From Candidatus Desulfofervidaceae bacterium (GTDB lineage Bacteria > Desulfobacterota > Desulfofervidia > Desulfofervidales > Desulfofervidaceae), in the NCBI GenBank assembly GCA_027038965.1, contig JALWFG010000004.1:1-56162 (forward strand): 56,162 nucleotides of DNA. The letters run 5' to 3'. Each line of letters opens with the position of its first letter. Position 1 is the stretch's first letter. The notes below the pieces were generated by a model that searched no databases, had not been told where the DNA came from, and saw nothing but the letters and a program-made list of their open reading frames with translations. Made by a program: the position numbers and the translations under genes. Of this stretch, positions 1 to 56,162 are shown piece after piece.

Positions 1-370
1 TGAATTTTTGCCTGCCGTTGACAGTAGCGAGGGAAACTTCCTCTCTATCCAGCCAAACAGTATAGGAACGCTTGTCGTAACGGATAGCAGGATTTTTGCT
101 CTGTGGACACTTGCTTTTAAGTCCTTTCTTCTTTCTTTCAGTAGCTACAATCCTTGCAGAAATAACAAGTTGAGAAGGGAGAGAAGTTTTGTTTCTAACC
201 GTGTAGTAAGTGAGTTTGTGGAGTTCAACGCCGTTCCAAAGCTGATTATTCCAACCTATCTTACAGGCGTAATTGTAGGCAAATTTATATTGCTCAATAG
301 TTTCAAGAAGAATTTGCTTTTGCTCTTCGGTAGGTTTAAGGATAAGTTTAAGAGTGCGTTGCAGTTTCAT
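1..370 (-). CDS. tnpB: IS200/IS605-family TnpB (OrfB), N-terminal part cut by window edge
   Basis: Reading the minus strand from an ATG at 370 gives an open frame of 123 codons that runs off the left edge without a stop. It begins MKLQRTLKLILKPTEEQK and continues with FAYNYACKIGWNNQ, LPSQLVISARIVATE and ending in a TVWLDREEVSL segment. This is the classic N-terminus of TnpB/OrfB proteins (helix-turn-helix domain followed by the start of the RuvC-like core), RNA-guided nucleases carried by IS200/IS605 and IS1341 elements. The catalytic residues, zinc ribbon and the right end with its omega-RNA would lie outside the window, so activity cannot be judged. No TnpA is seen upstream, and the Shine-Dalgarno is weak. 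Family assignment is firm; intactness is unknown. Confidence 0.85.
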   Translation of the reverse strand, partial: MKLQRTLKLILKPTEEQKQILLETIEQYKFAYNYACKIGWNNQLWNGVELHKLTYYTVRNKTSLPSQLVISARIVATERKKKGLKSKCPQSKNPAIRYDKRSYTVWLDREEVSLATVNGRQKF

Positions 371-422
371 AGGAATATATTACCATCAATATCTGCAAAT
401 TTGCAAGTGCAGTTTCCTTTTC

Positions 423-438
423 TCCCTTACGGAAGGGG
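423..438. other. Small hairpin upstream of tnpB, possible left-end structure
   Basis: CCCTT (424-428) and AAGGG (433-437) can pair around a 4-nt loop about 55 nt upstream of the tnpB start. IS200/IS605 elements carry short subterminal hairpins recognised by TnpA, so this is a candidate left-end hairpin, but the stem is only 5-6 bp and the element boundary could not be fixed. Confidence 0.25.
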
Positions 439-581
439 TCTCCAACCGCAAGGAGTTTAAGATGAATATCAAAAAACTGTCAATCCCTCTTTCCCACTTA
501 CTATGCCCCATCCACTATCAACCAATTAAGGTGCAGGTTTTCTTTACAGAGAAAAAAGCGGATTTTGTATTTTTAATTCAC

Positions 582-609
582 TTGACAATCCCATACTCTT
601 TGTTACAAT
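582..609 (+). promoter_or_regulatory. Sigma-70-type promoter of the tRNA gene
   Basis: A perfect -35 box TTGACA (582-587), a 16-nt spacer and a near-consensus -10 box TACAAT (604-609) end nine bases before the first base of the tRNA, which is the expected geometry for a tRNA promoter. Confidence 0.8.
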
Positions 610-618
610 TTGGCTAAA

Positions 619-694
619 GGCGGCGTAGCTCAGTCGGCAGAGCAGGTGGCTCATATCCACCGAGTCGGGGGTTCAAGTCCCTCCGCCGCCACCA
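619..694 (+). tRNA. tRNA-Met(CAT), elongator type
   Basis: The 76-nt sequence folds into a cloverleaf: acceptor stem GGCGGCG with CGCCGCC, D arm GCTC/GAGC, anticodon stem GGTGG/CCACC closing the loop CTCATAT with anticodon CAT, T arm GGGGG-TTCAAGT-CCCTC, then A and an encoded CCA tail. A paired first base pair (G1-C72) argues against initiator tRNA, which has a mismatch there. A CAT anticodon may also belong to tRNA-Ile2 whose C34 is modified to lysidine; elongator Met is preferred on overall resemblance but Ile2 is not excluded. Confidence 0.9.
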
Positions 695-1006
695 AAAAGT
701 AAATTGATTAAGGCCAGTTGAGGGTAGCTGTTTTTTAATGTTGCTTTTGCCGCCCTAAAGAAATTCCAACCTCTTTCAGAGCAGTTGTGTTCACAGGTTC
801 TTTTCACCTTACTTATGAAAGGTGTTTCTGAATTGTGGGAATTTCAGTCATATCTTTTCTCTTGTGCCTTTTCTTACAAAAAGAGCGGACTTTAAAAAAA
901 TCTTGACATTAGAACGGCACTTACTTTATTATCAAATTATTGCGTTATTTTCTATTGAAGAAGTTGGTTGGGCTGCTTTACTCCACAAGATAGAAAAGGC
1001 GGCATT
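695..1006 (+). other. Intergenic region between the tRNA and the cmr operon
   Basis: About 310 bases with no convincing gene. It holds a candidate promoter near 903-932 and a single imperfect inverted repeat around 834-850. No repeat-spacer periodicity is present, so it is not the end of a CRISPR array. Confidence 0.5.
903..932 (+). promoter_or_regulatory. Candidate sigma-70 promoter of the cmr operon
   Basis: TTGACA (903-908), an 18-nt spacer and TATTAT (927-932) lie about 75 nt upstream of the chosen cmr1 start. One mismatch from consensus overall. All following cmr genes overlap or abut, so this could drive the whole operon. Confidence 0.55.
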
Positions 1007-2164
1007 ATGGCGGAGAGCGGAGACACTTGGGAAAAAGAAGATAAGTTGCGGAGACGTTTTGAAAAGCAAGTGTCCCTAACGTTACATTGCCGCATTGTAA
1101 CCCCCATGTTTTTAGGGGATGCCGAGCAGAAGGCGGCCCTTCGCCCTGAACCCTTCAAAGGGCTTTTGCGCTACTGGTGGCGCGTCGCGGCGGGGAGGAG
1201 TTTTTCTGGCCACAAAGAAATGCTTGAAGAAGAAACAAAAATATTCGGCGGGGGTGGGGAGAAGGCTCGGAAGAGTTTGGTGACAATAAAGGTTGATGGA
1301 AATGTATTAGCGACAAAATCGAATCTTCTTCCAACCGATAAAATTTATCATCCCGAAGCTCATCCTCCTCGTTCGAGCCGCAAGGGTATGGATATTTCTC
1401 CTCTTTGCTATTTAGCTGGTATGGGACTTACCCATCCCGATGGACAACGAGTAAAAAGAAGCTATCTCCCTGTAGAAAATAGTTTTGTTATCAAGCTATT
1501 TTTTCCGCGGACTCTTTTAGAAGAATCTGCTTTCAAAGTCGCCCTTCTCTACTTCTGTGCCTTTGGATCTGTGGGGTCCCGTTCTCGCAACGGTTGGGGA
1601 AGTTTTCAAGTGGAAAAAGTCGAGCCTGAAGATTGGTTACAAGAAATTTCGAATGCAAATTTTATTAAAATATTGCAAAACGATTTCCCTCATTGGAGAA
1701 AATGTTTTGATAAATCTTATCCTTATACCCTTGCTAAAGGAGACGACGGTAAAGCTCTTTTGTGGAAAGCCGAAGGATTTAAATCCTGGCAAGAAGCCAT
1801 GAAATTTTTAGCTGAAGTATATGTTTATATTCGCACAGGCGAGCCACAAAAATGGCATAAATGGTCTCGACAAACAAAACTTGATCCCGATGCTCAAAAT
1901 TTTATCGCAGAAAGACATCTGCTAGGGTTTCCTTTAACTAATCATCCAGCCCACAAAGCTAGGTGGAAGAGGCTTGCTTCACCTTTACGCTTCTTCGTAA
2001 GAAGGAAAAACACTAAATATACTGCATTTATTTTGCACCTTTCTTATTTTATAGAATCAGCACAAAGATTTATCTTACAAAACGACCAAATAAAACTCTG
2101 GCAAAAAGTTCACGAGCGTTTAGACCAAACTATGCAAAGGGCGAGCATAAATGACTGCCTGTAA
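1007..2164 (+). CDS. cmr1: Type III-B CRISPR effector subunit Cmr1 (Cas7-type RAMP)
   Basis: A 385-residue RAMP-superfamily protein. The N-terminal strand reads SLTLHCRIVTPMFLGDAE, followed by LRPEPFKGLLRYWWRVAAG, the hallmark (RPPSF+G.LRYWWR) of Cmr1, the subunit that caps the distal end of the Cmr backbone and contacts the end of the guide-target duplex. A glycine-rich segment FGSVGSRSRNGWGSF near residue 190 is the usual RAMP loop. The ATG at 1007 was chosen because AAGGCGG precedes it; an in-frame upstream ATG at 968 would add 13 unconserved residues. It is the first gene of the operon and overlaps cmr2 by 14 bases. G+C is visibly lower than in cmr2-cmr5. Confidence 0.88.
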   Translation: MAESGDTWEKEDKLRRRFEKQVSLTLHCRIVTPMFLGDAEQKAALRPEPFKGLLRYWWRVAAGRSFSGHKEMLEEETKIFGGGGEKARKSLVTIKVDGNVLATKSNLLPTDKIYHPEAHPPRSSRKGMDISPLCYLAGMGLTHPDGQRVKRSYLPVENSFVIKLFFPRTLLEESAFKVALLYFCAFGSVGSRSRNGWGSFQVEKVEPEDWLQEISNANFIKILQNDFPHWRKCFDKSYPYTLAKGDDGKALLWKAEGFKSWQEAMKFLAEVYVYIRTGEPQKWHKWSRQTKLDPDAQNFIAERHLLGFPLTNHPAHKARWKRLASPLRFFVRRKNTKYTAFILHLSYFIESAQRFILQNDQIKLWQKVHERLDQTMQRASINDCL

Positions 2165-4991
2165 GATTCCGCAGATATTTCGTGATGACGAAAGCTACTG
2201 GCGCGAGAAGCTGGCGGCTTTTCTTCACGACCCACCGGACAAAGCCCTTGCTATCCGGGGCCATGAAGAACGGGCCAAGCAAATAAGAGATGAGCTTTAT
2301 GTTTCTGCTTCAGATGAAAACCTTGTCAAACGCGCGGACCAGGTGGCCTCTGGGCTTGATCGTACCTTTTTACCGGAGACCCAGAAAGGAGGTTTCATCG
2401 ATTTTTCCAAGCATCCTTTTATCACTCATCCTACCGGACAAGCCGAGCCTTTTAAGATCAGGCCTGTCAAAAAGGGCTCTCCGGAAGAAATCCTTAAAGT
2501 GATTCAAAAAGACGAAGACAAGCTTCCGGAAAAGCAACCACAAAGGTCCTTTGCCCTTTTCCACTACTTTCGTCACGTGCTTCCCTGGCGGCTGGCAAAA
2601 GAAAATGTGTGCGGGCTTTCCTGGCGCTGGTGGCGGCTTCCGGCAGACACGCGCCTCCCAGACCATTCTATTTGGCAACATTGTGCGTTGACTTCGGCCC
2701 TTTATTCCTGTTACCGGCTCTCGCCTCATAAAAAAGCCTCGCTGATGGTCTTTAGCATCACCCCGGTGCAGGAGTTCATTGCCCGTTCGCGCAAGCTCCG
2801 CGACTACTGGGTGGCCTCGCTTATCCTTTCCTGGCTTGCTGCCGAGGGCATGAAGGCCGTCATCTTCCGTTATGGTTCAGATCACCTTATCTATCCCTAC
2901 CCGGTAGGCCAGCCCCTTATCGAGATGATGCTCGATAAGGTGTGTGGTTTTTCCTGCTGGGATAAGCGGTATGAATTACAAGCCCAAGCGGCCACTCTTC
3001 CCAATCGTTTTGTTTTTCTGGTACCAGAAGGCAAGGAAGAAAAGGCGTTTTCCCTGGTAAAGGAAACTATCCAAAGGGCTTGGCTTGGGCTGGCCGGGCA
3101 GGTAAAAGATTTGGTGCGTAAAAAGGCCTTTGCGAAAGTTCCGCCAGAGTGCCTTAAAGCCTTTGAACGCATCTTTACCCGTCAGACCGCCCGTTTTTGG
3201 GAGTTTCATTGGGCGGCTGTTCCCCTTCTTGACCTGGAAACGGTAAGGCAGCAGGCCGTGTTGTTCCCTGAGGAGTTGCGAAACCGCTTCCTCAAGCTTT
3301 ACGAGGAAGCCACTGAAAAATGCCAATTGCCCTATACCAGCCAATCTGAAAAATTTTTCTATTCTCTTACGCACGACCTTCTCGGTCGCGGCCTGGCGGC
3401 GGAAAAGCTATCTCCTTCAGAGCAGCGGGCCGAAGAGCCGGGGATCAAGTGTCATCTCCATCCTGATCTTGAGGCGCTGAGGTTTTCCTGTGTGGAATGT
3501 AAGAAGGCGGGAGAGACGAGGTGTAAGGTCTTTCCGGAACATCAACCAGACGAAAACCCTAGACCAAGCCGGGATCCCTGCTGGCGAAAGATCAGGCAAA
3601 ATTTCTCAAAGACCGATTTTAAAGAGACCGAACGCCTTTCTGCCATCGGGCTCATCAAAAGACTAGCCTCCCGAGCGGTGAATGAAGGGCATCCGCTTTA
3701 CGCCTTTTTCAAGAAAGCCGAAAGTTTTCCCTCTACTACAGAGATGGCCTTAAGTGATTGGCTTAAGCGTGCTGAGGAGGAAATACAAGCCCTGGGGCTT
3801 TCGTGGCGCCAGGTAGCCGAAGTAATTCACCGGCAGGAAAGCCCACAAACCGAATATAACGAAATCGAGGTCATAGACCGCCAAGAGATAACCGACAAAG
3901 TCAAACTTCTTATCAAAAAGTGCAAGGAAGCAAGGGATCTCCTCAAAAATATTGACCGCTATTATGCCCTGCTCATTATGGATGGCGACCACATGGGCAA
4001 GCTCCTTGCCGGTGGTTTTGCGGCCCGCTGGTGCGATACTTTGCATCCGGAGCTGGTGAAACGCCTGGAAGAGGGACAAATCTCAGATCCCTTCTGGCCC
4101 TGCTTTTGGAAGGAGAGATTGGGAGACAGAAGGGGCCTTTCTCCGGCGGTGCACGGGGCCATCTCGCAGGGCCTTTCGGAGTTTGCCCTTTACACCGTGC
4201 CTTATTTGGTAGAGAAGTACAAAGGCCGTCTTATTTATGCCGGGGGAGATGACGTCTGTGCGGTGTTCCCTGTCTCACAAGCCCTTAAGGCGGCTTGCGA
4301 AATAGCGCGGGCCTACAATTGGGCCTTTGTGAGATATGGCAAGTCTCACAAGCCGGGCATTAGGGTGCGCCGAGACGATAAAGAGTTAGAAGAAGTATGG
4401 CTTACAGAAGAGGTCTCTGCCTCTGCAGACTTACAGGAAGACGATCGCCTGCTCCTTCATCTGGGGCCAGGCAGCGAGGAGGTGCTCATCTCTATCTCAG
4501 CCGGGCTTTTGATTGTGCATCACAAATGGCCTTTGCGCGCCGCCATTCGTCGGGCACACGAACTGCTAGATCTGGCCAAGGATTCCGGCCGGGCGGCTCT
4601 AGCCCTTGAGCTTCAGCGTCGGGCCGGAGAACGCCGCACCTTCGTGGCGGGCTTTAGGGACGAAAAATTCAGCCTGAATGTTTGGGAGTCCTTCCGTGAG
4701 GTCATCGAGGCCCTTGCGGAAAACAGGCTATCTTCTTCTGCTGTTTATCGTTTGGCCGCCTTTGAAGACGGATTTCGGGCCTTAGAGGGAGAGGAGCTGG
4801 AGCGCCTGGTGGCCGTGCAGATCAAAAAGGAGAAGGAAATAACGCCAGAACTGGCTCGCTCCATAGCTTCGATCATTATGGGACACCGGCAAAAGAAAAC
4901 CATGTGTGCAGAAAAAAAGAAGTTGGCTTTTGAAGCCTTAGCCATTGCCAATTTTCTTTCGGAAGCAAAGAGAAGAAAGGCCAAGCAATGA
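2151..4991 (+). CDS. cmr2: Type III-B CRISPR large subunit Cas10/Cmr2 with intact HD and GGDD motifs
   Basis: Signature Cas10 subunit of the Cmr complex, 946 residues. An N-terminal HD-type motif FLHDPPDKAL carries H26-D27, associated with target-activated ssDNA cleavage. A zinc-finger region holds C434, H437, C447 and C450. The C-terminal Palm domain has LIYAGGDDVCAVF with GGDD at 698-701, the active site that makes cyclic oligoadenylate (cOA) from ATP when target RNA is bound; an earlier segment LLIMDGDHMGKLLAGG belongs to the other Palm region. Both catalytic motifs are intact, so the complex should be able to signal, in keeping with the CARF-HEPN effector at the end of this operon. The last bases overlap cmr3 in an ATGA junction, implying translational coupling. 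G+C is high for this window. Confidence 0.95.
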   Translation: MTACKIPQIFRDDESYWREKLAAFLHDPPDKALAIRGHEERAKQIRDELYVSASDENLVKRADQVASGLDRTFLPETQKGGFIDFSKHPFITHPTGQAEPFKIRPVKKGSPEEILKVIQKDEDKLPEKQPQRSFALFHYFRHVLPWRLAKENVCGLSWRWWRLPADTRLPDHSIWQHCALTSALYSCYRLSPHKKASLMVFSITPVQEFIARSRKLRDYWVASLILSWLAAEGMKAVIFRYGSDHLIYPYPVGQPLIEMMLDKVCGFSCWDKRYELQAQAATLPNRFVFLVPEGKEEKAFSLVKETIQRAWLGLAGQVKDLVRKKAFAKVPPECLKAFERIFTRQTARFWEFHWAAVPLLDLETVRQQAVLFPEELRNRFLKLYEEATEKCQLPYTSQSEKFFYSLTHDLLGRGLAAEKLSPSEQRAEEPGIKCHLHPDLEALRFSCVECKKAGETRCKVFPEHQPDENPRPSRDPCWRKIRQNFSKTDFKETERLSAIGLIKRLASRAVNEGHPLYAFFKKAESFPSTTEMALSDWLKRAEEEIQALGLSWRQVAEVIHRQESPQTEYNEIEVIDRQEITDKVKLLIKKCKEARDLLKNIDRYYALLIMDGDHMGKLLAGGFAARWCDTLHPELVKRLEEGQISDPFWPCFWKERLGDRRGLSPAVHGAISQGLSEFALYTVPYLVEKYKGRLIYAGGDDVCAVFPVSQALKAACEIARAYNWAFVRYGKSHKPGIRVRRDDKELEEVWLTEEVSASADLQEDDRLLLHLGPGSEEVLISISAGLLIVHHKWPLRAAIRRAHELLDLAKDSGRAALALELQRRAGERRTFVAGFRDEKFSLNVWESFREVIEALAENRLSSSAVYRLAAFEDGFRALEGEELERLVAVQIKKEKEITPELARSIASIIMGHRQKKTMCAEKKKLAFEALAIANFLSEAKRRKAKQ

Positions 4992-6016
4992 TTGAACAAT
5001 GGCTTGAGATTAAACCGCTTGATACCCTATTTTTCCGGGGTGGGGAGCCCATGGAGGCCGGGGAAACCCATGAGGCCGGCGGACCTGTTTTCCCTCCTGT
5101 ACCGGAGACGATTATCGGCGCCCTGCGCACCGCCATTTTGGCGCAAAAGGGGATAGAGCCCGAACGCGTTAAAAATTTGGCCGAAGACGAGGACCTTGAC
5201 CAGAAACACCTCCCCCTCTGGGGTAGCCCTCAGAGGCCGGGATTTGGAATTGCAGGGCCGATTTTCAGGGTAAACGGGGTGGATCTCTTCCCGGCACCAG
5301 CCAATTGGTTTTACAGAAGGGTTAATGGCACTTTAGAAATAAGCGAAGCGCAGCCTTTAAAGAAGGCCCCTCTCAAGGCTAAGCGTTCAAATATTTTGTG
5401 GATAGAACGTCCTCATGAAGACATGAAACCCCTAGCCAGTCGATTCTGGCTTACGAGAAGTGCCCTAGAAAGAGAAGGGTGTTTTGATTTGAAGATTGTT
5501 TGCAATCTTAATGAAGTTACGGCTGAGAAGGCGCAAGCCGTCCCAGGTTTTCTTTTGATAAAAGTTGAGGAACGCGTGGGCATCGCCCGGGACAATGCCC
5601 GCCGCACCATAGAGAAGGGTTATCTCTACGCTACCCGTCACCTCCGTTTGAGCTCTGGTGTTTCCCTTATTGTGGGATTGGACAAGCCCCTTTGTTCCTC
5701 CCACCTGGCTGAAAAAGGGATCTTCCAGCTCGGAGGAGAGGGGCGTCTGGTGCGTTATTGGCTCCTTGAAGATAAAGAAACACCGCGGCTTTCAGGCACA
5801 AATAAGGGCCGTCTTTTGGCCGTCTCTCCTGTGGTGTACGAACGTGCCCAAAAGGCCGGGCTTTTGAACAAGCCCTACGCCTCAGGAAGACTCTTCCGTG
5901 TGGCGGGCTGGGATATGAGGAGGGCCTTTCACAAACCCACGAGAAGCTATTTTCCGGCCGGTGCTGTATTCTTTTCAGATACGGATCCGGGCCTAACAGA
6001 GTTAATACCTTTTTAG
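4988..6016 (+). CDS. cmr3: Type III-B CRISPR subunit Cmr3 (Cas5-like)
   Basis: A 342-residue RAMP protein. The opening segment IKPLDTLFFRGGEPMEAGE is the diagnostic Cmr3 N-terminus, and FPPVPETIIGALRTAIL is the conserved glycine-containing helix that follows. A glycine-rich RAMP loop (LGGEGRLVRYW) appears near residue 245. In characterised Cmr complexes Cmr3 binds the 5' tag of the crRNA and bridges Cas10 to the Cmr4 filament. Its ATG overlaps the cmr2 stop by four bases; the gap to cmr4 is 10 bases, containing an AGGAGGG ribosome-binding site for cmr4. Confidence 0.93.
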   Translation: MIEQWLEIKPLDTLFFRGGEPMEAGETHEAGGPVFPPVPETIIGALRTAILAQKGIEPERVKNLAEDEDLDQKHLPLWGSPQRPGFGIAGPIFRVNGVDLFPAPANWFYRRVNGTLEISEAQPLKKAPLKAKRSNILWIERPHEDMKPLASRFWLTRSALEREGCFDLKIVCNLNEVTAEKAQAVPGFLLIKVEERVGIARDNARRTIEKGYLYATRHLRLSSGVSLIVGLDKPLCSSHLAEKGIFQLGGEGRLVRYWLLEDKETPRLSGTNKGRLLAVSPVVYERAQKAGLLNKPYASGRLFRVAGWDMRRAFHKPTRSYFPAGAVFFSDTDPGLTELIPF

Positions 6017-6026
6017 GAGGGTCAGA

Positions 6027-6929
6027 ATGATTTGGGGTGAAGAAAAAAGACTGTGTCTTTTATACGCCATAACGCCTGTCTACGCCGGCTCCGGGCAGGC
6101 CCTGAAGGCAGTGGACCTTCCCATTCAGCGCGAGCGCCACACCGCCTGGCCCATGGTGCAGGCCTCAGGCGTCAAAGGGGCTTTAAGGGATTGGTGCGAA
6201 AGGACCTGGAAAAAGAATGGAATTGATGATGATTTAGTAGATTGTATTTTCGGCCGGGCCGGTGAAGAAACCGCCAATTGGGCCGGGGCGGTCACGGTGA
6301 CCGACGCCAGGCTTCTCTTTTTCCCGGTGCGCTCCAACGTGGCCCCATTTGTGCACGTAACTTGCCCGGCGGTGCTTAAACGGCTGAAAGAAGACCTGGC
6401 CCTGCTGGGAGTAGATTTAAAGGCGTCCTTTAAGGTGGCAAGAGAAGGGTTTATCTCCTTAAAGGGGGACTTCCCAAATGAAATTATTTTGGAGGACATG
6501 CTGGTAAACAGAGAAGACCAAGCCTCCCTTACGTCCGAGAATCTTTTAAAACCCTATCTGGACCGGGTGGAAAAGGCCGTTATGGTGTCTGACGAAGTAT
6601 TTGGCTTTCTCGTGCGCACGGCCACCGAGGTCCAGGCCCACATTGCCATTGATGATGCCACTGGCACGGCCAAAGACAGTTCCTTGCGTTATCAGGAGTA
6701 TCTTCCAGCAGATTCTGTGCTCTACTTTTTGGTCTTTTTTTCCGCCGACCGCAAGCCGGACAGCAAGTGTAAAGAAAAGGAGACACGTCTTTTCCCAAAT
6801 GATGTGGCGAACCTGATAACCCAGGCTGTTTCCACCCATCTTCAGATTGGCGGCGATTTTACGTTGGGCAAGGGCATCTGTAGGGTTTCCTGGATTTCGC
6901 CAAACGGCTCTCAAGGAGGTGCCAGATGA
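6027..6929 (+). CDS. cmr4: Type III-B CRISPR backbone subunit Cmr4 (Cas7), probable target-RNA ribonuclease
   Basis: A 300-residue Cas7-group RAMP. The segment TPVYAGSGQALKAVDLPIQR followed by ERHTAWPMVQASGVKGALR is the Cmr4 signature. The Asp in VDLPIQRER (D30) matches the catalytic aspartate of Cmr4, which cuts bound target RNA at 6-nt intervals because several copies form the filament. Start ATG at 6027 lies after an AGGAGGG Shine-Dalgarno. The stop overlaps the cmr5 start (ATGA). No missing key residue is noticed. Confidence 0.95.
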   Translation: MIWGEEKRLCLLYAITPVYAGSGQALKAVDLPIQRERHTAWPMVQASGVKGALRDWCERTWKKNGIDDDLVDCIFGRAGEETANWAGAVTVTDARLLFFPVRSNVAPFVHVTCPAVLKRLKEDLALLGVDLKASFKVAREGFISLKGDFPNEIILEDMLVNREDQASLTSENLLKPYLDRVEKAVMVSDEVFGFLVRTATEVQAHIAIDDATGTAKDSSLRYQEYLPADSVLYFLVFFSADRKPDSKCKEKETRLFPNDVANLITQAVSTHLQIGGDFTLGKGICRVSWISPNGSQGGAR

Positions 6930-7348
6930 GAACCAAGGGACAAGAACGGGCCGAATTTGCCTATGAAAAAGTGAAGCAGGCCATAGCGGCCCTTCAAAGG
7001 GGCGAAAAGGAATCCAAAAACGCCGCCAAGGAATTTGCCAGTTTCATGGCCGGGCTTCCAGTCATGATCCTCCAGAATGGTCTGGGGCATACGCTCTGTT
7101 TCCTGTTGGCCAAAGATCAGAACAAGCGGAACACCAAACATTGGTTTGCGTTTGAAGCCGTGGTGGGCTGGCTGGCAAAGGATAAACGGCTCGCTTTTGA
7201 GGCTACTAAACCAACGGAGACAATAAAAGAACTTACCGAAAAGGAAGCCCTTGAATATATGGCCGTTCAAGAAGAGGCCCTGCGGTTTCTGGAATGGTTC
7301 AAGGTGATGAGCAAGATGTTTGTGGAGGAGAAAGGTGCCGAGACATAG
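6926..7348 (+). CDS. cmr5: Type III-B CRISPR small subunit Cmr5
   Basis: A 140-residue, mostly helical protein with the Cmr5 pattern RAEFAYEKVKQAIAALQ, YAKEFASFMAGLP-like middle (here AAKEFASFMAGLPVMILQNG) and LGHTLCFLLAK. Cmr5 forms the inner filament of the Cmr complex that lines the target strand. An AAGGAGGTG site precedes its ATG, which overlaps the cmr4 stop. Its 3' end overlaps the start of cmr6. Length is typical for the family. Confidence 0.92.
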   Translation: MRTKGQERAEFAYEKVKQAIAALQRGEKESKNAAKEFASFMAGLPVMILQNGLGHTLCFLLAKDQNKRNTKHWFAFEAVVGWLAKDKRLAFEATKPTETIKELTEKEALEYMAVQEEALRFLEWFKVMSKMFVEEKGAET

Positions 7349-8249
7349 AGATAATCGTCCTCAGTTTTCAAGACCACCCCGCAGAGGAGATCGGGAGAGT
7401 CAGCCGCCCGCAAAATTTTATCCTCTGCCTGAAAAAATCTGTAAATCTCTTCCTACGTTAGGGAATAACTTCAATTTTGGCCTCTATTTTAATAAGTGGC
7501 TTCCAATCTACCTAAAAAACGGTTTTTCCTCTTATGAATTTCAAACCAAACAGGCCGAGGAGGTTTTGAAAAAGTATAAGGATGGAATTTGCCCCGTCTT
7601 ACAAAACTTGCTCCGTCAAAAACACCGGGAAATTGAAGGTCTTATTCAGGCCTTTGCAAACTTGGGTTATGAGCCTTTAATAAAGGCAGATTACATCCTT
7701 AAGACTTCCCTTATCATCGGGCTCGGCAATGTCCACCCTACCGAACGGGGCTTTACCTTTCACTGGACGTTGGGCCTACCTTATATCCCGGCTGAGGGCA
7801 TGAAGGGTGTTGTTCGTCTGGCCTATTTAGTGGAAAAGGCTCAGGAAGAGCCGGATTTTTTTGAAAATTGGGCCAAAGAAGACGAAAAATTCTGGCAATA
7901 TTTAGCTAAACCTTTTGGACGGGCGGAGAAAGAAAATGGCGCCGAAAGGGGAAAAGTGGTCTTTCTGGACGCCTTCCCGGTAGAGGTCCCAGAGCTTACT
8001 TTGGAGATTACCACCTGCCACTACCCGGATTATTACGGCGGCAAGCGTGGCCCCACCGAGGACCAAAATCCCAATCCTCTTCCGTTTTTGGCGGTAAAAC
8101 CAGGGGTGCAGTTTCGTTTTGTTATGCTGGTTTCAAAAGAGCTTAAAGATGAGGAAGCCTTGCGTAAGGCCTTCACCTCTGCCCTTACCAAACACGGCTT
8201 CGGCGCCAAAACCGCCTTGGGCCACGGGAGGTTTGAATATGCCCCTTAA
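7335..8249 (+). CDS. cmr6: Type III-B CRISPR subunit Cmr6 (Cas7-type RAMP)
   Basis: A 304-residue RAMP that ends the Cmr4 filament next to Cmr1 in known complexes. Visible Cmr6 features are FHWTLGLPYIPAEGMKGVVR, the motif LGNVHPTERGFTF before it and the C-terminal glycine-rich loop GAKTALGHGRFEYAP. The GTG at 7335 was chosen as start because GGAGGAG sits seven bases upstream; an in-frame ATG at 7320 has no visible ribosome-binding site. Either start overlaps cmr5. The first 30 residues are basic and low-complexity. The stop overlaps the next gene by 11 bases, placing that gene in the same transcript. Confidence 0.9.
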   Translation: MPRHRDNRPQFSRPPRRGDRESQPPAKFYPLPEKICKSLPTLGNNFNFGLYFNKWLPIYLKNGFSSYEFQTKQAEEVLKKYKDGICPVLQNLLRQKHREIEGLIQAFANLGYEPLIKADYILKTSLIIGLGNVHPTERGFTFHWTLGLPYIPAEGMKGVVRLAYLVEKAQEEPDFFENWAKEDEKFWQYLAKPFGRAEKENGAERGKVVFLDAFPVEVPELTLEITTCHYPDYYGGKRGPTEDQNPNPLPFLAVKPGVQFRFVMLVSKELKDEEALRKAFTSALTKHGFGAKTALGHGRFEYAP

Positions 8250-9534
8250 AAAAGGTCTTTTGATCTCTGTTGGTACAGGAGTGGGAGGTACACCAAAGAG
8301 TATTTTGCACGCCATTACTCTGGCTGTTTCGGAGAAAAATCCAAATTTTGTGGCGTTTGTTGTTTCCGAACAATCAAGCAAAAATGCCCAAGAAGTAACC
8401 CAAAGATTGGAACTCAACGATGAGCAATATGAGGTATTTCAAGTAGAGGATCCAAATGATCTTGACAAATGTGTGGCAAAAACAAAAGAAGCTTATCAGT
8501 GGTTATTGAATAAAGGTCTTAGAAAAAATGAAATTGTTGCTGATTTTACTTCTGGGACTAAACCTATGTCTTCTGCAATAGTTTTAGTTGCCTTTCAAGA
8601 AGACATTGCGACCCTGAGTTATGTCCAAGGAATGCGAGAACAAGGCCTTGTAAAAAAGGGGACAGAAAGGGTTATTTCTTTCACGCCCTTAATATCTAAA
8701 ATCTATTCGCGGGAAAAAGATATATATAAAAGTCTTTTGAGATATCAATTTGATATAGCCAAATCCAACATAAGAGAGATTCAGGATTACAAAGATTTAG
8801 TTGCCAACCTTGGATTTGAGATTGACTTTTTGCAATATATTGTAGAAGGATACCATTGCTGGGATTTATTTAAACATCACGAGGCAAAAAAATCTTTTGA
8901 AAAGGCATATTCTCTTTTAGAAAAAATTGAAAGGGAAGAATTTAAAAAGATTTTTCCAGGGAAAGAAGTGGTTAAACAGTTGGGATATCTTGGAAATTTG
9001 ATTAATCAAAACAAAAAGAAACCAGATATCATTGCTGATTTATTGGCAAATGCTAATAGACGGATTCAGGAAGGAAAATATGATGATGCTACTGCAAGAT
9101 TGTATAGAATTTTTGAGCTAATTGGACAAACAGTTTTAGAATTAGAATATGGTCTAGACAGTTCGGATCTAAATATCAAAAAAATTGAGGAGCAACTTAA
9201 GGACAAATTTATCAATTGGAAAGACATTTTACGAAGAGATAATGATGGCAAAATAAAAATAGGTGCTAGAAAAGTTTACGAATTGTTAAAAGATTTAGGG
9301 CATCTATTAGGAAATAGAGTTGAAGAATTTAAAACTTTATTAGCTCAAAGGAATTATTCTATTTTAGCACACGGTTTAAGACCTATTAATAAAGAGAAAA
9401 CAGAGGAGTTTTTTGAGAAGATTTTCAAGTTATCCAAGGAAACTTTTGAAGGATTTGAATTGTTATATCAAAAATCCCAGTTTCCATGGAATAATGAAAA
9501 GAAAATGGCAAGTTTGGAAAATACGTCATCATAA
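8239..9534 (+). CDS. CRISPR ancillary CARF-HEPN protein (Cas02710/Csm6-Csx1-like ribonuclease)
   Basis: A 431-residue protein. The N-terminal half is a CARF-type Rossmann domain: GLLISVGTGVGGTPKSI at the first strand and ADFTSGTKPMSSAIVL (D102 onward) at the ligand-binding turn, the pattern of the TIGR02710/Cas02710 group. The C-terminal half is helical and holds LAQRNYSILAHGL, an R-x6-H HEPN RNase motif (R371, H378). Such proteins are allosteric ribonucleases switched on by cyclic oligoadenylate from Cas10, which fits the intact GGDD in cmr2. It overlaps cmr6 by 11 bases. The gene is clearly more A+T-rich than the cmr genes, suggesting a different origin. The exact cOA size recognised cannot be read from sequence. 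Confidence 0.85.
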   Translation: MPLKKGLLISVGTGVGGTPKSILHAITLAVSEKNPNFVAFVVSEQSSKNAQEVTQRLELNDEQYEVFQVEDPNDLDKCVAKTKEAYQWLLNKGLRKNEIVADFTSGTKPMSSAIVLVAFQEDIATLSYVQGMREQGLVKKGTERVISFTPLISKIYSREKDIYKSLLRYQFDIAKSNIREIQDYKDLVANLGFEIDFLQYIVEGYHCWDLFKHHEAKKSFEKAYSLLEKIEREEFKKIFPGKEVVKQLGYLGNLINQNKKKPDIIADLLANANRRIQEGKYDDATARLYRIFELIGQTVLELEYGLDSSDLNIKKIEEQLKDKFINWKDILRRDNDGKIKIGARKVYELLKDLGHLLGNRVEEFKTLLAQRNYSILAHGLRPINKEKTEEFFEKIFKLSKETFEGFELLYQKSQFPWNNEKKMASLENTSS

Positions 9535-9588
9535 TAAAAAATTATTGTTCACATTTCTATAACGGTAAGCATACTGCTGGGAGATAGG

Positions 9589-9726
9589 TTATGTTATATC
9601 AGAGTTAGATTCTAGGACATCTTTGGCAATTATAATAACTGAGGCATCCTTTTCTGGATGTATTTTAACGAAGTTCTTAATACTTTTGGTTGACGGTGAG
9701 TGGTATTGAGCCCCAAATGCTGAAGA
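9589..9726 (-). pseudogene. Possible 3' remnant of an unidentified gene
   Basis: On the minus strand a 45-codon frame without a start reads through YHSPSTKSIKNFVKIHPEK and ASVIIIAKDVLESNSD before a stop. The residue pattern (amphipathic strands and helices) looks protein-like but the family is not recognised. The 220 bases between the CARF-HEPN gene and fmt otherwise hold nothing recognisable. Confidence 0.2.
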
Positions 9727-9755
9727 CTAATAATTTCCAGCCTTTTCAGGGACGG

Positions 9756-10721
9756 TCAACTCCAAAATCGTTTGCCTTTTATTTGATATCCTTTGATGAA
9801 TTCAGCTACAGGTAATCGCCTCTTACCCTCTAATTGGAGTTCTCTTATTAACAAAATGCCTTCTCTAGTGGCTATCTGAAGGCCGTTTTTATTGGCTTCT
9901 AGAACAGTCCCTGGGGTAAGGTTCTGAGGCGTCAAGGTAATAACATAGGGTTTGAAGAGTTTGACATTTTTCCCATCCAAGTGGGTATAGGCACCCGGTT
10001 TGGGATCAAGGGCCCGAATAAGATTGGCAATTTCTCTGGCAGATTTCCCCCAATCAATTAAACAGTCTTCCTTTTTAATCTTTGGGGCATAGGTTGCTAG
10101 GCTATCATCTTGAGACACGGGGTTGATCATGCCCTTCTTCATTCGATGCAATGTCTCAAGCAACATTTCTGCTCCAAAAACGGCCAGTTTATTGTGCAGT
10201 GTGCCAAAGGTGTCTTCGGGTTCTATAGGCATGGCTCGTTGGAAAAGAATTTCCCCACTGTCCATTTGGGGGGAAAGGCGCATGATGGTTACTCCAGTGA
10301 CCGTTTCTCCCTTAATCAGTGCCCATTGAATCGGGGCCGCTCCCCTATATTTGGGCAAGAGAGAGGGGTGGACATTAATGGCTCCAATAGCGGGAATTTC
10401 AAGAAGCTTCTTAGGTAAAATTTGGCCAAAGGCGACTACAACAATGAGGTCTGGGGACAACTCCTTTACCTTTTCAATAAAGGCTTCTTCTTTGACACTT
10501 TCTGGCTGATATACAGGCAGACCATATTTTAATGCCAATTCCTTAACCGGTGGCGCAGCCAGCCTTTTCCCCCTTCCTTTAGGACGGTCTGGCTGGGTAA
10601 CAACCCCAATAACCTCATCCTCTTTATCCGGACTCTCTACCAAGGCACGCAGCGAAGGAAGGGCAAATTCCGGACTCCCAAAAAAGAGGATGCGATAGGG
10701 TTTCAAGTCTACTTGTGTCAT
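9756..10721 (-). CDS. fmt: Methionyl-tRNA formyltransferase
   Basis: A 321-residue enzyme that transfers formyl from 10-formyl-tetrahydrofolate to initiator Met-tRNA. The Rossmann start ILFFGSPEFALPSL, the catalytic INVHPSLLPKYRGAAPIQW (N116, H118) and MDSGEIL (D154) are all present, as is the C-terminal tRNA-binding OB-like domain (residues about 210-321, PKPGAYTHLDGKNVKLF). Length is typical. It overlaps the def stop by four bases, the usual def-fmt pairing, and is the last gene of the minus-strand group. Confidence 0.96.
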   Translation of the reverse strand: MTQVDLKPYRILFFGSPEFALPSLRALVESPDKEDEVIGVVTQPDRPKGRGKRLAAPPVKELALKYGLPVYQPESVKEEAFIEKVKELSPDLIVVVAFGQILPKKLLEIPAIGAINVHPSLLPKYRGAAPIQWALIKGETVTGVTIMRLSPQMDSGEILFQRAMPIEPEDTFGTLHNKLAVFGAEMLLETLHRMKKGMINPVSQDDSLATYAPKIKKEDCLIDWGKSAREIANLIRALDPKPGAYTHLDGKNVKLFKPYVITLTPQNLTPGTVLEANKNGLQIATREGILLIRELQLEGKRRLPVAEFIKGYQIKGKRFWS

Positions 10722-11239
10722 CTTCCTCCTTTTTTGTTTTGCTTTAAATGCTTAAGGTAGCGTCTCTTCAATAGTTCCCTTTTTACCCGACCCAAGCGAT
10801 CTAGAAAGATTTTACCGTCTAAATGGTCAATCTCATGCTGAAAAATGCGAGCCAAAAGACCTTCGGCCTCTATTTCTACTTCCTTTTCCTTAATAGGATC
10901 GTAACCCTTAACCCTTACCTTGGCAAAACGCCTTACATCCGCTCGAATTCCTGGGACACTTAAGCAACCCTCTTCTCCTACTTGTTCCCCTTCTCCCGAA
11001 ATAATTTCTGGATTCACAAGGGCCATAAACTCCTTGGCCTCTTCTCCAGTAGGATCAAGAACAATCAACCGCAAAGATTTACCTACCTGCGGGGCAGCCA
11101 ATCCTACTCCAGGAGCATTATACATCGTCTGGGCCATGTTGTCTATTAAATCTCTAATTTCTTTGTTAACCCGCTCTATTTCACTTGCCTTTTTCTTGAG
11201 CACGGGCTCAGGATACCACACAATTGGCAAAATGGCCAT
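10718..11239 (-). CDS. def: Peptide deformylase
   Basis: A 173-residue iron/zinc metalloenzyme that removes the N-formyl group from nascent proteins. All three family motifs are intact: GVGLAAPQVG (45-53), EGCLSVPG with metal ligand C92, and FQHEIDHLDG with ligands H135 and H139 and catalytic E136. The ATG at 11239 follows an AGGAGG site. It is nine bases downstream of the DUF59 gene and overlaps fmt, so the translation-initiation pair is co-transcribed with putative Fe-S proteins. Confidence 0.97.
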   Translation of the reverse strand: MAILPIVWYPEPVLKKKASEIERVNKEIRDLIDNMAQTMYNAPGVGLAAPQVGKSLRLIVLDPTGEEAKEFMALVNPEIISGEGEQVGEEGCLSVPGIRADVRRFAKVRVKGYDPIKEKEVEIEAEGLLARIFQHEIDHLDGKIFLDRLGRVKRELLKRRYLKHLKQNKKGGR

Positions 11240-11248
11240 TTGTTCCTC

Positions 11249-11539
11249 CTAAATTTCCTTGAGCATGGCTTCAAGCCTGGCTGCGTCTTTAAAATTCTCT
11301 ACCTTCATTTCTACCCCTTCTACCCCTTCCACATTCTTAATGGCCAGCTTAATATCGGCTGCCACTTTATAGGCCAAAGGACAGACAGGAGAAGTAGGCT
11401 GAAGCACTACCTCTACCCGCCCGCCGTCTTTTATCTGCAGGTCTTTTATGACTCGCATCCGCACTACATCCAAACCTGTAGCGGGGTCAACTACTTGCTT
11501 TAGGGCCCTAAAAATTTTTTCCATTAGTTCTTGATTCAT
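11249..11539 (-). CDS. DUF59 / MIP18-family Fe-S cluster assembly protein
   Basis: A 96-residue single-domain protein. The pattern IFRALKQVVDPATGLDVVRM and VVLQPTSPVCPLAYKV with an invariant-type Cys is that of the DUF59 (SufT/PaaD/MIP18) fold, proteins that help mature or traffic Fe-S clusters. It overlaps the preceding NifX-like gene by four bases and lies directly before def. Because peptide deformylase is iron-dependent in many bacteria, a metal-handling link is conceivable but is only inference from proximity. Confidence 0.85.
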   Translation of the reverse strand: MNQELMEKIFRALKQVVDPATGLDVVRMRVIKDLQIKDGGRVEVVLQPTSPVCPLAYKVAADIKLAIKNVEGVEGVEMKVENFKDAARLEAMLKEI

Positions 11540-12120
11540 TTTTTTTCTAAGTCTTCCAAACGTTTCATAATTTTTTCTAACATTTGTTGCATGGTCTGGA
11601 TTTGACTTCTGAGTTCATTCACCTCTGAGCCGCTCTGAGTGGGTGGCGTTGGAACTGAAGGAGCAGCCACAGGCCCCATACCACCACCATACATGCCACG
11701 GCCCATTCCCATGCCCATGCCCATTCCCATGCCACGACCCATACCACGCCCCCAACCGCCACCGCTATGAGCTGCAGAGGTAGCACTACCCAACTGTTGT
11801 AACTGCCCCCGTTTTAGAGCCTCTACAGCCTGTTTAACGCTTCCTTGGGGGGCATTATAAACAGGAATACCTGCCATTCTTAAGCCCTCAAAGGCCTTAG
11901 GCCCTACATTACCAGTAATAACCGCTTGAATCCCTTTATCTGCCATCCATTGAGCTACCTGGATGCCTACTCCGCTCATTTGGCCGGCAAAGGGATTTTC
12001 CACGGCCTCAATCATTTGCAATGTGTCCGCATCCACAAAAACAAAATAAGGTGCTCTCCCAAACCGAGATTCAACTGGCGCGTCCAAAGAAGGTGCCGAT
12101 GCACTTACCGCAACTCTCAT
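11536..12120 (-). CDS. NifX/NifB-C-like dinitrogenase cofactor-binding domain protein with Gly-Met tract
   Basis: A 194-residue protein. Residues 1-110 form a dinitrogenase iron-molybdenum cofactor (NifX/NafY) domain: MRVAVSASAPSLDAPVESRF at the start, then FVFVDADT, GIQVAQWMADKGIQAVITGN and GPKAFEGLRMAGIPVY. A low-complexity segment with alternating Gly-Met-Gly-Arg follows (about residues 120-150), then a coiled coil to the end (LRSQIQTMQQMLEKIMKRLE). In anaerobes such proteins occur next to MRP-type ATPases and DUF5320 proteins and probably carry metal-sulfur clusters; no nitrogenase genes are here. A terminator upstream (12202-12226) and a promoter (12163-12190) start a transcript that continues into DUF59, def and fmt. 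Confidence 0.82.
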   Translation of the reverse strand: MRVAVSASAPSLDAPVESRFGRAPYFVFVDADTLQMIEAVENPFAGQMSGVGIQVAQWMADKGIQAVITGNVGPKAFEGLRMAGIPVYNAPQGSVKQAVEALKRGQLQQLGSATSAAHSGGGWGRGMGRGMGMGMGMGMGRGMYGGGMGPVAAPSVPTPPTQSGSEVNELRSQIQTMQQMLEKIMKRLEDLEKK

Positions 12121-12162
12121 TTTTGCCTCCCAATCTTATTTATTTAGTTATACACCAATGCT

Positions 12163-12190
12163 AATATACCACTTTACCTGCTTTAAGCAA
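12163..12190 (-). promoter_or_regulatory. Candidate sigma-70 promoter of the NifX-like/DUF59/def/fmt transcript
   Basis: On the minus strand TTGCTT (12190-12185), a 16-nt spacer and TATATT (12168-12163) lie about 45 nt upstream of the NifX-like start and immediately downstream of a strong terminator of the preceding gene. Confidence 0.5.
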
Positions 12191-12201
12191 GCATCAGAAA
12201 A

Positions 12202-12226
12202 AGGGGCAGGTTTTTGACCTGCCCCT
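12202..12226 (-). terminator. Intrinsic terminator after the DUF5320 genes
   Basis: A 10-bp perfect stem (AGGGGCAGGT with its complement) around a 5-nt loop is followed on the minus strand by TTTTTCT. It ends the transcript coming from the DUF89/DUF5320 genes. Confidence 0.85.
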
Positions 12227-12233
12227 AGGAGCA

Positions 12234-12560
12234 TTACTTCTGCTGGCTGGATTTTTCTAATTCTCCAATGCGCTGGCTAATAAAATTCAATTGCTGTTCC
12301 AAAAGCCGGGCCTGATTTTGAAGAATATTAAGTTCTACTTCAGGAGTTAGGGCGCCATAATAGCCAATCCTTGCCCAACCAGGAAGTCCTGTAGCCCAAT
12401 ACCACCAACGCCAGCCTCTACCTCTACCCCAGCCAAATCCTAGGCCCCACCTAGGCCAAGGATTGGCATATCCAGGGACACCATAGCCAGCGCAATAACC
12501 CATACCTCTACCAGTCATAGGACCTAACCCAAGTGGTCCAGTGCCATCTCCTGCTGGCAT
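12234..12560 (-). CDS. DUF5320 family protein
   Basis: A 108-residue protein starting MPAGDGTGPLGLGPMTGRGM and then GYCAGYGVPGY, the conserved N-terminus of DUF5320. The middle is rich in Gly, Trp, Arg and Tyr; the C-terminal 40 residues form a predicted coiled coil (LNILQNQARLLEQQLNFISQ). The ATG at 12560 is preferred over the GTG nine bases upstream because the GGAGGTG ribosome-binding site would overlap the GTG. It is the downstream member of a tandem pair and ends at a strong terminator. The function of the family is not known; proximity to NifX-like proteins suggests metal-cluster handling. Confidence 0.8.
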   Translation of the reverse strand: MPAGDGTGPLGLGPMTGRGMGYCAGYGVPGYANPWPRWGLGFGWGRGRGWRWWYWATGLPGWARIGYYGALTPEVELNILQNQARLLEQQLNFISQRIGELEKSSQQK

Positions 12561-12591
12561 TTTTGTCACCTCCTTTCTGTAAACTTCTTAT

Positions 12592-12822
12592 TTACCAAAA
12601 TCTTCTTCCTAGCCGACCTCTACGACCCATACCTCTACCCAATCCTCTTCCAAAACCTCTGCCAAATCTGCCTCTTATACCTCGTCCCCAATAATATGGG
12701 GCCTGGTAAGCAACGACTGCTTCTGGATAAACACCTGTTGGCCTATGACCACCACAATAACCCATTCCCCTACCGGTCATTGGGCCTTGTCCCAAAGGAC
12801 CAGTTCCATCAAATCCTGGCAT
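12592..12822 (-). CDS. DUF5320-like small Gly/Arg-rich protein
   Basis: A 76-residue protein starting MPGFDGTGPLGQGPMTGRGM then GYCGGHRPTG, sharing almost the whole N-terminal motif of its downstream neighbour, with one Cys and one His just after it. The C-terminal half is a very basic Gly-Arg tract (GRGFGRGLGRGMGRRGRLG) instead of a coiled coil. A good AAGGAGGTG site precedes the ATG. The two genes look like a duplication followed by divergence of the C-terminal halves. Confidence 0.75.
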   Translation of the reverse strand: MPGFDGTGPLGQGPMTGRGMGYCGGHRPTGVYPEAVVAYQAPYYWGRGIRGRFGRGFGRGLGRGMGRRGRLGRRFW

Positions 12823-12853
12823 ATTTGTTCACCTCCTTAACTTTGTTGTCATT

Positions 12854-13714
12854 TTAAATATAAACATTCTTGGGCTGGATGACAAGACTCCCCACCTCTT
12901 TTTTTATATCTCTGGCAATGACAGGACATTTCACCCTGAGCAAAAAGAAAATCGGCCTTTGGGTTTCGCTCAAGGTTTCATAATTCCCTTGGCCTTTGGC
13001 AATAATGAGGTCGGCTTGTTCATAAAGGAGACGAAAACTTTCACTACACGATTCCAAAACCGTGCCTGGATAATCACTACCGTTGTCAACCACTTCAACT
13101 ATATCTGTAAGGCCTACTTCTCTGGCGTCTTGCATGGTAGCATCATTAATGATGGGTTTGGCCTTAACGACATAGACAACCTTTCCAGGTCCTATTTGTT
13201 TCAACAGGAACTCATCAAAGGCAATTTCACCTGCATTGTCACCCAAAAACAAAATACGATTAGCTAAAGAAACGGCCTTCTCAAAAAAAGAAAGTTCATC
13301 TTGAGATAAAGGCATTTCCATAACTGTTTCTATTTCCTTTTCTATATTTATTATTTCTCCTGGCCTGGCACCGAAATCAATGATATTTCCTGCCAAGCTC
13401 AGTTTAACTGCGGCTTCAAAGGGATTTGGCATTTTAGAAATCTCTTTTTCCCAGTCTTGGCAAAGTTTCAAGGCCACTTCATTTGAATGCCTTTTCAAAA
13501 TGGCATAGGGATCGGGGTTGCCACTAACCTGTTTGATAATTTGATGGACTGCCCTTCCAATATGAGGTGGGGAAGTATCCCAAGAGATTTGGGCCAGCTT
13601 ATCTAAGACAACCCGTAAGGCTTGCTGTTGAACCTCTACCTCCGAGGTTGCCAATCTTGCCGCCTCTAGGGCTTGCTTCAAAAAACAGGGAATGCAATCC
13701 AAAAACACCTTCAT
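12854..13714 (-). CDS. DUF89 / ARMT1-like family protein (damage-control phosphatase-like)
   Basis: A 286-residue protein starting MKVFLDCIPCFLKQALEAAR with the CxxC typical of the bacterial/archaeal DUF89 subfamily II, then NPDPYAILKRHSNEVAL, ILFLGDNAGEIAFDEFLLK and VVYVVKAKPIINDATMQDA, where the conserved Asp/Asn residues bind a divalent metal. Family members hydrolyse phosphate esters and some act as metabolite-damage phosphatases; the substrate here is unknown. The ATG at 13714 follows AAGGAGGAG, so an upstream in-frame start is rejected. It heads the DUF5320 transcript. Confidence 0.8.
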   Translation of the reverse strand: MKVFLDCIPCFLKQALEAARLATSEVEVQQQALRVVLDKLAQISWDTSPPHIGRAVHQIIKQVSGNPDPYAILKRHSNEVALKLCQDWEKEISKMPNPFEAAVKLSLAGNIIDFGARPGEIINIEKEIETVMEMPLSQDELSFFEKAVSLANRILFLGDNAGEIAFDEFLLKQIGPGKVVYVVKAKPIINDATMQDAREVGLTDIVEVVDNGSDYPGTVLESCSESFRLLYEQADLIIAKGQGNYETLSETQRPIFFLLRVKCPVIARDIKKEVGSLVIQPKNVYI

Positions 13715-13811
13715 CTTTTCTCCTCCTTTCTCTTCTAGCAAGGACTATGCCAATTTGGGAATTGGGCTTAAATACTGAGTGATAAAAACATGCCGTTGAA
13801 TTTATTTTGCG

Positions 13812-13827
13812 TTTTGCAATTGCAAAA
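13812..13827. promoter_or_regulatory. 16-nt perfect palindrome, candidate operator
   Basis: TTTTGCAATTGCAAAA is a perfect dyad lying between the exporter stop (13833) and the DUF89 start, about 100 nt upstream of the latter. It has no U-tract, so an operator for the DUF89/DUF5320 transcript is more likely than a terminator. The regulator is unknown. Confidence 0.4.
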
Positions 13828-13832
13828 TACAA

Positions 13833-14855
13833 TTAATATCCTACCAAATATACTGCTCCCCCGATCAAGATCCCAAAGAGCAGGTTAAAAATCTTGACCC
13901 AGAGACTATCTTTAAGACTTGCCGAAAGCATAGGAAGCATCCCATGACCATCTTGAACAATAGAGGAGGTAAGTAATACAGAAAAGGGAATTAGTCCTTG
14001 AGCATAAAGGAAAACAAATATTAAATGAGGGCCTGACTCAGGTATAATGCCTACCAAAGCGGCTATTATAAGAACCCAGGCCAAATGTGCCTTTATAAAA
14101 TAAGCTAGCTGCCAATGGGCAAGTCCCCATTTTATAAGTATGAGGGCCAAAAATGTCCACAAAAAGATCCGCCAGAGGTGCTTTTTTATAATGTGTTGCC
14201 AAATGTGAATCTCCAAATAATGCTCAGATGCAAAAATAGAGATGCCAAGACTTATGAACAAAAGAAGGGTGAAGGTAACACGAACCCAATTCCACTTTGG
14301 AGGCCCAATACGCCCACTAATAAATAACACCAGAGAAAATCCAATGAGAAAAAGCAGCAAAAAACGGTGAAATGTGAGTTGAGCAAAATTTTCCTTAAGA
14401 CTCTGATATCTCAAAAATGGACCTCTTTCTTCAGGATGGAAGGTTTTTACTTCACAACATGGCACTTGGAGCGGTTGCATTTTTGAAAAAAATATATCAG
14501 CTATGTACCCTGCTAAGATGCCCAAACCAAAGAGAATTATTGTAAGCCAAATGGCCATTTGGGGGAATTTAGCCAACATTACAAAGGCCTCATCTCCCGA
14601 AGTGGCAACCATGCATCCAGTCAGGGCACCAAGACTTAAACGACCATGAATGTAGAGACTGACTGCCATAAAGGCCCCTAAACACCCCGGAGTAGCACCC
14701 AAAAAAGAAGCCAAAAGATACTGTCTGAAACGTCCCCCTTGAAGAAAGTAACTAAACCTTTGACTAGAGAGTACATCTACAAAATCCACAATTACCATGA
14801 TGATAAAAACAAAACAAGTAACCGTGAGGCTTTCTCGTATAACCTCATTTAACAT
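13833..14855 (-). CDS. Putative 10-TM metal exporter (ArsP_2/putative manganese transporter family)
   Basis: A 340-residue integral membrane protein with about ten hydrophobic helices. Conserved stretches include ASFLGATPGCLGAFMAVSLY, GALTGCMVATSGDEAFVML, and LVGIIPESGPHLIFVFLY with SSIVQDGHGMLPMLSAS, the two inverted halves typical of the PF11449-type putative heavy-metal exporters. A cytoplasmic loop carries QVPCCEV, a possible metal-sensing Cys pair, near residue 130. Substrate is unproven. The start ATG at 14855 is preceded by AGGAGGGAT. It lies downstream of a terminator that separates it from the CGGC-domain gene. Confidence 0.75.
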   Translation of the reverse strand: MLNEVIRESLTVTCFVFIIMVIVDFVDVLSSQRFSYFLQGGRFRQYLLASFLGATPGCLGAFMAVSLYIHGRLSLGALTGCMVATSGDEAFVMLAKFPQMAIWLTIILFGLGILAGYIADIFFSKMQPLQVPCCEVKTFHPEERGPFLRYQSLKENFAQLTFHRFLLLFLIGFSLVLFISGRIGPPKWNWVRVTFTLLLFISLGISIFASEHYLEIHIWQHIIKKHLWRIFLWTFLALILIKWGLAHWQLAYFIKAHLAWVLIIAALVGIIPESGPHLIFVFLYAQGLIPFSVLLTSSIVQDGHGMLPMLSASLKDSLWVKIFNLLFGILIGGAVYLVGY

Positions 14856-14879
14856 AAAATCCCTCCTGCTAGAAAAACA

Positions 14880-14902
14880 AAAGGCAGCTCAAGGCTGCCT
14901 TT
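14880..14902 (-). terminator. Intrinsic terminator after the CGGC-domain gene
   Basis: AAAGGCAGC and its complement form a 9-bp stem with a 5-nt loop; on the minus strand it is followed by TGTTTTTCT. Positioned just after the stop of the gene ending at 14932. Confidence 0.8.
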
Positions 14903-14931
14903 GATTATACCAAATCTGTCAAGAGGTATTT

Positions 14932-15291
14932 TTAATAATTATGCGTGCCAATAACTACCTCTTTGCCAAAGAGGTCTTCAAGTTTTTGTTTTAGTTCTTC
15001 TAAGTTGAGAGGACACTTGGAGACCTTGGTTGCCTTTACCATGCAGGTGCCCAAATGAATGACATCAAAATCTCGTCCATAAAGCCCGGCTAATTCTTTG
15101 CAAAGCAATACTCTGGGCACCACCATACCTGGACATCCGCCACAGGTTGTCCAGCCTGCAATTTGAACTTCTTCTCCTTTGTACCGAGCGAACTCACCTT
15201 CACGGTTGTCTAGGGCCTTAAAACACTTCATACAGGCAATACAATGTTTATCCCTAAGGTTGTCGCAAGTTACTACCAAAATCCTTTTCAT
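14932..15291 (-). CDS. CGGC domain-containing protein (putative metal-binding)
   Basis: A 119-residue protein starting MKRILVVTCDNLRDKHCIAC with several cysteines, followed by IAGWTTCGGCPGMVVPRV, which contains the name-giving CGGC motif, and HLGTCMVKATKVSKCPLNL. CGGC-domain proteins are small proteins of anaerobes thought to bind metal; no activity is established. The ATG at 15291 was chosen because TAGGAGGGG lies upstream; an in-frame upstream start would lack one. It is monocistronic, bounded by a terminator at 14880-14902. Confidence 0.8.
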   Translation of the reverse strand: MKRILVVTCDNLRDKHCIACMKCFKALDNREGEFARYKGEEVQIAGWTTCGGCPGMVVPRVLLCKELAGLYGRDFDVIHLGTCMVKATKVSKCPLNLEELKQKLEDLFGKEVVIGTHNY

Positions 15292-15634
15292 CTTACCCCT
15301 CCTAAGCTTTCTTTTGCCTTTTAAAATTATAAGCAAAAAGTTTGCCAAAAGGCAAGTTTTTTTTGATGGAAGGATGCTTTGAAAAATTTAGATCGCTTTT
15401 AGAAACTATTTTCAGTCTTTCCCCTTCTTCCAAATCCACGCCTGAAATTATAAGGAGAGCTGGGGTTGATTTTTACTGCACTTATGCTAGAAACGAATGC
15501 ATTCAAGGAAAGTTGTAGCGTAGAATTAAAGTTACATAAATCGTTAATTTCTCTAGCAACTGTCCTTAGGTGTCCCTAAGGGGCCCGTTTAAAGGTGTTT
15601 TTTACTTAACAAAGTATTGATTAAAAGGCAGAAT
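15292..15634. other. Intergenic region with two small hairpins
   Basis: Divergent intergenic region without a gene. TTGCC-AAAA-GGCAA (15342-15355) has T-runs on both sides and could be a weak terminator or leader hairpin for the CGGC gene. CCTTAGG-TGTC-CCTAAGG (15564-15581) is a 7-bp hairpin about 55 nt before the next plus-strand gene. Confidence 0.4.
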
Positions 15635-16180
15635 ATGTCACAAAAAATTCGCCAGGAAGTAAAGGAAGAGTTTGATCTTATTGCCTATGCAGGTGAGTTG
15701 CCAGAAGTGGCCTTTTATGAAAGTCTTCACTACTTAACAGAGGACCCTCAGGGTCCTTGCTTAAAGCTTTCTTCAGCAGAAACTCTTTTTCTCAAAAAGG
15801 CCGTTGTAAAGGATTATGTGGCCATTATTCTAAGAGATTTGAACCCAGATAATCGGGATAAGGGCAGTTTTAGAGGTGTAGAAAGGGCAATTATTAATTT
15901 TCAGAGATTAAAAAATTTTGCTGAAAGGGAAGGATTGGAAATCAGTGTCTTTTTGCCCCAAATAGCCAATTCTCTCAATAATTACGTAAGAGAGGAAATA
16001 AATGATTCCTTGTTAAAAGACCAAGACATTCGGACCATCAATTGTTCCTTTGAGCAGTGGATCTGGTTTTGCAATGAATTAGGCATTAAATCCTCCTTAA
16101 ACCCCACTTTCTTTAAAAGGCGTCTTTTAAACTTTCAAGAAACCATAAATTTGTTCAGACGCAGGCAGAAGGGTCCATAG
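15635..16180 (+). CDS. Hypothetical protein
   Basis: A 181-residue soluble, mostly helical protein that I do not recognise. It reads as MSQKIRQEVKEEFDLIAYAG, then a central NPDNRDKGSFRGVERAIINF and a C-terminal SFEQWIWFCNELGIK. No signal peptide or membrane segment is visible. The ATG at 15635 was chosen for the AAGG-containing site upstream; a TTG at 15617 is in frame. Its last 26 bases overlap, tail to tail, the 3' end of the HsdR-N-like gene on the opposite strand, so antisense interference between the two transcripts is possible. Confidence 0.65.
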   Translation: MSQKIRQEVKEEFDLIAYAGELPEVAFYESLHYLTEDPQGPCLKLSSAETLFLKKAVVKDYVAIILRDLNPDNRDKGSFRGVERAIINFQRLKNFAEREGLEISVFLPQIANSLNNYVREEINDSLLKDQDIRTINCSFEQWIWFCNELGIKSSLNPTFFKRRLLNFQETINLFRRRQKGP

Positions 16181-16712
16181 GGCAGATTTGACAGGTCCCA
16201 GGACATCTCAATAAATCAAAGGCCGCTAAAATCCTTTTTTCTTTTATTACCCTGCCTTGTTCAAGGGGGATGAATTTGAGCTCAGGAAATAACCTTTGAA
16301 GCACGCTCTTAGGGGGAATTGATTCCAGGCGGTTACCTAATGATTTGCCTGTAAGCACATCAAACACTTCGGTTTCAAAGCCATCTGTAATGGCCACAAA
16401 TGGGATTTGATATCTTTCAATTAGTCGGGCACAAGCAAGAGTAAATTTTTCTCTAGTGATCAAGGCAGTAGGGTAACATTGGATGAGGAAAACCCGCTTT
16501 TGGTTTAGATTAATGATAAAATCAATGTTTAGGTTGACTATCCTTGTCTCTGTTTTAATTTGAAATTGCCTTCTACTCTCTATGTCTTCTTTGGCATAAC
16601 CCTTTTTTTCTACTAAGAAACGGGCTACTTTTTGACGTAATCTTTCCATATCTGTGTCTGGGAATTTCTGACCCGTTAAAAAGTCCTCAATCATTTTGTC
16701 TGCCACTGACAT
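16155..16712 (-). CDS. Type I restriction enzyme R N-terminal-like domain protein (HSDR_N)
   Basis: A 185-residue stand-alone protein. The segment RQKVARFLVEKKGYAKEDIE, the strand NLNIDFIINLNQKRVFLIQC and RLIERYQIPFVAITDGFETE match the HSDR_N domain, a PD-(D/E)xK nuclease-like fold often present as an orphan in Desulfobacterota genomes. The core acidic residue of the strand is D in NIDFII and the usual ExK is replaced by the QCYPTA context, so nuclease activity is doubtful. The C-terminus has a cysteine cluster CPGTCQICPMDPSAC that could bind metal. No methylase or specificity gene is nearby. Confidence 0.7.
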   Translation of the reverse strand: MSVADKMIEDFLTGQKFPDTDMERLRQKVARFLVEKKGYAKEDIESRRQFQIKTETRIVNLNIDFIINLNQKRVFLIQCYPTALITREKFTLACARLIERYQIPFVAITDGFETEVFDVLTGKSLGNRLESIPPKSVLQRLFPELKFIPLEQGRVIKEKRILAAFDLLRCPGTCQICPMDPSACV

Positions 16713-16816
16713 CTCCTCAAAATCAAATTAACAAATATTCTAGCACAATCTTGATTACAATTGCAAGAAGATAGGCCCAGCCTGGCTGAAATCCGTCATT
16801 TATCCACCCACTATTT

Positions 16817-17149
16817 TTACCTTAGGTTTATCTTTTTTGCCTTTTTCAATAAAGAGGACAAGTCTTTATCCTGACTTAAAAAATCCTTTATCAAAAATAC
16901 AAGCCTCTGTTCGAACTTTCCCCTAGGGCAAAGACAGTAAATCACCCACTGTCCCTGCCGTTTACCTTCCAAAAAGCCAGCATCTTCCAGAATCTTGAGA
17001 TGTCTTGAAACTGTGGGTTGGGAAAGGTCTAAAAGGGCTTGAAGTTCACAGACACACAATTCTTCCCTTTCTATAATACAGGCCAAAATCTTAAGCCTGT
17101 TTTCATCTCCTAAGGCCTTAAAGATCCTCATCCATTGCTTAATTTCCAT
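16817..17149 (-). CDS. ArsR/SmtB-family metalloregulator
   Basis: A 110-residue winged-helix repressor. FKALGDENRLKILACI and LDLSQPTVSRHLKILEDAGF give the HTH, and the ELCVCEL motif (C32, C34) is the alpha-3 As(III)/metal site of classical ArsR proteins. Release from DNA on binding arsenite or antimonite is expected. The gene is 18 bases downstream of era and far from the Acr3 permease at 46.7 kb, which nevertheless has an A+T-rich dyad in its promoter and may be a target. Family assignment is firm; the target is inference. Confidence 0.88.
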   Translation of the reverse strand: MEIKQWMRIFKALGDENRLKILACIIEREELCVCELQALLDLSQPTVSRHLKILEDAGFLEGKRQGQWVIYCLCPRGKFEQRLVFLIKDFLSQDKDLSSLLKKAKKINLR

Positions 17150-17167
17150 TTGTGCGCCAATTAATAA

Positions 17168-18064
17168 TTAATCTATTTTTAATCCCAATTGTGCCCAGGC
17201 CCTGGGGTCCCGACGCCAGTTGGCCTGCACCCGTACAAACAGCTCCAAAAATACCTTTTTGCCCAAAACTAATTCTATTTCTTCTCTGGCCGCCTTTCCA
17301 ATTGCCTTAAGTTTTTGGCCGCCTTTTCCAATAATGATTCCCTTTTGAGATTCCTTTTCCACATGGACGGTAGCGTTGATGTAAATCATATCCTTTTCCG
17401 GCACCTCCCTAAATTCCTCCACAGTTACCGCTATACTGTAGGGAATTTCGTCTCTGGTTGTATGAATGATTTTTTCTCTTATAATTTCAGCCACAATCTG
17501 ACGCTCGGTCTGGTCGGTGATATATTCCTCCGGGTAGTACTGAGGTCCCTCGGGCAAATACTGCAATATTTCCTTTATTACATCCTCAAGACCGGCTTGT
17601 TTTTTGGCAGAGATGGGAATAATGGCCTTGAATGGGTATAGCTTACTGAATTCATCAATAATGGGTAAAAGCTCAGGCTTGGCAATTTTATCTACCTTGT
17701 TGATTAAAAGGAGACAGGGCTTTTTTATCTGAGAAAGATAGGTGCCAATGATGTATTTCCCGTCCTCCAATCCCTTGGGAAAGGGCTCTATTATAAGGAT
17801 TATCAGGTCTACTTCTTGGAGACTCTCTACGGCCAATTGGACCATATATTTATTATAAGGAATACTTGCGTCGTGAATTCCTGGGGTGTCTACAAATACG
17901 ATTTGGGCATCTTCTAGATTGAGAATGCCCCTAATTTTGTAACGTGTTGTTTGAGGTTTGGAAGAAGTAATGGCCACCTTTTGTTGCAATAGGGCATTAA
18001 GCAAGGTTGACTTGCCCACATTTGGGGCTCCAATAATAGCAACAAATCCTGATTTAAAGCTCAT
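17168..18064 (-). CDS. era: GTPase Era
   Basis: A 298-residue ribosome-assembly GTPase. G1 loop GAPNVGKST (12-20), switch segment SKPQTTRYKIRGIL, G3 DTPGIHD, G4 NKVDK and a C-terminal KH domain with GIIIGKGGQKLKAIG that binds the 3' end of 16S rRNA. Length and motif order are standard. It lies downstream of the YcaO gene (68-base gap) and upstream of the ArsR gene, and may be partly transcribed from the exosortase-locus promoter. Confidence 0.97.
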   Translation of the reverse strand: MSFKSGFVAIIGAPNVGKSTLLNALLQQKVAITSSKPQTTRYKIRGILNLEDAQIVFVDTPGIHDASIPYNKYMVQLAVESLQEVDLIILIIEPFPKGLEDGKYIIGTYLSQIKKPCLLLINKVDKIAKPELLPIIDEFSKLYPFKAIIPISAKKQAGLEDVIKEILQYLPEGPQYYPEEYITDQTERQIVAEIIREKIIHTTRDEIPYSIAVTVEEFREVPEKDMIYINATVHVEKESQKGIIIGKGGQKLKAIGKAAREEIELVLGKKVFLELFVRVQANWRRDPRAWAQLGLKID

Positions 18065-18132
18065 TTTGACTCCTTTATTAATTTTCCTTTAGATAACCGT
18101 TTTGAAAGGGAAAGTCAATGTCAATATGCCTG

Positions 18133-19590
18133 CTACGATTGTTCTTTTTGTTTTTCTAGTTGTTGAATACTCTCTGTGAGATCGGTAATAAATTTTGGAG
18201 CCCTTGCTAAGCTGGGACTTAGGCTGAGGGCCTGTTCATAATAGGAAACGGCCCTTTCAAAGTTGCCTGCCTTTTTATAACACATAGCGGCTTGACAAAC
18301 TACCTGAGGAAGCCTCCGTAAGCTGGGTTGATCCCTAAAGGCCTTTTCTATAAAGGCAGTGGCTTCTTGGTAAAGCCCCATTTCTGCAAGCTGACGGGCC
18401 AAAAAAAGATAAGGATGAACCTTCGTGCTGGGGCGATTAAGCCTTGCCCCTGGAACGGTGACAATGACAGAAGGAATTCCCAATGTCTTATGGGTAGTCT
18501 CTACCATAAAGGCCTTAAACCCTTGAGAGGCAAGCAAGGAAAGCAAATATTCTATCTCTACCTTAAAATCAGGATGGGAAAAACCCTTTAAATTTGAAAG
18601 GTCTGTTTTTGGCCCTTGAAACAGAAAATTTGCCGCTTCTTTATTTTTAAATAAGGGAAAACAGTAGGTAGGTCCCCCTGCTTTTTTTTCAACCTTTTCC
18701 CGATAAATTACTTGGGCTCGATGTTGAACAAATTCGTTTAGGGCCCTAATGAGAGCCAATTCTGGGTTTAAGTGTGTTCCTGCAGCCGCATAAATCCTGA
18801 GAACAGATACTGGAGGAGAAGAATCATAGCCAATAACGGCTACGGTAGGAATTCCCATATTCAAAGAAAAATCCTTAATAAAGATTTCAATCCCTGCTTG
18901 GAAAAGCTTATCGAGAATGTCCCTTGCAATTTCGCTTTTTACCGAATCTACTTCTATGGTAGGAATAATCCTTTGTTCTTCAATAATGATAGAAACACAG
19001 TGTCTTTCCCAGATTTCACATAGGGCTTGAAGGATGGCCTCTTCTAAAGAGTTACCCGCGGCCCATCCTGTGGTGCCATATAAGTATGTAAACCATCGCA
19101 AGGGCAAAAGACAATTCTTTGAGGTAGTGAGATCAAAGGCCTGAGTCCAAAAAAGACAAGTGTCTTGAAGCGTTTTTGCTACCTCGGGCAATCTGTAAAC
19201 AGAAGGGAAAGGGGCCAACATCTCTCTTGGGGTAGTCTTTTCTCCTTTCAACTCAAGGTAATTTGTCTTTAAAAACCTTTCTTTATCAGTCAAAAAGGAA
19301 AAACCACTGAATCTTTCCACCAATTCCATTAGGGCACTTGCCTTGGCTTGCTCTGTATTGACCCCCTTCCCAAATGTTTCTTTAAATCTCAGTCCAACTC
19401 CCAATTGAGGATTTAAACGGCAAGTGAAGACAGGGATACCTATACGGTCATGTTCTTGCAAAGATACAATTTCTTTTAGGATGGGAAGGTGGGACCTGGT
19501 TAAGCGCTCCAAGGCCCGTTTGACGGTTTCTATGGGAGCAAGGGCCTTTTCTTGGCCATAGACATATTGCTTGTAAGAAGAACTCAACAC
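18133..19590 (-). CDS. YcaO-domain protein with C-terminal TPR repeats
   Basis: A 485-residue protein. The YcaO ATP-binding core is visible: LGVGLRFKETFGKGVNTEQA then ASALMELVERFSGF, GWAAGNSLEEAILQALCEIW, and YAAAGTHLNPELALIRALNE followed by FVQHRAQ. Two TPR units close the protein (residues about 400-475, FERAVSYYEQALSLSPSLA). YcaO proteins activate amide backbones with ATP, making azolines/thioamides in RiPPs, or, as in E. coli YcaO, assist RimO. The GTG at 19590 was chosen because AAGGAG sits six bases upstream; an earlier start would overlap the TPR lipoprotein gene. It is tightly coupled to that gene, an unusual setting for a YcaO. No RiPP precursor or RimO is seen. Confidence 0.85.
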   Translation of the reverse strand: MLSSSYKQYVYGQEKALAPIETVKRALERLTRSHLPILKEIVSLQEHDRIGIPVFTCRLNPQLGVGLRFKETFGKGVNTEQAKASALMELVERFSGFSFLTDKERFLKTNYLELKGEKTTPREMLAPFPSVYRLPEVAKTLQDTCLFWTQAFDLTTSKNCLLPLRWFTYLYGTTGWAAGNSLEEAILQALCEIWERHCVSIIIEEQRIIPTIEVDSVKSEIARDILDKLFQAGIEIFIKDFSLNMGIPTVAVIGYDSSPPVSVLRIYAAAGTHLNPELALIRALNEFVQHRAQVIYREKVEKKAGGPTYCFPLFKNKEAANFLFQGPKTDLSNLKGFSHPDFKVEIEYLLSLLASQGFKAFMVETTHKTLGIPSVIVTVPGARLNRPSTKVHPYLFLARQLAEMGLYQEATAFIEKAFRDQPSLRRLPQVVCQAAMCYKKAGNFERAVSYYEQALSLSPSLARAPKFITDLTESIQQLEKQKEQS

Positions 19591-19600
19591 GTTTTTCTCC

Positions 19601-21886
19601 TTACTTTTTAAGCTTTTTAAGTATCTTTCTGACCTCCTTTGCATAAGTTGCCTCAGGAGCAAGTTCTAATGCCCTTTGAAGTTCCTTTCGAGCACTATTT
19701 TTATTCCCCTGTTTTAAGTAGGCCATTCCTAGATGGTAATGAATAGTAGATTGTTGAGGCAGTACCCTAAGGGCATCTTGAAACATGGAGATGGCCTTCA
19801 AATAGAGCCCTTTTTTAAAATAAATCCAGCCCAAGGTGTCTGTAATGGCAGGATTCTCAGGTTGTTTTTCCTGGGCCCTTTGAGCCAGTTGTAGGGCCTC
19901 GTCCAGATCCCCACCATGTTCGGCATAATTCCAAGCCAAGTTATTGGCTGCAGGGGCAAAATCAGGCCTGATTTGCAAGGCCTTTTTATAATATTGATTC
20001 GCCAAATCAAATTCCTTTTGGATATCATAAAGGGCCCCAAGGGTCATCAATGCGGGCAAAAATTTTGGTTGGATTTTGAGAATCTTCTTGTATTCTGTGA
20101 TGGCTTCATTAAGCCTATTTTGACGCAAGTATACATTGGCCAGTTCTACATAAGCCCCTAAGAGATTTTGATTGAGGGAGATGGCCTTGGTAAGTTCTTG
20201 CTTAGCCCTTTCAAAATCCTTTGTATGGACATATACTTTACCCATCAAAAAATGGATAAATGCCTTATTCGAACATCGTTTCAATTGCTTCCTACAAAAG
20301 GCAATTGCCTGCTGGGGTTGTTTTTTTAGCACTACATAGACGTTTACAAGGTTAAGCATAGTCGCCTTGGCCTCAGGGTTAATCTCCAGGGCCCTTTTGA
20401 ATTGGGCAATGGCTTGGTCTATTTTTTTGCTCAATATGTAAACACTGCCCAACCTGGCATAGCCCACAAAATGATTAGGGTAAAGCTTGGTTAGAGTTTC
20501 AAATTCCTTCTTGGCCTCATTCAGATTGTGCTTAAAGAAATAAGCATCCCCTGCCAACAAGTGGGCCCCGAAATTATTAGGATCTAATTTAAGAACCTTT
20601 TGGGCTTCATCAAGGGCAAGGTCCATGTCTTTGGTAGCAAAATAAATTCGGGCCAACCCAAGATGGGCTTGGACATAATTGGGATTCAGCTTTATGGCCT
20701 CCAAGAACTCCCCTTTGGCCATGTTAAGATTTCCTTTATTGGCATAAGCGAATCCTAGATAATAATGCGCTGGAGGAAACCTAGGAACTTCCTTGATGAT
20801 CTTATTTAGTTTCTGGGTGGCGTCGTCCCACTTTCTATCTTGAATGTCCAAGCGGGCTTTTAAATATAAAGCATCCAAATTTTGAGGCTCCTTTTTCAAA
20901 ATCCCTTGGACAATCTCATTTGCCTTTGCTTTCTCATTGAGTGCCAAGTAAAACTCAGCCAGTTTTAACTTGGCTCTAAAGTTATTTTTTTCTAATGTAG
21001 TTTCTAATGTAGCCGCTTTTTTATAAGCGGCAATGGCCTTATCTTTTTGTCCTGTTCTGGCGTAAAAGTTGCCCAGAAGAACAAATACAAGGGGTTTTTG
21101 GGGGTAGAGTTTGGTTAATTCTTGAAGTTCTTTTTCGGCATCTTTTTTTCGACCTATAAGAGAAAGAAAGTTAACCAGGGCTAATCGTGACTGAAGATTT
21201 TTAGGTTTTAGGGCAATTGCCTTCCTATAAAAAAATTCCGCTTGTTTGAAATTATGGGTAACTACGTAAAAATTGGCCATGGTCAGATTTAATACCAAAG
21301 AGTTAGGATTTGCCTTAAGTCCTTTGTTTAAAACTTCTTTGACCTTTTCAGGCTGGTGTTTGGCTATATAATAGTTAGCCAAAAGCAGGTAGGCCGACGA
21401 ATATTTGGGATCTATTTGAATAACTTTCAAGGCTTGGAAGATGGCCTCCTTTTCTTTGCCCAGCATAAAAAGGAGCTTGGCATAGGTGAAAAGGGCCTCT
21501 TTATCTTTGGTTTCCTTTTTAAGAAGTGGTTTCAAAAGTTTCAATGCCTCGTCAGGATGGCGGGCCAAAAGATAGAGATTAGCCAAATCTATACGGGCCA
21601 TTCTATTCTGAGGTTCTAAATCCAGCGTCTTTCTAAACTCTGAAACAGCACCGTTTAAGTTTTTCATTTGTAAATAAAGTTTGGCCAATTCAAAGTGAGC
21701 CTTAGGAGATTTGGGTAAAATCTTAATTGCATTTTTATATTCAATCACGGCCGCCTTGAGCTCTCCTTTTTGGACATAGGATTGAGCCCTTTTAAGGTGT
21801 TTGGCATATTTTTCTTCCTTGCTTAAACAAGATACCAGCAAAAAAATACACAAAATAATCATTAAAAAATTTATTTTACCTTTCAT
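19601..21886 (-). CDS. prsT: PrsT-like TPR lipoprotein of the exosortase/PEP-CTERM system
   Basis: A 761-residue protein with an N-terminal lipoprotein signal (LVSC, acylated Cys at residue 20) followed by about twenty tetratricopeptide repeats through to the C-terminus (for example AKLYLQMKNLNGAVSEFRK and LGLARIYFATKDMDLALDEA). Large TPR lipoproteins of this type (PrsT) accompany exosortase and exopolysaccharide genes and are thought to act at the outer membrane in export or assembly. The gene is in the order exosortase, epsI, prsT. It is followed ten bases later by the YcaO gene. The PrsT label rests on architecture plus context. Confidence 0.8.
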   Translation of the reverse strand: MKGKINFLMIILCIFLLVSCLSKEEKYAKHLKRAQSYVQKGELKAAVIEYKNAIKILPKSPKAHFELAKLYLQMKNLNGAVSEFRKTLDLEPQNRMARIDLANLYLLARHPDEALKLLKPLLKKETKDKEALFTYAKLLFMLGKEKEAIFQALKVIQIDPKYSSAYLLLANYYIAKHQPEKVKEVLNKGLKANPNSLVLNLTMANFYVVTHNFKQAEFFYRKAIALKPKNLQSRLALVNFLSLIGRKKDAEKELQELTKLYPQKPLVFVLLGNFYARTGQKDKAIAAYKKAATLETTLEKNNFRAKLKLAEFYLALNEKAKANEIVQGILKKEPQNLDALYLKARLDIQDRKWDDATQKLNKIIKEVPRFPPAHYYLGFAYANKGNLNMAKGEFLEAIKLNPNYVQAHLGLARIYFATKDMDLALDEAQKVLKLDPNNFGAHLLAGDAYFFKHNLNEAKKEFETLTKLYPNHFVGYARLGSVYILSKKIDQAIAQFKRALEINPEAKATMLNLVNVYVVLKKQPQQAIAFCRKQLKRCSNKAFIHFLMGKVYVHTKDFERAKQELTKAISLNQNLLGAYVELANVYLRQNRLNEAITEYKKILKIQPKFLPALMTLGALYDIQKEFDLANQYYKKALQIRPDFAPAANNLAWNYAEHGGDLDEALQLAQRAQEKQPENPAITDTLGWIYFKKGLYLKAISMFQDALRVLPQQSTIHYHLGMAYLKQGNKNSARKELQRALELAPEATYAKEVRKILKKLKK

Positions 21887-21967
21887 CTTTTCTTACCCCT
21901 TTTAACAAGCTGTAATTAGGCCACATTTCTGCCTACTGATTATTTAATCCCTAGTTTATTCTTCTGG

Positions 21968-22606
21968 TCACTTTGGCAAACAGGCTTCCAAAAAGGGATA
22001 AAACGCCTTTAAAAATGCCTCTTCCGCAGTCAGTGTATTACTTAGAGAATTATCAACATCCATAGAGATTCTAATAAGTGCCCCATTGCTCCTGCGTTTG
22101 AACAGCGTATCGTAAATCAAATAGAATTTGGCAATGTATTCGTTGGCAATAATTCTTCCCCTTTCGTAATACCAATATAGAACCACCTGTTTCTCAAGCC
22201 CTCTCCTTATAAGCAATTTGTTGATCCTAAGCCTTTTATTCGGAGAAATCTCCAAATTTACAATTTCAGAAGTTATAATGTCCCATCCCGCTCCAGGATA
22301 ACAATGTTTAGGAGAATGCACAAGGGCCCCTTTCTTCTGAGACTTATAATAACCTACATAAACGAACAATCTTTGGCCCTTTTTTTCATATTCCCGAAAG
22401 ATGTAATCATCTACACCTAAGATGTTTAACGTCCTTTTATCAATGCGAGAGTTTATGCCCTTCCAACCATTGATTTGTAAGGGGATTGTTTCCAAGGGCA
22501 GAAGAATAGGGACTTCATGATGGTAACACACTGTCTTGACTACGCCAATGCTCAAGATACATAAGATAAAAGAAAGCAAAAAAACAGAATTTGATTTATT
22601 GAGCAT
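21968..22606 (-). CDS. epsI: EpsI, exosortase-associated protein
   Basis: A 212-residue protein with one N-terminal membrane helix (VFLLSFILCILSIGVV) and a periplasmic domain with the EpsI pattern: PLQINGWKGINSRID, ILGVDDYIFREYEKKG, LFVYVGYYKSQKKGALVHSP followed by KHCYPGAGWDI. EpsI is usually fused to the C-terminus of exosortase or encoded next to it, as here; its role in exopolysaccharide-linked sorting is unclear. It overlaps the exosortase gene by 11 bases. Confidence 0.92.
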   Translation of the reverse strand: MLNKSNSVFLLSFILCILSIGVVKTVCYHHEVPILLPLETIPLQINGWKGINSRIDKRTLNILGVDDYIFREYEKKGQRLFVYVGYYKSQKKGALVHSPKHCYPGAGWDIITSEIVNLEISPNKRLRINKLLIRRGLEKQVVLYWYYERGRIIANEYIAKFYLIYDTLFKRRSNGALIRISMDVDNSLSNTLTAEEAFLKAFYPFLEACLPK

Positions 22607-23417
22607 TTTTTCCCCTTTGCATATTAAGCCCTCTGCCCAAAGCCATCAAAAGCAAAAAGGCGATTAAAAAAACTAACCAGCCGGAGAAAGTGTGAAAAAA
22701 ACCATGAGCTACCTCTGGGTTTACATAGGTTGCCAGAATACCAGTGAGGGTAATCCGAACCGCATTTGCGAAAATGGCGATGGGGATGGTGGCCAGAATC
22801 AAAACGGTTCGTTTTAAATTTGATTTTTGCGACAAATAGGCAAAGATTGTGCCCAGAGCCATTAAAGCAATCAAAGACCGAATGCCACTACACGCCTCTA
22901 CTACTTGAAGGTCCATGGTAGGCAAGTGGATGATGTTACCCTCCCTTAAAACTGGGATAGATAAAAGGGAAAGGAAAAAGGTGGCCAATTGAGTAGCAAG
23001 CCTTTTAAGGGGGAGGGTGAGGCTATTATAAATAACATAAGGCAAAGGAATCATAAAAAACAAAAAGATTATGGGAAATAAAATTTCCCGCAGGTATGAA
23101 AAGCCCCAAAGACTTACAATTACACCTGTAATAACGAGTAAAAAAGAAAAACGCATAGTAAAAAGTTCAGCTCCAGCGGCTCCCAAAGTTAACAAAAGGA
23201 GCCCAAAGGCCAAAATCGCAGGTCCCCACCAGGAAGGGGAAGGGAGGATTTGTTTTAAATGCTCGCGTTTTTGCCAAATTAAATAAATGCTGATTAAGGG
23301 GATAAGGAACCCATGGGAATAGTTTTCATCATACCGCCAGTCAAGGGCCATTTCAAAAAACACCCGATAATAAAGAATCCCTATGGGAATTAGGAGACAA
23401 ATTAACCTATAAAACAT
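22596..23417 (-). CDS. xrt: Exosortase (transpeptidase of the PEP-CTERM sorting system)
   Basis: A 273-residue inner-membrane protein with about eight helices. The exosortase catalytic set is present: Cys176 in VVEACSGIRS, Arg221 in IFANAVRITLTG and His242 in HGFFHTFSGWL. The N-terminal YSHGFLIPLISIYLIW is also typical. It is expected to cleave PEP-CTERM tails such as those encoded at 24174 and 54899. EpsI is separate rather than fused, so this is not the classic fused XrtA-EpsI form; the subtype is left open. A sigma-54 promoter match lies only about 15 bases upstream, and no ribosome-binding site is visible, hinting at a near-leaderless mRNA. Confidence 0.93.
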   Translation of the reverse strand: MFYRLICLLIPIGILYYRVFFEMALDWRYDENYSHGFLIPLISIYLIWQKREHLKQILPSPSWWGPAILAFGLLLLTLGAAGAELFTMRFSFLLVITGVIVSLWGFSYLREILFPIIFLFFMIPLPYVIYNSLTLPLKRLATQLATFFLSLLSIPVLREGNIIHLPTMDLQVVEACSGIRSLIALMALGTIFAYLSQKSNLKRTVLILATIPIAIFANAVRITLTGILATYVNPEVAHGFFHTFSGWLVFLIAFLLLMALGRGLNMQRGKNAQ

Positions 23418-23431
23418 TGGCCAAAATATCT

Positions 23432-23447
23432 AGCAATATCCATGCCA
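23432..23447 (-). promoter_or_regulatory. Sigma-54 (-24/-12) promoter facing the exosortase operon
   Basis: On the minus strand TGGCATGGATATTGCT matches the RpoN consensus TGGCAY-R-N4-TTGCW at every defined position. The predicted start is near 23421, four bases before the exosortase ATG. Confidence 0.6.
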
Positions 23448-23770
23448 TGTATGTTATTGAAATTAACCCATTTGGAAATTGCAACTTTATCACAAGTTTA
23501 CAAAAAACCCATGCCATTTTTACATATTTGAGCTAATGTGTCTATGCCCAAATTGCCTTTTGACATTTGCCTAGTTTTACTTTACGACTTGGGCTACTGG
23601 CCAGATCTATCAGGCCTCAAGTTCTCATCTTGAGGTTGTTTGCAAAGGTTTTTAAAAAAATGAAAAATAATTCTTTTTTATTGTAAACAAATTTCTTTAA
23701 AAGAGAATAAATTTTCAATTATCTTGTTTCTCTTTGATTAAACTTGTAGCAAATAAGCAATCTACTCTTT

Positions 23771-23786
23771 TGGCATAAAAATTGCT
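23771..23786 (+). promoter_or_regulatory. Sigma-54 (-24/-12) promoter of the first PEP-CTERM gene
   Basis: TGGCATAAAAATTGCT matches TGGCAY-R-N4-TTGCW at every defined position with correct spacing. Predicted start near 23797, giving a 5' leader of about 377 nt before the ATG at 24174. PEP-CTERM genes are known RpoN/PrsR targets in other bacteria. Confidence 0.7.
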
Positions 23787-23796
23787 AAATTATCTC

Positions 23797-24173
23797 AACT
23801 GTTAAGAGGAGCAATCTCTTCTTGGCCTCAATTAATAAAACAAGGAGGTGATGAGGAGGTAAAGGGATATAAAAACACAAAAGGAGGTGGAGACAAAAAA
23901 GTAACCTCTTCTTATTAAGACATTTTTCAGTTATTAAAAAACAAACACTAAGGGAAAGCGGTTATTGGAGCCATCTATTTGTTTTGTTGAGATTTAAATC
24001 GACAGTTTAATTTGTTAGTGTTTAAACAAAAAGAAGTTCTTTAGTTCATCTGTTGATAATTCCAAATTCTAATGGAATTTGACCGTCTTTAGGTAAATCA
24101 ATTTCCAAGGTTAACTACAATCAACAATTTATTAATTTAACAAAATTGCAACCTAATAAAGGGGGATAAAGCG
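23797..24173 (+). promoter_or_regulatory. Long 5' leader of the PEP-CTERM gene with repeated ribosome-binding-like motifs
   Basis: A stretch of about 375 nt without a gene. It contains three AGGAGG motifs (23843-23849, 23855-23860, 23881-23887); the first precedes a three-codon frame ATG-AGG-AGG-TAA (23851-23862) and the last is merged with a five-codon GTG frame ending at 23904. AAACACTAA (23943-23951) can pair with TTAGTGTTT (24015-24023). Upstream, between 23448 and 23770, only a 7-bp hairpin (23615-23635) without a proper U-tract is seen. Confidence 0.45.
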
Positions 24174-24707
24174 ATGAGTAATATAAAAACGTTTTATTTT
24201 TTCAGTATAACCTTAATTTCGCTGGCATTTATTTTATTTGCCAATATTGCTTACTCAACGCCAATAATTAAATTTGAGCCAGCAGTGGTAGGGCAGGGAA
24301 CAACTGAGATTGATAACTTAAATTTATTCAGTAGAGTGGGAGATTTTTCTGAAGTCTTTCACAATAACACAGGCTCAACTTTTACGGACTTTCATTTTGT
24401 TTTTGTTAACCTAGGACCTAATGCCACAGGCGATGGTGATGGTTTCTTTAAAAAAGTTGTTCCTGAACGGTCTGGATCTAGCCTCCAATTCCAAGAACTT
24501 TCATTTTTCATGGATGGCGGGACAGGAATCCCACATTGCACCTACTTTAGAATAACCGCTACTGGATTCAATAACATTGGGCCGGGAGGTGGTCCCACAA
24601 CGATAACAATGCATCCTACTGTACCTGAACCATCGACAGTCTTGCTCTTTGGCTGTGGTATAGCAGGTTTGTGGTTGAAAAGGAAAAAGAAAAACGGAAA
24701 AATTTAA
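24174..24707 (+). CDS. PEP-CTERM sorting domain protein
   Basis: A 177-residue secreted protein. A signal peptide covers residues 1-29 (cut expected after AYS). The C-terminus has a full sorting tail: PEP at 151-153 in VPEPSTVLLFG, a hydrophobic helix and a basic end LKRKKKNGK. The middle is Gly/Thr/Phe-rich and unrecognised. The exosortase divergently encoded upstream is the likely processing enzyme. Start ATG follows AAAGGGGGAT. It is preceded by a perfect sigma-54 promoter and a very long leader, and followed by a REP-like hairpin at 24741. Confidence 0.92.
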   Translation: MSNIKTFYFFSITLISLAFILFANIAYSTPIIKFEPAVVGQGTTEIDNLNLFSRVGDFSEVFHNNTGSTFTDFHFVFVNLGPNATGDGDGFFKKVVPERSGSSLQFQELSFFMDGGTGIPHCTYFRITATGFNNIGPGGGPTTITMHPTVPEPSTVLLFGCGIAGLWLKRKKKNGKI

Positions 24708-24740
24708 AAATAAAAAGCCAATAAAACCTTAACAATCACC

Positions 24741-24766
24741 GTCCTGCATCCCTTGGGATGCAGGAC
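24741..24766. repeat. REP-like hairpin, copy 1
   Basis: A 12-bp perfect stem GTCCTGCATCCC with its complement around a 2-nt loop, just after the PEP-CTERM gene. It has no U-tract. The core TCCTGCAYCC recurs in hairpins at 54073 and 54469. Confidence 0.7.
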
Positions 24767-24837
24767 ACCATTCACTATAAACTTAGCATTAGCACTTAAT
24801 ACCAAAATCCAGAAAATGAACCTTATGGATACTATAG

Positions 24838-25110
24838 TTACTTCTCTGAAGGGAAGAAAAGAATCTCGTCTTTTTCTGTTAATCCCATGTAATGGCGGAT
24901 TACCATTTTGGCAAATTGGGGGTCTTTTTTGAATCTTTCTATCTTAGACTTAAGGGCTTCATTTTTCTTAAGCAACTCATTATTTTTTTCTAAAATCCTT
25001 TGCCCTGTCTGTTGCAAGCGATAATAATCTAAATATCCATTCTTACCAAAGATGACGATAGAAATGCAGATACAAAGAACGATAATAAACGAAATCACTC
25101 CGAGTTTCAT
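24838..25110 (-). CDS. FtsB/DivIC-like septum formation initiator protein
   Basis: A 90-residue bitopic membrane protein: N-terminal helix (FIIVLCICISIVIFG), then a coiled coil (GQRILEKNNELLKKNEALKS) and the C-terminal DPQFAKMVIRHYMGLTEKDE, close to the FtsB/DivIC consensus (ARxxLGMxxxGE). Such proteins link FtsL and FtsQ in the divisome. The gene stands alone, convergent with the PEP-CTERM gene and divergent from nrdD. Confidence 0.82.
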   Translation of the reverse strand: MKLGVISFIIVLCICISIVIFGKNGYLDYYRLQQTGQRILEKNNELLKKNEALKSKIERFKKDPQFAKMVIRHYMGLTEKDEILFFPSEK

Positions 25111-25210
25111 ATCTTAATTATCCGTATCAAATATTGACATGTGTGCCTACCAACACTCAAACTAATACATACACAAAAATTGACCTTTTGACAAGAAAAA
25201 AGTTTTAAGG

Positions 25211-25240
25211 TTGACATAAGAACACAATATATAGTATACT
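25211..25240 (+). promoter_or_regulatory. Strong sigma-70 promoter of nrdD
   Basis: TTGACA (25211-25216), an 18-nt spacer and TATACT (25235-25240), one base from consensus overall, lie about 36 nt upstream of the nrdD ATG. Confidence 0.75.
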
Positions 25241-25275
25241 ACTCCAGTTTTAGCACAAGATAATGGGAGGGACCT

Positions 25276-27378
25276 ATGGATTCTGGGATGAAGACAGAGG
25301 AAATAAAGACAATAGTCAAAAGAGACGGCAGGGAAGTTCCCTTTGACATTGGGAGAATTCAGAAAGCCATTTTCAAGGCTGCCCAGGCTGTGGGTGGGAG
25401 TGATCAGGTAACGGCCTGGCGTTTGGCCATTCAAGTGTATGATCACCTGGTTAAAGAGGGTAGGACAAGGCCCGGTGTGGAGGAGGTTCAGGATGCGGTG
25501 GAAAAGATTCTCATTGAAAACGGCCATGCCAAAACTGCCAAGGCTTACATTTTATATCGGGATAAGCGGACTCAGATACGCAATGCCAAGGCCCTTCTTT
25601 TAAATATTCAAAAGACAATTGATGAATACATAAACCAGGTGGACTGGCGAATCAAAGAGAACGCCAACATAGATTTTTCTCACTCAGGGCTTATGCTTCA
25701 CACTGCCAGTGCAGTGATTGCAAACTACGTTTTGAACAATGTCTACACGCCAGAGATAAAAGATGCTCACGTCCACGGCTTCTTTCACATCCACGATCTG
25801 GGTATGGGAACCTGCGGCTACTGTGCGGGCTGGTCTTTGAAGCAGCTGCTGCTTGAGGGATTCAACGGCCCCAAAAACAAGGTGGCTGCGGGTCCGGCCA
25901 AACACTTTGACACGGCCCTTGGCCAGATGGTCAATTTTTTGGGCACACTTCAAAATGAATGGGCCGGAGCAATGGCCTTTAACAGCTTTGACACCCTGCT
26001 GGCCCCTTATGTGAGAAAGGATAAGCTTTCTTACAGAGAGGTGAAGCAGGGAATTCAGCAGTTCATCTTTTCGGTAAATACCACCTCCAGGTGGGGAGGG
26101 CAATCGCCGTTTACCAACATCACCCTTGATTTCACCATTCCCGAACACATGAAAAAAGAGGCAGTCGTTTGGGGAGGGAAACTCTTAGATAAGACCTATG
26201 CCGATTATCAAAAGGAAGTGGACATGATAAACAAGGCCTTCATAGAAGTGATGCTTGAGGGAGATCATCAGGGAAGAATTTTCTCTTTTCCCATTCCCAC
26301 ATACAACATCACCCGGAATTTCAACTGGGAAAGTGAAAATGCAGGTCTTCTTTTCAAGATGACAGCCAAATACGGAACGCCTTATTTCCAGAATTTCATC
26401 AATTCCGATCTCCATCCTGAAGATGTGCGGAGCATGTGCTGTCGGCTTTCCATGAATCTCAAGGAGCTGAGGAGCAAAACGGGCGGTCTTTTTGGGGCTG
26501 GAGATGCCACGGGTTCCATTGGAGTGGTAACCCTCAACATGCCGAGGCTGGCCTTTTTAAGCAGAGGCGATGTGGACAAATTCTTTGCCCTGATTAAAAG
26601 GTATATGATTCTGGCCAAAAACAGTCTGGAGATCAAGCGCAAGATGCTTGAGAACAACCTCAAAAAGGGGCTGTACCCATACACTGCCAGGTATCTGCCT
26701 TCATTTAAAAACCACTTTTCCACCATTGGGCTTGTGGGCATGAATGAGGCCTGCCTCAATCTGTTTGGTGAAAACATTGCCAGTGAAAAAGGAAGAAAAC
26801 TGGCCCTGGCAGTGCTTGACTTTATGAGAAGCCGTCTTGTGGAATTCCAGGAAGAGACGGGCAATCTTTACAACCTGGAGGCCACCCCGGCTGAAGGGAC
26901 AAGCTTTCGTTTGGCCAAGATAGATGTGCGGGAGTTTCCAGGCATTGTTACAGCGGGAACCGAAGAGGCACCTTATTACACCAACTCCACCCAGTTACCG
27001 GTGGATTTCACCTCTGACCCCATTCTGGCCCTTAACCTTCAGGAGGAACTTCAGGCCAAATACACTGGAGGCACGGTCTTCCACTTCTTTGTGGGAGAGG
27101 CCCTGCCCAGCGCTGAAATGTGTCGGGAGCTGGTGAAACGTGTGCTTTCCCGTTACCGCATTCCCTACCTGTCCATCACCCCCACCTTCAGCGTTTGCCC
27201 CAATCACGGTTACATAAGCGGAGAGCACTGGCGCTGTCCTGAGTGTGGAGAGGAATGTGAGGTTTATTCCAGAGTGGTTGGCTATTACAGGCCGGTGACA
27301 AACTGGAACAGGGGCAAGCAGGAGGAGTTTAAGCACAGAAGGGTTTACAACTTTGATAGTTTAGTTGGCATTAGTTGA
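25276..27378 (+). CDS. nrdD: Anaerobic (class III) ribonucleoside-triphosphate reductase
   Basis: A 700-residue glycyl-radical enzyme making deoxynucleotides under anoxia. An ATP-cone allosteric domain occupies about residues 8-100 (IVKRDGREVPFDIGRIQKAI). The active-site region has DVRSMCCRLSMNLKEL (C388-C389). A zinc site near the C-terminus is formed by C-x-NHGYISGEHWRCPECGEEC, and the radical Gly is G680 in TNWNRGKQEEF, followed by RRVY. All essential elements are present. Start ATG follows GGGAGGGA. The G+C content is clearly higher than in its neighbours, including nrdG 130 bases downstream, hinting at a different history. Confidence 0.97.
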   Translation: MDSGMKTEEIKTIVKRDGREVPFDIGRIQKAIFKAAQAVGGSDQVTAWRLAIQVYDHLVKEGRTRPGVEEVQDAVEKILIENGHAKTAKAYILYRDKRTQIRNAKALLLNIQKTIDEYINQVDWRIKENANIDFSHSGLMLHTASAVIANYVLNNVYTPEIKDAHVHGFFHIHDLGMGTCGYCAGWSLKQLLLEGFNGPKNKVAAGPAKHFDTALGQMVNFLGTLQNEWAGAMAFNSFDTLLAPYVRKDKLSYREVKQGIQQFIFSVNTTSRWGGQSPFTNITLDFTIPEHMKKEAVVWGGKLLDKTYADYQKEVDMINKAFIEVMLEGDHQGRIFSFPIPTYNITRNFNWESENAGLLFKMTAKYGTPYFQNFINSDLHPEDVRSMCCRLSMNLKELRSKTGGLFGAGDATGSIGVVTLNMPRLAFLSRGDVDKFFALIKRYMILAKNSLEIKRKMLENNLKKGLYPYTARYLPSFKNHFSTIGLVGMNEACLNLFGENIASEKGRKLALAVLDFMRSRLVEFQEETGNLYNLEATPAEGTSFRLAKIDVREFPGIVTAGTEEAPYYTNSTQLPVDFTSDPILALNLQEELQAKYTGGTVFHFFVGEALPSAEMCRELVKRVLSRYRIPYLSITPTFSVCPNHGYISGEHWRCPECGEECEVYSRVVGYYRPVTNWNRGKQEEFKHRRVYNFDSLVGIS

Positions 27379-27490
27379 TGGTGGATGGTTGAGTGGTTGA
27401 TGGTGAATGGGGAAGTAATAGGTTGTAGAGGTAAAAGACTTCTCTTAACACTTAACACTTAAAACTTAAAACTTGTTAAGAGTTAAGGTT
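27379..27490. repeat. Low-complexity intergenic element, copy 1
   Basis: The region between nrdD and nrdG is built from degenerate short repeats such as TTGATGGTGAATGGGGAA and tandem CACTTAACACTTAAAACTTA. A similar arrangement recurs at 29965-30115. No gene or terminator is visible. Confidence 0.45.
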
Positions 27491-27509
27491 TGAGGGGCTG
27501 GAGACGGGG

Positions 27510-28211
27510 ATGATGAAAAGTTTTGATATAGATATCGGGGGGATTACTCCCTTTTCTACGATTGACTTTCCTGACAAATTGGCGGTGGTGGTTTATACCC
27601 AAGGATGCAACTTCCGTTGCCTCTATTGCCATAACTACCGTTTGATTGAAGGTAAGGAGGCGAGGCTTTCTTTAGCGTCATTGGAATCATTTTTGGACTC
27701 CCGTAAACGCATTCTCGATGGAGTTGTCATTAGTGGTGGAGAACCTACTCTCCATAAGGGGCTTCCCGCTTTTTGCCAGTGGATCAAGAAGATGGGATTT
27801 GAGGTTAAATTGGATACCAATGGGACCAATCCTCTCATGTTGCAAGTTTTAATAAAGAAGAAATTAATTGACTTTGTAGCCATGGATATCAAGGCCCCTT
27901 GGGACAAATATGCCAAAATTATAGGACGAAGTTTTGATACAGGTATCATTAAGGAAAGTTTACAAATAATTAAGAGAAGTGGGCTTCCATGTGAATTCCG
28001 CACTACCGTACATAGTGCATTGCTTTCTAAAGAAGACCTTACCGACATTGCCCATATTGTTGGTTATGGCTATCCTTTAACCTTTCAAATTTGCAATCCC
28101 ACTCCACTTTTTAACCACCCCAATAAGTATACAAGCCAAGAGTTAAAAGAATTTGCTGAAGAATTGAAAAGGTTATCTACTTCCCCTTTGCCCGAAATAA
28201 GGGTTAGATAA
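27510..28211 (+). CDS. nrdG: Anaerobic ribonucleotide reductase activating protein (radical SAM)
   Basis: A 233-residue radical-SAM protein. It has the CxxxCxxC cluster motif CNFRCLYC (C33, C37, C40), then VVISGGEPTLHKGLP for SAM binding and MDIKAPWDKYAKIIG. It follows the TIGR02495-type NrdG2 layout rather than the shorter E. coli NrdG. It would install the glycyl radical on NrdD, encoded just upstream. The ATG at 27510 is followed by a second ATG; either may serve. Repetitive spacer DNA separates it from nrdD, so co-transcription is likely but not proven. Confidence 0.92.
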   Translation: MMKSFDIDIGGITPFSTIDFPDKLAVVVYTQGCNFRCLYCHNYRLIEGKEARLSLASLESFLDSRKRILDGVVISGGEPTLHKGLPAFCQWIKKMGFEVKLDTNGTNPLMLQVLIKKKLIDFVAMDIKAPWDKYAKIIGRSFDTGIIKESLQIIKRSGLPCEFRTTVHSALLSKEDLTDIAHIVGYGYPLTFQICNPTPLFNHPNKYTSQELKEFAEELKRLSTSPLPEIRVR

Positions 28212-28241
28212 TGGGTTTTGATGAGTGATAAATATTTTCTT

Positions 28242-29762
28242 CTAGGTGTTCAAGGCAAAATAACAATTAATTCCGTTTAGGTAAGCCCGAGCACTGGCTT
28301 CAATTACATCTTGACTTGTAGCCCGACCACTTACTACTTCGCCATTTATTTCAATTTTAACCATTGCCTCTCCAAGGGCCTCGGTACTACTAGTAACCGA
28401 TTCTACTCGATAGTCCAGAAGATTGATAGGGAGACCAGTAATCTGGTTAATACATTTAAAAACGGCGTCCACAGGGCCATTACCTACAGATGCCTGAGTG
28501 ATTTCTTCATTTTTGTTTTTAATAGTCAAGATGGCCAAGGGCAAATCTACGCCACTCATGGCTTGGGTGGTTACCACCATTTTAACAAAGCTATAAATTT
28601 CAGGTACCTTTGTTAATTCTACCTCAACAATGGACTTCAAATCTTCAGCCGTAATCTCCTTTTTCTTATCTGCTAAGACCAAAAAACGTTCATAGACTTG
28701 CTCAAACACCTCGTCAGCCAAATCATAACCCAGTTCTGAAAGTTTTTGACGTACTGCCTTTCTTCCAGATCGAGCAGTGAGTACCAAAAGGTGTTTTTGG
28801 GCCCCTACGTCCTCAGGACGAATAATTTCGTAGGTACGTCTGTCTTTCAAAATGCCGTCTTGATGGATACCAGAAGAATGAGCAAAGGCATTACTGCCCA
28901 CAATTGCCTTATTGGGTTGAACAGGCAAATTCATCATCCTGCTTACCAAATGACTAGTGGGGACGATTTCTGTGGTGTTAATCCCTACCTCGGCATCAAA
29001 ATGTTGAGGACGAGTTTTGAGAATCATGACTATTTCTTCCAAAGCTGCATTACCAGCCCGCTCACCAATCCCATTGACAGTGCATTCTACTTGGGTTGCT
29101 CCATTTTGAATAGCAGCAATGGTATTGGCTGTGGCCAATCCCAAGTCATTATGACAATGAACACTTACAGTAATCTTGTCTGTAGCAGGTACCCTCTCAC
29201 AGAGATTGCGAATAAGGGCCCCAAATTCTTCAGGGATAGAGTAACCTACCGTATCTGGAATATTGATTACAGTAGCCCCAGCCTTAATAGTTGCCTCTAC
29301 TACCCGACAAAGGTAATCAAAATCTGCTCTAGTGGCATCTTCAGGTGAAAACTCTACATCTGAACAATACCGCTTGGCATATTTTACAGCTTCTACCGCC
29401 ATTTCTAGGGCACGTTCCCTGTCCAAACGTAGCTTTTTTTTGATATGAATGTCTGAGGCAGCCAAAAAGACGTGAATCCGAGGCCTTTCAGCATCTTTAA
29501 TGCTGTTCCATAGGATGTCAATATCATTTTTAAGAGACCTTGCTAAACCGGCAATAATAGGTCTTTTTATCTTTTGGGCCACAAGATTTACGGCCTTAGC
29601 GTCTCCAGGAGAAGAAGCTGGAAAACCTGCCTCAATAACATCAACTCCCAAACGCTCTAGCTGTCTAGCTACAATTAGCTTTTGTTCAATATTAAGTTTG
29701 GCTCCGGGTACTTGTTCTCCATCGCGCAATGTCGTATCAAAAATAAACACCCTCCTGGACAT
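28242..29762 (-). CDS. leuA: 2-isopropylmalate synthase
   Basis: A 506-residue enzyme that condenses acetyl-CoA with 2-oxoisovalerate in the first step of leucine synthesis. The HMGL-like TIM barrel shows FDTTLRDGEQVPGAKLN, VSVHCHNDLGLATANTIAAI and NGIGERAGNAALEEIV; the C-terminal LeuA allosteric domain (about 390-506, ending with SGRATSQDVIEASARAYLNG) binds leucine. The ATG at 29762 follows CAAGGAGGATT; an upstream in-frame start would lie in the attenuator. Expression is very likely controlled by the leucine-codon attenuator at 29797-29913. Confidence 0.96.
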   Translation of the reverse strand: MSRRVFIFDTTLRDGEQVPGAKLNIEQKLIVARQLERLGVDVIEAGFPASSPGDAKAVNLVAQKIKRPIIAGLARSLKNDIDILWNSIKDAERPRIHVFLAASDIHIKKKLRLDRERALEMAVEAVKYAKRYCSDVEFSPEDATRADFDYLCRVVEATIKAGATVINIPDTVGYSIPEEFGALIRNLCERVPATDKITVSVHCHNDLGLATANTIAAIQNGATQVECTVNGIGERAGNAALEEIVMILKTRPQHFDAEVGINTTEIVPTSHLVSRMMNLPVQPNKAIVGSNAFAHSSGIHQDGILKDRRTYEIIRPEDVGAQKHLLVLTARSGRKAVRQKLSELGYDLADEVFEQVYERFLVLADKKKEITAEDLKSIVEVELTKVPEIYSFVKMVVTTQAMSGVDLPLAILTIKNKNEEITQASVGNGPVDAVFKCINQITGLPINLLDYRVESVTSSTEALGEAMVKIEINGEVVSGRATSQDVIEASARAYLNGINCYFALNT

Positions 29763-29796
29763 TTCAATCCTCCTTGTATTCCCTAAATAAAAAGAA

Positions 29797-29827
29797 AAAG
29801 GCCATGGGCCCTTCACCCATGGCCTTT
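29797..29827 (-). terminator. Attenuator terminator in the leuA leader
   Basis: A 12-bp perfect stem (AAAGGCCATGGG with its complement) with a 7-nt loop is followed on the minus strand by TTTTTC-type U-tract, between the leader peptide and leuA. The 3' strand of an alternative antiterminator, GGGTGAAGGG (29818-29809), overlaps the loop and can pair with CCCTTCATCC (29853-29844) next to the leader-peptide stop. Confidence 0.85.
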
Positions 29828-29853
29828 GATGTCCTTAAGCCCTGGATGAAGGG

Positions 29854-29913
29854 TTAATCAGGTTCTAACAACAAATCTAATAATTCCAAGCGACGAATTC
29901 TCAAACTTACCAT
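29854..29913 (-). CDS. leuL: Leucine-rich leader peptide of the leuA attenuator
   Basis: A 19-codon frame upstream of leuA encodes MVSLRIRRLELLDLLLEPD: seven of 19 residues are leucine, with four in the run LLDLLL plus flanking Leu. Ribosome stalling here at low charged Leu-tRNA would leave the antiterminator segment just after the stop free to pair. The initiation region is weak (CAGAGT before ATG). Assignment rests on codon content and the ideal placement relative to antiterminator and terminator. Confidence 0.8.
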   Translation of the reverse strand: MVSLRIRRLELLDLLLEPD

Positions 29914-29919
29914 ACTCTG

Positions 29920-29948
29920 AAAGTAGCTAAAGATTAAGCATTTGTCAA
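29920..29948 (-). promoter_or_regulatory. Candidate promoter of the leu leader
   Basis: TTGACA (29948-29943), a 17-nt spacer and TACTTT (29925-29920). The -10 is weak and would place the start almost at the leader-peptide ATG, so the leader mRNA may be leaderless or another -10 is used. Confidence 0.4.
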
Positions 29949-29964
29949 GCCTGGCCAGAACTCA

Positions 29965-30115
29965 AATAGCAGTTGATGATTGATGGTGAATGGGGAATAG
30001 TTGATAGTTGATATGAAGTGGGAGGTTTAGAGGCTGTAGAAGTTGTAGAAGGGAAAACTTTTCTTAAAACTCCAACTACCAGGAACTAAGCACCAAGCAC
30101 TCCTAAATATCAAAT
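29965..30115. repeat. Low-complexity intergenic element, copy 2
   Basis: Contains TTGATGGTGAATGGGGAA followed by GTTGTAGAAG and AAAACTT-type tracts in the same order as the element at 27379-27490, so the two appear related though diverged. No gene is visible. Confidence 0.45.
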
Positions 30116-30139
30116 GTAGAAACCTGATTCCGCACCCTA

Positions 30140-31141
30140 TTAATCCTGACAATTGAAATTAAACCTATTCAGAAGTGTTTTGTCTTTTTGAAAAATGCGA
30201 CCAAAATCATATTTGGGATAATAATAGCAAATATGTCTAAGCTCAAAATCAGGTGCTTGGCGGAAAATATCTGTTTTTTCTATAAAAAAGTAAGACAGGG
30301 CTTCTGGAGTCATGATTACTTTAGCATATTCTCCTTTTTCCTTTTGGTTGTCATCAATAAAGTGAGTACGGGTAAAAAAAAAGGTGTATAAACATGCATC
30401 AAGTTCATCAAATTTATATCCATTTTTTATTTGATTTTCGGCGGTCTTTAAATTCAAATGCATGGCTACGGCAGGTGCACCTTGAACCTTGCTATAACTT
30501 CTTTCAGGGCCTATGACTTCAAAAAAAAGGACCTTTTTATAAAAATCAGCATGCTTTGGATTTACGGCAATTACTAGATTGGTGACTCCTGCAAATAAGG
30601 CAAAACCAACCAAAAATTGATTTAAATACATAAACATTTTTTCATAGCGATATTCTGGAGATATTGCTAGACTGGAAACTTCAGCCAATTTTAAATATTT
30701 CCTCCGAAGTGATTGAATTTCTTCATAGTATATATCTTCCATGGGGAGTCCTAAAGCAGAATCTATAACAAGGGTGATGGTGCCTATGGTCTTATGTTTA
30801 ATCCTTTTTGAGGGAATTGCTTTCTTACCATCTGGAAATGGGACTTCTGAATCCCTAGCCAAAAAGGTAATTGCATGGGGTAAGGCATTGTAAATAGAGA
30901 TTCGCATCTCAGAAGGATGTGGTTTCATATATCCTTTTTCTACGTATACGTCATGCAACAGTTTATATGCAGCTTCTAGTTCATTTTTAGTTTCTGCTAT
31001 TTTTAAATCAAGCCAAAGGGGTCTTTTCTCGCTGCACAATCTTGCTGCCCACCTTTTCAAACGGACAGCACTTCGCTTCTCTGGGTAATATTTTCTTGTT
31101 ATCAACTCAGTTTTATCAGCAATTACCAAAGGCATTGGCAT
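30140..31141 (-). CDS. PEP-CTERM/exosortase-associated N-acyltransferase (FeeM-like GNAT)
   Basis: A 333-residue protein. An N-terminal basic segment leads into a GNAT-like region: LKIAETKNELEAAYKLLHDV, YVEKGYMKPHPSEMRIS, IGTITLVIDS, AEVSSLAISPEYR and LVIAVNPKHADFYKKVLFFE. This is the pattern of FeeM-type long-chain N-acyl amino acid synthases, a group that includes the acyltransferase of TIGR03694 found in exosortase-positive genomes. The product may be a signal or membrane lipid; substrates are not readable. The ATG at 31141 was chosen for AAGGAAGG upstream; an in-frame TTG at 31216 is less likely. Confidence 0.75.
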   Translation of the reverse strand: MPMPLVIADKTELITRKYYPEKRSAVRLKRWAARLCSEKRPLWLDLKIAETKNELEAAYKLLHDVYVEKGYMKPHPSEMRISIYNALPHAITFLARDSEVPFPDGKKAIPSKRIKHKTIGTITLVIDSALGLPMEDIYYEEIQSLRRKYLKLAEVSSLAISPEYRYEKMFMYLNQFLVGFALFAGVTNLVIAVNPKHADFYKKVLFFEVIGPERSYSKVQGAPAVAMHLNLKTAENQIKNGYKFDELDACLYTFFFTRTHFIDDNQKEKGEYAKVIMTPEALSYFFIEKTDIFRQAPDFELRHICYYYPKYDFGRIFQKDKTLLNRFNFNCQD

Positions 31142-31272
31142 GTAACCTTCCTTAAAACTTTTAAAAAGGTTAACATATTTTCCCGTTAAATACAATCTTT
31201 TTTTAAAAGAAAACAATGTCTAGAAACTGGCTTACAGTTGACAAAAGCGGGGTTCTCAAGTAAATCACTTCT

Positions 31273-32118
31273 ATGGTTAAATTTAAGGTACCTAAGGGAA
31301 TTCATTTATTTCTATTCTTTTTAACCCTTATAAGCACTACTGCAGCAGGAAGCTTTCAAGCAGGCTACAATCCTTTGGTCTCTCCTCAGAGCCTGATTAA
31401 AGGGCTTCCATTTTCTTTAACACTTATGTTTATTCTCCTTTCTCATGAGTTAGGTCATTATTTTGCCTCACGTTATCATGGTGTTTCAGCTACTTTGCCG
31501 TATTTTTTACCAGCCCCTTCTCTGATTGGCACCTTTGGAGCCTTTATTAAAATTAAGGATCCTATGCCTAATAAACGAGTGTTATTTGATGTGGGTATTG
31601 CTGGTCCACTAACGGGGGTAATTGTATGTCTACCAATTTTGATATATGGCCTGGCCCACTCCAAGACCATCATTACCCCCTTACCTGCCCACGGGCTTAT
31701 TTTGGGAGAAAATCTTCTATTTAAGATTTTGACCTATTTAATATGGGGACATCTTCCGCCTAATACCAATATTGTTCTTCATCCTATGGCCTTTGCTGGT
31801 TGGATAGGATTGTTTGTAACGGCCTTAAATTTAATTCCTGTGGGGCAATTAGACGGGGGTCATGTAACCTATGCCTTATTGGGAGAGTATCTGCATGCCA
31901 AACTATCTCAATCAATGCTAATTATTCTTGTTGCCCTTGGGATATTTACATGGCAAGGATGGTTGATTTGGGCAGTGCTCCTCATACTCCTTGGGTTGGA
32001 ACATCCTCCTCCAGTAGATTCTGAGAGCCCTTTAGATTTTAAAAGAAAGTGTGTAGGCCTAATTGCCCTTGGGATTTTTGTCTTAACATTTACACCGACT
32101 CCTTTTGGAATGCAGTGA
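31273..32118 (+). CDS. Site-2 protease family (M50) intramembrane zinc metalloprotease
   Basis: A 281-residue protein with about six to seven membrane helices. The catalytic motif HELGH (H58, E59, H62) sits in the second hydrophobic region, and the third zinc ligand is in LNLIPVGQLDGGH (D194). The segment VSATLPYFLPAPSLIGTFGA between them is typical of this compact M50 subgroup related to plant EGY proteases. The substrate is unknown. There is no visible ribosome-binding site at the ATG; a TTGACA about 30 nt upstream could give a very short leader. Confidence 0.88.
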   Translation: MVKFKVPKGIHLFLFFLTLISTTAAGSFQAGYNPLVSPQSLIKGLPFSLTLMFILLSHELGHYFASRYHGVSATLPYFLPAPSLIGTFGAFIKIKDPMPNKRVLFDVGIAGPLTGVIVCLPILIYGLAHSKTIITPLPAHGLILGENLLFKILTYLIWGHLPPNTNIVLHPMAFAGWIGLFVTALNLIPVGQLDGGHVTYALLGEYLHAKLSQSMLIILVALGIFTWQGWLIWAVLLILLGLEHPPPVDSESPLDFKRKCVGLIALGIFVLTFTPTPFGMQ

Positions 32119-32237
32119 AAGGGGCTGCCCCAATGACCAATTAAGCGGCTAGCAGTGAGTAATTAGTGATGGGCTTTAGGTTTTGGGCCCTTTGGGTATT
32201 GGGTTTTGACGAGTGAATGGGTAAATGAGTGAAAGAG

Positions 32238-32258
32238 AAACCGCAGATTTTGCGGTTT
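32238..32258 (+). terminator. Weak intrinsic terminator after the M50 protease gene
   Basis: AAACCGCA and TGCGGTTT form an 8-bp stem with a 5-nt loop followed by GTCTAATT. The U-tract is poor. The region just before it (32119-32237) is low-complexity repeat DNA similar to other spacers here. Confidence 0.5.
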
Positions 32259-32280
32259 GTCTAATTCCTTGATTTCTTTT

Positions 32281-33117
32281 ATGATTTACATTAAAATCAA
32301 AATTATGTTTGTCATTTTGTATAAGCTAGCCCTATTTAGTTACAGCCTCGCTGTTATCTTTTTTTTCCTGTTACTCTTTTCAGAAAAGAAGGCCTTTCCC
32401 AAAATAGCCAATCTTGCTTTAGGAATAGGCTTTTCCTTTCACACCTTGGGTTTTGTGTCACAATGGGTAGTGCAAATACATTTCCCTATTCTTGGCATAA
32501 AGGGTTCTTTGTCTTTTCTTGCCTGGCTCCTTAGTTTAATCTATCTTTGTCTGTACCGATTGTTCCGAATTTCTGTTCTAGGCAGTTTTTTTACTCCTCT
32601 CATCTTGGCACTGATGCTTTTAAGCCGAGTGGTTCCTGTGGTTTCAACGCCAGCCCCGCCTTTTAGAACTTATTGGCTTCTATTTCATATCACTACATCC
32701 CTTCTAGGAGATGCCCTATTAGCCGTGGCCTTTTGTGCAGGGATTATGTACCTTTTTCAGGAAAAAAGAATAAAAAAGAAGAAAATAACTAGCGTCTTTT
32801 CACGATTTCCTTCCTTGTTTTTTTTGGATACACTTAATTATCATGCCTTACTCGTGGGTTTTGTCCTTCTATCTATAGGCCTTTTAAGCGGGGCAGTTTA
32901 TGCTCAATGGGTAAAAGGGAAATTCTGGAATTGGGATCCCAAAGAAATATGGTCTTTGATTACTTGGTTGGTTTATGCTATTTTAATGCACCAAAGAGTG
33001 ATGCTTGGTTGGAGAGGACGTCAAGCAGCATGGTTGTCCATTATTGGTTTTTGTCTTTTGATTTTTACATTTTTAGGAGTAAACTACTTATTTAAGGGCT
33101 ATCATCACTTTGGGTAA
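32281..33117 (+). CDS. CcsA/HemX-type cytochrome c biogenesis membrane protein
   Basis: A 278-residue protein with about eight membrane helices. The tryptophan-rich heme-handling motif reads WNWDPKEIWSLITWLVY, the WWD domain of CcsA/ResC/HemX proteins, and conserved His residues are in LLFHITTSLLGDALL and NYHALLVGF. System II CcsA exports heme for c-type cytochromes; HemX-like versions next to hemA have been linked to GluTR control. A CcsB partner is not in the window. The start is uncertain (ATG at 32281 or 32305; neither has a clear ribosome-binding site). It ends two bases before hemA. Confidence 0.85.
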   Translation: MIYIKIKIMFVILYKLALFSYSLAVIFFFLLLFSEKKAFPKIANLALGIGFSFHTLGFVSQWVVQIHFPILGIKGSLSFLAWLLSLIYLCLYRLFRISVLGSFFTPLILALMLLSRVVPVVSTPAPPFRTYWLLFHITTSLLGDALLAVAFCAGIMYLFQEKRIKKKKITSVFSRFPSLFFLDTLNYHALLVGFVLLSIGLLSGAVYAQWVKGKFWNWDPKEIWSLITWLVYAILMHQRVMLGWRGRQAAWLSIIGFCLLIFTFLGVNYLFKGYHHFG

Positions 33118-33118
33118 A

Positions 33119-34429
33119 ATGATGAATGTGATTATTGGAGTTATTGGTTTAAACCATAAGACGGCTCCAGTGGAGGTAAGAGAGAGGTTAGGGGCTAGTA
33201 AAAGTGCCACAGAAATTCTTCAAGGGCTTGCCCTTTTGCCCTCTTTGAAAGAGGTGCTCTTTTTATCCACCTGCAATCGGGTGGAGACATTGTTTGTTGC
33301 CAAACATGCAGAACAGGCCGTTTTAGAAATCAAAAACTTCTTTTCCCACTTTAACCAGGTTCCTCTGAAGGAATTTGACCATGCCCTTTATATTCATCTC
33401 CATTCCATGGCAATTCAACATCTGTTCAGAGTAGCTTCTTCTCTTGACTCTATGGTAATTGGAGAGCCCCAAATCTTAGGACAATTAAAGGATGCCTATC
33501 GGCTGGCTTTAAAGCACCGTAGCGTGGGACCTATATTGAACCGCCTTTTGCACAAGGCCTTTTCGGTAGCCAAAAGGATTCGGACCGAGACAAGATTGGC
33601 TCACCATGCTGTTTCAGTAAGTTATGCAGCAGTAGAGATGGCCAAGAGGATATTCGGTCATTTAGAAAAAAAACAGGTAATGCTTATTGGAGCTGGTGAA
33701 ATGGCCGAATTGGCCGTGCAACACTTGATAAATAGTGGGGTAGGAGAAATTATTGTAGCCAACCGCACCTTAGAACGGGCCATGGAACTGGCCAAGCAAT
33801 TTCAAGGCAAGGCCATCTCCTTTGCTGAAAAGGAGGAATATCTAAAAAGGGTAGATATCGTGATTAGTTCCACGGGTGCGCCTCATTTTGTCTTAAAGCA
33901 TGAGCATATTAAGCCTATAATGCGACAAAGACGCCATAAACCTATATTTTTTATTGATATTGCCGTGCCCAGGGATATTGATCCCAAAATTAATGAATTG
34001 GACAATGCCTATGTTTATGATATAGATGATTTGCAATCAGTAGTGGAGGAAAATCGATTAAAGAGGGAAAAAGAGGCCCGCAAGGCAGAAAGGATCATAG
34101 AAGAGGAGCTAATTAAATTTGAGCGTTGGTTGGAAACCCTGGATATAGTACCTACCATTATTGCCTTAAAGCGCAAATTAGAAGACATCCGGTACAAGGA
34201 ATTAAACAAAACGTTTTCTCACCTCAAACACCTTTCTGAAGAAGATAAACAGGCCATAGCCGTTATGACTGAGGCCATGATTAAAAAAATACTTCATGGC
34301 CCGATTTCTTTCCTAAAGGAGAGAGAAAACAGGGAAAAGATTGACTTGTATTTGGATGTTACCAGGAGACTTTTTGCTTTGGATACGAACGAAAAGGGGC
34401 AAGATAAATACCATCATGCCAACAAGTAA
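33119..34429 (+). CDS. hemA: Glutamyl-tRNA reductase
   Basis: A 436-residue enzyme for the first step of C5 tetrapyrrole synthesis, reducing Glu-tRNA to glutamate-1-semialdehyde. The signature IGLNHKTAPVEVRERL, the catalytic Cys in FLSTCNRVET (C52), the catalytic-domain GEPQILGQLKDAYR, the NADPH-binding LIGAGEMAELAVQHL and the C-terminal dimerisation helices are all present. The ATG at 33119 is used because a TTG nine bases earlier would overlap the ccsA stop. Its 3' end overlaps the opposite-strand kinase gene by 16 bases. Together with ccsA it feeds heme to the cytochromes. Confidence 0.96.
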   Translation: MMNVIIGVIGLNHKTAPVEVRERLGASKSATEILQGLALLPSLKEVLFLSTCNRVETLFVAKHAEQAVLEIKNFFSHFNQVPLKEFDHALYIHLHSMAIQHLFRVASSLDSMVIGEPQILGQLKDAYRLALKHRSVGPILNRLLHKAFSVAKRIRTETRLAHHAVSVSYAAVEMAKRIFGHLEKKQVMLIGAGEMAELAVQHLINSGVGEIIVANRTLERAMELAKQFQGKAISFAEKEEYLKRVDIVISSTGAPHFVLKHEHIKPIMRQRRHKPIFFIDIAVPRDIDPKINELDNAYVYDIDDLQSVVEENRLKREKEARKAERIIEEELIKFERWLETLDIVPTIIALKRKLEDIRYKELNKTFSHLKHLSEEDKQAIAVMTEAMIKKILHGPISFLKERENREKIDLYLDVTRRLFALDTNEKGQDKYHHANK

Positions 34430-34977
34430 AGCATGGTTGCGCTTATTAGAGGGATGGAGAGGGCGTCATCTAAAGGCGAAAAGAGTTCGGCCAATGTAGC
34501 TGTAAGGGCCCCAAGTATGGCAATAAAAAGGGGGAAAAAGTGAATTCCGATAAAAAGACAAGTGGCAAAATTGGCAATGCATCCTCCAAGACTTTTTTGA
34601 TGCCAGATATGTCTAATGGGGAAATAGTATCCCGTGATAGCGGCCATAGGGTCTCCTAGAGTGAGGTAAAAAATAGCACAGACCGCAATTTTTTTGGGAA
34701 ATATGAGCAAAGTGATGCTTATAGCGAAAAAATAGTATGTGGAACCTGTGAAGTTTTGTTTTTCGTGCTCTTTGACGAGAATTCCAAAATGAGTTAAAAA
34801 CCAATTATTAAAGGCAGGATTTTTTATTCGTAAAAGGTCAATAGAAAAGGAGCTTAAAAAAATACAGAAAATAACAAGGGCAGCTTGCCAAGGTTGCAGG
34901 GTAGAGGAAAAATAAATTATTGGTATTAAGTTGCCTAATAAGTGCCAAGATTTACGCAACCAAAGATGCTTGTGCAT
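34414..34977 (-). CDS. Dolichol/phytol/polyprenol kinase-like membrane protein
   Basis: A 187-residue protein with about six membrane helices. It begins LRKSWHLLGNLIPIIYF and includes LRIKNPAFNNWF and FYLTLGDPMAAITGYYFP followed by GCIANFATCLFIG; the GDPxAAxxG motif is characteristic of the CTP-dependent SEC59/VTE5/DGK1 kinase family. The probable role is phosphorylation of a polyprenol, diacylglycerol or phytol-type alcohol. It is convergent with hemA, overlapping by 16 bases, and divergent from the TPR/SLH lipoprotein gene. Confidence 0.8.
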   Translation of the reverse strand: MHKHLWLRKSWHLLGNLIPIIYFSSTLQPWQAALVIFCIFLSSFSIDLLRIKNPAFNNWFLTHFGILVKEHEKQNFTGSTYYFFAISITLLIFPKKIAVCAIFYLTLGDPMAAITGYYFPIRHIWHQKSLGGCIANFATCLFIGIHFFPLFIAILGALTATLAELFSPLDDALSIPLISATMLYLLA

Positions 34978-34996
34978 AAGGGAGATTATAGAATAT

Positions 34997-35012
34997 TTGA
35001 GGTTAACCTCAA
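34997..35012. promoter_or_regulatory. 16-nt perfect palindrome in a divergent promoter region
   Basis: TTGAGGTTAACCTCAA is a perfect dyad, midway between the kinase start (34977) and the lipoprotein start (35067). Position suggests an operator that could act on both genes. No U-tract on either side. Confidence 0.45.
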
Positions 35013-35066
35013 GAGGGATGTGAAATTAAAATAGCAAATTTGGCAAAAATGAGAGGCTAAACAAAA

Positions 35067-36158
35067 ATGAAAAAGTGGCAATTTCTAATAGTTTTAACTT
35101 TGATGCCCTATTTTGCAGGCTGTGGGCCAAAAACCATTTTTTTAACCACGAGGCTTTCTAGCCCCCAGCACCATGTGAATACGGGAATGCTCCTTTTTGA
35201 AAAGGGGAGGTTAGATGAGGCTCAGAGAGAATTTGAACTTGCCCTAAAAAAGGACTCTAAGCTTGTAAAGGCTTATACTGGCCTTGCCTTGGTGAATGCG
35301 GCCAAAGGAAATAAAGACAAGGCCTTAGAAAATCTGAGAAAGGCCGAATCCTTTATTCAGAATGAGGAAGATTCAATTGTGTTAAATCTGGCCAGGATTA
35401 GGGTGGCGTATATTGCCTTTAACCCAGAGTTTCTGTCAATGGCTGAGCAGGCATTTAGTCAAATTATGCAAAAAAGGCCTGGATATCCTCCAGCCTGTTT
35501 CTACATGGGATTTGTTTATGAAAAGGCATTTTTGTTTGATAAGGCCCTCAGTCTATTTAACAAGGTGTTGAAATCTGAAAATAAGCTTGTTTTAAAAGCA
35601 TATAATGAAATTGATAAGATTAGCAAGATAGAAAAAGCTCATCCCATAAGCAATATCGGAAAAGAAATTGGCCTTAAAAATACCATTACTCGGGCAGACA
35701 TGGCTGCCCTTTTGGTGCATGAGTTGAAACTCCCTCAAATATTAGAAATTGCTTCTGTTTCAAGTGTCTTCATCAAGGATATTGGTGGAGAAAGATTTGC
35801 TGAAGAAATTAAGCTCATCGCCCCCTATCACTTGGAGGAGCTATCTCCTACAGTAGATGGTTATTTTGACCCCGATTTAAAGCTTACCAAGGCCTCTTTT
35901 TGTGTTATTTTGCAAGATGTCTATGTCCGAATTAGTGGAGATGAGGCCTTAAAAAGGAGATTTAAAGATATTCGTTCTCCCTATAAGGATTTATCCCTTA
36001 AGGCCCCTTACTATAATGCGTGTGTATTTGCCCTTATTAAAGGCTTTGTCCTTCCTCAAGACCGCCTTAACAAAGAATTTGGTCCTTTAAGCCCGGTTAG
36101 CGGTGCCGATGCCTTGTTAGGGCTGAAGCGTCTTAAAAAGGAGCTTCGTTTGCTCTAA
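35067..36158 (+). CDS. Lipoprotein with TPR repeats and SLH-like domains
   Basis: A 363-residue protein. A lipoprotein signal ends at YFAGC (Cys19). Residues about 38-190 hold four TPR-like units (NTGMLLFEKGRLDEAQREFE, AYTGLALVNAAKGNKDKALE). The C-terminal half contains SLH-like segments TITRADMAALLVHEL and VDGYFDPDLKLTKASF, plus a third near residue 310, so it may contact cell-wall polymer or peptidoglycan from the outer membrane. A function is not assigned. A gap of 21 bases separates it from the SLC12 gene, suggesting one transcript. Confidence 0.75.
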   Translation: MKKWQFLIVLTLMPYFAGCGPKTIFLTTRLSSPQHHVNTGMLLFEKGRLDEAQREFELALKKDSKLVKAYTGLALVNAAKGNKDKALENLRKAESFIQNEEDSIVLNLARIRVAYIAFNPEFLSMAEQAFSQIMQKRPGYPPACFYMGFVYEKAFLFDKALSLFNKVLKSENKLVLKAYNEIDKISKIEKAHPISNIGKEIGLKNTITRADMAALLVHELKLPQILEIASVSSVFIKDIGGERFAEEIKLIAPYHLEELSPTVDGYFDPDLKLTKASFCVILQDVYVRISGDEALKRRFKDIRSPYKDLSLKAPYYNACVFALIKGFVLPQDRLNKEFGPLSPVSGADALLGLKRLKKELRLL

Positions 36159-36179
36159 TTCTTTTAGAGGTATCTTGTC

Positions 36180-38354
36180 ATGTCTCCTCAAGTGAGAAGA
36201 TTTGGGACTATTGGTGGGGTATTTCTTCCTAGCATCCTCTCTCTTTTCGGGGTGATTCTCTTTTTAAGAACCGGATGGGTGGTGGGAAATGCTGGTTTCC
36301 CCAATGCCCTTTTAATTCTTTTAATCTCTGCATTCATTGCCTTTTGTACTGGCCTTTCTGTAGCCAGCATTTCTACAAACATAGAGGTGGGCACAGGTGG
36401 AACTTATTATATCATTTCTCGCAGTTTAGGATTAGATACAGGCGGTGCTATTGGTATACCTCTCTATTTTTCTCAGGCAATTTCTATATCATTTTATATC
36501 ATTGGTTTTTTGGAGTCTGTCTCCTTTATAAAACCCAATGTCAATTTTGCCTTGTGGGGGACCATAATCCTTTTATTCTTTTCCATTCTAGTCTTTACAG
36601 GGGCCGATTTGGCCGTAAGATTCCAGTACGTAATTGCCTTTATATTGCTTTTGGGAATTGTTTCTTTAGTTGCAACTCCCTTTAGACTCCCATTAGCGGT
36701 AAATATGCATCCTCATTACAGCTCGGGATATGACTTTTGGAGAGTATTTGCCGTTTTCTTTCCTGCCCTTGTCGGTATTGACGCTGGGATAGGACTTTCT
36801 GGAGAACTGCGAGAACCAGGGAAAAATATTCCCCGGGGCATCGTTTTGGCCCTGTTTTGTAGTGTGTTTGTCTACGGAGTTGTTATGTTCAAGGCTGCTT
36901 CTCTGGGCAACTACATCCAACTCATAAAAGACACGTCTATTTTTGTTAAAACAGCCCGTTTCCCCTATTTGGTCATTTTGGGGATATGGGCCGCCACTAT
37001 TTCATCTGCCCTCACCTATAGCTTAACGGCTCCTAGGACCTTGAAGGCCCTGGCCCATGATGGGGTTCTGCCCCGTTTTATGGCCTCTAGTCTTGGTTCC
37101 AAAAGGGATGAACCCAGAATGGGCGTGATTATTACCTTTGTCATTGCTGAAATCTTTATTCTAACAAGTTCATTAAACAAAGTGGCTTCTGTGATTACGA
37201 TGTTTTTTCTTATTAGTTATGGCACTTTAAATCTAGCGGCTGCCCTTGAAACGTTAGTAGGAGGTCCATGTTACCGGCCCCGTTTTAAACTACCATGGTA
37301 TGTCTCGGCGCTGGGATTTTTAGGGGCTAGTTTAGCGATGTTTTTTATTGAACCCTTAAGTGCCTCTTTCGCCTTGCTTGCCATCGCTATTACTTTCACT
37401 TGGCTAAAGAGAAAGAACTTGACCCAGACTTGGGGTGATGTCCGAAAGGGAATGTGGATAGCTTTGGCCAGATTCGGATTGCTTCAACTAGAAAAATATG
37501 ACTTGGACCCAGCTAGCTGGCGTCCTAATTTAATGGTTTTCACAGGCAATCCAGCTACCAGAGTTCATTTGACCCGGTTTGCCTTATGGCTTTCCCGAGG
37601 GGGAGGAATTGTGACCCTTTTTAATTTGATGATCCCCCAGAGGAATTCTATAGAAACGCTTTGCAAAAGACGTTACAAAATGCTTCAAGAACTAAAATCA
37701 TTTATTAAAGAACAGAAAATGCCTTTGTTTGCCGAAGTGGAAATTGTTAAGGATCCCATGGAGGATATTCCCCTCATTGTTCAGGCCCATGGTATTGGCA
37801 ACCTTTTTTCCAATGTAGCCCTATTTGGTTGGGGACACGATCCCCGAAGGGAAAACCTTTTGATGAAGATTATTCGCAGTTTAGTTTTATTAGACAAAGA
37901 TGTAATCATTTTAAAATATGACAAAAACCGTGGCTTTGGAGGGTTTAAAAAAATTGATGTTTGGTGGGGTGGCAAAGGAGGTAACATTGGTCTGATGTTG
38001 CTTATTGTTGAGATCTTAAAAAGAAATGATGAATGGAAAAATGCCCAGGTGCGGGTATTGAAGATTATAGCCAATCCAGAAAGGGAAAAACTAGCCCATC
38101 AGGCAATTGAGATTGCCCTTTACAAGGCCAGACTTGAGGCAGATATAAAGATTATTGTAGAGCCTCAAATGAATGGGAAAATTCCGTCTATTATTGAAGA
38201 AAACTCTGCTGAGGCCGACCTGACAGTTTTAGGCCTTCCCATACCCCCAAAGGGTGAAGAGACTGCCTATGCCGATAGGGTGAATAGCCTTATTGCCAAT
38301 TTGGGCACGGTACTTTTGGTAAGAAGTGTTACTGAAAAAAGCTTCTTTGCTTAA
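36180..38354 (+). CDS. SLC12-type cation-chloride cotransporter / amino acid permease superfamily transporter
   Basis: A 724-residue protein. Residues 1-410 carry twelve membrane helices with the APC-superfamily start GTIGGVFLPSILSLFGVILF, then NIEVGTGGTYYIISRSLGLD and FFPALVGIDAGIGLSGELRE-like motifs (GxSGxLRxPGKNIPRG). The C-terminal 300 residues (SWRPNLMVFTGNPATR, LTVLGLPIPPKGEE, VNSLIANLGTVLLVR) match the regulatory domain of cation-chloride cotransporters. The ion specificity cannot be told. It ends four bases before the convergent NifA-like gene. Confidence 0.85.
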   Translation: MSPQVRRFGTIGGVFLPSILSLFGVILFLRTGWVVGNAGFPNALLILLISAFIAFCTGLSVASISTNIEVGTGGTYYIISRSLGLDTGGAIGIPLYFSQAISISFYIIGFLESVSFIKPNVNFALWGTIILLFFSILVFTGADLAVRFQYVIAFILLLGIVSLVATPFRLPLAVNMHPHYSSGYDFWRVFAVFFPALVGIDAGIGLSGELREPGKNIPRGIVLALFCSVFVYGVVMFKAASLGNYIQLIKDTSIFVKTARFPYLVILGIWAATISSALTYSLTAPRTLKALAHDGVLPRFMASSLGSKRDEPRMGVIITFVIAEIFILTSSLNKVASVITMFFLISYGTLNLAAALETLVGGPCYRPRFKLPWYVSALGFLGASLAMFFIEPLSASFALLAIAITFTWLKRKNLTQTWGDVRKGMWIALARFGLLQLEKYDLDPASWRPNLMVFTGNPATRVHLTRFALWLSRGGGIVTLFNLMIPQRNSIETLCKRRYKMLQELKSFIKEQKMPLFAEVEIVKDPMEDIPLIVQAHGIGNLFSNVALFGWGHDPRRENLLMKIIRSLVLLDKDVIILKYDKNRGFGGFKKIDVWWGGKGGNIGLMLLIVEILKRNDEWKNAQVRVLKIIANPEREKLAHQAIEIALYKARLEADIKIIVEPQMNGKIPSIIEENSAEADLTVLGLPIPPKGEETAYADRVNSLIANLGTVLLVRSVTEKSFFA

Positions 38355-38358
38355 TTGG

Positions 38359-39876
38359 CTATTTAAACATATTGGGGTCAAGCCCATATTTTTTTATTTT
38401 GTAGCTTAGAATTCTCAAGGTAGTATCAAGTCTTCTGGCCGCTTGAGAGCAGTTCCCTTTAGTGGCCTTAAGGGCTTCGGTAATCATTTCCCGTTCCAAA
38501 CTTTCTACGGCAAGTTTAAGAGAACTGCCCTTTTGAGTTTGAGTGCTTTCGGCCGTTTGAAGACTAGGAGGTAAGTGATAACTTCTAATCACATTTTCAT
38601 CACAAACAATTACGGCCCTCTCAATGCAGTTTTTCAACTCTCTAATGTTTCCTGGCCAATGATATTTCATGAGTAAATCAATGGCAGGAGTAGAAATACG
38701 GGTAATAGATTTACCATATTTTTTATTAAATTCTTCCAGAAAGTGCTCAGTCAAAAGCAAGATATCTGTCCGCCTTTCTCGCAATGGAGGGATGTAAATA
38801 GGAAATACATTGAGTCGATAATAAAGGTCTTCCCGAAACTTTCCTGTTTTAATCGCCTCTTCAAGATTTTGATTTGTAGCCGCAATCACCCTTACATTGA
38901 CTTTAATTGGTTTGGTACCCCCCACTCGGTAAAACTCCTTTTCCTGCAAAACCCGGAGCAGCTTGGCTTGAAGATGGTGATTAATTTCTGAAATTTCATC
39001 CAGAAAAATTGTGCCTCCATTGGCAAGCTCAAATTGTCCCTTTTTGGAGACATGAGCCCCACTAAAGGCCCCCTTTTCATGTCCAAACAGTTCGCTTTCA
39101 ATCAAGGTTTCTGGTAAGGCCGCACAGTTAATTTTTACAAACGGCCTTTTGGCCCGCGGGCTGTTGTAATGGATGGCATTGGCCACGAGTTCCTTACCTG
39201 TACCACTTTCTCCCCGAATTAAAACCGTAGCATCGCTTTGAGCCGCCCTGGCGGTTAGGCTTAAGACCTCTTTCATGGCCTTACTACGCCCTACAATGCT
39301 ATGTTTAAAGTCGTATTTTTCAATTAATTTCTCTTTTAGTTTAATATTTTCTTCTTCAAGCTGACGCTTTTCGGCCTCAAAGACAAGTAAGTTGTAGACT
39401 GTTTGGGCAATAAGGGCGGCTACCACACTCAGAAAACGCAGGTCTATTTGCAATCTTTCTTCTTGTTCCAGTCTTTTGTCCACACTTAAGGTGCCTAAGA
39501 CTTGGTTGCCTACCTTGATAGGAATACAGAAAAAGGAAGTAGATTTCTTTTCGTGTTCAGTTCGGGTTCGGGTCCGATTTAAAAATCTGGGCTCATTGCC
39601 AATAATAGGAACCACAATCGGCCTGCCGGTAGCCACTACCTCTCCAGTAATTCCCTCTCCCAAGCGATATCTCCCCCGTCTTCTTGCCTCTTCTGAAATT
39701 CCATAGGCCACTTCAATGTGAATCTCGGCCTGATGATAGTCTAAAATAGAAATATAGCCCCGTTCAATTCCCATGTAGTCATGCAAGATGGATAAAACCT
39801 GTTTCAGAGAACCCTTTAAGTTAGTGTTACTTAACGCCTGACTAATTTCATATAAACACGCGATTTGATCCACCAA
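38359..39876 (-). CDS. NifA-like sigma-54-dependent transcriptional activator with GAF domain
   Basis: A 505-residue enhancer-binding protein. A GAF domain spans about residues 20-165, a short coiled coil follows, and the AAA+ domain has Walker A GESGTGKE (222-229), the sigma-54 contact loop GAFSGA (269-274; a Ser variant of GAFTGA), Walker B GGTIFLDEI and arginine fingers REDLYYRLNVFPI. A Fis-type HTH closes the protein (CSQAARRLDTTLRILSYKI). Architecture is that of NifA, but no nif genes are in the window, so its targets are unknown; the sigma-54 promoters of the exosortase/PEP-CTERM genes need some activator of this class. A perfect 14-nt palindrome lies just upstream. Confidence 0.88.
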   Translation of the reverse strand: MVDQIACLYEISQALSNTNLKGSLKQVLSILHDYMGIERGYISILDYHQAEIHIEVAYGISEEARRRGRYRLGEGITGEVVATGRPIVVPIIGNEPRFLNRTRTRTEHEKKSTSFFCIPIKVGNQVLGTLSVDKRLEQEERLQIDLRFLSVVAALIAQTVYNLLVFEAEKRQLEEENIKLKEKLIEKYDFKHSIVGRSKAMKEVLSLTARAAQSDATVLIRGESGTGKELVANAIHYNSPRAKRPFVKINCAALPETLIESELFGHEKGAFSGAHVSKKGQFELANGGTIFLDEISEINHHLQAKLLRVLQEKEFYRVGGTKPIKVNVRVIAATNQNLEEAIKTGKFREDLYYRLNVFPIYIPPLRERRTDILLLTEHFLEEFNKKYGKSITRISTPAIDLLMKYHWPGNIRELKNCIERAVIVCDENVIRSYHLPPSLQTAESTQTQKGSSLKLAVESLEREMITEALKATKGNCSQAARRLDTTLRILSYKIKKYGLDPNMFK

Positions 39877-39911
39877 TACATCTCCTTAACATTTTTGTAA
39901 AGCCCTCAAAT

Positions 39912-39925
39912 GAACAATATTGTTC
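39912..39925. promoter_or_regulatory. 14-nt perfect palindrome upstream of the NifA-like gene
   Basis: GAACAATATTGTTC lies 36 bases upstream of the regulator start. Placement suggests an operator, possibly autoregulatory. It is in the promoter zone, not a terminator. Confidence 0.45.
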
Positions 39926-40042
39926 CAATTTTACAAAAGATTTCCTGCTCGTCAAGATAGGAGAAATTCAAAATTTGTAATCATTTGTCCAGGCTTAATA
40001 GCTGTTGCCAGAGGAGATTGTTATTTTTAGACAAAGTCCCAT

Positions 40043-40072
40043 TTGACAAATCCTTATCTTCTTTGGTATGTA
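40043..40072 (+). promoter_or_regulatory. Candidate sigma-70 promoter of the outer-membrane barrel gene
   Basis: TTGACA (40043-40048), an 18-nt spacer and TATGTA (40067-40072), 28 nt before the ATG. Confidence 0.45.
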
Positions 40073-40100
40073 AAGAGGTAAAATCTAGGGAGGGGCAAAG

Positions 40101-40937
40101 ATGAAACGATATTTATGTCTGATATTCTTTTTACTATGTATGTCTGCACCTTGTTTGGCAGAAGATGTTGCTGTTCATGGGACCTATTGGCTAGGGGGCA
40201 TGGGCATGTTTCTGGATTATACAGAAAAGGAGGGAAGCACTGTTTTGGACAGGGACCACGGCTGGCTGCCGGGTGTAGACAGTGGGATCTCTGTAACCGA
40301 AAGAAATTGGACCTTTATTTTTAGAGGGAAGTATGCCTCAACCAACAATGCCACTTATGAAGGACAAACCCAAGGTGGAGTCCCTCTTAAGTTTGGTCAT
40401 GAATACGAAACTATCTGGACAATAGAAGGGAACCTAGGATATACTTTTAAGAGCGTCTTTAACTTCACTCCTTACGTAGGGATTGGCTATCGGCGTTGGA
40501 AACGGGGCAAGGCCCAGCTTGTAGAAGATGCCAATGGAAATTTGGTTTGGGACTACAAAGAAATTTACCGCTGGGGGTACATTCCATTGGGATGTAGACT
40601 GGAAAAGACCTTTTCCCATAAGGTATTTGATTTTCAGATAGATATGGCCATTTTGTTTCCCTTTAGTCAGGACATGACGGCCTACCTTTCTGAAATAGGA
40701 GGTACTGACACCGGCTATGATTTGGGGTGGCGTCCTGGTTTTAGAATAGAAATCCCCATCTGTTGGTATTTCACCCCTCGTTCGGGTCTTTATGTCAAAC
40801 CCGTGTACCGCTACTGGGGTATCGGAAAATCAAACACAGTAACCCAAATCTCAGGGAATTTAATATGGCAATCCTATGAGCCCCATAGCACTACCCATTA
40901 CTATGGGGTAAGTTGCGGATTTATATTTCGCTTTTAA
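40101..40937 (+). CDS. Predicted outer-membrane beta-barrel protein
   Basis: A 278-residue protein with a signal peptide (cut after CLAE-type site, near residue 20) and alternating aromatic/polar strands through to a C-terminal Phe (CGFIFRF), the usual BamA signal. Segments such as LGYTFKSVFNFTPYVGIGYR and GLYVKPVYRYWGIGKS suggest a barrel of about ten to twelve strands with long extracellular loops; size and strand order recall omptin-like barrels, but omptin catalytic residues are not recognisable. An AGGGAGGGG site precedes the ATG. The stop overlaps that of the opposite-strand porin by four bases. Confidence 0.7.
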   Translation: MKRYLCLIFFLLCMSAPCLAEDVAVHGTYWLGGMGMFLDYTEKEGSTVLDRDHGWLPGVDSGISVTERNWTFIFRGKYASTNNATYEGQTQGGVPLKFGHEYETIWTIEGNLGYTFKSVFNFTPYVGIGYRRWKRGKAQLVEDANGNLVWDYKEIYRWGYIPLGCRLEKTFSHKVFDFQIDMAILFPFSQDMTAYLSEIGGTDTGYDLGWRPGFRIEIPICWYFTPRSGLYVKPVYRYWGIGKSNTVTQISGNLIWQSYEPHSTTHYYGVSCGFIFRF

Positions 40938-42253
40938 AACCAAATCATTCCCTGGAAGTAGTACCAATAGGCATCAGGTGCAGGCCCTGTATTTTTGATA
41001 AATGCCAGAGGAAAAAAGCCTGAAACTCCTGTCCGCCATTCATAACGACTAAAGCGCCAGATGACTTCGGCGTCTATTTCTTGCCCTACATCCCTACCAG
41101 AGTGGCCACTTTTGTCCCATCTTTGAGGTTTGGCACTGGGAAAATACCAGGCGTCCCTTTTGTCATCAAGCCTGAAGTAATGATAGGCCGTTTTTATAAG
41201 CCAATTTTTGTGCGGGCTCAAATTTAAGTCTGCTTCATAATCTCGCAGATTCATCCAGCCAAAAAAGTTTATGCGGCCATAAAACCGGTCCACGCCCCCA
41301 AAGACACCGTCAAAGGTGCCGTGAATACCATCACCTGGGTCTTTGTCTCCGGAGCCACAGGTGTATTGAAATTGCAAATATGGTTTTAACGGCAATCTAA
41401 GCCGATAGCCAAGTCCCAAATTATAACCATAGGCCCTGATCTTGTCCTTTCCCCACCAGCCCCATTGGTAAACCCAAGTAGCCGTGGTGAAGAAGTGCCC
41501 AAACCACCTCTTAAAGTAAAAGCCAACACTGTAAGCATCCCAGGGACCTGACCCATTTTCGCCATTTTTGGCATTGCTTCGTCTATCTCGCTTGTAAATA
41601 AAAAAGGTGTCCAGATAAAAGGGCAGGGGCTTAATATGGCTGTAAATCACATAGCCTGTCGGAAAGTGCACATTGGGATTAGGCCACTTGTTTGGATTGC
41701 GAATAAGGTAGCGACCAGCCATAAAGTGGATTTTGGCAAAAGAATTATTCAAGGTCAACTGGACTGCATCCCATGAATAGCGTCCTGTATTACCCCATTG
41801 CCCAGGTCCCAGAATGCGGCCATTACCATAGGAAATCTGCTGACGACCTAGCTTTAAGTCGAGTCCCTTAAGGGGTGAAAACTCTAAAAATCCCTGTCTG
41901 ATGTCAAAGGGATCAAAGTAAGGATTGCTGGGCTTAAAGGAGCAGGCAGGCAAAGATAAACCCAAAGCATGTGAATCCTGAATCTGCAAAAAGGAACGGA
42001 GACGGCGGTTTAGGCGATAATCAAAGTCAAGCCTTAACCTCTCAAGCAAAAAGGCATCATCGTTTCCTATGCCGTACTGTTTGATATTGTAATTTGTTTG
42101 GGTCTCAAATCGGGTCCGAAGGCTACCGCCAAGGACAAACCGACTATTTCCAACGGTAAGATATAATAAGGGATTGATTTGAGGCTGATAGGCTGCCTGA
42201 CAAATGGATACCCCCATAAGCACCAAAAGCAGCGTTAAATTTATCTTTTTCAT
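40934..42253 (-). CDS. AlgE-type outer-membrane porin (alginate export family-like)
   Basis: A 439-residue protein with a signal peptide (residues 1-20, ending ICQA) and a long beta-barrel: FVLGGSLRTRFETQTNY, LERLRLDFDYRLNRRLRSFL, LKLGRQQISYGNGRILGPGQ and a terminal aromatic GMIWF. LGRQ..xYG.GR and the strand pattern match the PF13372 alginate-export porins, widespread in Desulfobacterota where they seldom have to do with alginate. It lies 20 bases downstream of the octaheme cytochrome gene, suggesting a porin-cytochrome pairing or a porin for the substrate of that system. Confidence 0.75.
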   Translation of the reverse strand: MKKINLTLLLVLMGVSICQAAYQPQINPLLYLTVGNSRFVLGGSLRTRFETQTNYNIKQYGIGNDDAFLLERLRLDFDYRLNRRLRSFLQIQDSHALGLSLPACSFKPSNPYFDPFDIRQGFLEFSPLKGLDLKLGRQQISYGNGRILGPGQWGNTGRYSWDAVQLTLNNSFAKIHFMAGRYLIRNPNKWPNPNVHFPTGYVIYSHIKPLPFYLDTFFIYKRDRRSNAKNGENGSGPWDAYSVGFYFKRWFGHFFTTATWVYQWGWWGKDKIRAYGYNLGLGYRLRLPLKPYLQFQYTCGSGDKDPGDGIHGTFDGVFGGVDRFYGRINFFGWMNLRDYEADLNLSPHKNWLIKTAYHYFRLDDKRDAWYFPSAKPQRWDKSGHSGRDVGQEIDAEVIWRFSRYEWRTGVSGFFPLAFIKNTGPAPDAYWYYFQGMIWF

Positions 42254-42273
42254 TTGCTAATCCCCAAAATTTT

Positions 42274-44202
42274 TTATTCCCCGCTCCAAAATTCGTGCCA
42301 GGCGTTCCAAAGGTGATGGAGGCGCTTTTTCCAAACAGGTATTTTAAGATGCGTCAGCCTTTCCACCTGTTCTTGGCTATAACCCAGAATTTTATATTGC
42401 GGTTCCCATTGCAATTTGCCATCTTTATCCCATAGACCTACAAGCACCGGGCGGTAGAAAAACTCGCTTTTGGGGCGGTGACATTCCTTACAACTTAGGT
42501 AACCTCGGGCCATCTCTCTTGGTGCTATATCATGACTCAATTTAAAGGCCGAGGCATAAGGGCTGGCCTCGTAATTAGGATGGGCCATTGTTTGATAATG
42601 AATGCCATCGGTATAAATTCTATCATCTACTACCAACACAATTTCCCTTGAACCAAGTTTAATACCCTTATCTTTAAAGAATTCCTTTAGGGCATTAATG
42701 ATGGCCTGTCTTTCTGGCGGTGTATTTACCTCAGGATGGCCATCACCATTGTCGTCTTTTATTTTATTGAGCTCAGGATATTTGCCATCTCTAAAATGCT
42801 CCTGCCACATCTCCCAAAGTCTGTGCATGGAGATTTGCATAATACCTGGTTTATCCTTTTCTTTTAATCCCAACCAAATGCTATGGGTGCGATTTAGGGG
42901 ATAAACTCTGCCTTTATATACTCCCAGGGCAGGGGTCCAAAAATGGGCTGGCTGGTCAGGTAGAAAGGAAAGTAAGTCATGATAATAGTTGTAGTATTTC
43001 CCCTCCTGACCATAATATGTCCAGACCCGTTTGGGTTCAGGTATCTTATCTCCCTTGTTAAAAACGGTGCTATCCTGAATTAAGGCCGCTTGAGCATAAT
43101 GCCTTGGAATGTGGCATACCGTGCAATCAAGCTTGTCAAAACACTTGCCAAGTAACAGCTTATGCCCCCACATATAGAAACGCTTTAGACCACGATCATG
43201 ACAGGCCTTACAGGTGATAGAGTTATCAAGGTCATCTCTTACCTTTACCCCTGGGTCGTCTCCCTTAGCAAATTGATGCCTTTCTTTGCCCCTTATCCTT
43301 GGGTCAAGGGTTAACCTGCCAGCACTATGGCAATCCACGCAGTGAATTCCCTTGCGTAAATGAATGTCAGAAATGGCCGTCCAGCTTACGCCCCGCTTTT
43401 TCCAGTCAGAGAATTTGTGGCAACTGAGGCAAACCTTATCATCTACCTTGCGGGTGAGGTTTAAAGACACCCGGCCTTTGGCATCAAAAAGCCTAGGGTC
43501 ATAGTGCACAATAGGCTTCTGACCTGCCTTGACTGTGCCAATAACCTCTCCCAGATGGGCCGCAGCAGTAGAGGCCCACTTGAAATTCAGATGCTGAATT
43601 TGATACCACCGAATCTTAAAATTATAGCCCTTTAAATGGCACATTAGACAATCGGCCTCAAGCACGCCAGTCTTATCCCACTTGCTTTGATAATAATCCC
43701 CGTTAGTTGGGTCTTGGGCTAGCTCTGGGTGTTTTTTAAGCCATTTATCGTAACGATGCCCTTGACGGTCATGTTCTAAGGTGTTGCCACCAGGATGACA
43801 CACACCACAACCTACTGCAAAGGTAAATGAAGTTAAATCGGCTTCTAATGGTGAGGAAACCTTTAATGGGCTTACCCAATGGAAATCAGGGGCCGTGGGA
43901 CACCACTTACCCCCGTAATTGCCATAACTTAAAAGCCAGGGGTAAATATTCTTATCTTCTTTTTTAACCCTTTCGCCCCAGCCTTGGGTGAAGTGGTAAC
44001 CTTTGACAATCTTTTCATAATCATGGCAGCGGCCACAGGTTTGTCTGGGGCTGTAAGGCACGGTGCTTTTTGGGGTAATTATGTGGCCGTTTTCATCTCT
44101 CAAATAAATCTTTCTGGGGCATCTAGAGCCGCTGGTGTTAAAAAAGACAAACAGGGCCATCAATATAAAGGCCACTAGAGAACCATAATAAAGCCACTTC
44201 AT
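42274..44202 (-). CDS. Octaheme c-type cytochrome with N-terminal membrane anchor
   Basis: A 642-residue protein with an uncleaved-looking N-terminal hydrophobic helix (GSLVAFILMALFVFFN) and eight CxxCH heme sites: CGRCH (first at C56), CGVCH, CLMCH, CLSCH, CVDCH, CKACH, CTVCH and CKECH. A region of about 200 residues between the seventh and eighth hemes contains no heme and could hold a catalytic or docking domain. No CxxCK or CX15CH variant is seen, so it is not a standard Otr, Nrf or MccA reductase. It is periplasm-facing, needs the CcsA system, and is flanked one base from tauE and 20 bases from the porin. Function (electron conduit versus sulfur-compound reductase) is open. Confidence 0.85.
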   Translation of the reverse strand: MKWLYYGSLVAFILMALFVFFNTSGSRCPRKIYLRDENGHIITPKSTVPYSPRQTCGRCHDYEKIVKGYHFTQGWGERVKKEDKNIYPWLLSYGNYGGKWCPTAPDFHWVSPLKVSSPLEADLTSFTFAVGCGVCHPGGNTLEHDRQGHRYDKWLKKHPELAQDPTNGDYYQSKWDKTGVLEADCLMCHLKGYNFKIRWYQIQHLNFKWASTAAAHLGEVIGTVKAGQKPIVHYDPRLFDAKGRVSLNLTRKVDDKVCLSCHKFSDWKKRGVSWTAISDIHLRKGIHCVDCHSAGRLTLDPRIRGKERHQFAKGDDPGVKVRDDLDNSITCKACHDRGLKRFYMWGHKLLLGKCFDKLDCTVCHIPRHYAQAALIQDSTVFNKGDKIPEPKRVWTYYGQEGKYYNYYHDLLSFLPDQPAHFWTPALGVYKGRVYPLNRTHSIWLGLKEKDKPGIMQISMHRLWEMWQEHFRDGKYPELNKIKDDNGDGHPEVNTPPERQAIINALKEFFKDKGIKLGSREIVLVVDDRIYTDGIHYQTMAHPNYEASPYASAFKLSHDIAPREMARGYLSCKECHRPKSEFFYRPVLVGLWDKDGKLQWEPQYKILGYSQEQVERLTHLKIPVWKKRLHHLWNAWHEFWSGE

Positions 44203-45018
44203 TTATCTCCCTCCTCTAAAGGCCATATATGCCATCCAGCAGGCGATAAAGATTAAGAGATACCCAAAATATTTCTTGTGTTTCTTTTTGTCAATATTGA
44301 CCCCAATTCTGGCACCTACTTGGGCCCCTGAAAATACGGCCAAACCAAGGGTGAAGGCCAGTTTGGAGTCAAAGTGCCCCACCAAGGCATGGCCCAAAAG
44401 GCCGGTTAAGGCCGTAATGCCTATCATCAGACTGGAAGACCCTACGGCCACCTTCATGGGCACGCCTCCAAGGAGCACCAAGGCAGGCACCTTAAAAAGC
44501 CCTCCACCAACACCAAGCATTCCAGCAATAAAACCAGCCAGAATCATAATGGGAATAATGACCAGCAGGTTCATATGATACTCAAAATTGCCTACCTTGC
44601 GATGCAAACAAAACCAGTGTCTTTTGATGGACGGATATATCTTTTCGGCTTCTTGGATGGGCTTAATCATAAAGTAAGCCCCAATCAAAAGGATGGCCGA
44701 AAAACATAGCTTGGAAAATGCAGGCGGAAAATAGTCGGAAAAATATCCTCCTAAAAATGCCCCTAGATTTGTGGGCGGCTCTACAATCAAGGCCAGCCAC
44801 CAGTCAATCATCTTGGCCTTGTGGAAGACAAACATGGCCGAAAGGGTGGCGGCAATAATTAGCACCTGGCTTGTGGCCGCGGCCTTATAAAGCGGCAGAC
44901 CAAAGGCCAAAAGCATAGGCACATAAATGGCCCCTCCACCCTGACCAAACATCATAAAGATAACCGAAACGGCAAAAAATACCCCAAACAAAACCCCTAT
45001 TGTCCCCCAACCAAGCAT
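44203..45018 (-). CDS. TauE/SafE-family (sulfite/sulfur-compound or organic acid) membrane permease
   Basis: A 271-residue protein with about eight helices and the two repeated TauE/SafE motifs: FGQGGGAIYVPMLLAFGLPL with AATSQVLIIAATLSAM, and GMLGVGGGLFKVPALVLLGG with AVGSSSLMIGITALTG. Members export or import sulfite, sulfoacetate or related anions. The ATG at 45018 directly follows GGAGGGA; an upstream in-frame TTG is rejected. Its stop abuts the octaheme cytochrome gene, which links a small anion carrier with a multiheme redox protein. Confidence 0.88.
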   Translation of the reverse strand: MLGWGTIGVLFGVFFAVSVIFMMFGQGGGAIYVPMLLAFGLPLYKAAATSQVLIIAATLSAMFVFHKAKMIDWWLALIVEPPTNLGAFLGGYFSDYFPPAFSKLCFSAILLIGAYFMIKPIQEAEKIYPSIKRHWFCLHRKVGNFEYHMNLLVIIPIMILAGFIAGMLGVGGGLFKVPALVLLGGVPMKVAVGSSSLMIGITALTGLLGHALVGHFDSKLAFTLGLAVFSGAQVGARIGVNIDKKKHKKYFGYLLIFIACWMAYMAFRGGR

Positions 45019-45129
45019 CTTTCCCTCCAAAAAAATGAGGGAGGAAGTGAATCCCCCCTCTTAAAAGAAATTTCAAGCCTGCTTATCTACTTGGGCTACT
45101 TACCTACTTAATTGTCTTTTCTAACATTT

Positions 45130-45756
45130 TTACCCTTTATAACCACTGCAAGAAATACAATAAAACTTTCCATCTTTTACCCGAATCCACTTGGCATAAA
45201 CTGCCTCACCGCACTTTTCACAGGGATGGGCCTCAAAGGTGCCAGAGACCTTTTCTGGTTCTACAGGAGTAATTTCACCCACATTGAAAAGTTGTTCTTC
45301 TGGCAGATTTAACACCTTGTTTACTGCTGCCTCAGCCAATTCCCTCTCCACATCTTGAGGCGGCACACCGGCCTTGCGCTTGGCAATAAAGGGAGAGGTC
45401 TTTAAGGCTTGAAAGATGAATTCAGGCTTTACGCTTACCCGAACCTGTCTTTTTCCCTTTTTGTCAATTAGGGTAAAGGCCAGCTTGCCATAACGCAGCT
45501 TTTTGCAGTTTCCCTTGCCATAAGTGCAGCCTGTGGCCATCATTACCCCATCCAAAAAACAGGCCATGGCATGGCCTTCGGCCGTTTCAGCCAAGACCAT
45601 AAGCTCTTTATCCTGACTTCTGCCCACTCCAAGTTTTCTCCTGGCCAAAAGTCCTGCCCTCAGTCCCAAAGGCATAGCCGGACACAAATGCCCATGGAAA
45701 TACAATCCATGCTCAAACATCTCTTTTAACTCTGGGTCTTGAATTTCAATACTCAT
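45130..45756 (-). CDS. FmdE-family protein with C-terminal zinc ribbon
   Basis: A 208-residue protein. HGLYFHGHLCPAMPLGLRAG and FLDGVMMATGCTYGKGNCKK are the conserved FmdE (formylmethanofuran dehydrogenase subunit E-like) sequences, and the C-terminus has CEKCGEAVYAKWIR with CISCSGY, a four-Cys zinc ribbon. FmdE-like proteins are common in sulfate reducers without methanogenesis and are thought to bind metal or molybdopterin-related cofactors; no precise role is known. It lies between the CDF exporter and the TauE gene, all on one strand. Confidence 0.88.
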   Translation of the reverse strand: MSIEIQDPELKEMFEHGLYFHGHLCPAMPLGLRAGLLARRKLGVGRSQDKELMVLAETAEGHAMACFLDGVMMATGCTYGKGNCKKLRYGKLAFTLIDKKGKRQVRVSVKPEFIFQALKTSPFIAKRKAGVPPQDVERELAEAAVNKVLNLPEEQLFNVGEITPVEPEKVSGTFEAHPCEKCGEAVYAKWIRVKDGKFYCISCSGYKG

Positions 45757-45769
45757 TTTTACCCCCTCT

Positions 45770-46681
45770 TTAGTGATAATGTTTATTAGTTTCTTGATGA
45801 CTGCCTACCACGCCTCGGTCAGAACACAAAGCCGTTTCGAACTCCAAGGTTGAGTGATGAATCCCAAATTGAGTGGCTAGGAGCTCTTTAAGAATCCTTT
45901 TGATTTCCTCCAACCTGGGCAAATCCTCCTCTCTGATTTTTACATGGCATTCAAGACACCTCTGATGCTCATCAAGGGCCCAAAGGTGAAGGTGGTGAAT
46001 GTTTTCTACCCCGTCAACTTGGGCCAAGGTCCGGGCAATCTTTTCTAAGTTATACCCATAGGGTGCCCGCTGCATTAAAATAGGCCATATCTCCTTGCTC
46101 AGACCTATACTGGCATAAAGTAAATATCCAGCAATCAAAAAGCTAAAGATGGTATCAATGGCATAAAGGTGTGTGAAATGAATAAGGACACCTGCCAAAA
46201 TCACTCCTAGCGAAGACAGGGCGTCGGCCATAATGTGAAAAAATGCCGATTTGATATTAATGCTCTTTTGAGCATCTTTAAAAAGCAAAATACCAGTTAA
46301 AATATTGGCCAAAAGCCCAATGACGGCCACTATAAGCATCAAATCTATCTTAACAATGTGAGGACGAAGGAGCCTTTCTAGGCCTTCTTTAAAAAGAAAA
46401 AGGCTTACTCCAAACAGCAAAGATAAATTGAGGATGCTCGCCAGAATGCCAGCTCGGCGATACCCATAGGTATAAGCGGCATCTGGAGGGCGCAGGGAAA
46501 CCTTATAGGCAATTAAAGAAAGAAGAATAGAAACACTGTCTGAAAGGTTGTGTAGGGCATCAGCCACAAGGGAAAGACTACCACTCAACACACCACCTAT
46601 AAACTCCGCCGAGGTGATGATAAGATTAAGCCCCACGCTAAAATTAAGCCGCCTGATGGTATGGTTCATTTGATATTCCAT
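45770..46681 (-). CDS. Cation diffusion facilitator (CzcD/ZitB-like) metal exporter
   Basis: A 303-residue protein with six membrane helices. SLVADALHNLSDSVSILLSL and the second-site AFFHIMADALSSLGVIL carry the HxxxD metal ligands of CDF antiporters; RRPDAAYTYGYRRAGIL-like (here RPPDAAYTYGYRRAGI) follows helix II, and a cytoplasmic ferredoxin-like domain ends the protein (VDGVENIHHLHLWALDEHQR). Zinc, cobalt or cadmium efflux is likely. The ATG at 46681 was chosen; an earlier in-frame start would add 16 residues. No clear ribosome-binding site. It lies between acr3 and the FmdE gene in a metal-handling group. Confidence 0.9.
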   Translation of the reverse strand: MEYQMNHTIRRLNFSVGLNLIITSAEFIGGVLSGSLSLVADALHNLSDSVSILLSLIAYKVSLRPPDAAYTYGYRRAGILASILNLSLLFGVSLFLFKEGLERLLRPHIVKIDLMLIVAVIGLLANILTGILLFKDAQKSINIKSAFFHIMADALSSLGVILAGVLIHFTHLYAIDTIFSFLIAGYLLYASIGLSKEIWPILMQRAPYGYNLEKIARTLAQVDGVENIHHLHLWALDEHQRCLECHVKIREEDLPRLEEIKRILKELLATQFGIHHSTLEFETALCSDRGVVGSHQETNKHYH

Positions 46682-46752
46682 AATTACTTTTTTTACATAT
46701 CTATATCTGACAATATAAAAAGTCAACACAAAATTGATGAGCAGTCCTTTGT

Positions 46753-47793
46753 TTATTTGTAAAGCCGTTTTTTAAGTCCTAGTGCCACATCCACCAAACT
46801 TATCATTACTGGTACTTCAATCAAGGGACCAATTACGGCCGCAAAGGCTTGACCAGAACCAATGCCAAAAACGGCTATAGCCACGGCGATTGCCAGCTCA
46901 AAATTATTACTCGCAGCCGTAAAGGAAACGGTTACGGTTTTTGAATAATTCTCTCCTAATCTGTAACATATAAAGAAAGAGATAAAAAACATGAGTGCAA
47001 AATAGCAAATCAGGGGAATAGATATTCTTATTACATCCCAAGGAAGGGAGACAATATACTTGCCCTTTAAAGAAAACATGACCACAATGGTAAACAGTAG
47101 GGCAATAAGGGTGATGGGACTGATTTTAGGAATAAAAATGGTATCATACCAAAAATGACCTTTTGTCTTTGTTAAACTAAAGCGGGTAATGACTCCGGCT
47201 ATAAATGGGATACCTAAATAGACAAAGACACTTTCAGCAATCTGTTTCATAGAAACATTTACCGCCATTCCCTTTAACCCCAGCCACTGGGGGAGTAAAG
47301 TGATAAAGATATAGGCATAGATAGAATAAAAGAACACCTGAAACAGAGAATTAAGGGCCACCAAGGCAGCCGCATATTCGGTATCCCCTTCGGCCAGATA
47401 ATTCCACACAATTACCATGGCAATACATCTAGCCAGCCCAATAAGAATGAGTCCCACCATATAATTTGGGTAACGGTGTAAAAAGACAATGGCCAAAATG
47501 AACATAAGGATAGGTCCAATTACCCAATTAAGAAAAAGAGATAAAGAAAGTGCTTTCACATCCTTAAAAACTATACCCAATTCTTCATACTTCACCTTGG
47601 CCAGAGGAGGATACATCATAAGAATTAAACCAATAGCAATGGGAATAGAGGTGGTGCCAATTTGAAATCGGGTGAGGAATTTGACTACTGCAGGGCAGTA
47701 ATATCCCAACCCTACGCCTAAAAACATGGCCAGGAATATCCACAGGGTGAGAAAACGGTCTGTCAACGATAGCCTTTTAGTTCCCCTGTTCAT
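46753..47793 (-). CDS. acr3: Acr3-family arsenite efflux permease
   Basis: A 346-residue protein with ten membrane helices. Typical ACR3 segments are [50 protein letters not shown] with the essential Cys in RCIAMV, and [20 protein letters not shown]. It exports arsenite, and sometimes antimonite, using the proton gradient. Its promoter contains an A+T-rich dyad overlapping the -10, as expected for ArsR control; the ArsR protein at 16817 is a candidate regulator. No arsenate reductase gene is nearby. Confidence 0.92.
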
Positions 47794-47846
47794 TTCTAAC
47801 TTTCCTTAAGTAAAAATATTTTACAGTTGGTTAGGTGTAATGTTCA

Positions 47847-47889
47847 TATATACGAATATATAAATATATCTATTTAACTTTTTTGTCAA
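47847..47889 (-). promoter_or_regulatory. Promoter of acr3 with overlapping dyad (possible ArsR operator)
   Basis: On the minus strand TTGACA (47889-47884), a 17-nt spacer and TATTTA (47866-47861). A dyad TATATA-CGAA-TATATA (47847-47862) overlaps the downstream edge of the -10, a position where a repressor would block transcription. Confidence 0.45.
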
Positions 47890-48022
47890 GGAAGACAGGG
47901 TATTGGTAAAAGCAAATTTAACTTTTTAAACAACTAAAGTCTGGTTATGAAAATAAAAAGAGTTTTAGAACTCACCAGGGTTAGAGAGATATTTTTAGGT
48001 TTGTTTCGAGAGGCTGTAATTT

Positions 48023-48250
48023 TCACAAATTATGTCGCTGGATTCTTTTTCTACCAAAGAGTAAATAACAAATGCCCCCTAAATAGGGTATTAGCACTAC
48101 TACCACAAGCCATAAAAACTTGGTATAGATTGCCTTTGTTTGAGCTCGAATTAAATCAATAATGGCCCAAAAGGTAATGAGAATAAAGGGCAAACTTAAT
48201 ATAGAAAAGACTAGAAAGTATTTGATATCTATCGCTGTATGCAAATTCAT
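48023..48250 (-). CDS. Small PLDc_N-type membrane protein
   Basis: A 75-residue protein with two membrane helices: VFSILSLPFILITFWAIIDLI and LWLVVVVLIPYLGGICYLLF, ending GRKRIQRHNL. The pattern W-x-I-D-L...W-L.V..IP..G...YL..GR is the phospholipase D N-terminal (PLDc_N) domain, found alone in many small proteins and at the start of cardiolipin synthases. The catalytic HKD domain is absent, so a structural or immunity-like role is possible. Isolated gene. Confidence 0.8.
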   Translation of the reverse strand: MNLHTAIDIKYFLVFSILSLPFILITFWAIIDLIRAQTKAIYTKFLWLVVVVLIPYLGGICYLLFGRKRIQRHNL

Positions 48251-48670
48251 TTTCTCCCTAGGCAGACTTTTACATATCTACAATATTTGAATTAATAAAG
48301 CAAGCCCCATGGTCTCTGATTTAATCTTTTATCAACCAAATTTTTTAGAACCCAAAGCCGATTTTGACTCTTCCTTAAGGCCTGCTAATTTGGATTAAGA
48401 GGCTGAGATGATTTTTAAGAGGGAGGACCTGGTTTACTACCTTAACCTAACTTGCCACCTAAGCGATGAGTGATAATAGTGAACAGTGTGAGTTATATTC
48501 CCTTGCAATCCTTAACGGTGAACTGTTTTTCTTAATAATTTTGAATTATGGATTTTGGATTTTGAATTAGAAAAAGGAATTTGATTCAACATTCAAAATC
48601 AAAAATTAACCCAAAATCCAACATCAGATAGCCTTTAGCCTTTCAACTCCAATAAAGGTAGTAAGTTGAG
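48251..48670. other. Intergenic region with an imperfect inverted repeat
   Basis: About 420 bases with no gene. Low-complexity GTGAGTGAT-type sequence near 48465 is followed by an inverted repeat at 48550-48619: GGATTTTGG pairs with CCAAAATCC and GATTTTGAAT with ATTCAAAATC, separated by an internal 10-nt bulge. This could fold into a long hairpin at the end of the gsp transcript or be a decayed MITE-like element. Confidence 0.45.
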
Positions 48671-49879
48671 TTACCTCACCAACTGATTTATGTCAAATAA
48701 AGGTACCATAATTGACATGACGATAAATCCTACAATAAGTCCTAAAATTAAAATGGATATAGGCTCGCTCAAGGCAAGGAGCTGTTTTAAAAGCTTATCT
48801 AGTTCCCTTTCGTAATAGACGGCAGTGCGTTTAACAAATTCTCCTAGTTTACCTGTTTTTTGTCCTGTGTTTAAGCTGGCAATAAACATATGGTCAAAAA
48901 GGCCTATTTGTTGAAATGATAAATCCAAAGGGGTTCCATCCTTTATTTTCCCCGCTGCCGTTTCAATTTGTTTGTGAAATATACTGTTTTTTACCACCAG
49001 TCTGGCCTGCATCATGGCCTCTATGAGGGGAATTCCGGCCTCCAGTTGAAAACCAAGCACGGAGGTGAATCTGGCAATAAGAAACTTCTTATAGATAGAA
49101 AGGCTCAAAAATGCCTTTTCAATCCATGTTCTAAATCCTCTCAGGTAAGCATACATAAGACGGATCAAAAGGAAGAAAGCCAAAATCAGGCCCATTAGAT
49201 ATAAAAAGTAGTGATGCAGAAAGATAGCCATCTTTATCATAAGCCTGGTGATGGAAGGGAGCTCCTTGTGTAAAGAGGCAAAGATTTTTTGCATCTTGGG
49301 CACGACATAGATGAGGAGAAAACTCACTACCCCGCTACCAAGGCTGATTACAAAGACAGGATAGATTAAGGTGGTGATCAACCTTTGACTCAAATTCCCC
49401 TTTTCTTCTTCATAATGAGCAATTTTAAACAGGATTTGAGAAAGATTGCCTGTCCTTTCAGCAATGGCGATCATGTTGATGTAAATAGGATAAAAGATAC
49501 GGGGATATGTCTCAAGGGCGGCTGAAAACCGCATCCCTTCGTTTACTTTATCTTTTATGTCTAACAAAACATCCTTAAGCAGGCCCCTTGACTGGGTTGC
49601 CACAATATTCAAGGCCTCTACCAGGGGAATGGCACTTTCCAGCAAGGTGGCCAATCTAAAAAAGAGTTCTGCCCTTTGTGATTGTGAAACCCGACAAAAA
49701 TACCTTACCCATATCTTGTTTAAAAAACGGTCCTCTTTTTTTTCTATGCGTTCCAGAGATTCAGGGTAAAGTCCCTTGTTTTTTAAGAGCAAAACAGCCT
49801 TTTGTTTGGCTTCAGCCTCTATGAGGCCGCTTTTTTTCACCCCCTGATTGTTATAGGCAATATATCTAAAACTTGGCAT
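48671..49879 (-). CDS. gspF: Type II secretion system inner-membrane platform protein GspF
   Basis: A 402-residue protein with the duplicated GspF/PilC domain: LFFRLATLLESAIPLVEALN and FTSVLGFQLEAGIPLIEAMM mark the two repeats, and three membrane helices lie at about 165-185, 215-240 and 370-395. The N-terminal cytoplasmic segment (PSFRYIAYNNQGVKKSGLIE) is typical. It contacts GspE, encoded four bases upstream. Pseudopilins (GspG-K) and GspL/M do not follow in the window. Confidence 0.92.
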   Translation of the reverse strand: MPSFRYIAYNNQGVKKSGLIEAEAKQKAVLLLKNKGLYPESLERIEKKEDRFLNKIWVRYFCRVSQSQRAELFFRLATLLESAIPLVEALNIVATQSRGLLKDVLLDIKDKVNEGMRFSAALETYPRIFYPIYINMIAIAERTGNLSQILFKIAHYEEEKGNLSQRLITTLIYPVFVISLGSGVVSFLLIYVVPKMQKIFASLHKELPSITRLMIKMAIFLHHYFLYLMGLILAFFLLIRLMYAYLRGFRTWIEKAFLSLSIYKKFLIARFTSVLGFQLEAGIPLIEAMMQARLVVKNSIFHKQIETAAGKIKDGTPLDLSFQQIGLFDHMFIASLNTGQKTGKLGEFVKRTAVYYERELDKLLKQLLALSEPISILILGLIVGFIVMSIMVPLFDINQLVR

Positions 49880-49883
49880 TGTT

Positions 49884-51359
49884 TTACAATTTGGTCACCA
49901 AAAGCACCTCTTCCGGAGTAGTAATTCCTTGTTTAACTTTATTTATCCCATCCTGCAACATGGAACACATACCTTCTTTAATGGCGGCGGCCTTAATCTC
50001 TCTGGCATCGGCCTTTTTAATAATAAGCCTTTTGAGAGGCTCTGTAATCTCCATGAGTTCAAAGATTCCAATTCTACCAAGAAATCCCGTGTGACGGCAG
50101 TGATTACAACCCATGCCTTTTTTATGAGCAGGCAGTTTAATACCATAATGTGCAAGCATTTCTTGAATTTCAGGGGCCGTTTCTACCTCTTGACCACAAT
50201 GCGGACATATCCTTTTTACCAATCTTTGCCCCATGACAAGCAATATAGAAGATGCCAGCAAGAATGGTTCTACGCCCATATCAATCAATCTAGCCAGAGT
50301 GGTAGCGGCGTCGTTTGTATGGACAGTTGAAAGCACCAGATGCCCGGTTAGGGAGGCACTAATAGCGGTTTTGGCCGTTTCTACATCCCTGATCTCTCCT
50401 ACCAGAATGACATCTGGGTCCTGACGCAAAAAATATTTAAGGGCGCTGTCAAAGCTAAGTCCGATTTTAGGGTTTACCTGCACCTGGGTAATGCCATCCA
50501 TTCGGTATTCAATAGGGTCCTCAATGGTCATAACATTTTTTTCTCTGGTGGCAATCTCTTTTAGCGCCGCATAAAGGGTGGTGGTCTTGCCTGATCCCGT
50601 GGGGCCTGTAACCAGAATAATCCCGTTGGGTGAGGCCAGTTTTTGTTTAAATAGAGCCACTTGTTCAGGGGAGAGTCCAATATCATGCAGCCTGAGCAGT
50701 TCTTTTGAGGTGTCTAAAATTCTTAAAACGGCCTTTTCTCCAGTAATGCTTGGCATAATAGAGACGCGGATATCTATAGCCCTTGTTCCGACATTGACTC
50801 TAATGGCACCATCCTGGGGCCTTCTTGTTTCCGCCACATCCAATCCCGCCATTACCTTAATTCGGGAAATGACGGCTTCGTGTATCTTTTTAGAAAGGCG
50901 GCGATATTCAGAAAGTACCCCATCTATCCGGAAACGGATGCAAAGGTGGTCCTTTTCCCCCTCAAAATGAATATCACTGGCATTACTTCTGACGGCCTTG
51001 ACAATGGTTTGATTGACCAGACGGACAATGGGGGCATCTGTGTAGGAGCCTTCAAGGATATCATTTTCATCAAACTCTGCCTCTTCCGGCCCTGCCTCTT
51101 CGGTTGTTTCTTCTTCAAGCCAGCTATATGCTTCCTCCAGGGCCTTAAGGATATCCTCTTTGGTTTTTTTGATGACCACCGGTGTCATCTTTAAAACAAA
51201 CCCTAGATAATCGGCTTTTTTTATTCCTTCTTCATTTAGCACCCAAAAATAAAGATGATTGTTTTCGGCATAAACCGGGATAAAATCCTTTTTATCCCAG
51301 AATTTTTTATAAATAATGCCCACTTGTTCCGGAATGGTGGTAAAATCAATTTTTGACAT
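49884..51359 (-). CDS. gspE: Type II secretion ATPase GspE
   Basis: A 491-residue AAA-type ATPase driving pseudopilus assembly. Visible elements: N-terminal N2-type domain, SDIHFE and RRPQDGAIRV in the N-terminal half of the motor, Walker A GPTGSGKT (252-259), Asp box MTIEDPIEYR, Walker B RQDPDVILVGEIRD, His box LSTVHTNDA and a four-Cys zinc finger (CPHCG ... CNHCRHTG). All are intact. The ATG at 51359 overlaps the gspD end by 14 bases; an in-frame upstream TTG is not used. Confidence 0.95.
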   Translation of the reverse strand: MSKIDFTTIPEQVGIIYKKFWDKKDFIPVYAENNHLYFWVLNEEGIKKADYLGFVLKMTPVVIKKTKEDILKALEEAYSWLEEETTEEAGPEEAEFDENDILEGSYTDAPIVRLVNQTIVKAVRSNASDIHFEGEKDHLCIRFRIDGVLSEYRRLSKKIHEAVISRIKVMAGLDVAETRRPQDGAIRVNVGTRAIDIRVSIMPSITGEKAVLRILDTSKELLRLHDIGLSPEQVALFKQKLASPNGIILVTGPTGSGKTTTLYAALKEIATREKNVMTIEDPIEYRMDGITQVQVNPKIGLSFDSALKYFLRQDPDVILVGEIRDVETAKTAISASLTGHLVLSTVHTNDAATTLARLIDMGVEPFLLASSILLVMGQRLVKRICPHCGQEVETAPEIQEMLAHYGIKLPAHKKGMGCNHCRHTGFLGRIGIFELMEITEPLKRLIIKKADAREIKAAAIKEGMCSMLQDGINKVKQGITTPEEVLLVTKL

Positions 51360-53136
51360 GACTTTTCTGAAAGGTATCAATTTCCTTTTGGCTGGTAATG
51401 ATCTTGGTTGTCAAAAAAACCAATAAATTTGTCCTGTCTGAAGTGAGTTTTTTGTATTTAAACAGGTTGCCCAACAAGGGAATAGAGGAAAGCAAAGGGA
51501 TATGCTGTTCGCTGTAACCCTTATCGTTTTTAATCAAACCACTAATTAAAATCTTATCTCCATCTTTCAGGGCAATTTTGGTGTTTGTGCTCCGCGTAAG
51601 TGTAACTGGGGCCACAGTTTGTCCTGCATTCAGGGTCTCCATGATCTTTTTAACTTCTAATGAGATTTCCATAATAATTTTGTCTCTACTGATATGCGGC
51701 AAAATATTCAGTTTCACACCCACATCCCGATAATCATAAGAGAAGATAGGATTACCATTAACATCATACTTCTGGCTGATAAGATAGGGCCTGTTTTCTC
51801 CTACAAAGATGTTTGCCTTTTGGTTATCTAGGGTAACTAGACGAGGGTTTGAAAGGATGTTGATTCCCTGCTGCGTCCTGAGCATATTTAATAAGGCACT
51901 GATGGTGGGAAACTTCACACCCTGGTAGGTAATGACATTTCCCAGCACCCCCAAGCTGAAACCACCTGGCAAAGGGGCCATTTGATTATTGTTTAAAATA
52001 GAGTTTTGAATATTGGCCAGCGAACCAGTAGTGGTCATGCCTGTGGCCCCGATAGTGCTACCTGCCTTGGCAGCCCCTGACCATTCCACGCCAAACTCCG
52101 AGAGCTTAGAAAGAGAAGTTTCAATAATTAAGGCCTCAATATAAACCTGTTTTCTGGGAATATCTAGCTTCTTAATCAAGGTATTAATGCGGTCAAAGAC
52201 CTCGGGCGAGCCAAAGACAATAATGGCATTTGTAGAGTCATCATAAGAGATAGCCGTTTGTTTAAAGCTGGGACTCTTGGCCAGGAGCTTTGTAATGACG
52301 GTATAGACATCTTTGGCCACGGCGTTTTTGAGATAAAATACCCGTTGAGTATTCTGTTTCTGGCCGATGATTTTATCAATCATGTCCTGAATTTGAGGAA
52401 AATCTTCTTTTCTGGCGGCTACCAGAATGGAATTACCTGTGGTTTCGCTTGAAATAATAGGCCGATAAAAAAGATTGCTTTCTTTCGTTAAATTAACAAA
52501 AAAACGGTTTAATTCCGTGGCTACGGTTTGGGCCGAGGCCCCTTTAATAGGAATCAGTTTTAAAATAAATTCTGGACGCCTATCAAGGTCTCTTAAAAGT
52601 TTCTCTATCTGCGCAACTTTCTCTTTTATATCGGTAACCACCACGGCATTTAACCCTGTAATAAACTCTATATGGCCAAAGCCAGAAACAAGGTGCGCTA
52701 GGGGTGCCTTTAAACGGCTCACATCCACATTGTTTAATCGCACGACCGTGGTCAATACGGTTTCAGGTGCCTCCTTAAGTCCAGAGACATAAGTTGAGCC
52801 TATATCCCTTAGTTCTCTCTTGGGAATAATAAGGAGGTTTTTGCCCTGTTGAACCGTAATCAGGCCATTGGCATTCAGAACACTATGAAAAATGCGCAAT
52901 AAATCCTTCTGACTGAGAGGTATAGGAGAATAAATGGTTACCGTCGCATTTCTGGGAATGGCCTCTGGGACATAACTGATATTTTGATGGGTAGATTTGG
53001 CAATAAACTTAATAAAATCAGTCAGTCCTACCTTTTCGAGATGGACTTTGAGAGGTTCATCTGCCAAGGCCCCAATATGCCATATAGCAGTAAAGAGCAA
53101 AAAGAGACAAATTAAACCACAAATGCGGCGTTTCAT
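51346..53136 (-). CDS. gspD: Type II secretion outer-membrane secretin GspD
   Basis: A 596-residue secretin. A signal peptide (1-25) is followed by N0 to N3 domains (VGLTDFIKFIAKSTHQNISY, VVRLNNVDVSRLKAPLAHLV, LIPIKGASAQTVATEL) and the C-terminal channel domain (KQVYIEALIIETSLSKLSEF, LSNPRLVTLDNQKANIFVGE, VGVKLNILPHISRDKIIMEI, ISGLIKNDKGYSEQHIPLLS). A glycine-rich loop of about 30 residues separates the secretin strands. No lipobox or clear S-domain. It lies directly after gspC with no gap. Confidence 0.94.
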   Translation of the reverse strand: MKRRICGLICLFLLFTAIWHIGALADEPLKVHLEKVGLTDFIKFIAKSTHQNISYVPEAIPRNATVTIYSPIPLSQKDLLRIFHSVLNANGLITVQQGKNLLIIPKRELRDIGSTYVSGLKEAPETVLTTVVRLNNVDVSRLKAPLAHLVSGFGHIEFITGLNAVVVTDIKEKVAQIEKLLRDLDRRPEFILKLIPIKGASAQTVATELNRFFVNLTKESNLFYRPIISSETTGNSILVAARKEDFPQIQDMIDKIIGQKQNTQRVFYLKNAVAKDVYTVITKLLAKSPSFKQTAISYDDSTNAIIVFGSPEVFDRINTLIKKLDIPRKQVYIEALIIETSLSKLSEFGVEWSGAAKAGSTIGATGMTTTGSLANIQNSILNNNQMAPLPGGFSLGVLGNVITYQGVKFPTISALLNMLRTQQGINILSNPRLVTLDNQKANIFVGENRPYLISQKYDVNGNPIFSYDYRDVGVKLNILPHISRDKIIMEISLEVKKIMETLNAGQTVAPVTLTRSTNTKIALKDGDKILISGLIKNDKGYSEQHIPLLSSIPLLGNLFKYKKLTSDRTNLLVFLTTKIITSQKEIDTFQKSHVKN

Positions 53137-53985
53137 TTAGTCTATCTCTACAAAAAACGTTTTCTTTTTTCCATTTCTTAAAATATCCAGATTAACACTG
53201 GTCATCTCTCGCATCTGATTAAATAAACCCATCATTTTGGCTGGTTCTGTAGTAGGTTGTCCATTGACACTGATAATAATATCTCCCCTTCTTAACCCAA
53301 CTTTTCTTAAAATACAAGAGTTGCTTAAATATCCTAAACGATACCCAATTGGCCTTTTGCCTTGAAAATAAGGTTCAATTCTTACCTGCTTGAAAAATTG
53401 ATTTACATCTTTAAGGGCGGCTTCCACGACCTTTCTTTTCAACTTAAATCGCTCTATAGATAAAGTTGCTTCCTGTTTGACATTTGAGCTTTGACCTCCT
53501 CCCCATTGATTTTCCTCCATTTTAAATGTCTTTATCTCGCCTGTATTTTTATCGATCATATATACCACACTATCTCTAATCTCTTTCAAAAACCAGTGCT
53601 TATTCAAAGGGTTAGCCTCGTCTACAATTACTACTGGTTTATCAACCTTTTTAAACAGGGCCATGGGGTGCGCCCCGGTTGCAAAGCCAATCAACTTATA
53701 GCCCTCAATATCCGGGCTGGTGGTTACCTTTTGGGCCTTTTCTTCAGAACTAACCTGTTTTTGAAAGGCCTTCTCCTGAACCCGTACCCCTAAGATATTC
53801 CTTTTTAAAATTAAACCTATGTCAAGCTTATTTTGGGTGGCATTTTGAAAAAAGGATTCGGTTCTAATTTGAGGTAACGTTTCATCCTTCAATTTAAATA
53901 ACACTAACCCTGAAACCAGATAAGCAGAAACAATGCCCAAAAATAAGGTATAAATCCCAGGCCATATCCTATGCAAAAAACTCAT
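53137..53985 (-). CDS. gspC: Type II secretion protein GspC with PDZ domain
   Basis: A 282-residue protein with one N-terminal membrane helix (IYTLFLGIVSAYLVSGLVLF), a homology-region strand set (IEGYKLIGFATGAHPMALFK, VVYMIDKNTGEIKTFKM) and a C-terminal PDZ domain (GYRLGYLSNSCILRKVGLRR followed by GDIIISVNGQ). GspC links the inner-membrane platform with the secretin. It is the first gene of the gsp operon; upstream lie 900 bases of non-coding DNA with mobile remnants. Confidence 0.9.
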   Translation of the reverse strand: MSFLHRIWPGIYTLFLGIVSAYLVSGLVLFKLKDETLPQIRTESFFQNATQNKLDIGLILKRNILGVRVQEKAFQKQVSSEEKAQKVTTSPDIEGYKLIGFATGAHPMALFKKVDKPVVIVDEANPLNKHWFLKEIRDSVVYMIDKNTGEIKTFKMEENQWGGGQSSNVKQEATLSIERFKLKRKVVEAALKDVNQFFKQVRIEPYFQGKRPIGYRLGYLSNSCILRKVGLRRGDIIISVNGQPTTEPAKMMGLFNQMREMTSVNLDILRNGKKKTFFVEID

Positions 53986-54072
53986 GTTAGCATAATAGCT
54001 AAATTTTTATGAGCAATCAAGCCCTGGACTCAGGCCTCTGTTAAAGTCGGAATTTTCAAAAATCCCAAGACA

Positions 54073-54094
54073 CCTACACCCAAGCGGGTGCAGG
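54073..54094. repeat. REP-like hairpin, copy 2
   Basis: CCTACACCC and GGGTGCAGG form a 9-bp stem with one A-C mismatch around AAGC. The right arm shares the TGCAGGAC core with the hairpin at 24741 and TGCAGGA with the one at 54469. Confidence 0.6.
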
Positions 54095-54191
54095 ACACTC
54101 GCTTCTTGCGCCTAGAAAGGGCCAAGTCGAACTTCCGATACAGCCAATAAACCTTCTTCTGGTTCATCCGGAAGCCTTCCTTGTGGTTAAC
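54095..54191 (-). pseudogene. Fragment of an IS3-family transposase (OrfB)
   Basis: On the minus strand a short frame reads VNHKEGFRMNQKKVYWLYRK then FDLALSRRKKRV, matching the N-terminal HTH_21 region of IS3-family OrfB transposases (EGx+VNxKRVxRLYRE.GL.LR+R+++R). Neither the DDE core nor OrfA is present. The fragment ends at a REP-like hairpin. It marks an old insertion between gspC and the PEP-CTERM gene. Confidence 0.65.
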
Positions 54192-54426
54192 CCCCCTTTA
54201 ACCACCGCCATCACCTTTGGGGAACAATATGAAAATTTTTTTCTCTTCATGATTTATGGTCTGCTTTATAAGCTCGCTTTATTCCAAGCAAATTCTAATA
54301 GAGTAGAAAAAATTCCCCAAGAGAGAAAAATTTTTTCACTTTTTGATTGAAGTGAGAAGATATTTAAGGGCCAAAAATAATGAAAAAAATCAGAGGGATT
54401 GAAAGAAATCCTTTTTAAAAAAGATT

Positions 54427-54442
54427 TGGCATGATTTATGCT
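54427..54442 (+). promoter_or_regulatory. Sigma-54 (-24/-12) promoter of the second PEP-CTERM gene
   Basis: TGGCATGATTTATGCT matches TGGCAY-R-N4-TTGCW with a single mismatch (A for the first T of the -12 element). Spacing is the same as in the two sites at 23.4 and 23.8 kb. Predicted start near 54453, leaving a leader of about 446 nt. Confidence 0.6.
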
Positions 54443-54468
54443 AAAAAAATTATTCAAAAACGTCGTAA

Positions 54469-54504
54469 TTTTTATCCTGCACCCCTAGGGGTGCAGGATA
54501 AAAA
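54469..54504. repeat. Perfect 36-nt palindrome, REP-like hairpin copy 3
   Basis: A 17-bp arm (TTTTTATCCTGCACCCC and its exact complement) surrounds a central TA. It would be at about +17 to +52 of the predicted sigma-54 transcript. Neither strand has a U-tract after the stem, so it is unlikely to be an intrinsic terminator. Shares TCCTGCAYCC with the hairpins at 24741 and 54073. Confidence 0.8.
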
Positions 54505-54700
54505 GTTAAGGGAGGTGGAGGGGGGGGACGAGACAGTTGTTTAGTATTGGTGACATTAGATGTGAATAGCAGAGCGGAGGAGGTGATAGATGGGTATAGA
54601 TAGGTGTTATGCTAGGTATAAGGAGAGGTGGAAGATAGAGAGGATGTTTTTTTGATTTAGAGAGTATGGATTCGAGTTTAGGAAGACGCATTTAGAGATG
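54505..54700 (+). promoter_or_regulatory. C-depleted, G-rich leader tract of the second PEP-CTERM gene
   Basis: Between 54501 and 54660 the plus strand has about six C in 160 bases, against very many G and A, including an eight-G run (54520-54527) that ends GGGAGGTGGA-type tract. Several GGAGG motifs occur (54510, 54577, 54620). The minus strand is accordingly C-rich and almost G-free, like a Rho loading (rut) site. No gene is supported here. Confidence 0.45.
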
Positions 54701-54708
54701 GTTTCAGG

Positions 54709-54855
54709 ATGGAAATGTTATTTAGGGAATTGAAGGGATTTTTAGTGGAAGAGCTAGGAAGGATATGGAAATTACCGAGTAAGATTGAAGAAAAGTTAAG
54801 GAACTATTTGCTATCTGACTCGGTAGCCAAAAGTGTCCAATATTATTTAAAATAG
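54709..54855 (+). CDS. Possible small ORF or transposase remnant
   Basis: A 48-codon frame starts MEMLFRELKGFLVEELGRIW and ends with SDSVAKSVQYYLK. MEMLFRELK recalls the Glu-containing helix of IS4-like transposases (IExFFRELK), so it may be a decayed end of such a gene rather than a real small protein. No ribosome-binding site is visible. Confidence 0.2.
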   Translation: MEMLFRELKGFLVEELGRIWKLPSKIEEKLRNYLLSDSVAKSVQYYLK

Positions 54856-54898
54856 TTTTAAATTTCAAAATATTATCTCTAAGAAAAAGGAGGTAATT

Positions 54899-55561
54899 AT
54901 GAAAAAGCTGTTATTAGTAATGCTTTTTGGGGCTCTTATTTTTGCAAATGTTGTTCAAGCTGCTCCTTTTCAGAATGGAGATTTTGAGACAGGAGATTTC
55001 ACAGGATGGAGCGGTGATCTGATCAGTACTGGTACCGTTGATCCCGACTTGGATTCACACTTTTCCTTAGTCAATGTACCTGGTCAAACCTTTCAGAATA
55101 GCGCAAATGTTACGAACGACAACATCGACTGGATAGTCACTCTCTATCAGGACTTTACCTTGGATAGCCTTTTAGGCCCGGGCTATACCATGGATATTAC
55201 TTTTTGGATTCAGTGGTCACCCACAGACAGCACTTGGGACATGCTTTCCGCGACCCTTTCCGATACTGGTTACACTAACACGGTGGACCTCCTAAGCGGC
55301 GTTTCCGATACCGATCTTCTAAACGGTACCTGGGTCACCCAGGACATCACCAGCTTTGCCCAGACCTGGGGCGGTCAGGACGTAGAGCTTGCCTTTACAG
55401 TGACAGACTGGGATTGGATTACCCCGGACTCATTCACCATTGACAACATCTCCTTTAACCAGCATGCGCCTGCGGCCCCTGTGCCTGAGCCGGCAACCGT
55501 GTTGCTCCTAGGGAGCGGGCTTTGCGGGTTGGCTTTTACCAGGAAGAGAAAGAGGGATTAA
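54899..55561 (+). CDS. PEP-CTERM sorting domain protein
   Basis: A 220-residue secreted protein. The signal peptide covers about residues 1-21 (FANVVQAA). The mature part begins PFQNGDFETGDFTGWSGDL, a jelly-roll-like NGxFExGxFxGW start common in PEP-CTERM adhesin-like proteins, and continues with Trp/Asp-rich strands. The C-terminus carries VPEPATVLLLGSGLCGLAFT (PEP at 196-198) and a basic tail RKRKRD. An AAGGAGGTAATT site precedes the ATG. Gene body G+C rises toward the 3' half. It should be processed by the exosortase at 22596 and has a sigma-54 promoter match far upstream. Confidence 0.94.
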   Translation: MKKLLLVMLFGALIFANVVQAAPFQNGDFETGDFTGWSGDLISTGTVDPDLDSHFSLVNVPGQTFQNSANVTNDNIDWIVTLYQDFTLDSLLGPGYTMDITFWIQWSPTDSTWDMLSATLSDTGYTNTVDLLSGVSDTDLLNGTWVTQDITSFAQTWGGQDVELAFTVTDWDWITPDSFTIDNISFNQHAPAAPVPEPATVLLLGSGLCGLAFTRKRKRD

Positions 55562-55567
55562 AAAAGG

Positions 55568-55590
55568 AAGGCCTTTTTGGCCTTCTTTTC
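55568..55590 (+). terminator. Intrinsic terminator after the PEP-CTERM gene
   Basis: GAAGGCC and GGCCTTC form a 7-bp stem with a T5 loop, followed by TTTT. Lies seven bases after the stop. Confidence 0.85.
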
Positions 55591-55711
55591 TCATTTAAGG
55601 AGGGGATGTTTTTGTCCTTGAATATTAAGGTATTAAATAGTGTTAAGGAATAACCAGCTATTCTTTTTATACTTATCTGTTTTTGAAACTAGGAGGAAGG
55701 AGGAAAAAACA

Positions 55712-56162
55712 ATGAAAAGGTATTTCAACTATTTAAGGATTGCAATGGCCTGCGGTTTGTTCGTGGCTTTGGCCTGGGCTTTGTTTCCATCTCTGGTCAG
55801 TGCTTCTTATTGGGCAAAGACTTATGGGGGATCTTATTATGATGAAGCAAGGGCCATTCAGCAGACAAGTGACGGCGGATACGTCGTGGCGGGGTGGACT
55901 GAAAGCTTTGGTGCAGGTGGAGCGGATATTTTGGTCCTGAAACTTGATAGCGACGGCCAATTGGAATGGCAAAGGACATACGGGGGCTCCAATACTGATA
56001 GGGCATATTCCATCCAACAAACATCTGATGGCGGATACATCGTTGCTGGAGAAAGTGCATCTTTTTCTAATGATGGAACTTACGATATGTGGGTTTTGAA
56101 ACTCAAGAGCAATGGAGATATAGAATGGGAAAAACGCTATCACCAAAATAAGGATTATTTGC
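55712..56162 (+). CDS. Secreted repeat protein, cut by the right edge
   Basis: An open frame from ATG at 55712 (after AGGAGGAAGGAGG) to the window end, 150 codons. A signal peptide (ALAWALFPSLVSAS) is followed by two copies of a roughly 55-residue repeat: WAKTYGGSYYDEARAIQQTS then DGGYVVAGW, and WQRTYGGSNTDRAYSIQQTS then DGGYIVAGE, each closing with VLKL.S.G...W. Such TYGGS/DGGYI repeats form beta-propeller-like extracellular domains. A PEP-CTERM tail beyond the edge is plausible given the neighbour but unseen. Terminator at 55568 separates it from the gene before. Confidence 0.8.
   Translation, partial: MKRYFNYLRIAMACGLFVALAWALFPSLVSASYWAKTYGGSYYDEARAIQQTSDGGYVVAGWTESFGAGGADILVLKLDSDGQLEWQRTYGGSNTDRAYSIQQTSDGGYIVAGESASFSNDGTYDMWVLKLKSNGDIEWEKRYHQNKDYL

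Follow-up and report, generated by a model that had tools for sequence, protein, structure and literature searches.

Does the short stretch of DNA ahead of leuA in this genome of the Desulfofervidaceae, a family of sulfate reducers that partner alkane-oxidising archaea, switch transcription of the gene according to the supply of leucine? The window (the whole stretch of DNA analysed, 56,162 nucleotides) had received an initial annotation in which a Leu-rich leader peptide, an antiterminator and a terminator with a U-tract were placed in this order upstream of leuA and interpreted as a ribosome-stalling attenuator. All of these elements were found on the minus strand in the order given. We propose, with a probability of about 0.94, that the element works by classical ribosome-mediated transcription attenuation and senses charged tRNA-Leu. 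The stalling mechanism fits the order of the parts, the folding of the RNA with the ribosome at two positions, the Leu codons and helices of related leaders, as well as the presence, in the same genome, of a parallel attenuator for trp.

The leuA gene (28242..29762, minus strand, ATG at 29762) encodes a 2-isopropylmalate synthase of 506 aa that is complete as judged by Pfam (HMGL-like, 2e-91; LeuA_dimer, 5e-32) and shares 90% identity with its counterpart in a genome from the same genus (G001), and it is preceded by the Shine-Dalgarno sequence AAGGAGG (29769..29775, minus strand). A 524-aa version of the reading frame starting at GTG 29816 was rejected as a product of mechanical ORF calling. 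Since the gene downstream is convergent, leuA forms a single-gene unit. Just upstream of the leader lies a gene for a FeeM-type N-acyl amino acid synthase (PF21926, 5e-46; 30140-31216, minus strand), and between the two (29960-30100) is a degenerate repetitive text (AACTATCAACTATTCCCCATTCACCATCAATCATCAAC and similar); text resembling it also occurs upstream of pheA in another member of the family, G002. Elsewhere in the window, a gene run at 968-9534 (plus strand) resembles, by eye from the translations, a type III (Cmr/RAMP) CRISPR effector module.

The leuA promoter, like all the following features on the minus strand, consists of a -35 hexamer TTGACA (29943..29948) and, after a spacer of 17 nt, a -10 hexamer TACTTT (29920..29925), which is weak, as had been remarked; in G001 and G002 the same -35 hexamer and 17-nt spacer are combined with TAATTT and TAATGT. 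The leader ORF (MVSLRIRRLELLDLLLEPD, 19 codons and a TAA stop, 29854..29913) begins 6 nt past the -10 hexamer and has no Shine-Dalgarno sequence, and it is probably leaderless, with its ATG at or next to +1. Translation of 29913-29854 confirmed seven Leu among the 19 codons, six of them within the densest ten. The stop codon directly abuts region 2, the 5' strand of the antiterminator (29837..29853), which reads CCCTTCATCCAGGGCTT as a whole and is made up of CCCTTCATCCA (29843..29853), a mismatched G and GGCTT. Region 3, the 3' strand (29809..29825), consists of AGGCC, a mismatched A and TGGGTGAAGGG, and overlaps the 5' arm and the loop of the terminator. Pairing of CCCTTCATCCA.GGCTT with AGGCC.TGGGTGAAGGG gives 16 bp (11+5) with one 1x1 mismatch; the antiterminator of the initial annotation thus exists, at 16 bp instead of 10. 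The intrinsic terminator hairpin (AAAGGCCATGGGTGAAGGGCCCATGGCCTTT, 29797..29827), separated from region 2 by 9 nt, has 13 pairs (seven G-C and one G-U at the tip) and a loop of 5 and is followed by a U-rich tract (29785..29796), so that stem and U-tract stand as described except that the stem had been counted as 12 bp.

To examine the logic of the switch, we masked those bases of the nascent RNA that a ribosome would hide, counting 14 nt onward from the first base of the A-site codon, and folded the remainder. If a Leu codon is being read and synthesis has reached the end of region 3, the predicted fold is the 16-bp antiterminator, with energies of -25.0 kcal/mol at 37 C and -15.3 at 60 C; the Desulfofervidaceae are presumed thermophiles. 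A ribosome that has arrived at the stop codon hides region 2, which prevents the antiterminator (-4.7) and lets the terminator fold at -23.5 kcal/mol (37 C) or -16.0 (60 C); the corresponding values for the terminator hairpin are -23.2 and -15.6. Both outcomes are likewise predicted for the leuA leaders of G001 and G002; in the latter, part of region 2 would still be covered when the ribosome sits on the final Leu codon. Because the antiterminator has 16 bp, it disrupts the 5' arm of the terminator over most of its length and not at the tip alone, and because the stop codon touches region 2, blocking by a terminating ribosome would be direct. On thermodynamic grounds alone the full terminator of the window leader, at -28.0, is not outcompeted by the antiterminator, at -25.0, and the switch therefore needs a kinetic order of folding, as, to our knowledge, all attenuators of the ribosome-mediated kind do. 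Folded as a whole, the leader does not stand out (z = -1.7), as expected from two exclusive states. Only weak local hairpins form at region 2 in the window, so that, a stable 1:2 protector being weak, termination without any translation is uncertain; local hairpins at region 2 of GGATGA/TCATCC in G001 and CTTCAC/GTGAAG in G002 were also predicted, and each of the three members of the family seems to use a different one.

A Leu-rich ORF, an intrinsic terminator and an antiterminator exclusive with it were thus all identified, from sequence and masked folding. From the anatomy, folding, conservation and covariation reported here, we infer the start site, leader translation, stalling and read-through as follows. 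Transcription would start at or next to the leader ATG, with a ribosome trailing the RNA polymerase. When leucine is plentiful, the ribosome would reach the stop codon and cover region 2, leaving region 3 to pair with region 4 into the terminator, and transcription would end before leuA. When leucine is short, the ribosome would stall on one of the clustered Leu codons and leave region 2 free; the 16-bp 2:3 helix could then form before region 4 is made, and the polymerase would continue into leuA.

The arrangement is not expected by chance. In 1160 dinucleotide shuffles (58 leuA upstream regions, 20 shuffles each), any terminator appeared in 20 and a leader ORF with at least 4 Leu in 10 codons before a terminator in none. 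The duplex between regions 2 and 3 was matched by 0/200 shuffles in the window, and likewise for all three Desulfofervidaceae leaders, and it reached p <= 0.05 in 39 of the 43 leaders tested.

Loss of the Leu codons in relatives, which the initial annotation held would speak against attenuation, was not what we found: the Leu codons are conserved. Within the Desulfofervidaceae, leader, antiterminator and terminator also precede leuA in G001 and G002, where the leader peptides (MRLFQLLTLCLKLLVPG and MQRISFLLQVQGFNLGLFLGLS, respectively) are unalignable and have Leu content alone in common. The motif CCTTCA[TC]CCA and its partner TGGGTGAAGG are retained in these two genomes, with G-U changed to G-C, and CCTTCATCCAT or CCTTCACCCATG stands opposite ATGGGTGAAGG. 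The genes upstream of leuA vary among the relatives while the attenuator stays with leuA. In the same order, no element was found before leuA in G003 (where leuA closely follows another gene) or in G005, and in G004 the element is reduced to a promoter and a hairpin. The G004 promoter (L004 1400-1500) is directly followed by the hairpin GGCCATGGGCTTTACCCATGGC, the leader ORF being missing, an arrangement suggestive of a decayed attenuator. In the class to which G042, the Syntrophobacteraceae and Desulforhabdus belong, both a Leu-rich leader and a terminator were found upstream of leuA in about 44 of 50 cases, and a stretch of 10 leader codons holds as many as 9 Leu. The terminator stem there (AAAGGCCATGGG/CCCATGGCCTTT) is nearly that of the Desulfofervidaceae; region 2 differs, being of the type GGGGAACCCnnnGCCTTT. 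Leu-rich leaders with terminators of the type GAGCCACGG...CCGTGGCTT were also seen before leuA in Zetaproteobacteria (Ghiorsea and others; L066, L087, L091-L097, L103, L107), and one Alteromonas record has a leader of a similar kind in front of leuA.

The initial annotation had suggested covariation of the hairpins as a check, and both exclusive helices were found to covary among 46 leaders. In the antiterminator 29 cells changed on both sides, compared with 10.5 +/- 2.7 in shuffles, and in the terminator 9 cells, compared with 0.4 +/- 0.6; none of 500 shuffles reached the observed value for either helix, figures that are to be read as support and not as probabilities given that the shuffles ignore relatedness, and that rest on the Syntrophobacteraceae class since MAFFT left region 2 of the three Desulfofervidaceae unaligned with the rest. 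Across the 46 leaders, 99.2% of the terminator cells are paired.

Leaders matched to other amino acids occur in the same family. In the window genome (G000), G001, G002 and G003, trpE has upstream of it a leader peptide containing Trp-Trp-Trp, with alternative folds of the textbook kind; the peptides (L174, L173, L170 and L171) are MFGLCWWWALQMAME, MLKIRNWWWLLQGAME, MLIGENWWWAL and MMLNYWWWLLRTAME, each followed by two tandem terminators, and that of the window genome (L174) lies on G000:C16 upstream of trpE at 138106. In G001, pheA follows a Phe-rich ORF led by a Shine-Dalgarno sequence (MAAGINLDFFFYFMIYPPRSRP, L188) and then a terminator, GGCCGTGGGCC; no Phe-rich leader of this sort was seen before pheA in G000 or G002, and no attenuator was found at the ilvB and hisG genes of the order that were checked. 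The matching of codons to the gene across amino acids is the best independent argument for the ribosome attenuation predicted in this family. It also bears on the idea that the nascent chain itself arrests the ribosome, as in TnaC or ErmCL, free leucine being the ligand and slow decoding of Leu codons playing no part. A ribosome arrested in this way would produce the identical RNA switch, but codon-matched Trp and Phe leaders are present in the family, and the leader peptides are unconserved beyond their Leu content, with shifting Leu positions, so that we consider this mechanism very improbable.

Terminator and antiterminator are by themselves also features of riboswitches, and a T-box or another riboswitch binding tRNA or a small molecule might control the terminator, the leader ORF being incidental. 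A T-box does precede leuA in one other genome of the phylum, G030: it scores 126 bits (L112, G030:C12:288977-289198) and lies directly upstream of the gene, so that the same gene is there apparently under a different tRNA-sensing device. However, the T-box family (RF00230) was absent from the genomes of the order and present in just one of the 59 genomes searched, and Rfam scans of the window and of six relatives gave no family above the gathering score and no match, respectively. A match to RNAIII in the window (27.4 bits, gathering score 47) was rejected as spurious, as it corresponds to a terminator stem. The leader is moreover too short for an aptamer and its conserved part is the Leu codons, which makes control by a riboswitch highly unlikely. 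The initial annotation presented attenuation as a surprise in a lineage where T-boxes or repressors might be expected; the surprise is smaller than implied, the device being the rule before leuA in the Syntrophobacteraceae class and T-boxes being rare. Finally, the hairpin could hardly be a mere terminator of the FeeM-like gene (31216-30140) with a Leu-rich ORF arisen by chance, for although that gene is codirectional with leuA and ends 313 nt ahead of the hairpin, the promoter and leader ORF lie between them, the hairpin is kept in G001 where the upstream gene has the opposite direction, and dozens of genomes keep both the Leu codons and the antiterminator together with leuA.

Returning to the leucine attenuator, two features of its build recur in the family. 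In 3/3 leu and 4/4 trp leaders, the ATG follows the -10 hexamer by 5-7 nt and has no Shine-Dalgarno sequence, so that the missing 5' UTR suspected for the window is borne out and conserved; these ATGs are probably at or next to +1 and the leaders leaderless. In the Syntrophobacteraceae class the distance from -10 to ATG is about 30-45 nt where a promoter is visible, and a Shine-Dalgarno sequence is often present. Leaderless leader peptides are uncommon and not new, one being already known for trpL of S. meliloti (PMC7298713). The second feature is an additional hairpin and U-tract after the first terminator, found in 6 of 7 leaders (the four trp leaders and the leu leaders of G001 and G002, where it contains GGCCATGGG and lies at L003 1440-1480 and the corresponding position of L006); the leuA leader of the window has no second hairpin. 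A 4:5 helix of 7-10 bp, at about -12 to -19 kcal/mol (37 C), can form between the 3' arm of the first terminator and the 5' arm of the second; in the G002 leu leader the second terminator is slightly favoured at 60 C. On these folds, 4:5 pairing could put the second terminator out of action at the very moment the first is; the complementarity could just as well follow from having two similar hairpins in tandem. It is conceivable, though we hold it only tentatively, that the Desulfofervidaceae have a distinct attenuator build that joins leaderless leaders (3 leu and 4 trp) with interlocked tandem terminators (6 of 7), the window leuA leader then being leaderless with its second terminator lost or never present.

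The results extend codon-matched ribosome attenuation of leuA to the Desulfofervidaceae, with statistical and covariation support. The leuA attenuator is the rule in the related class and yet described by no Rfam family, and so belongs to a wide, uncatalogued group. It would imply that transcription and translation are tightly coupled in these uncultured bacteria and that the coupled ribosome has a leaderless start, and would offer a sensor, readable from sequence, of leucine and tryptophan starvation in syntrophic consortia.

The nearest known counterpart is the enterobacterial leu operon attenuator (leuL of Salmonella and E. coli; Leu_leader in Rfam), which likewise has a leader peptide with Leu codons, exclusive antiterminator and terminator and a position upstream of leuA. 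Unlike it, the window element has no detectable sequence or Rfam match, its leader starts at or near +1 without a Shine-Dalgarno sequence, its antiterminator uses the terminator loop, it has no strong 1:2 hairpin and its leuA is a single-gene unit. In the open-access literature searched, the coverage of which is incomplete, no earlier report for this lineage was found. The trpL/trpE(G) attenuator of S. meliloti is similar in that the transcript begins with the ATG of the leader ORF, but it responds to Trp and not Leu, belongs to another phylum and has another structure (PMC7298713). The ilv-leu attenuator of S. aureus likewise places a Leu-rich leader peptide and a terminator before branched-chain genes, whereas its leader has a ribosome binding site and mixed Ile and Leu codons and precedes an ilvD operon (PMC5794164). 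The actinobacterial LEU element also has a leader ORF with a run of Leu before leuA, but in that case a pseudoknot pairs with the Shine-Dalgarno sequence of leuA in place of a terminator switch (PMC1262725).
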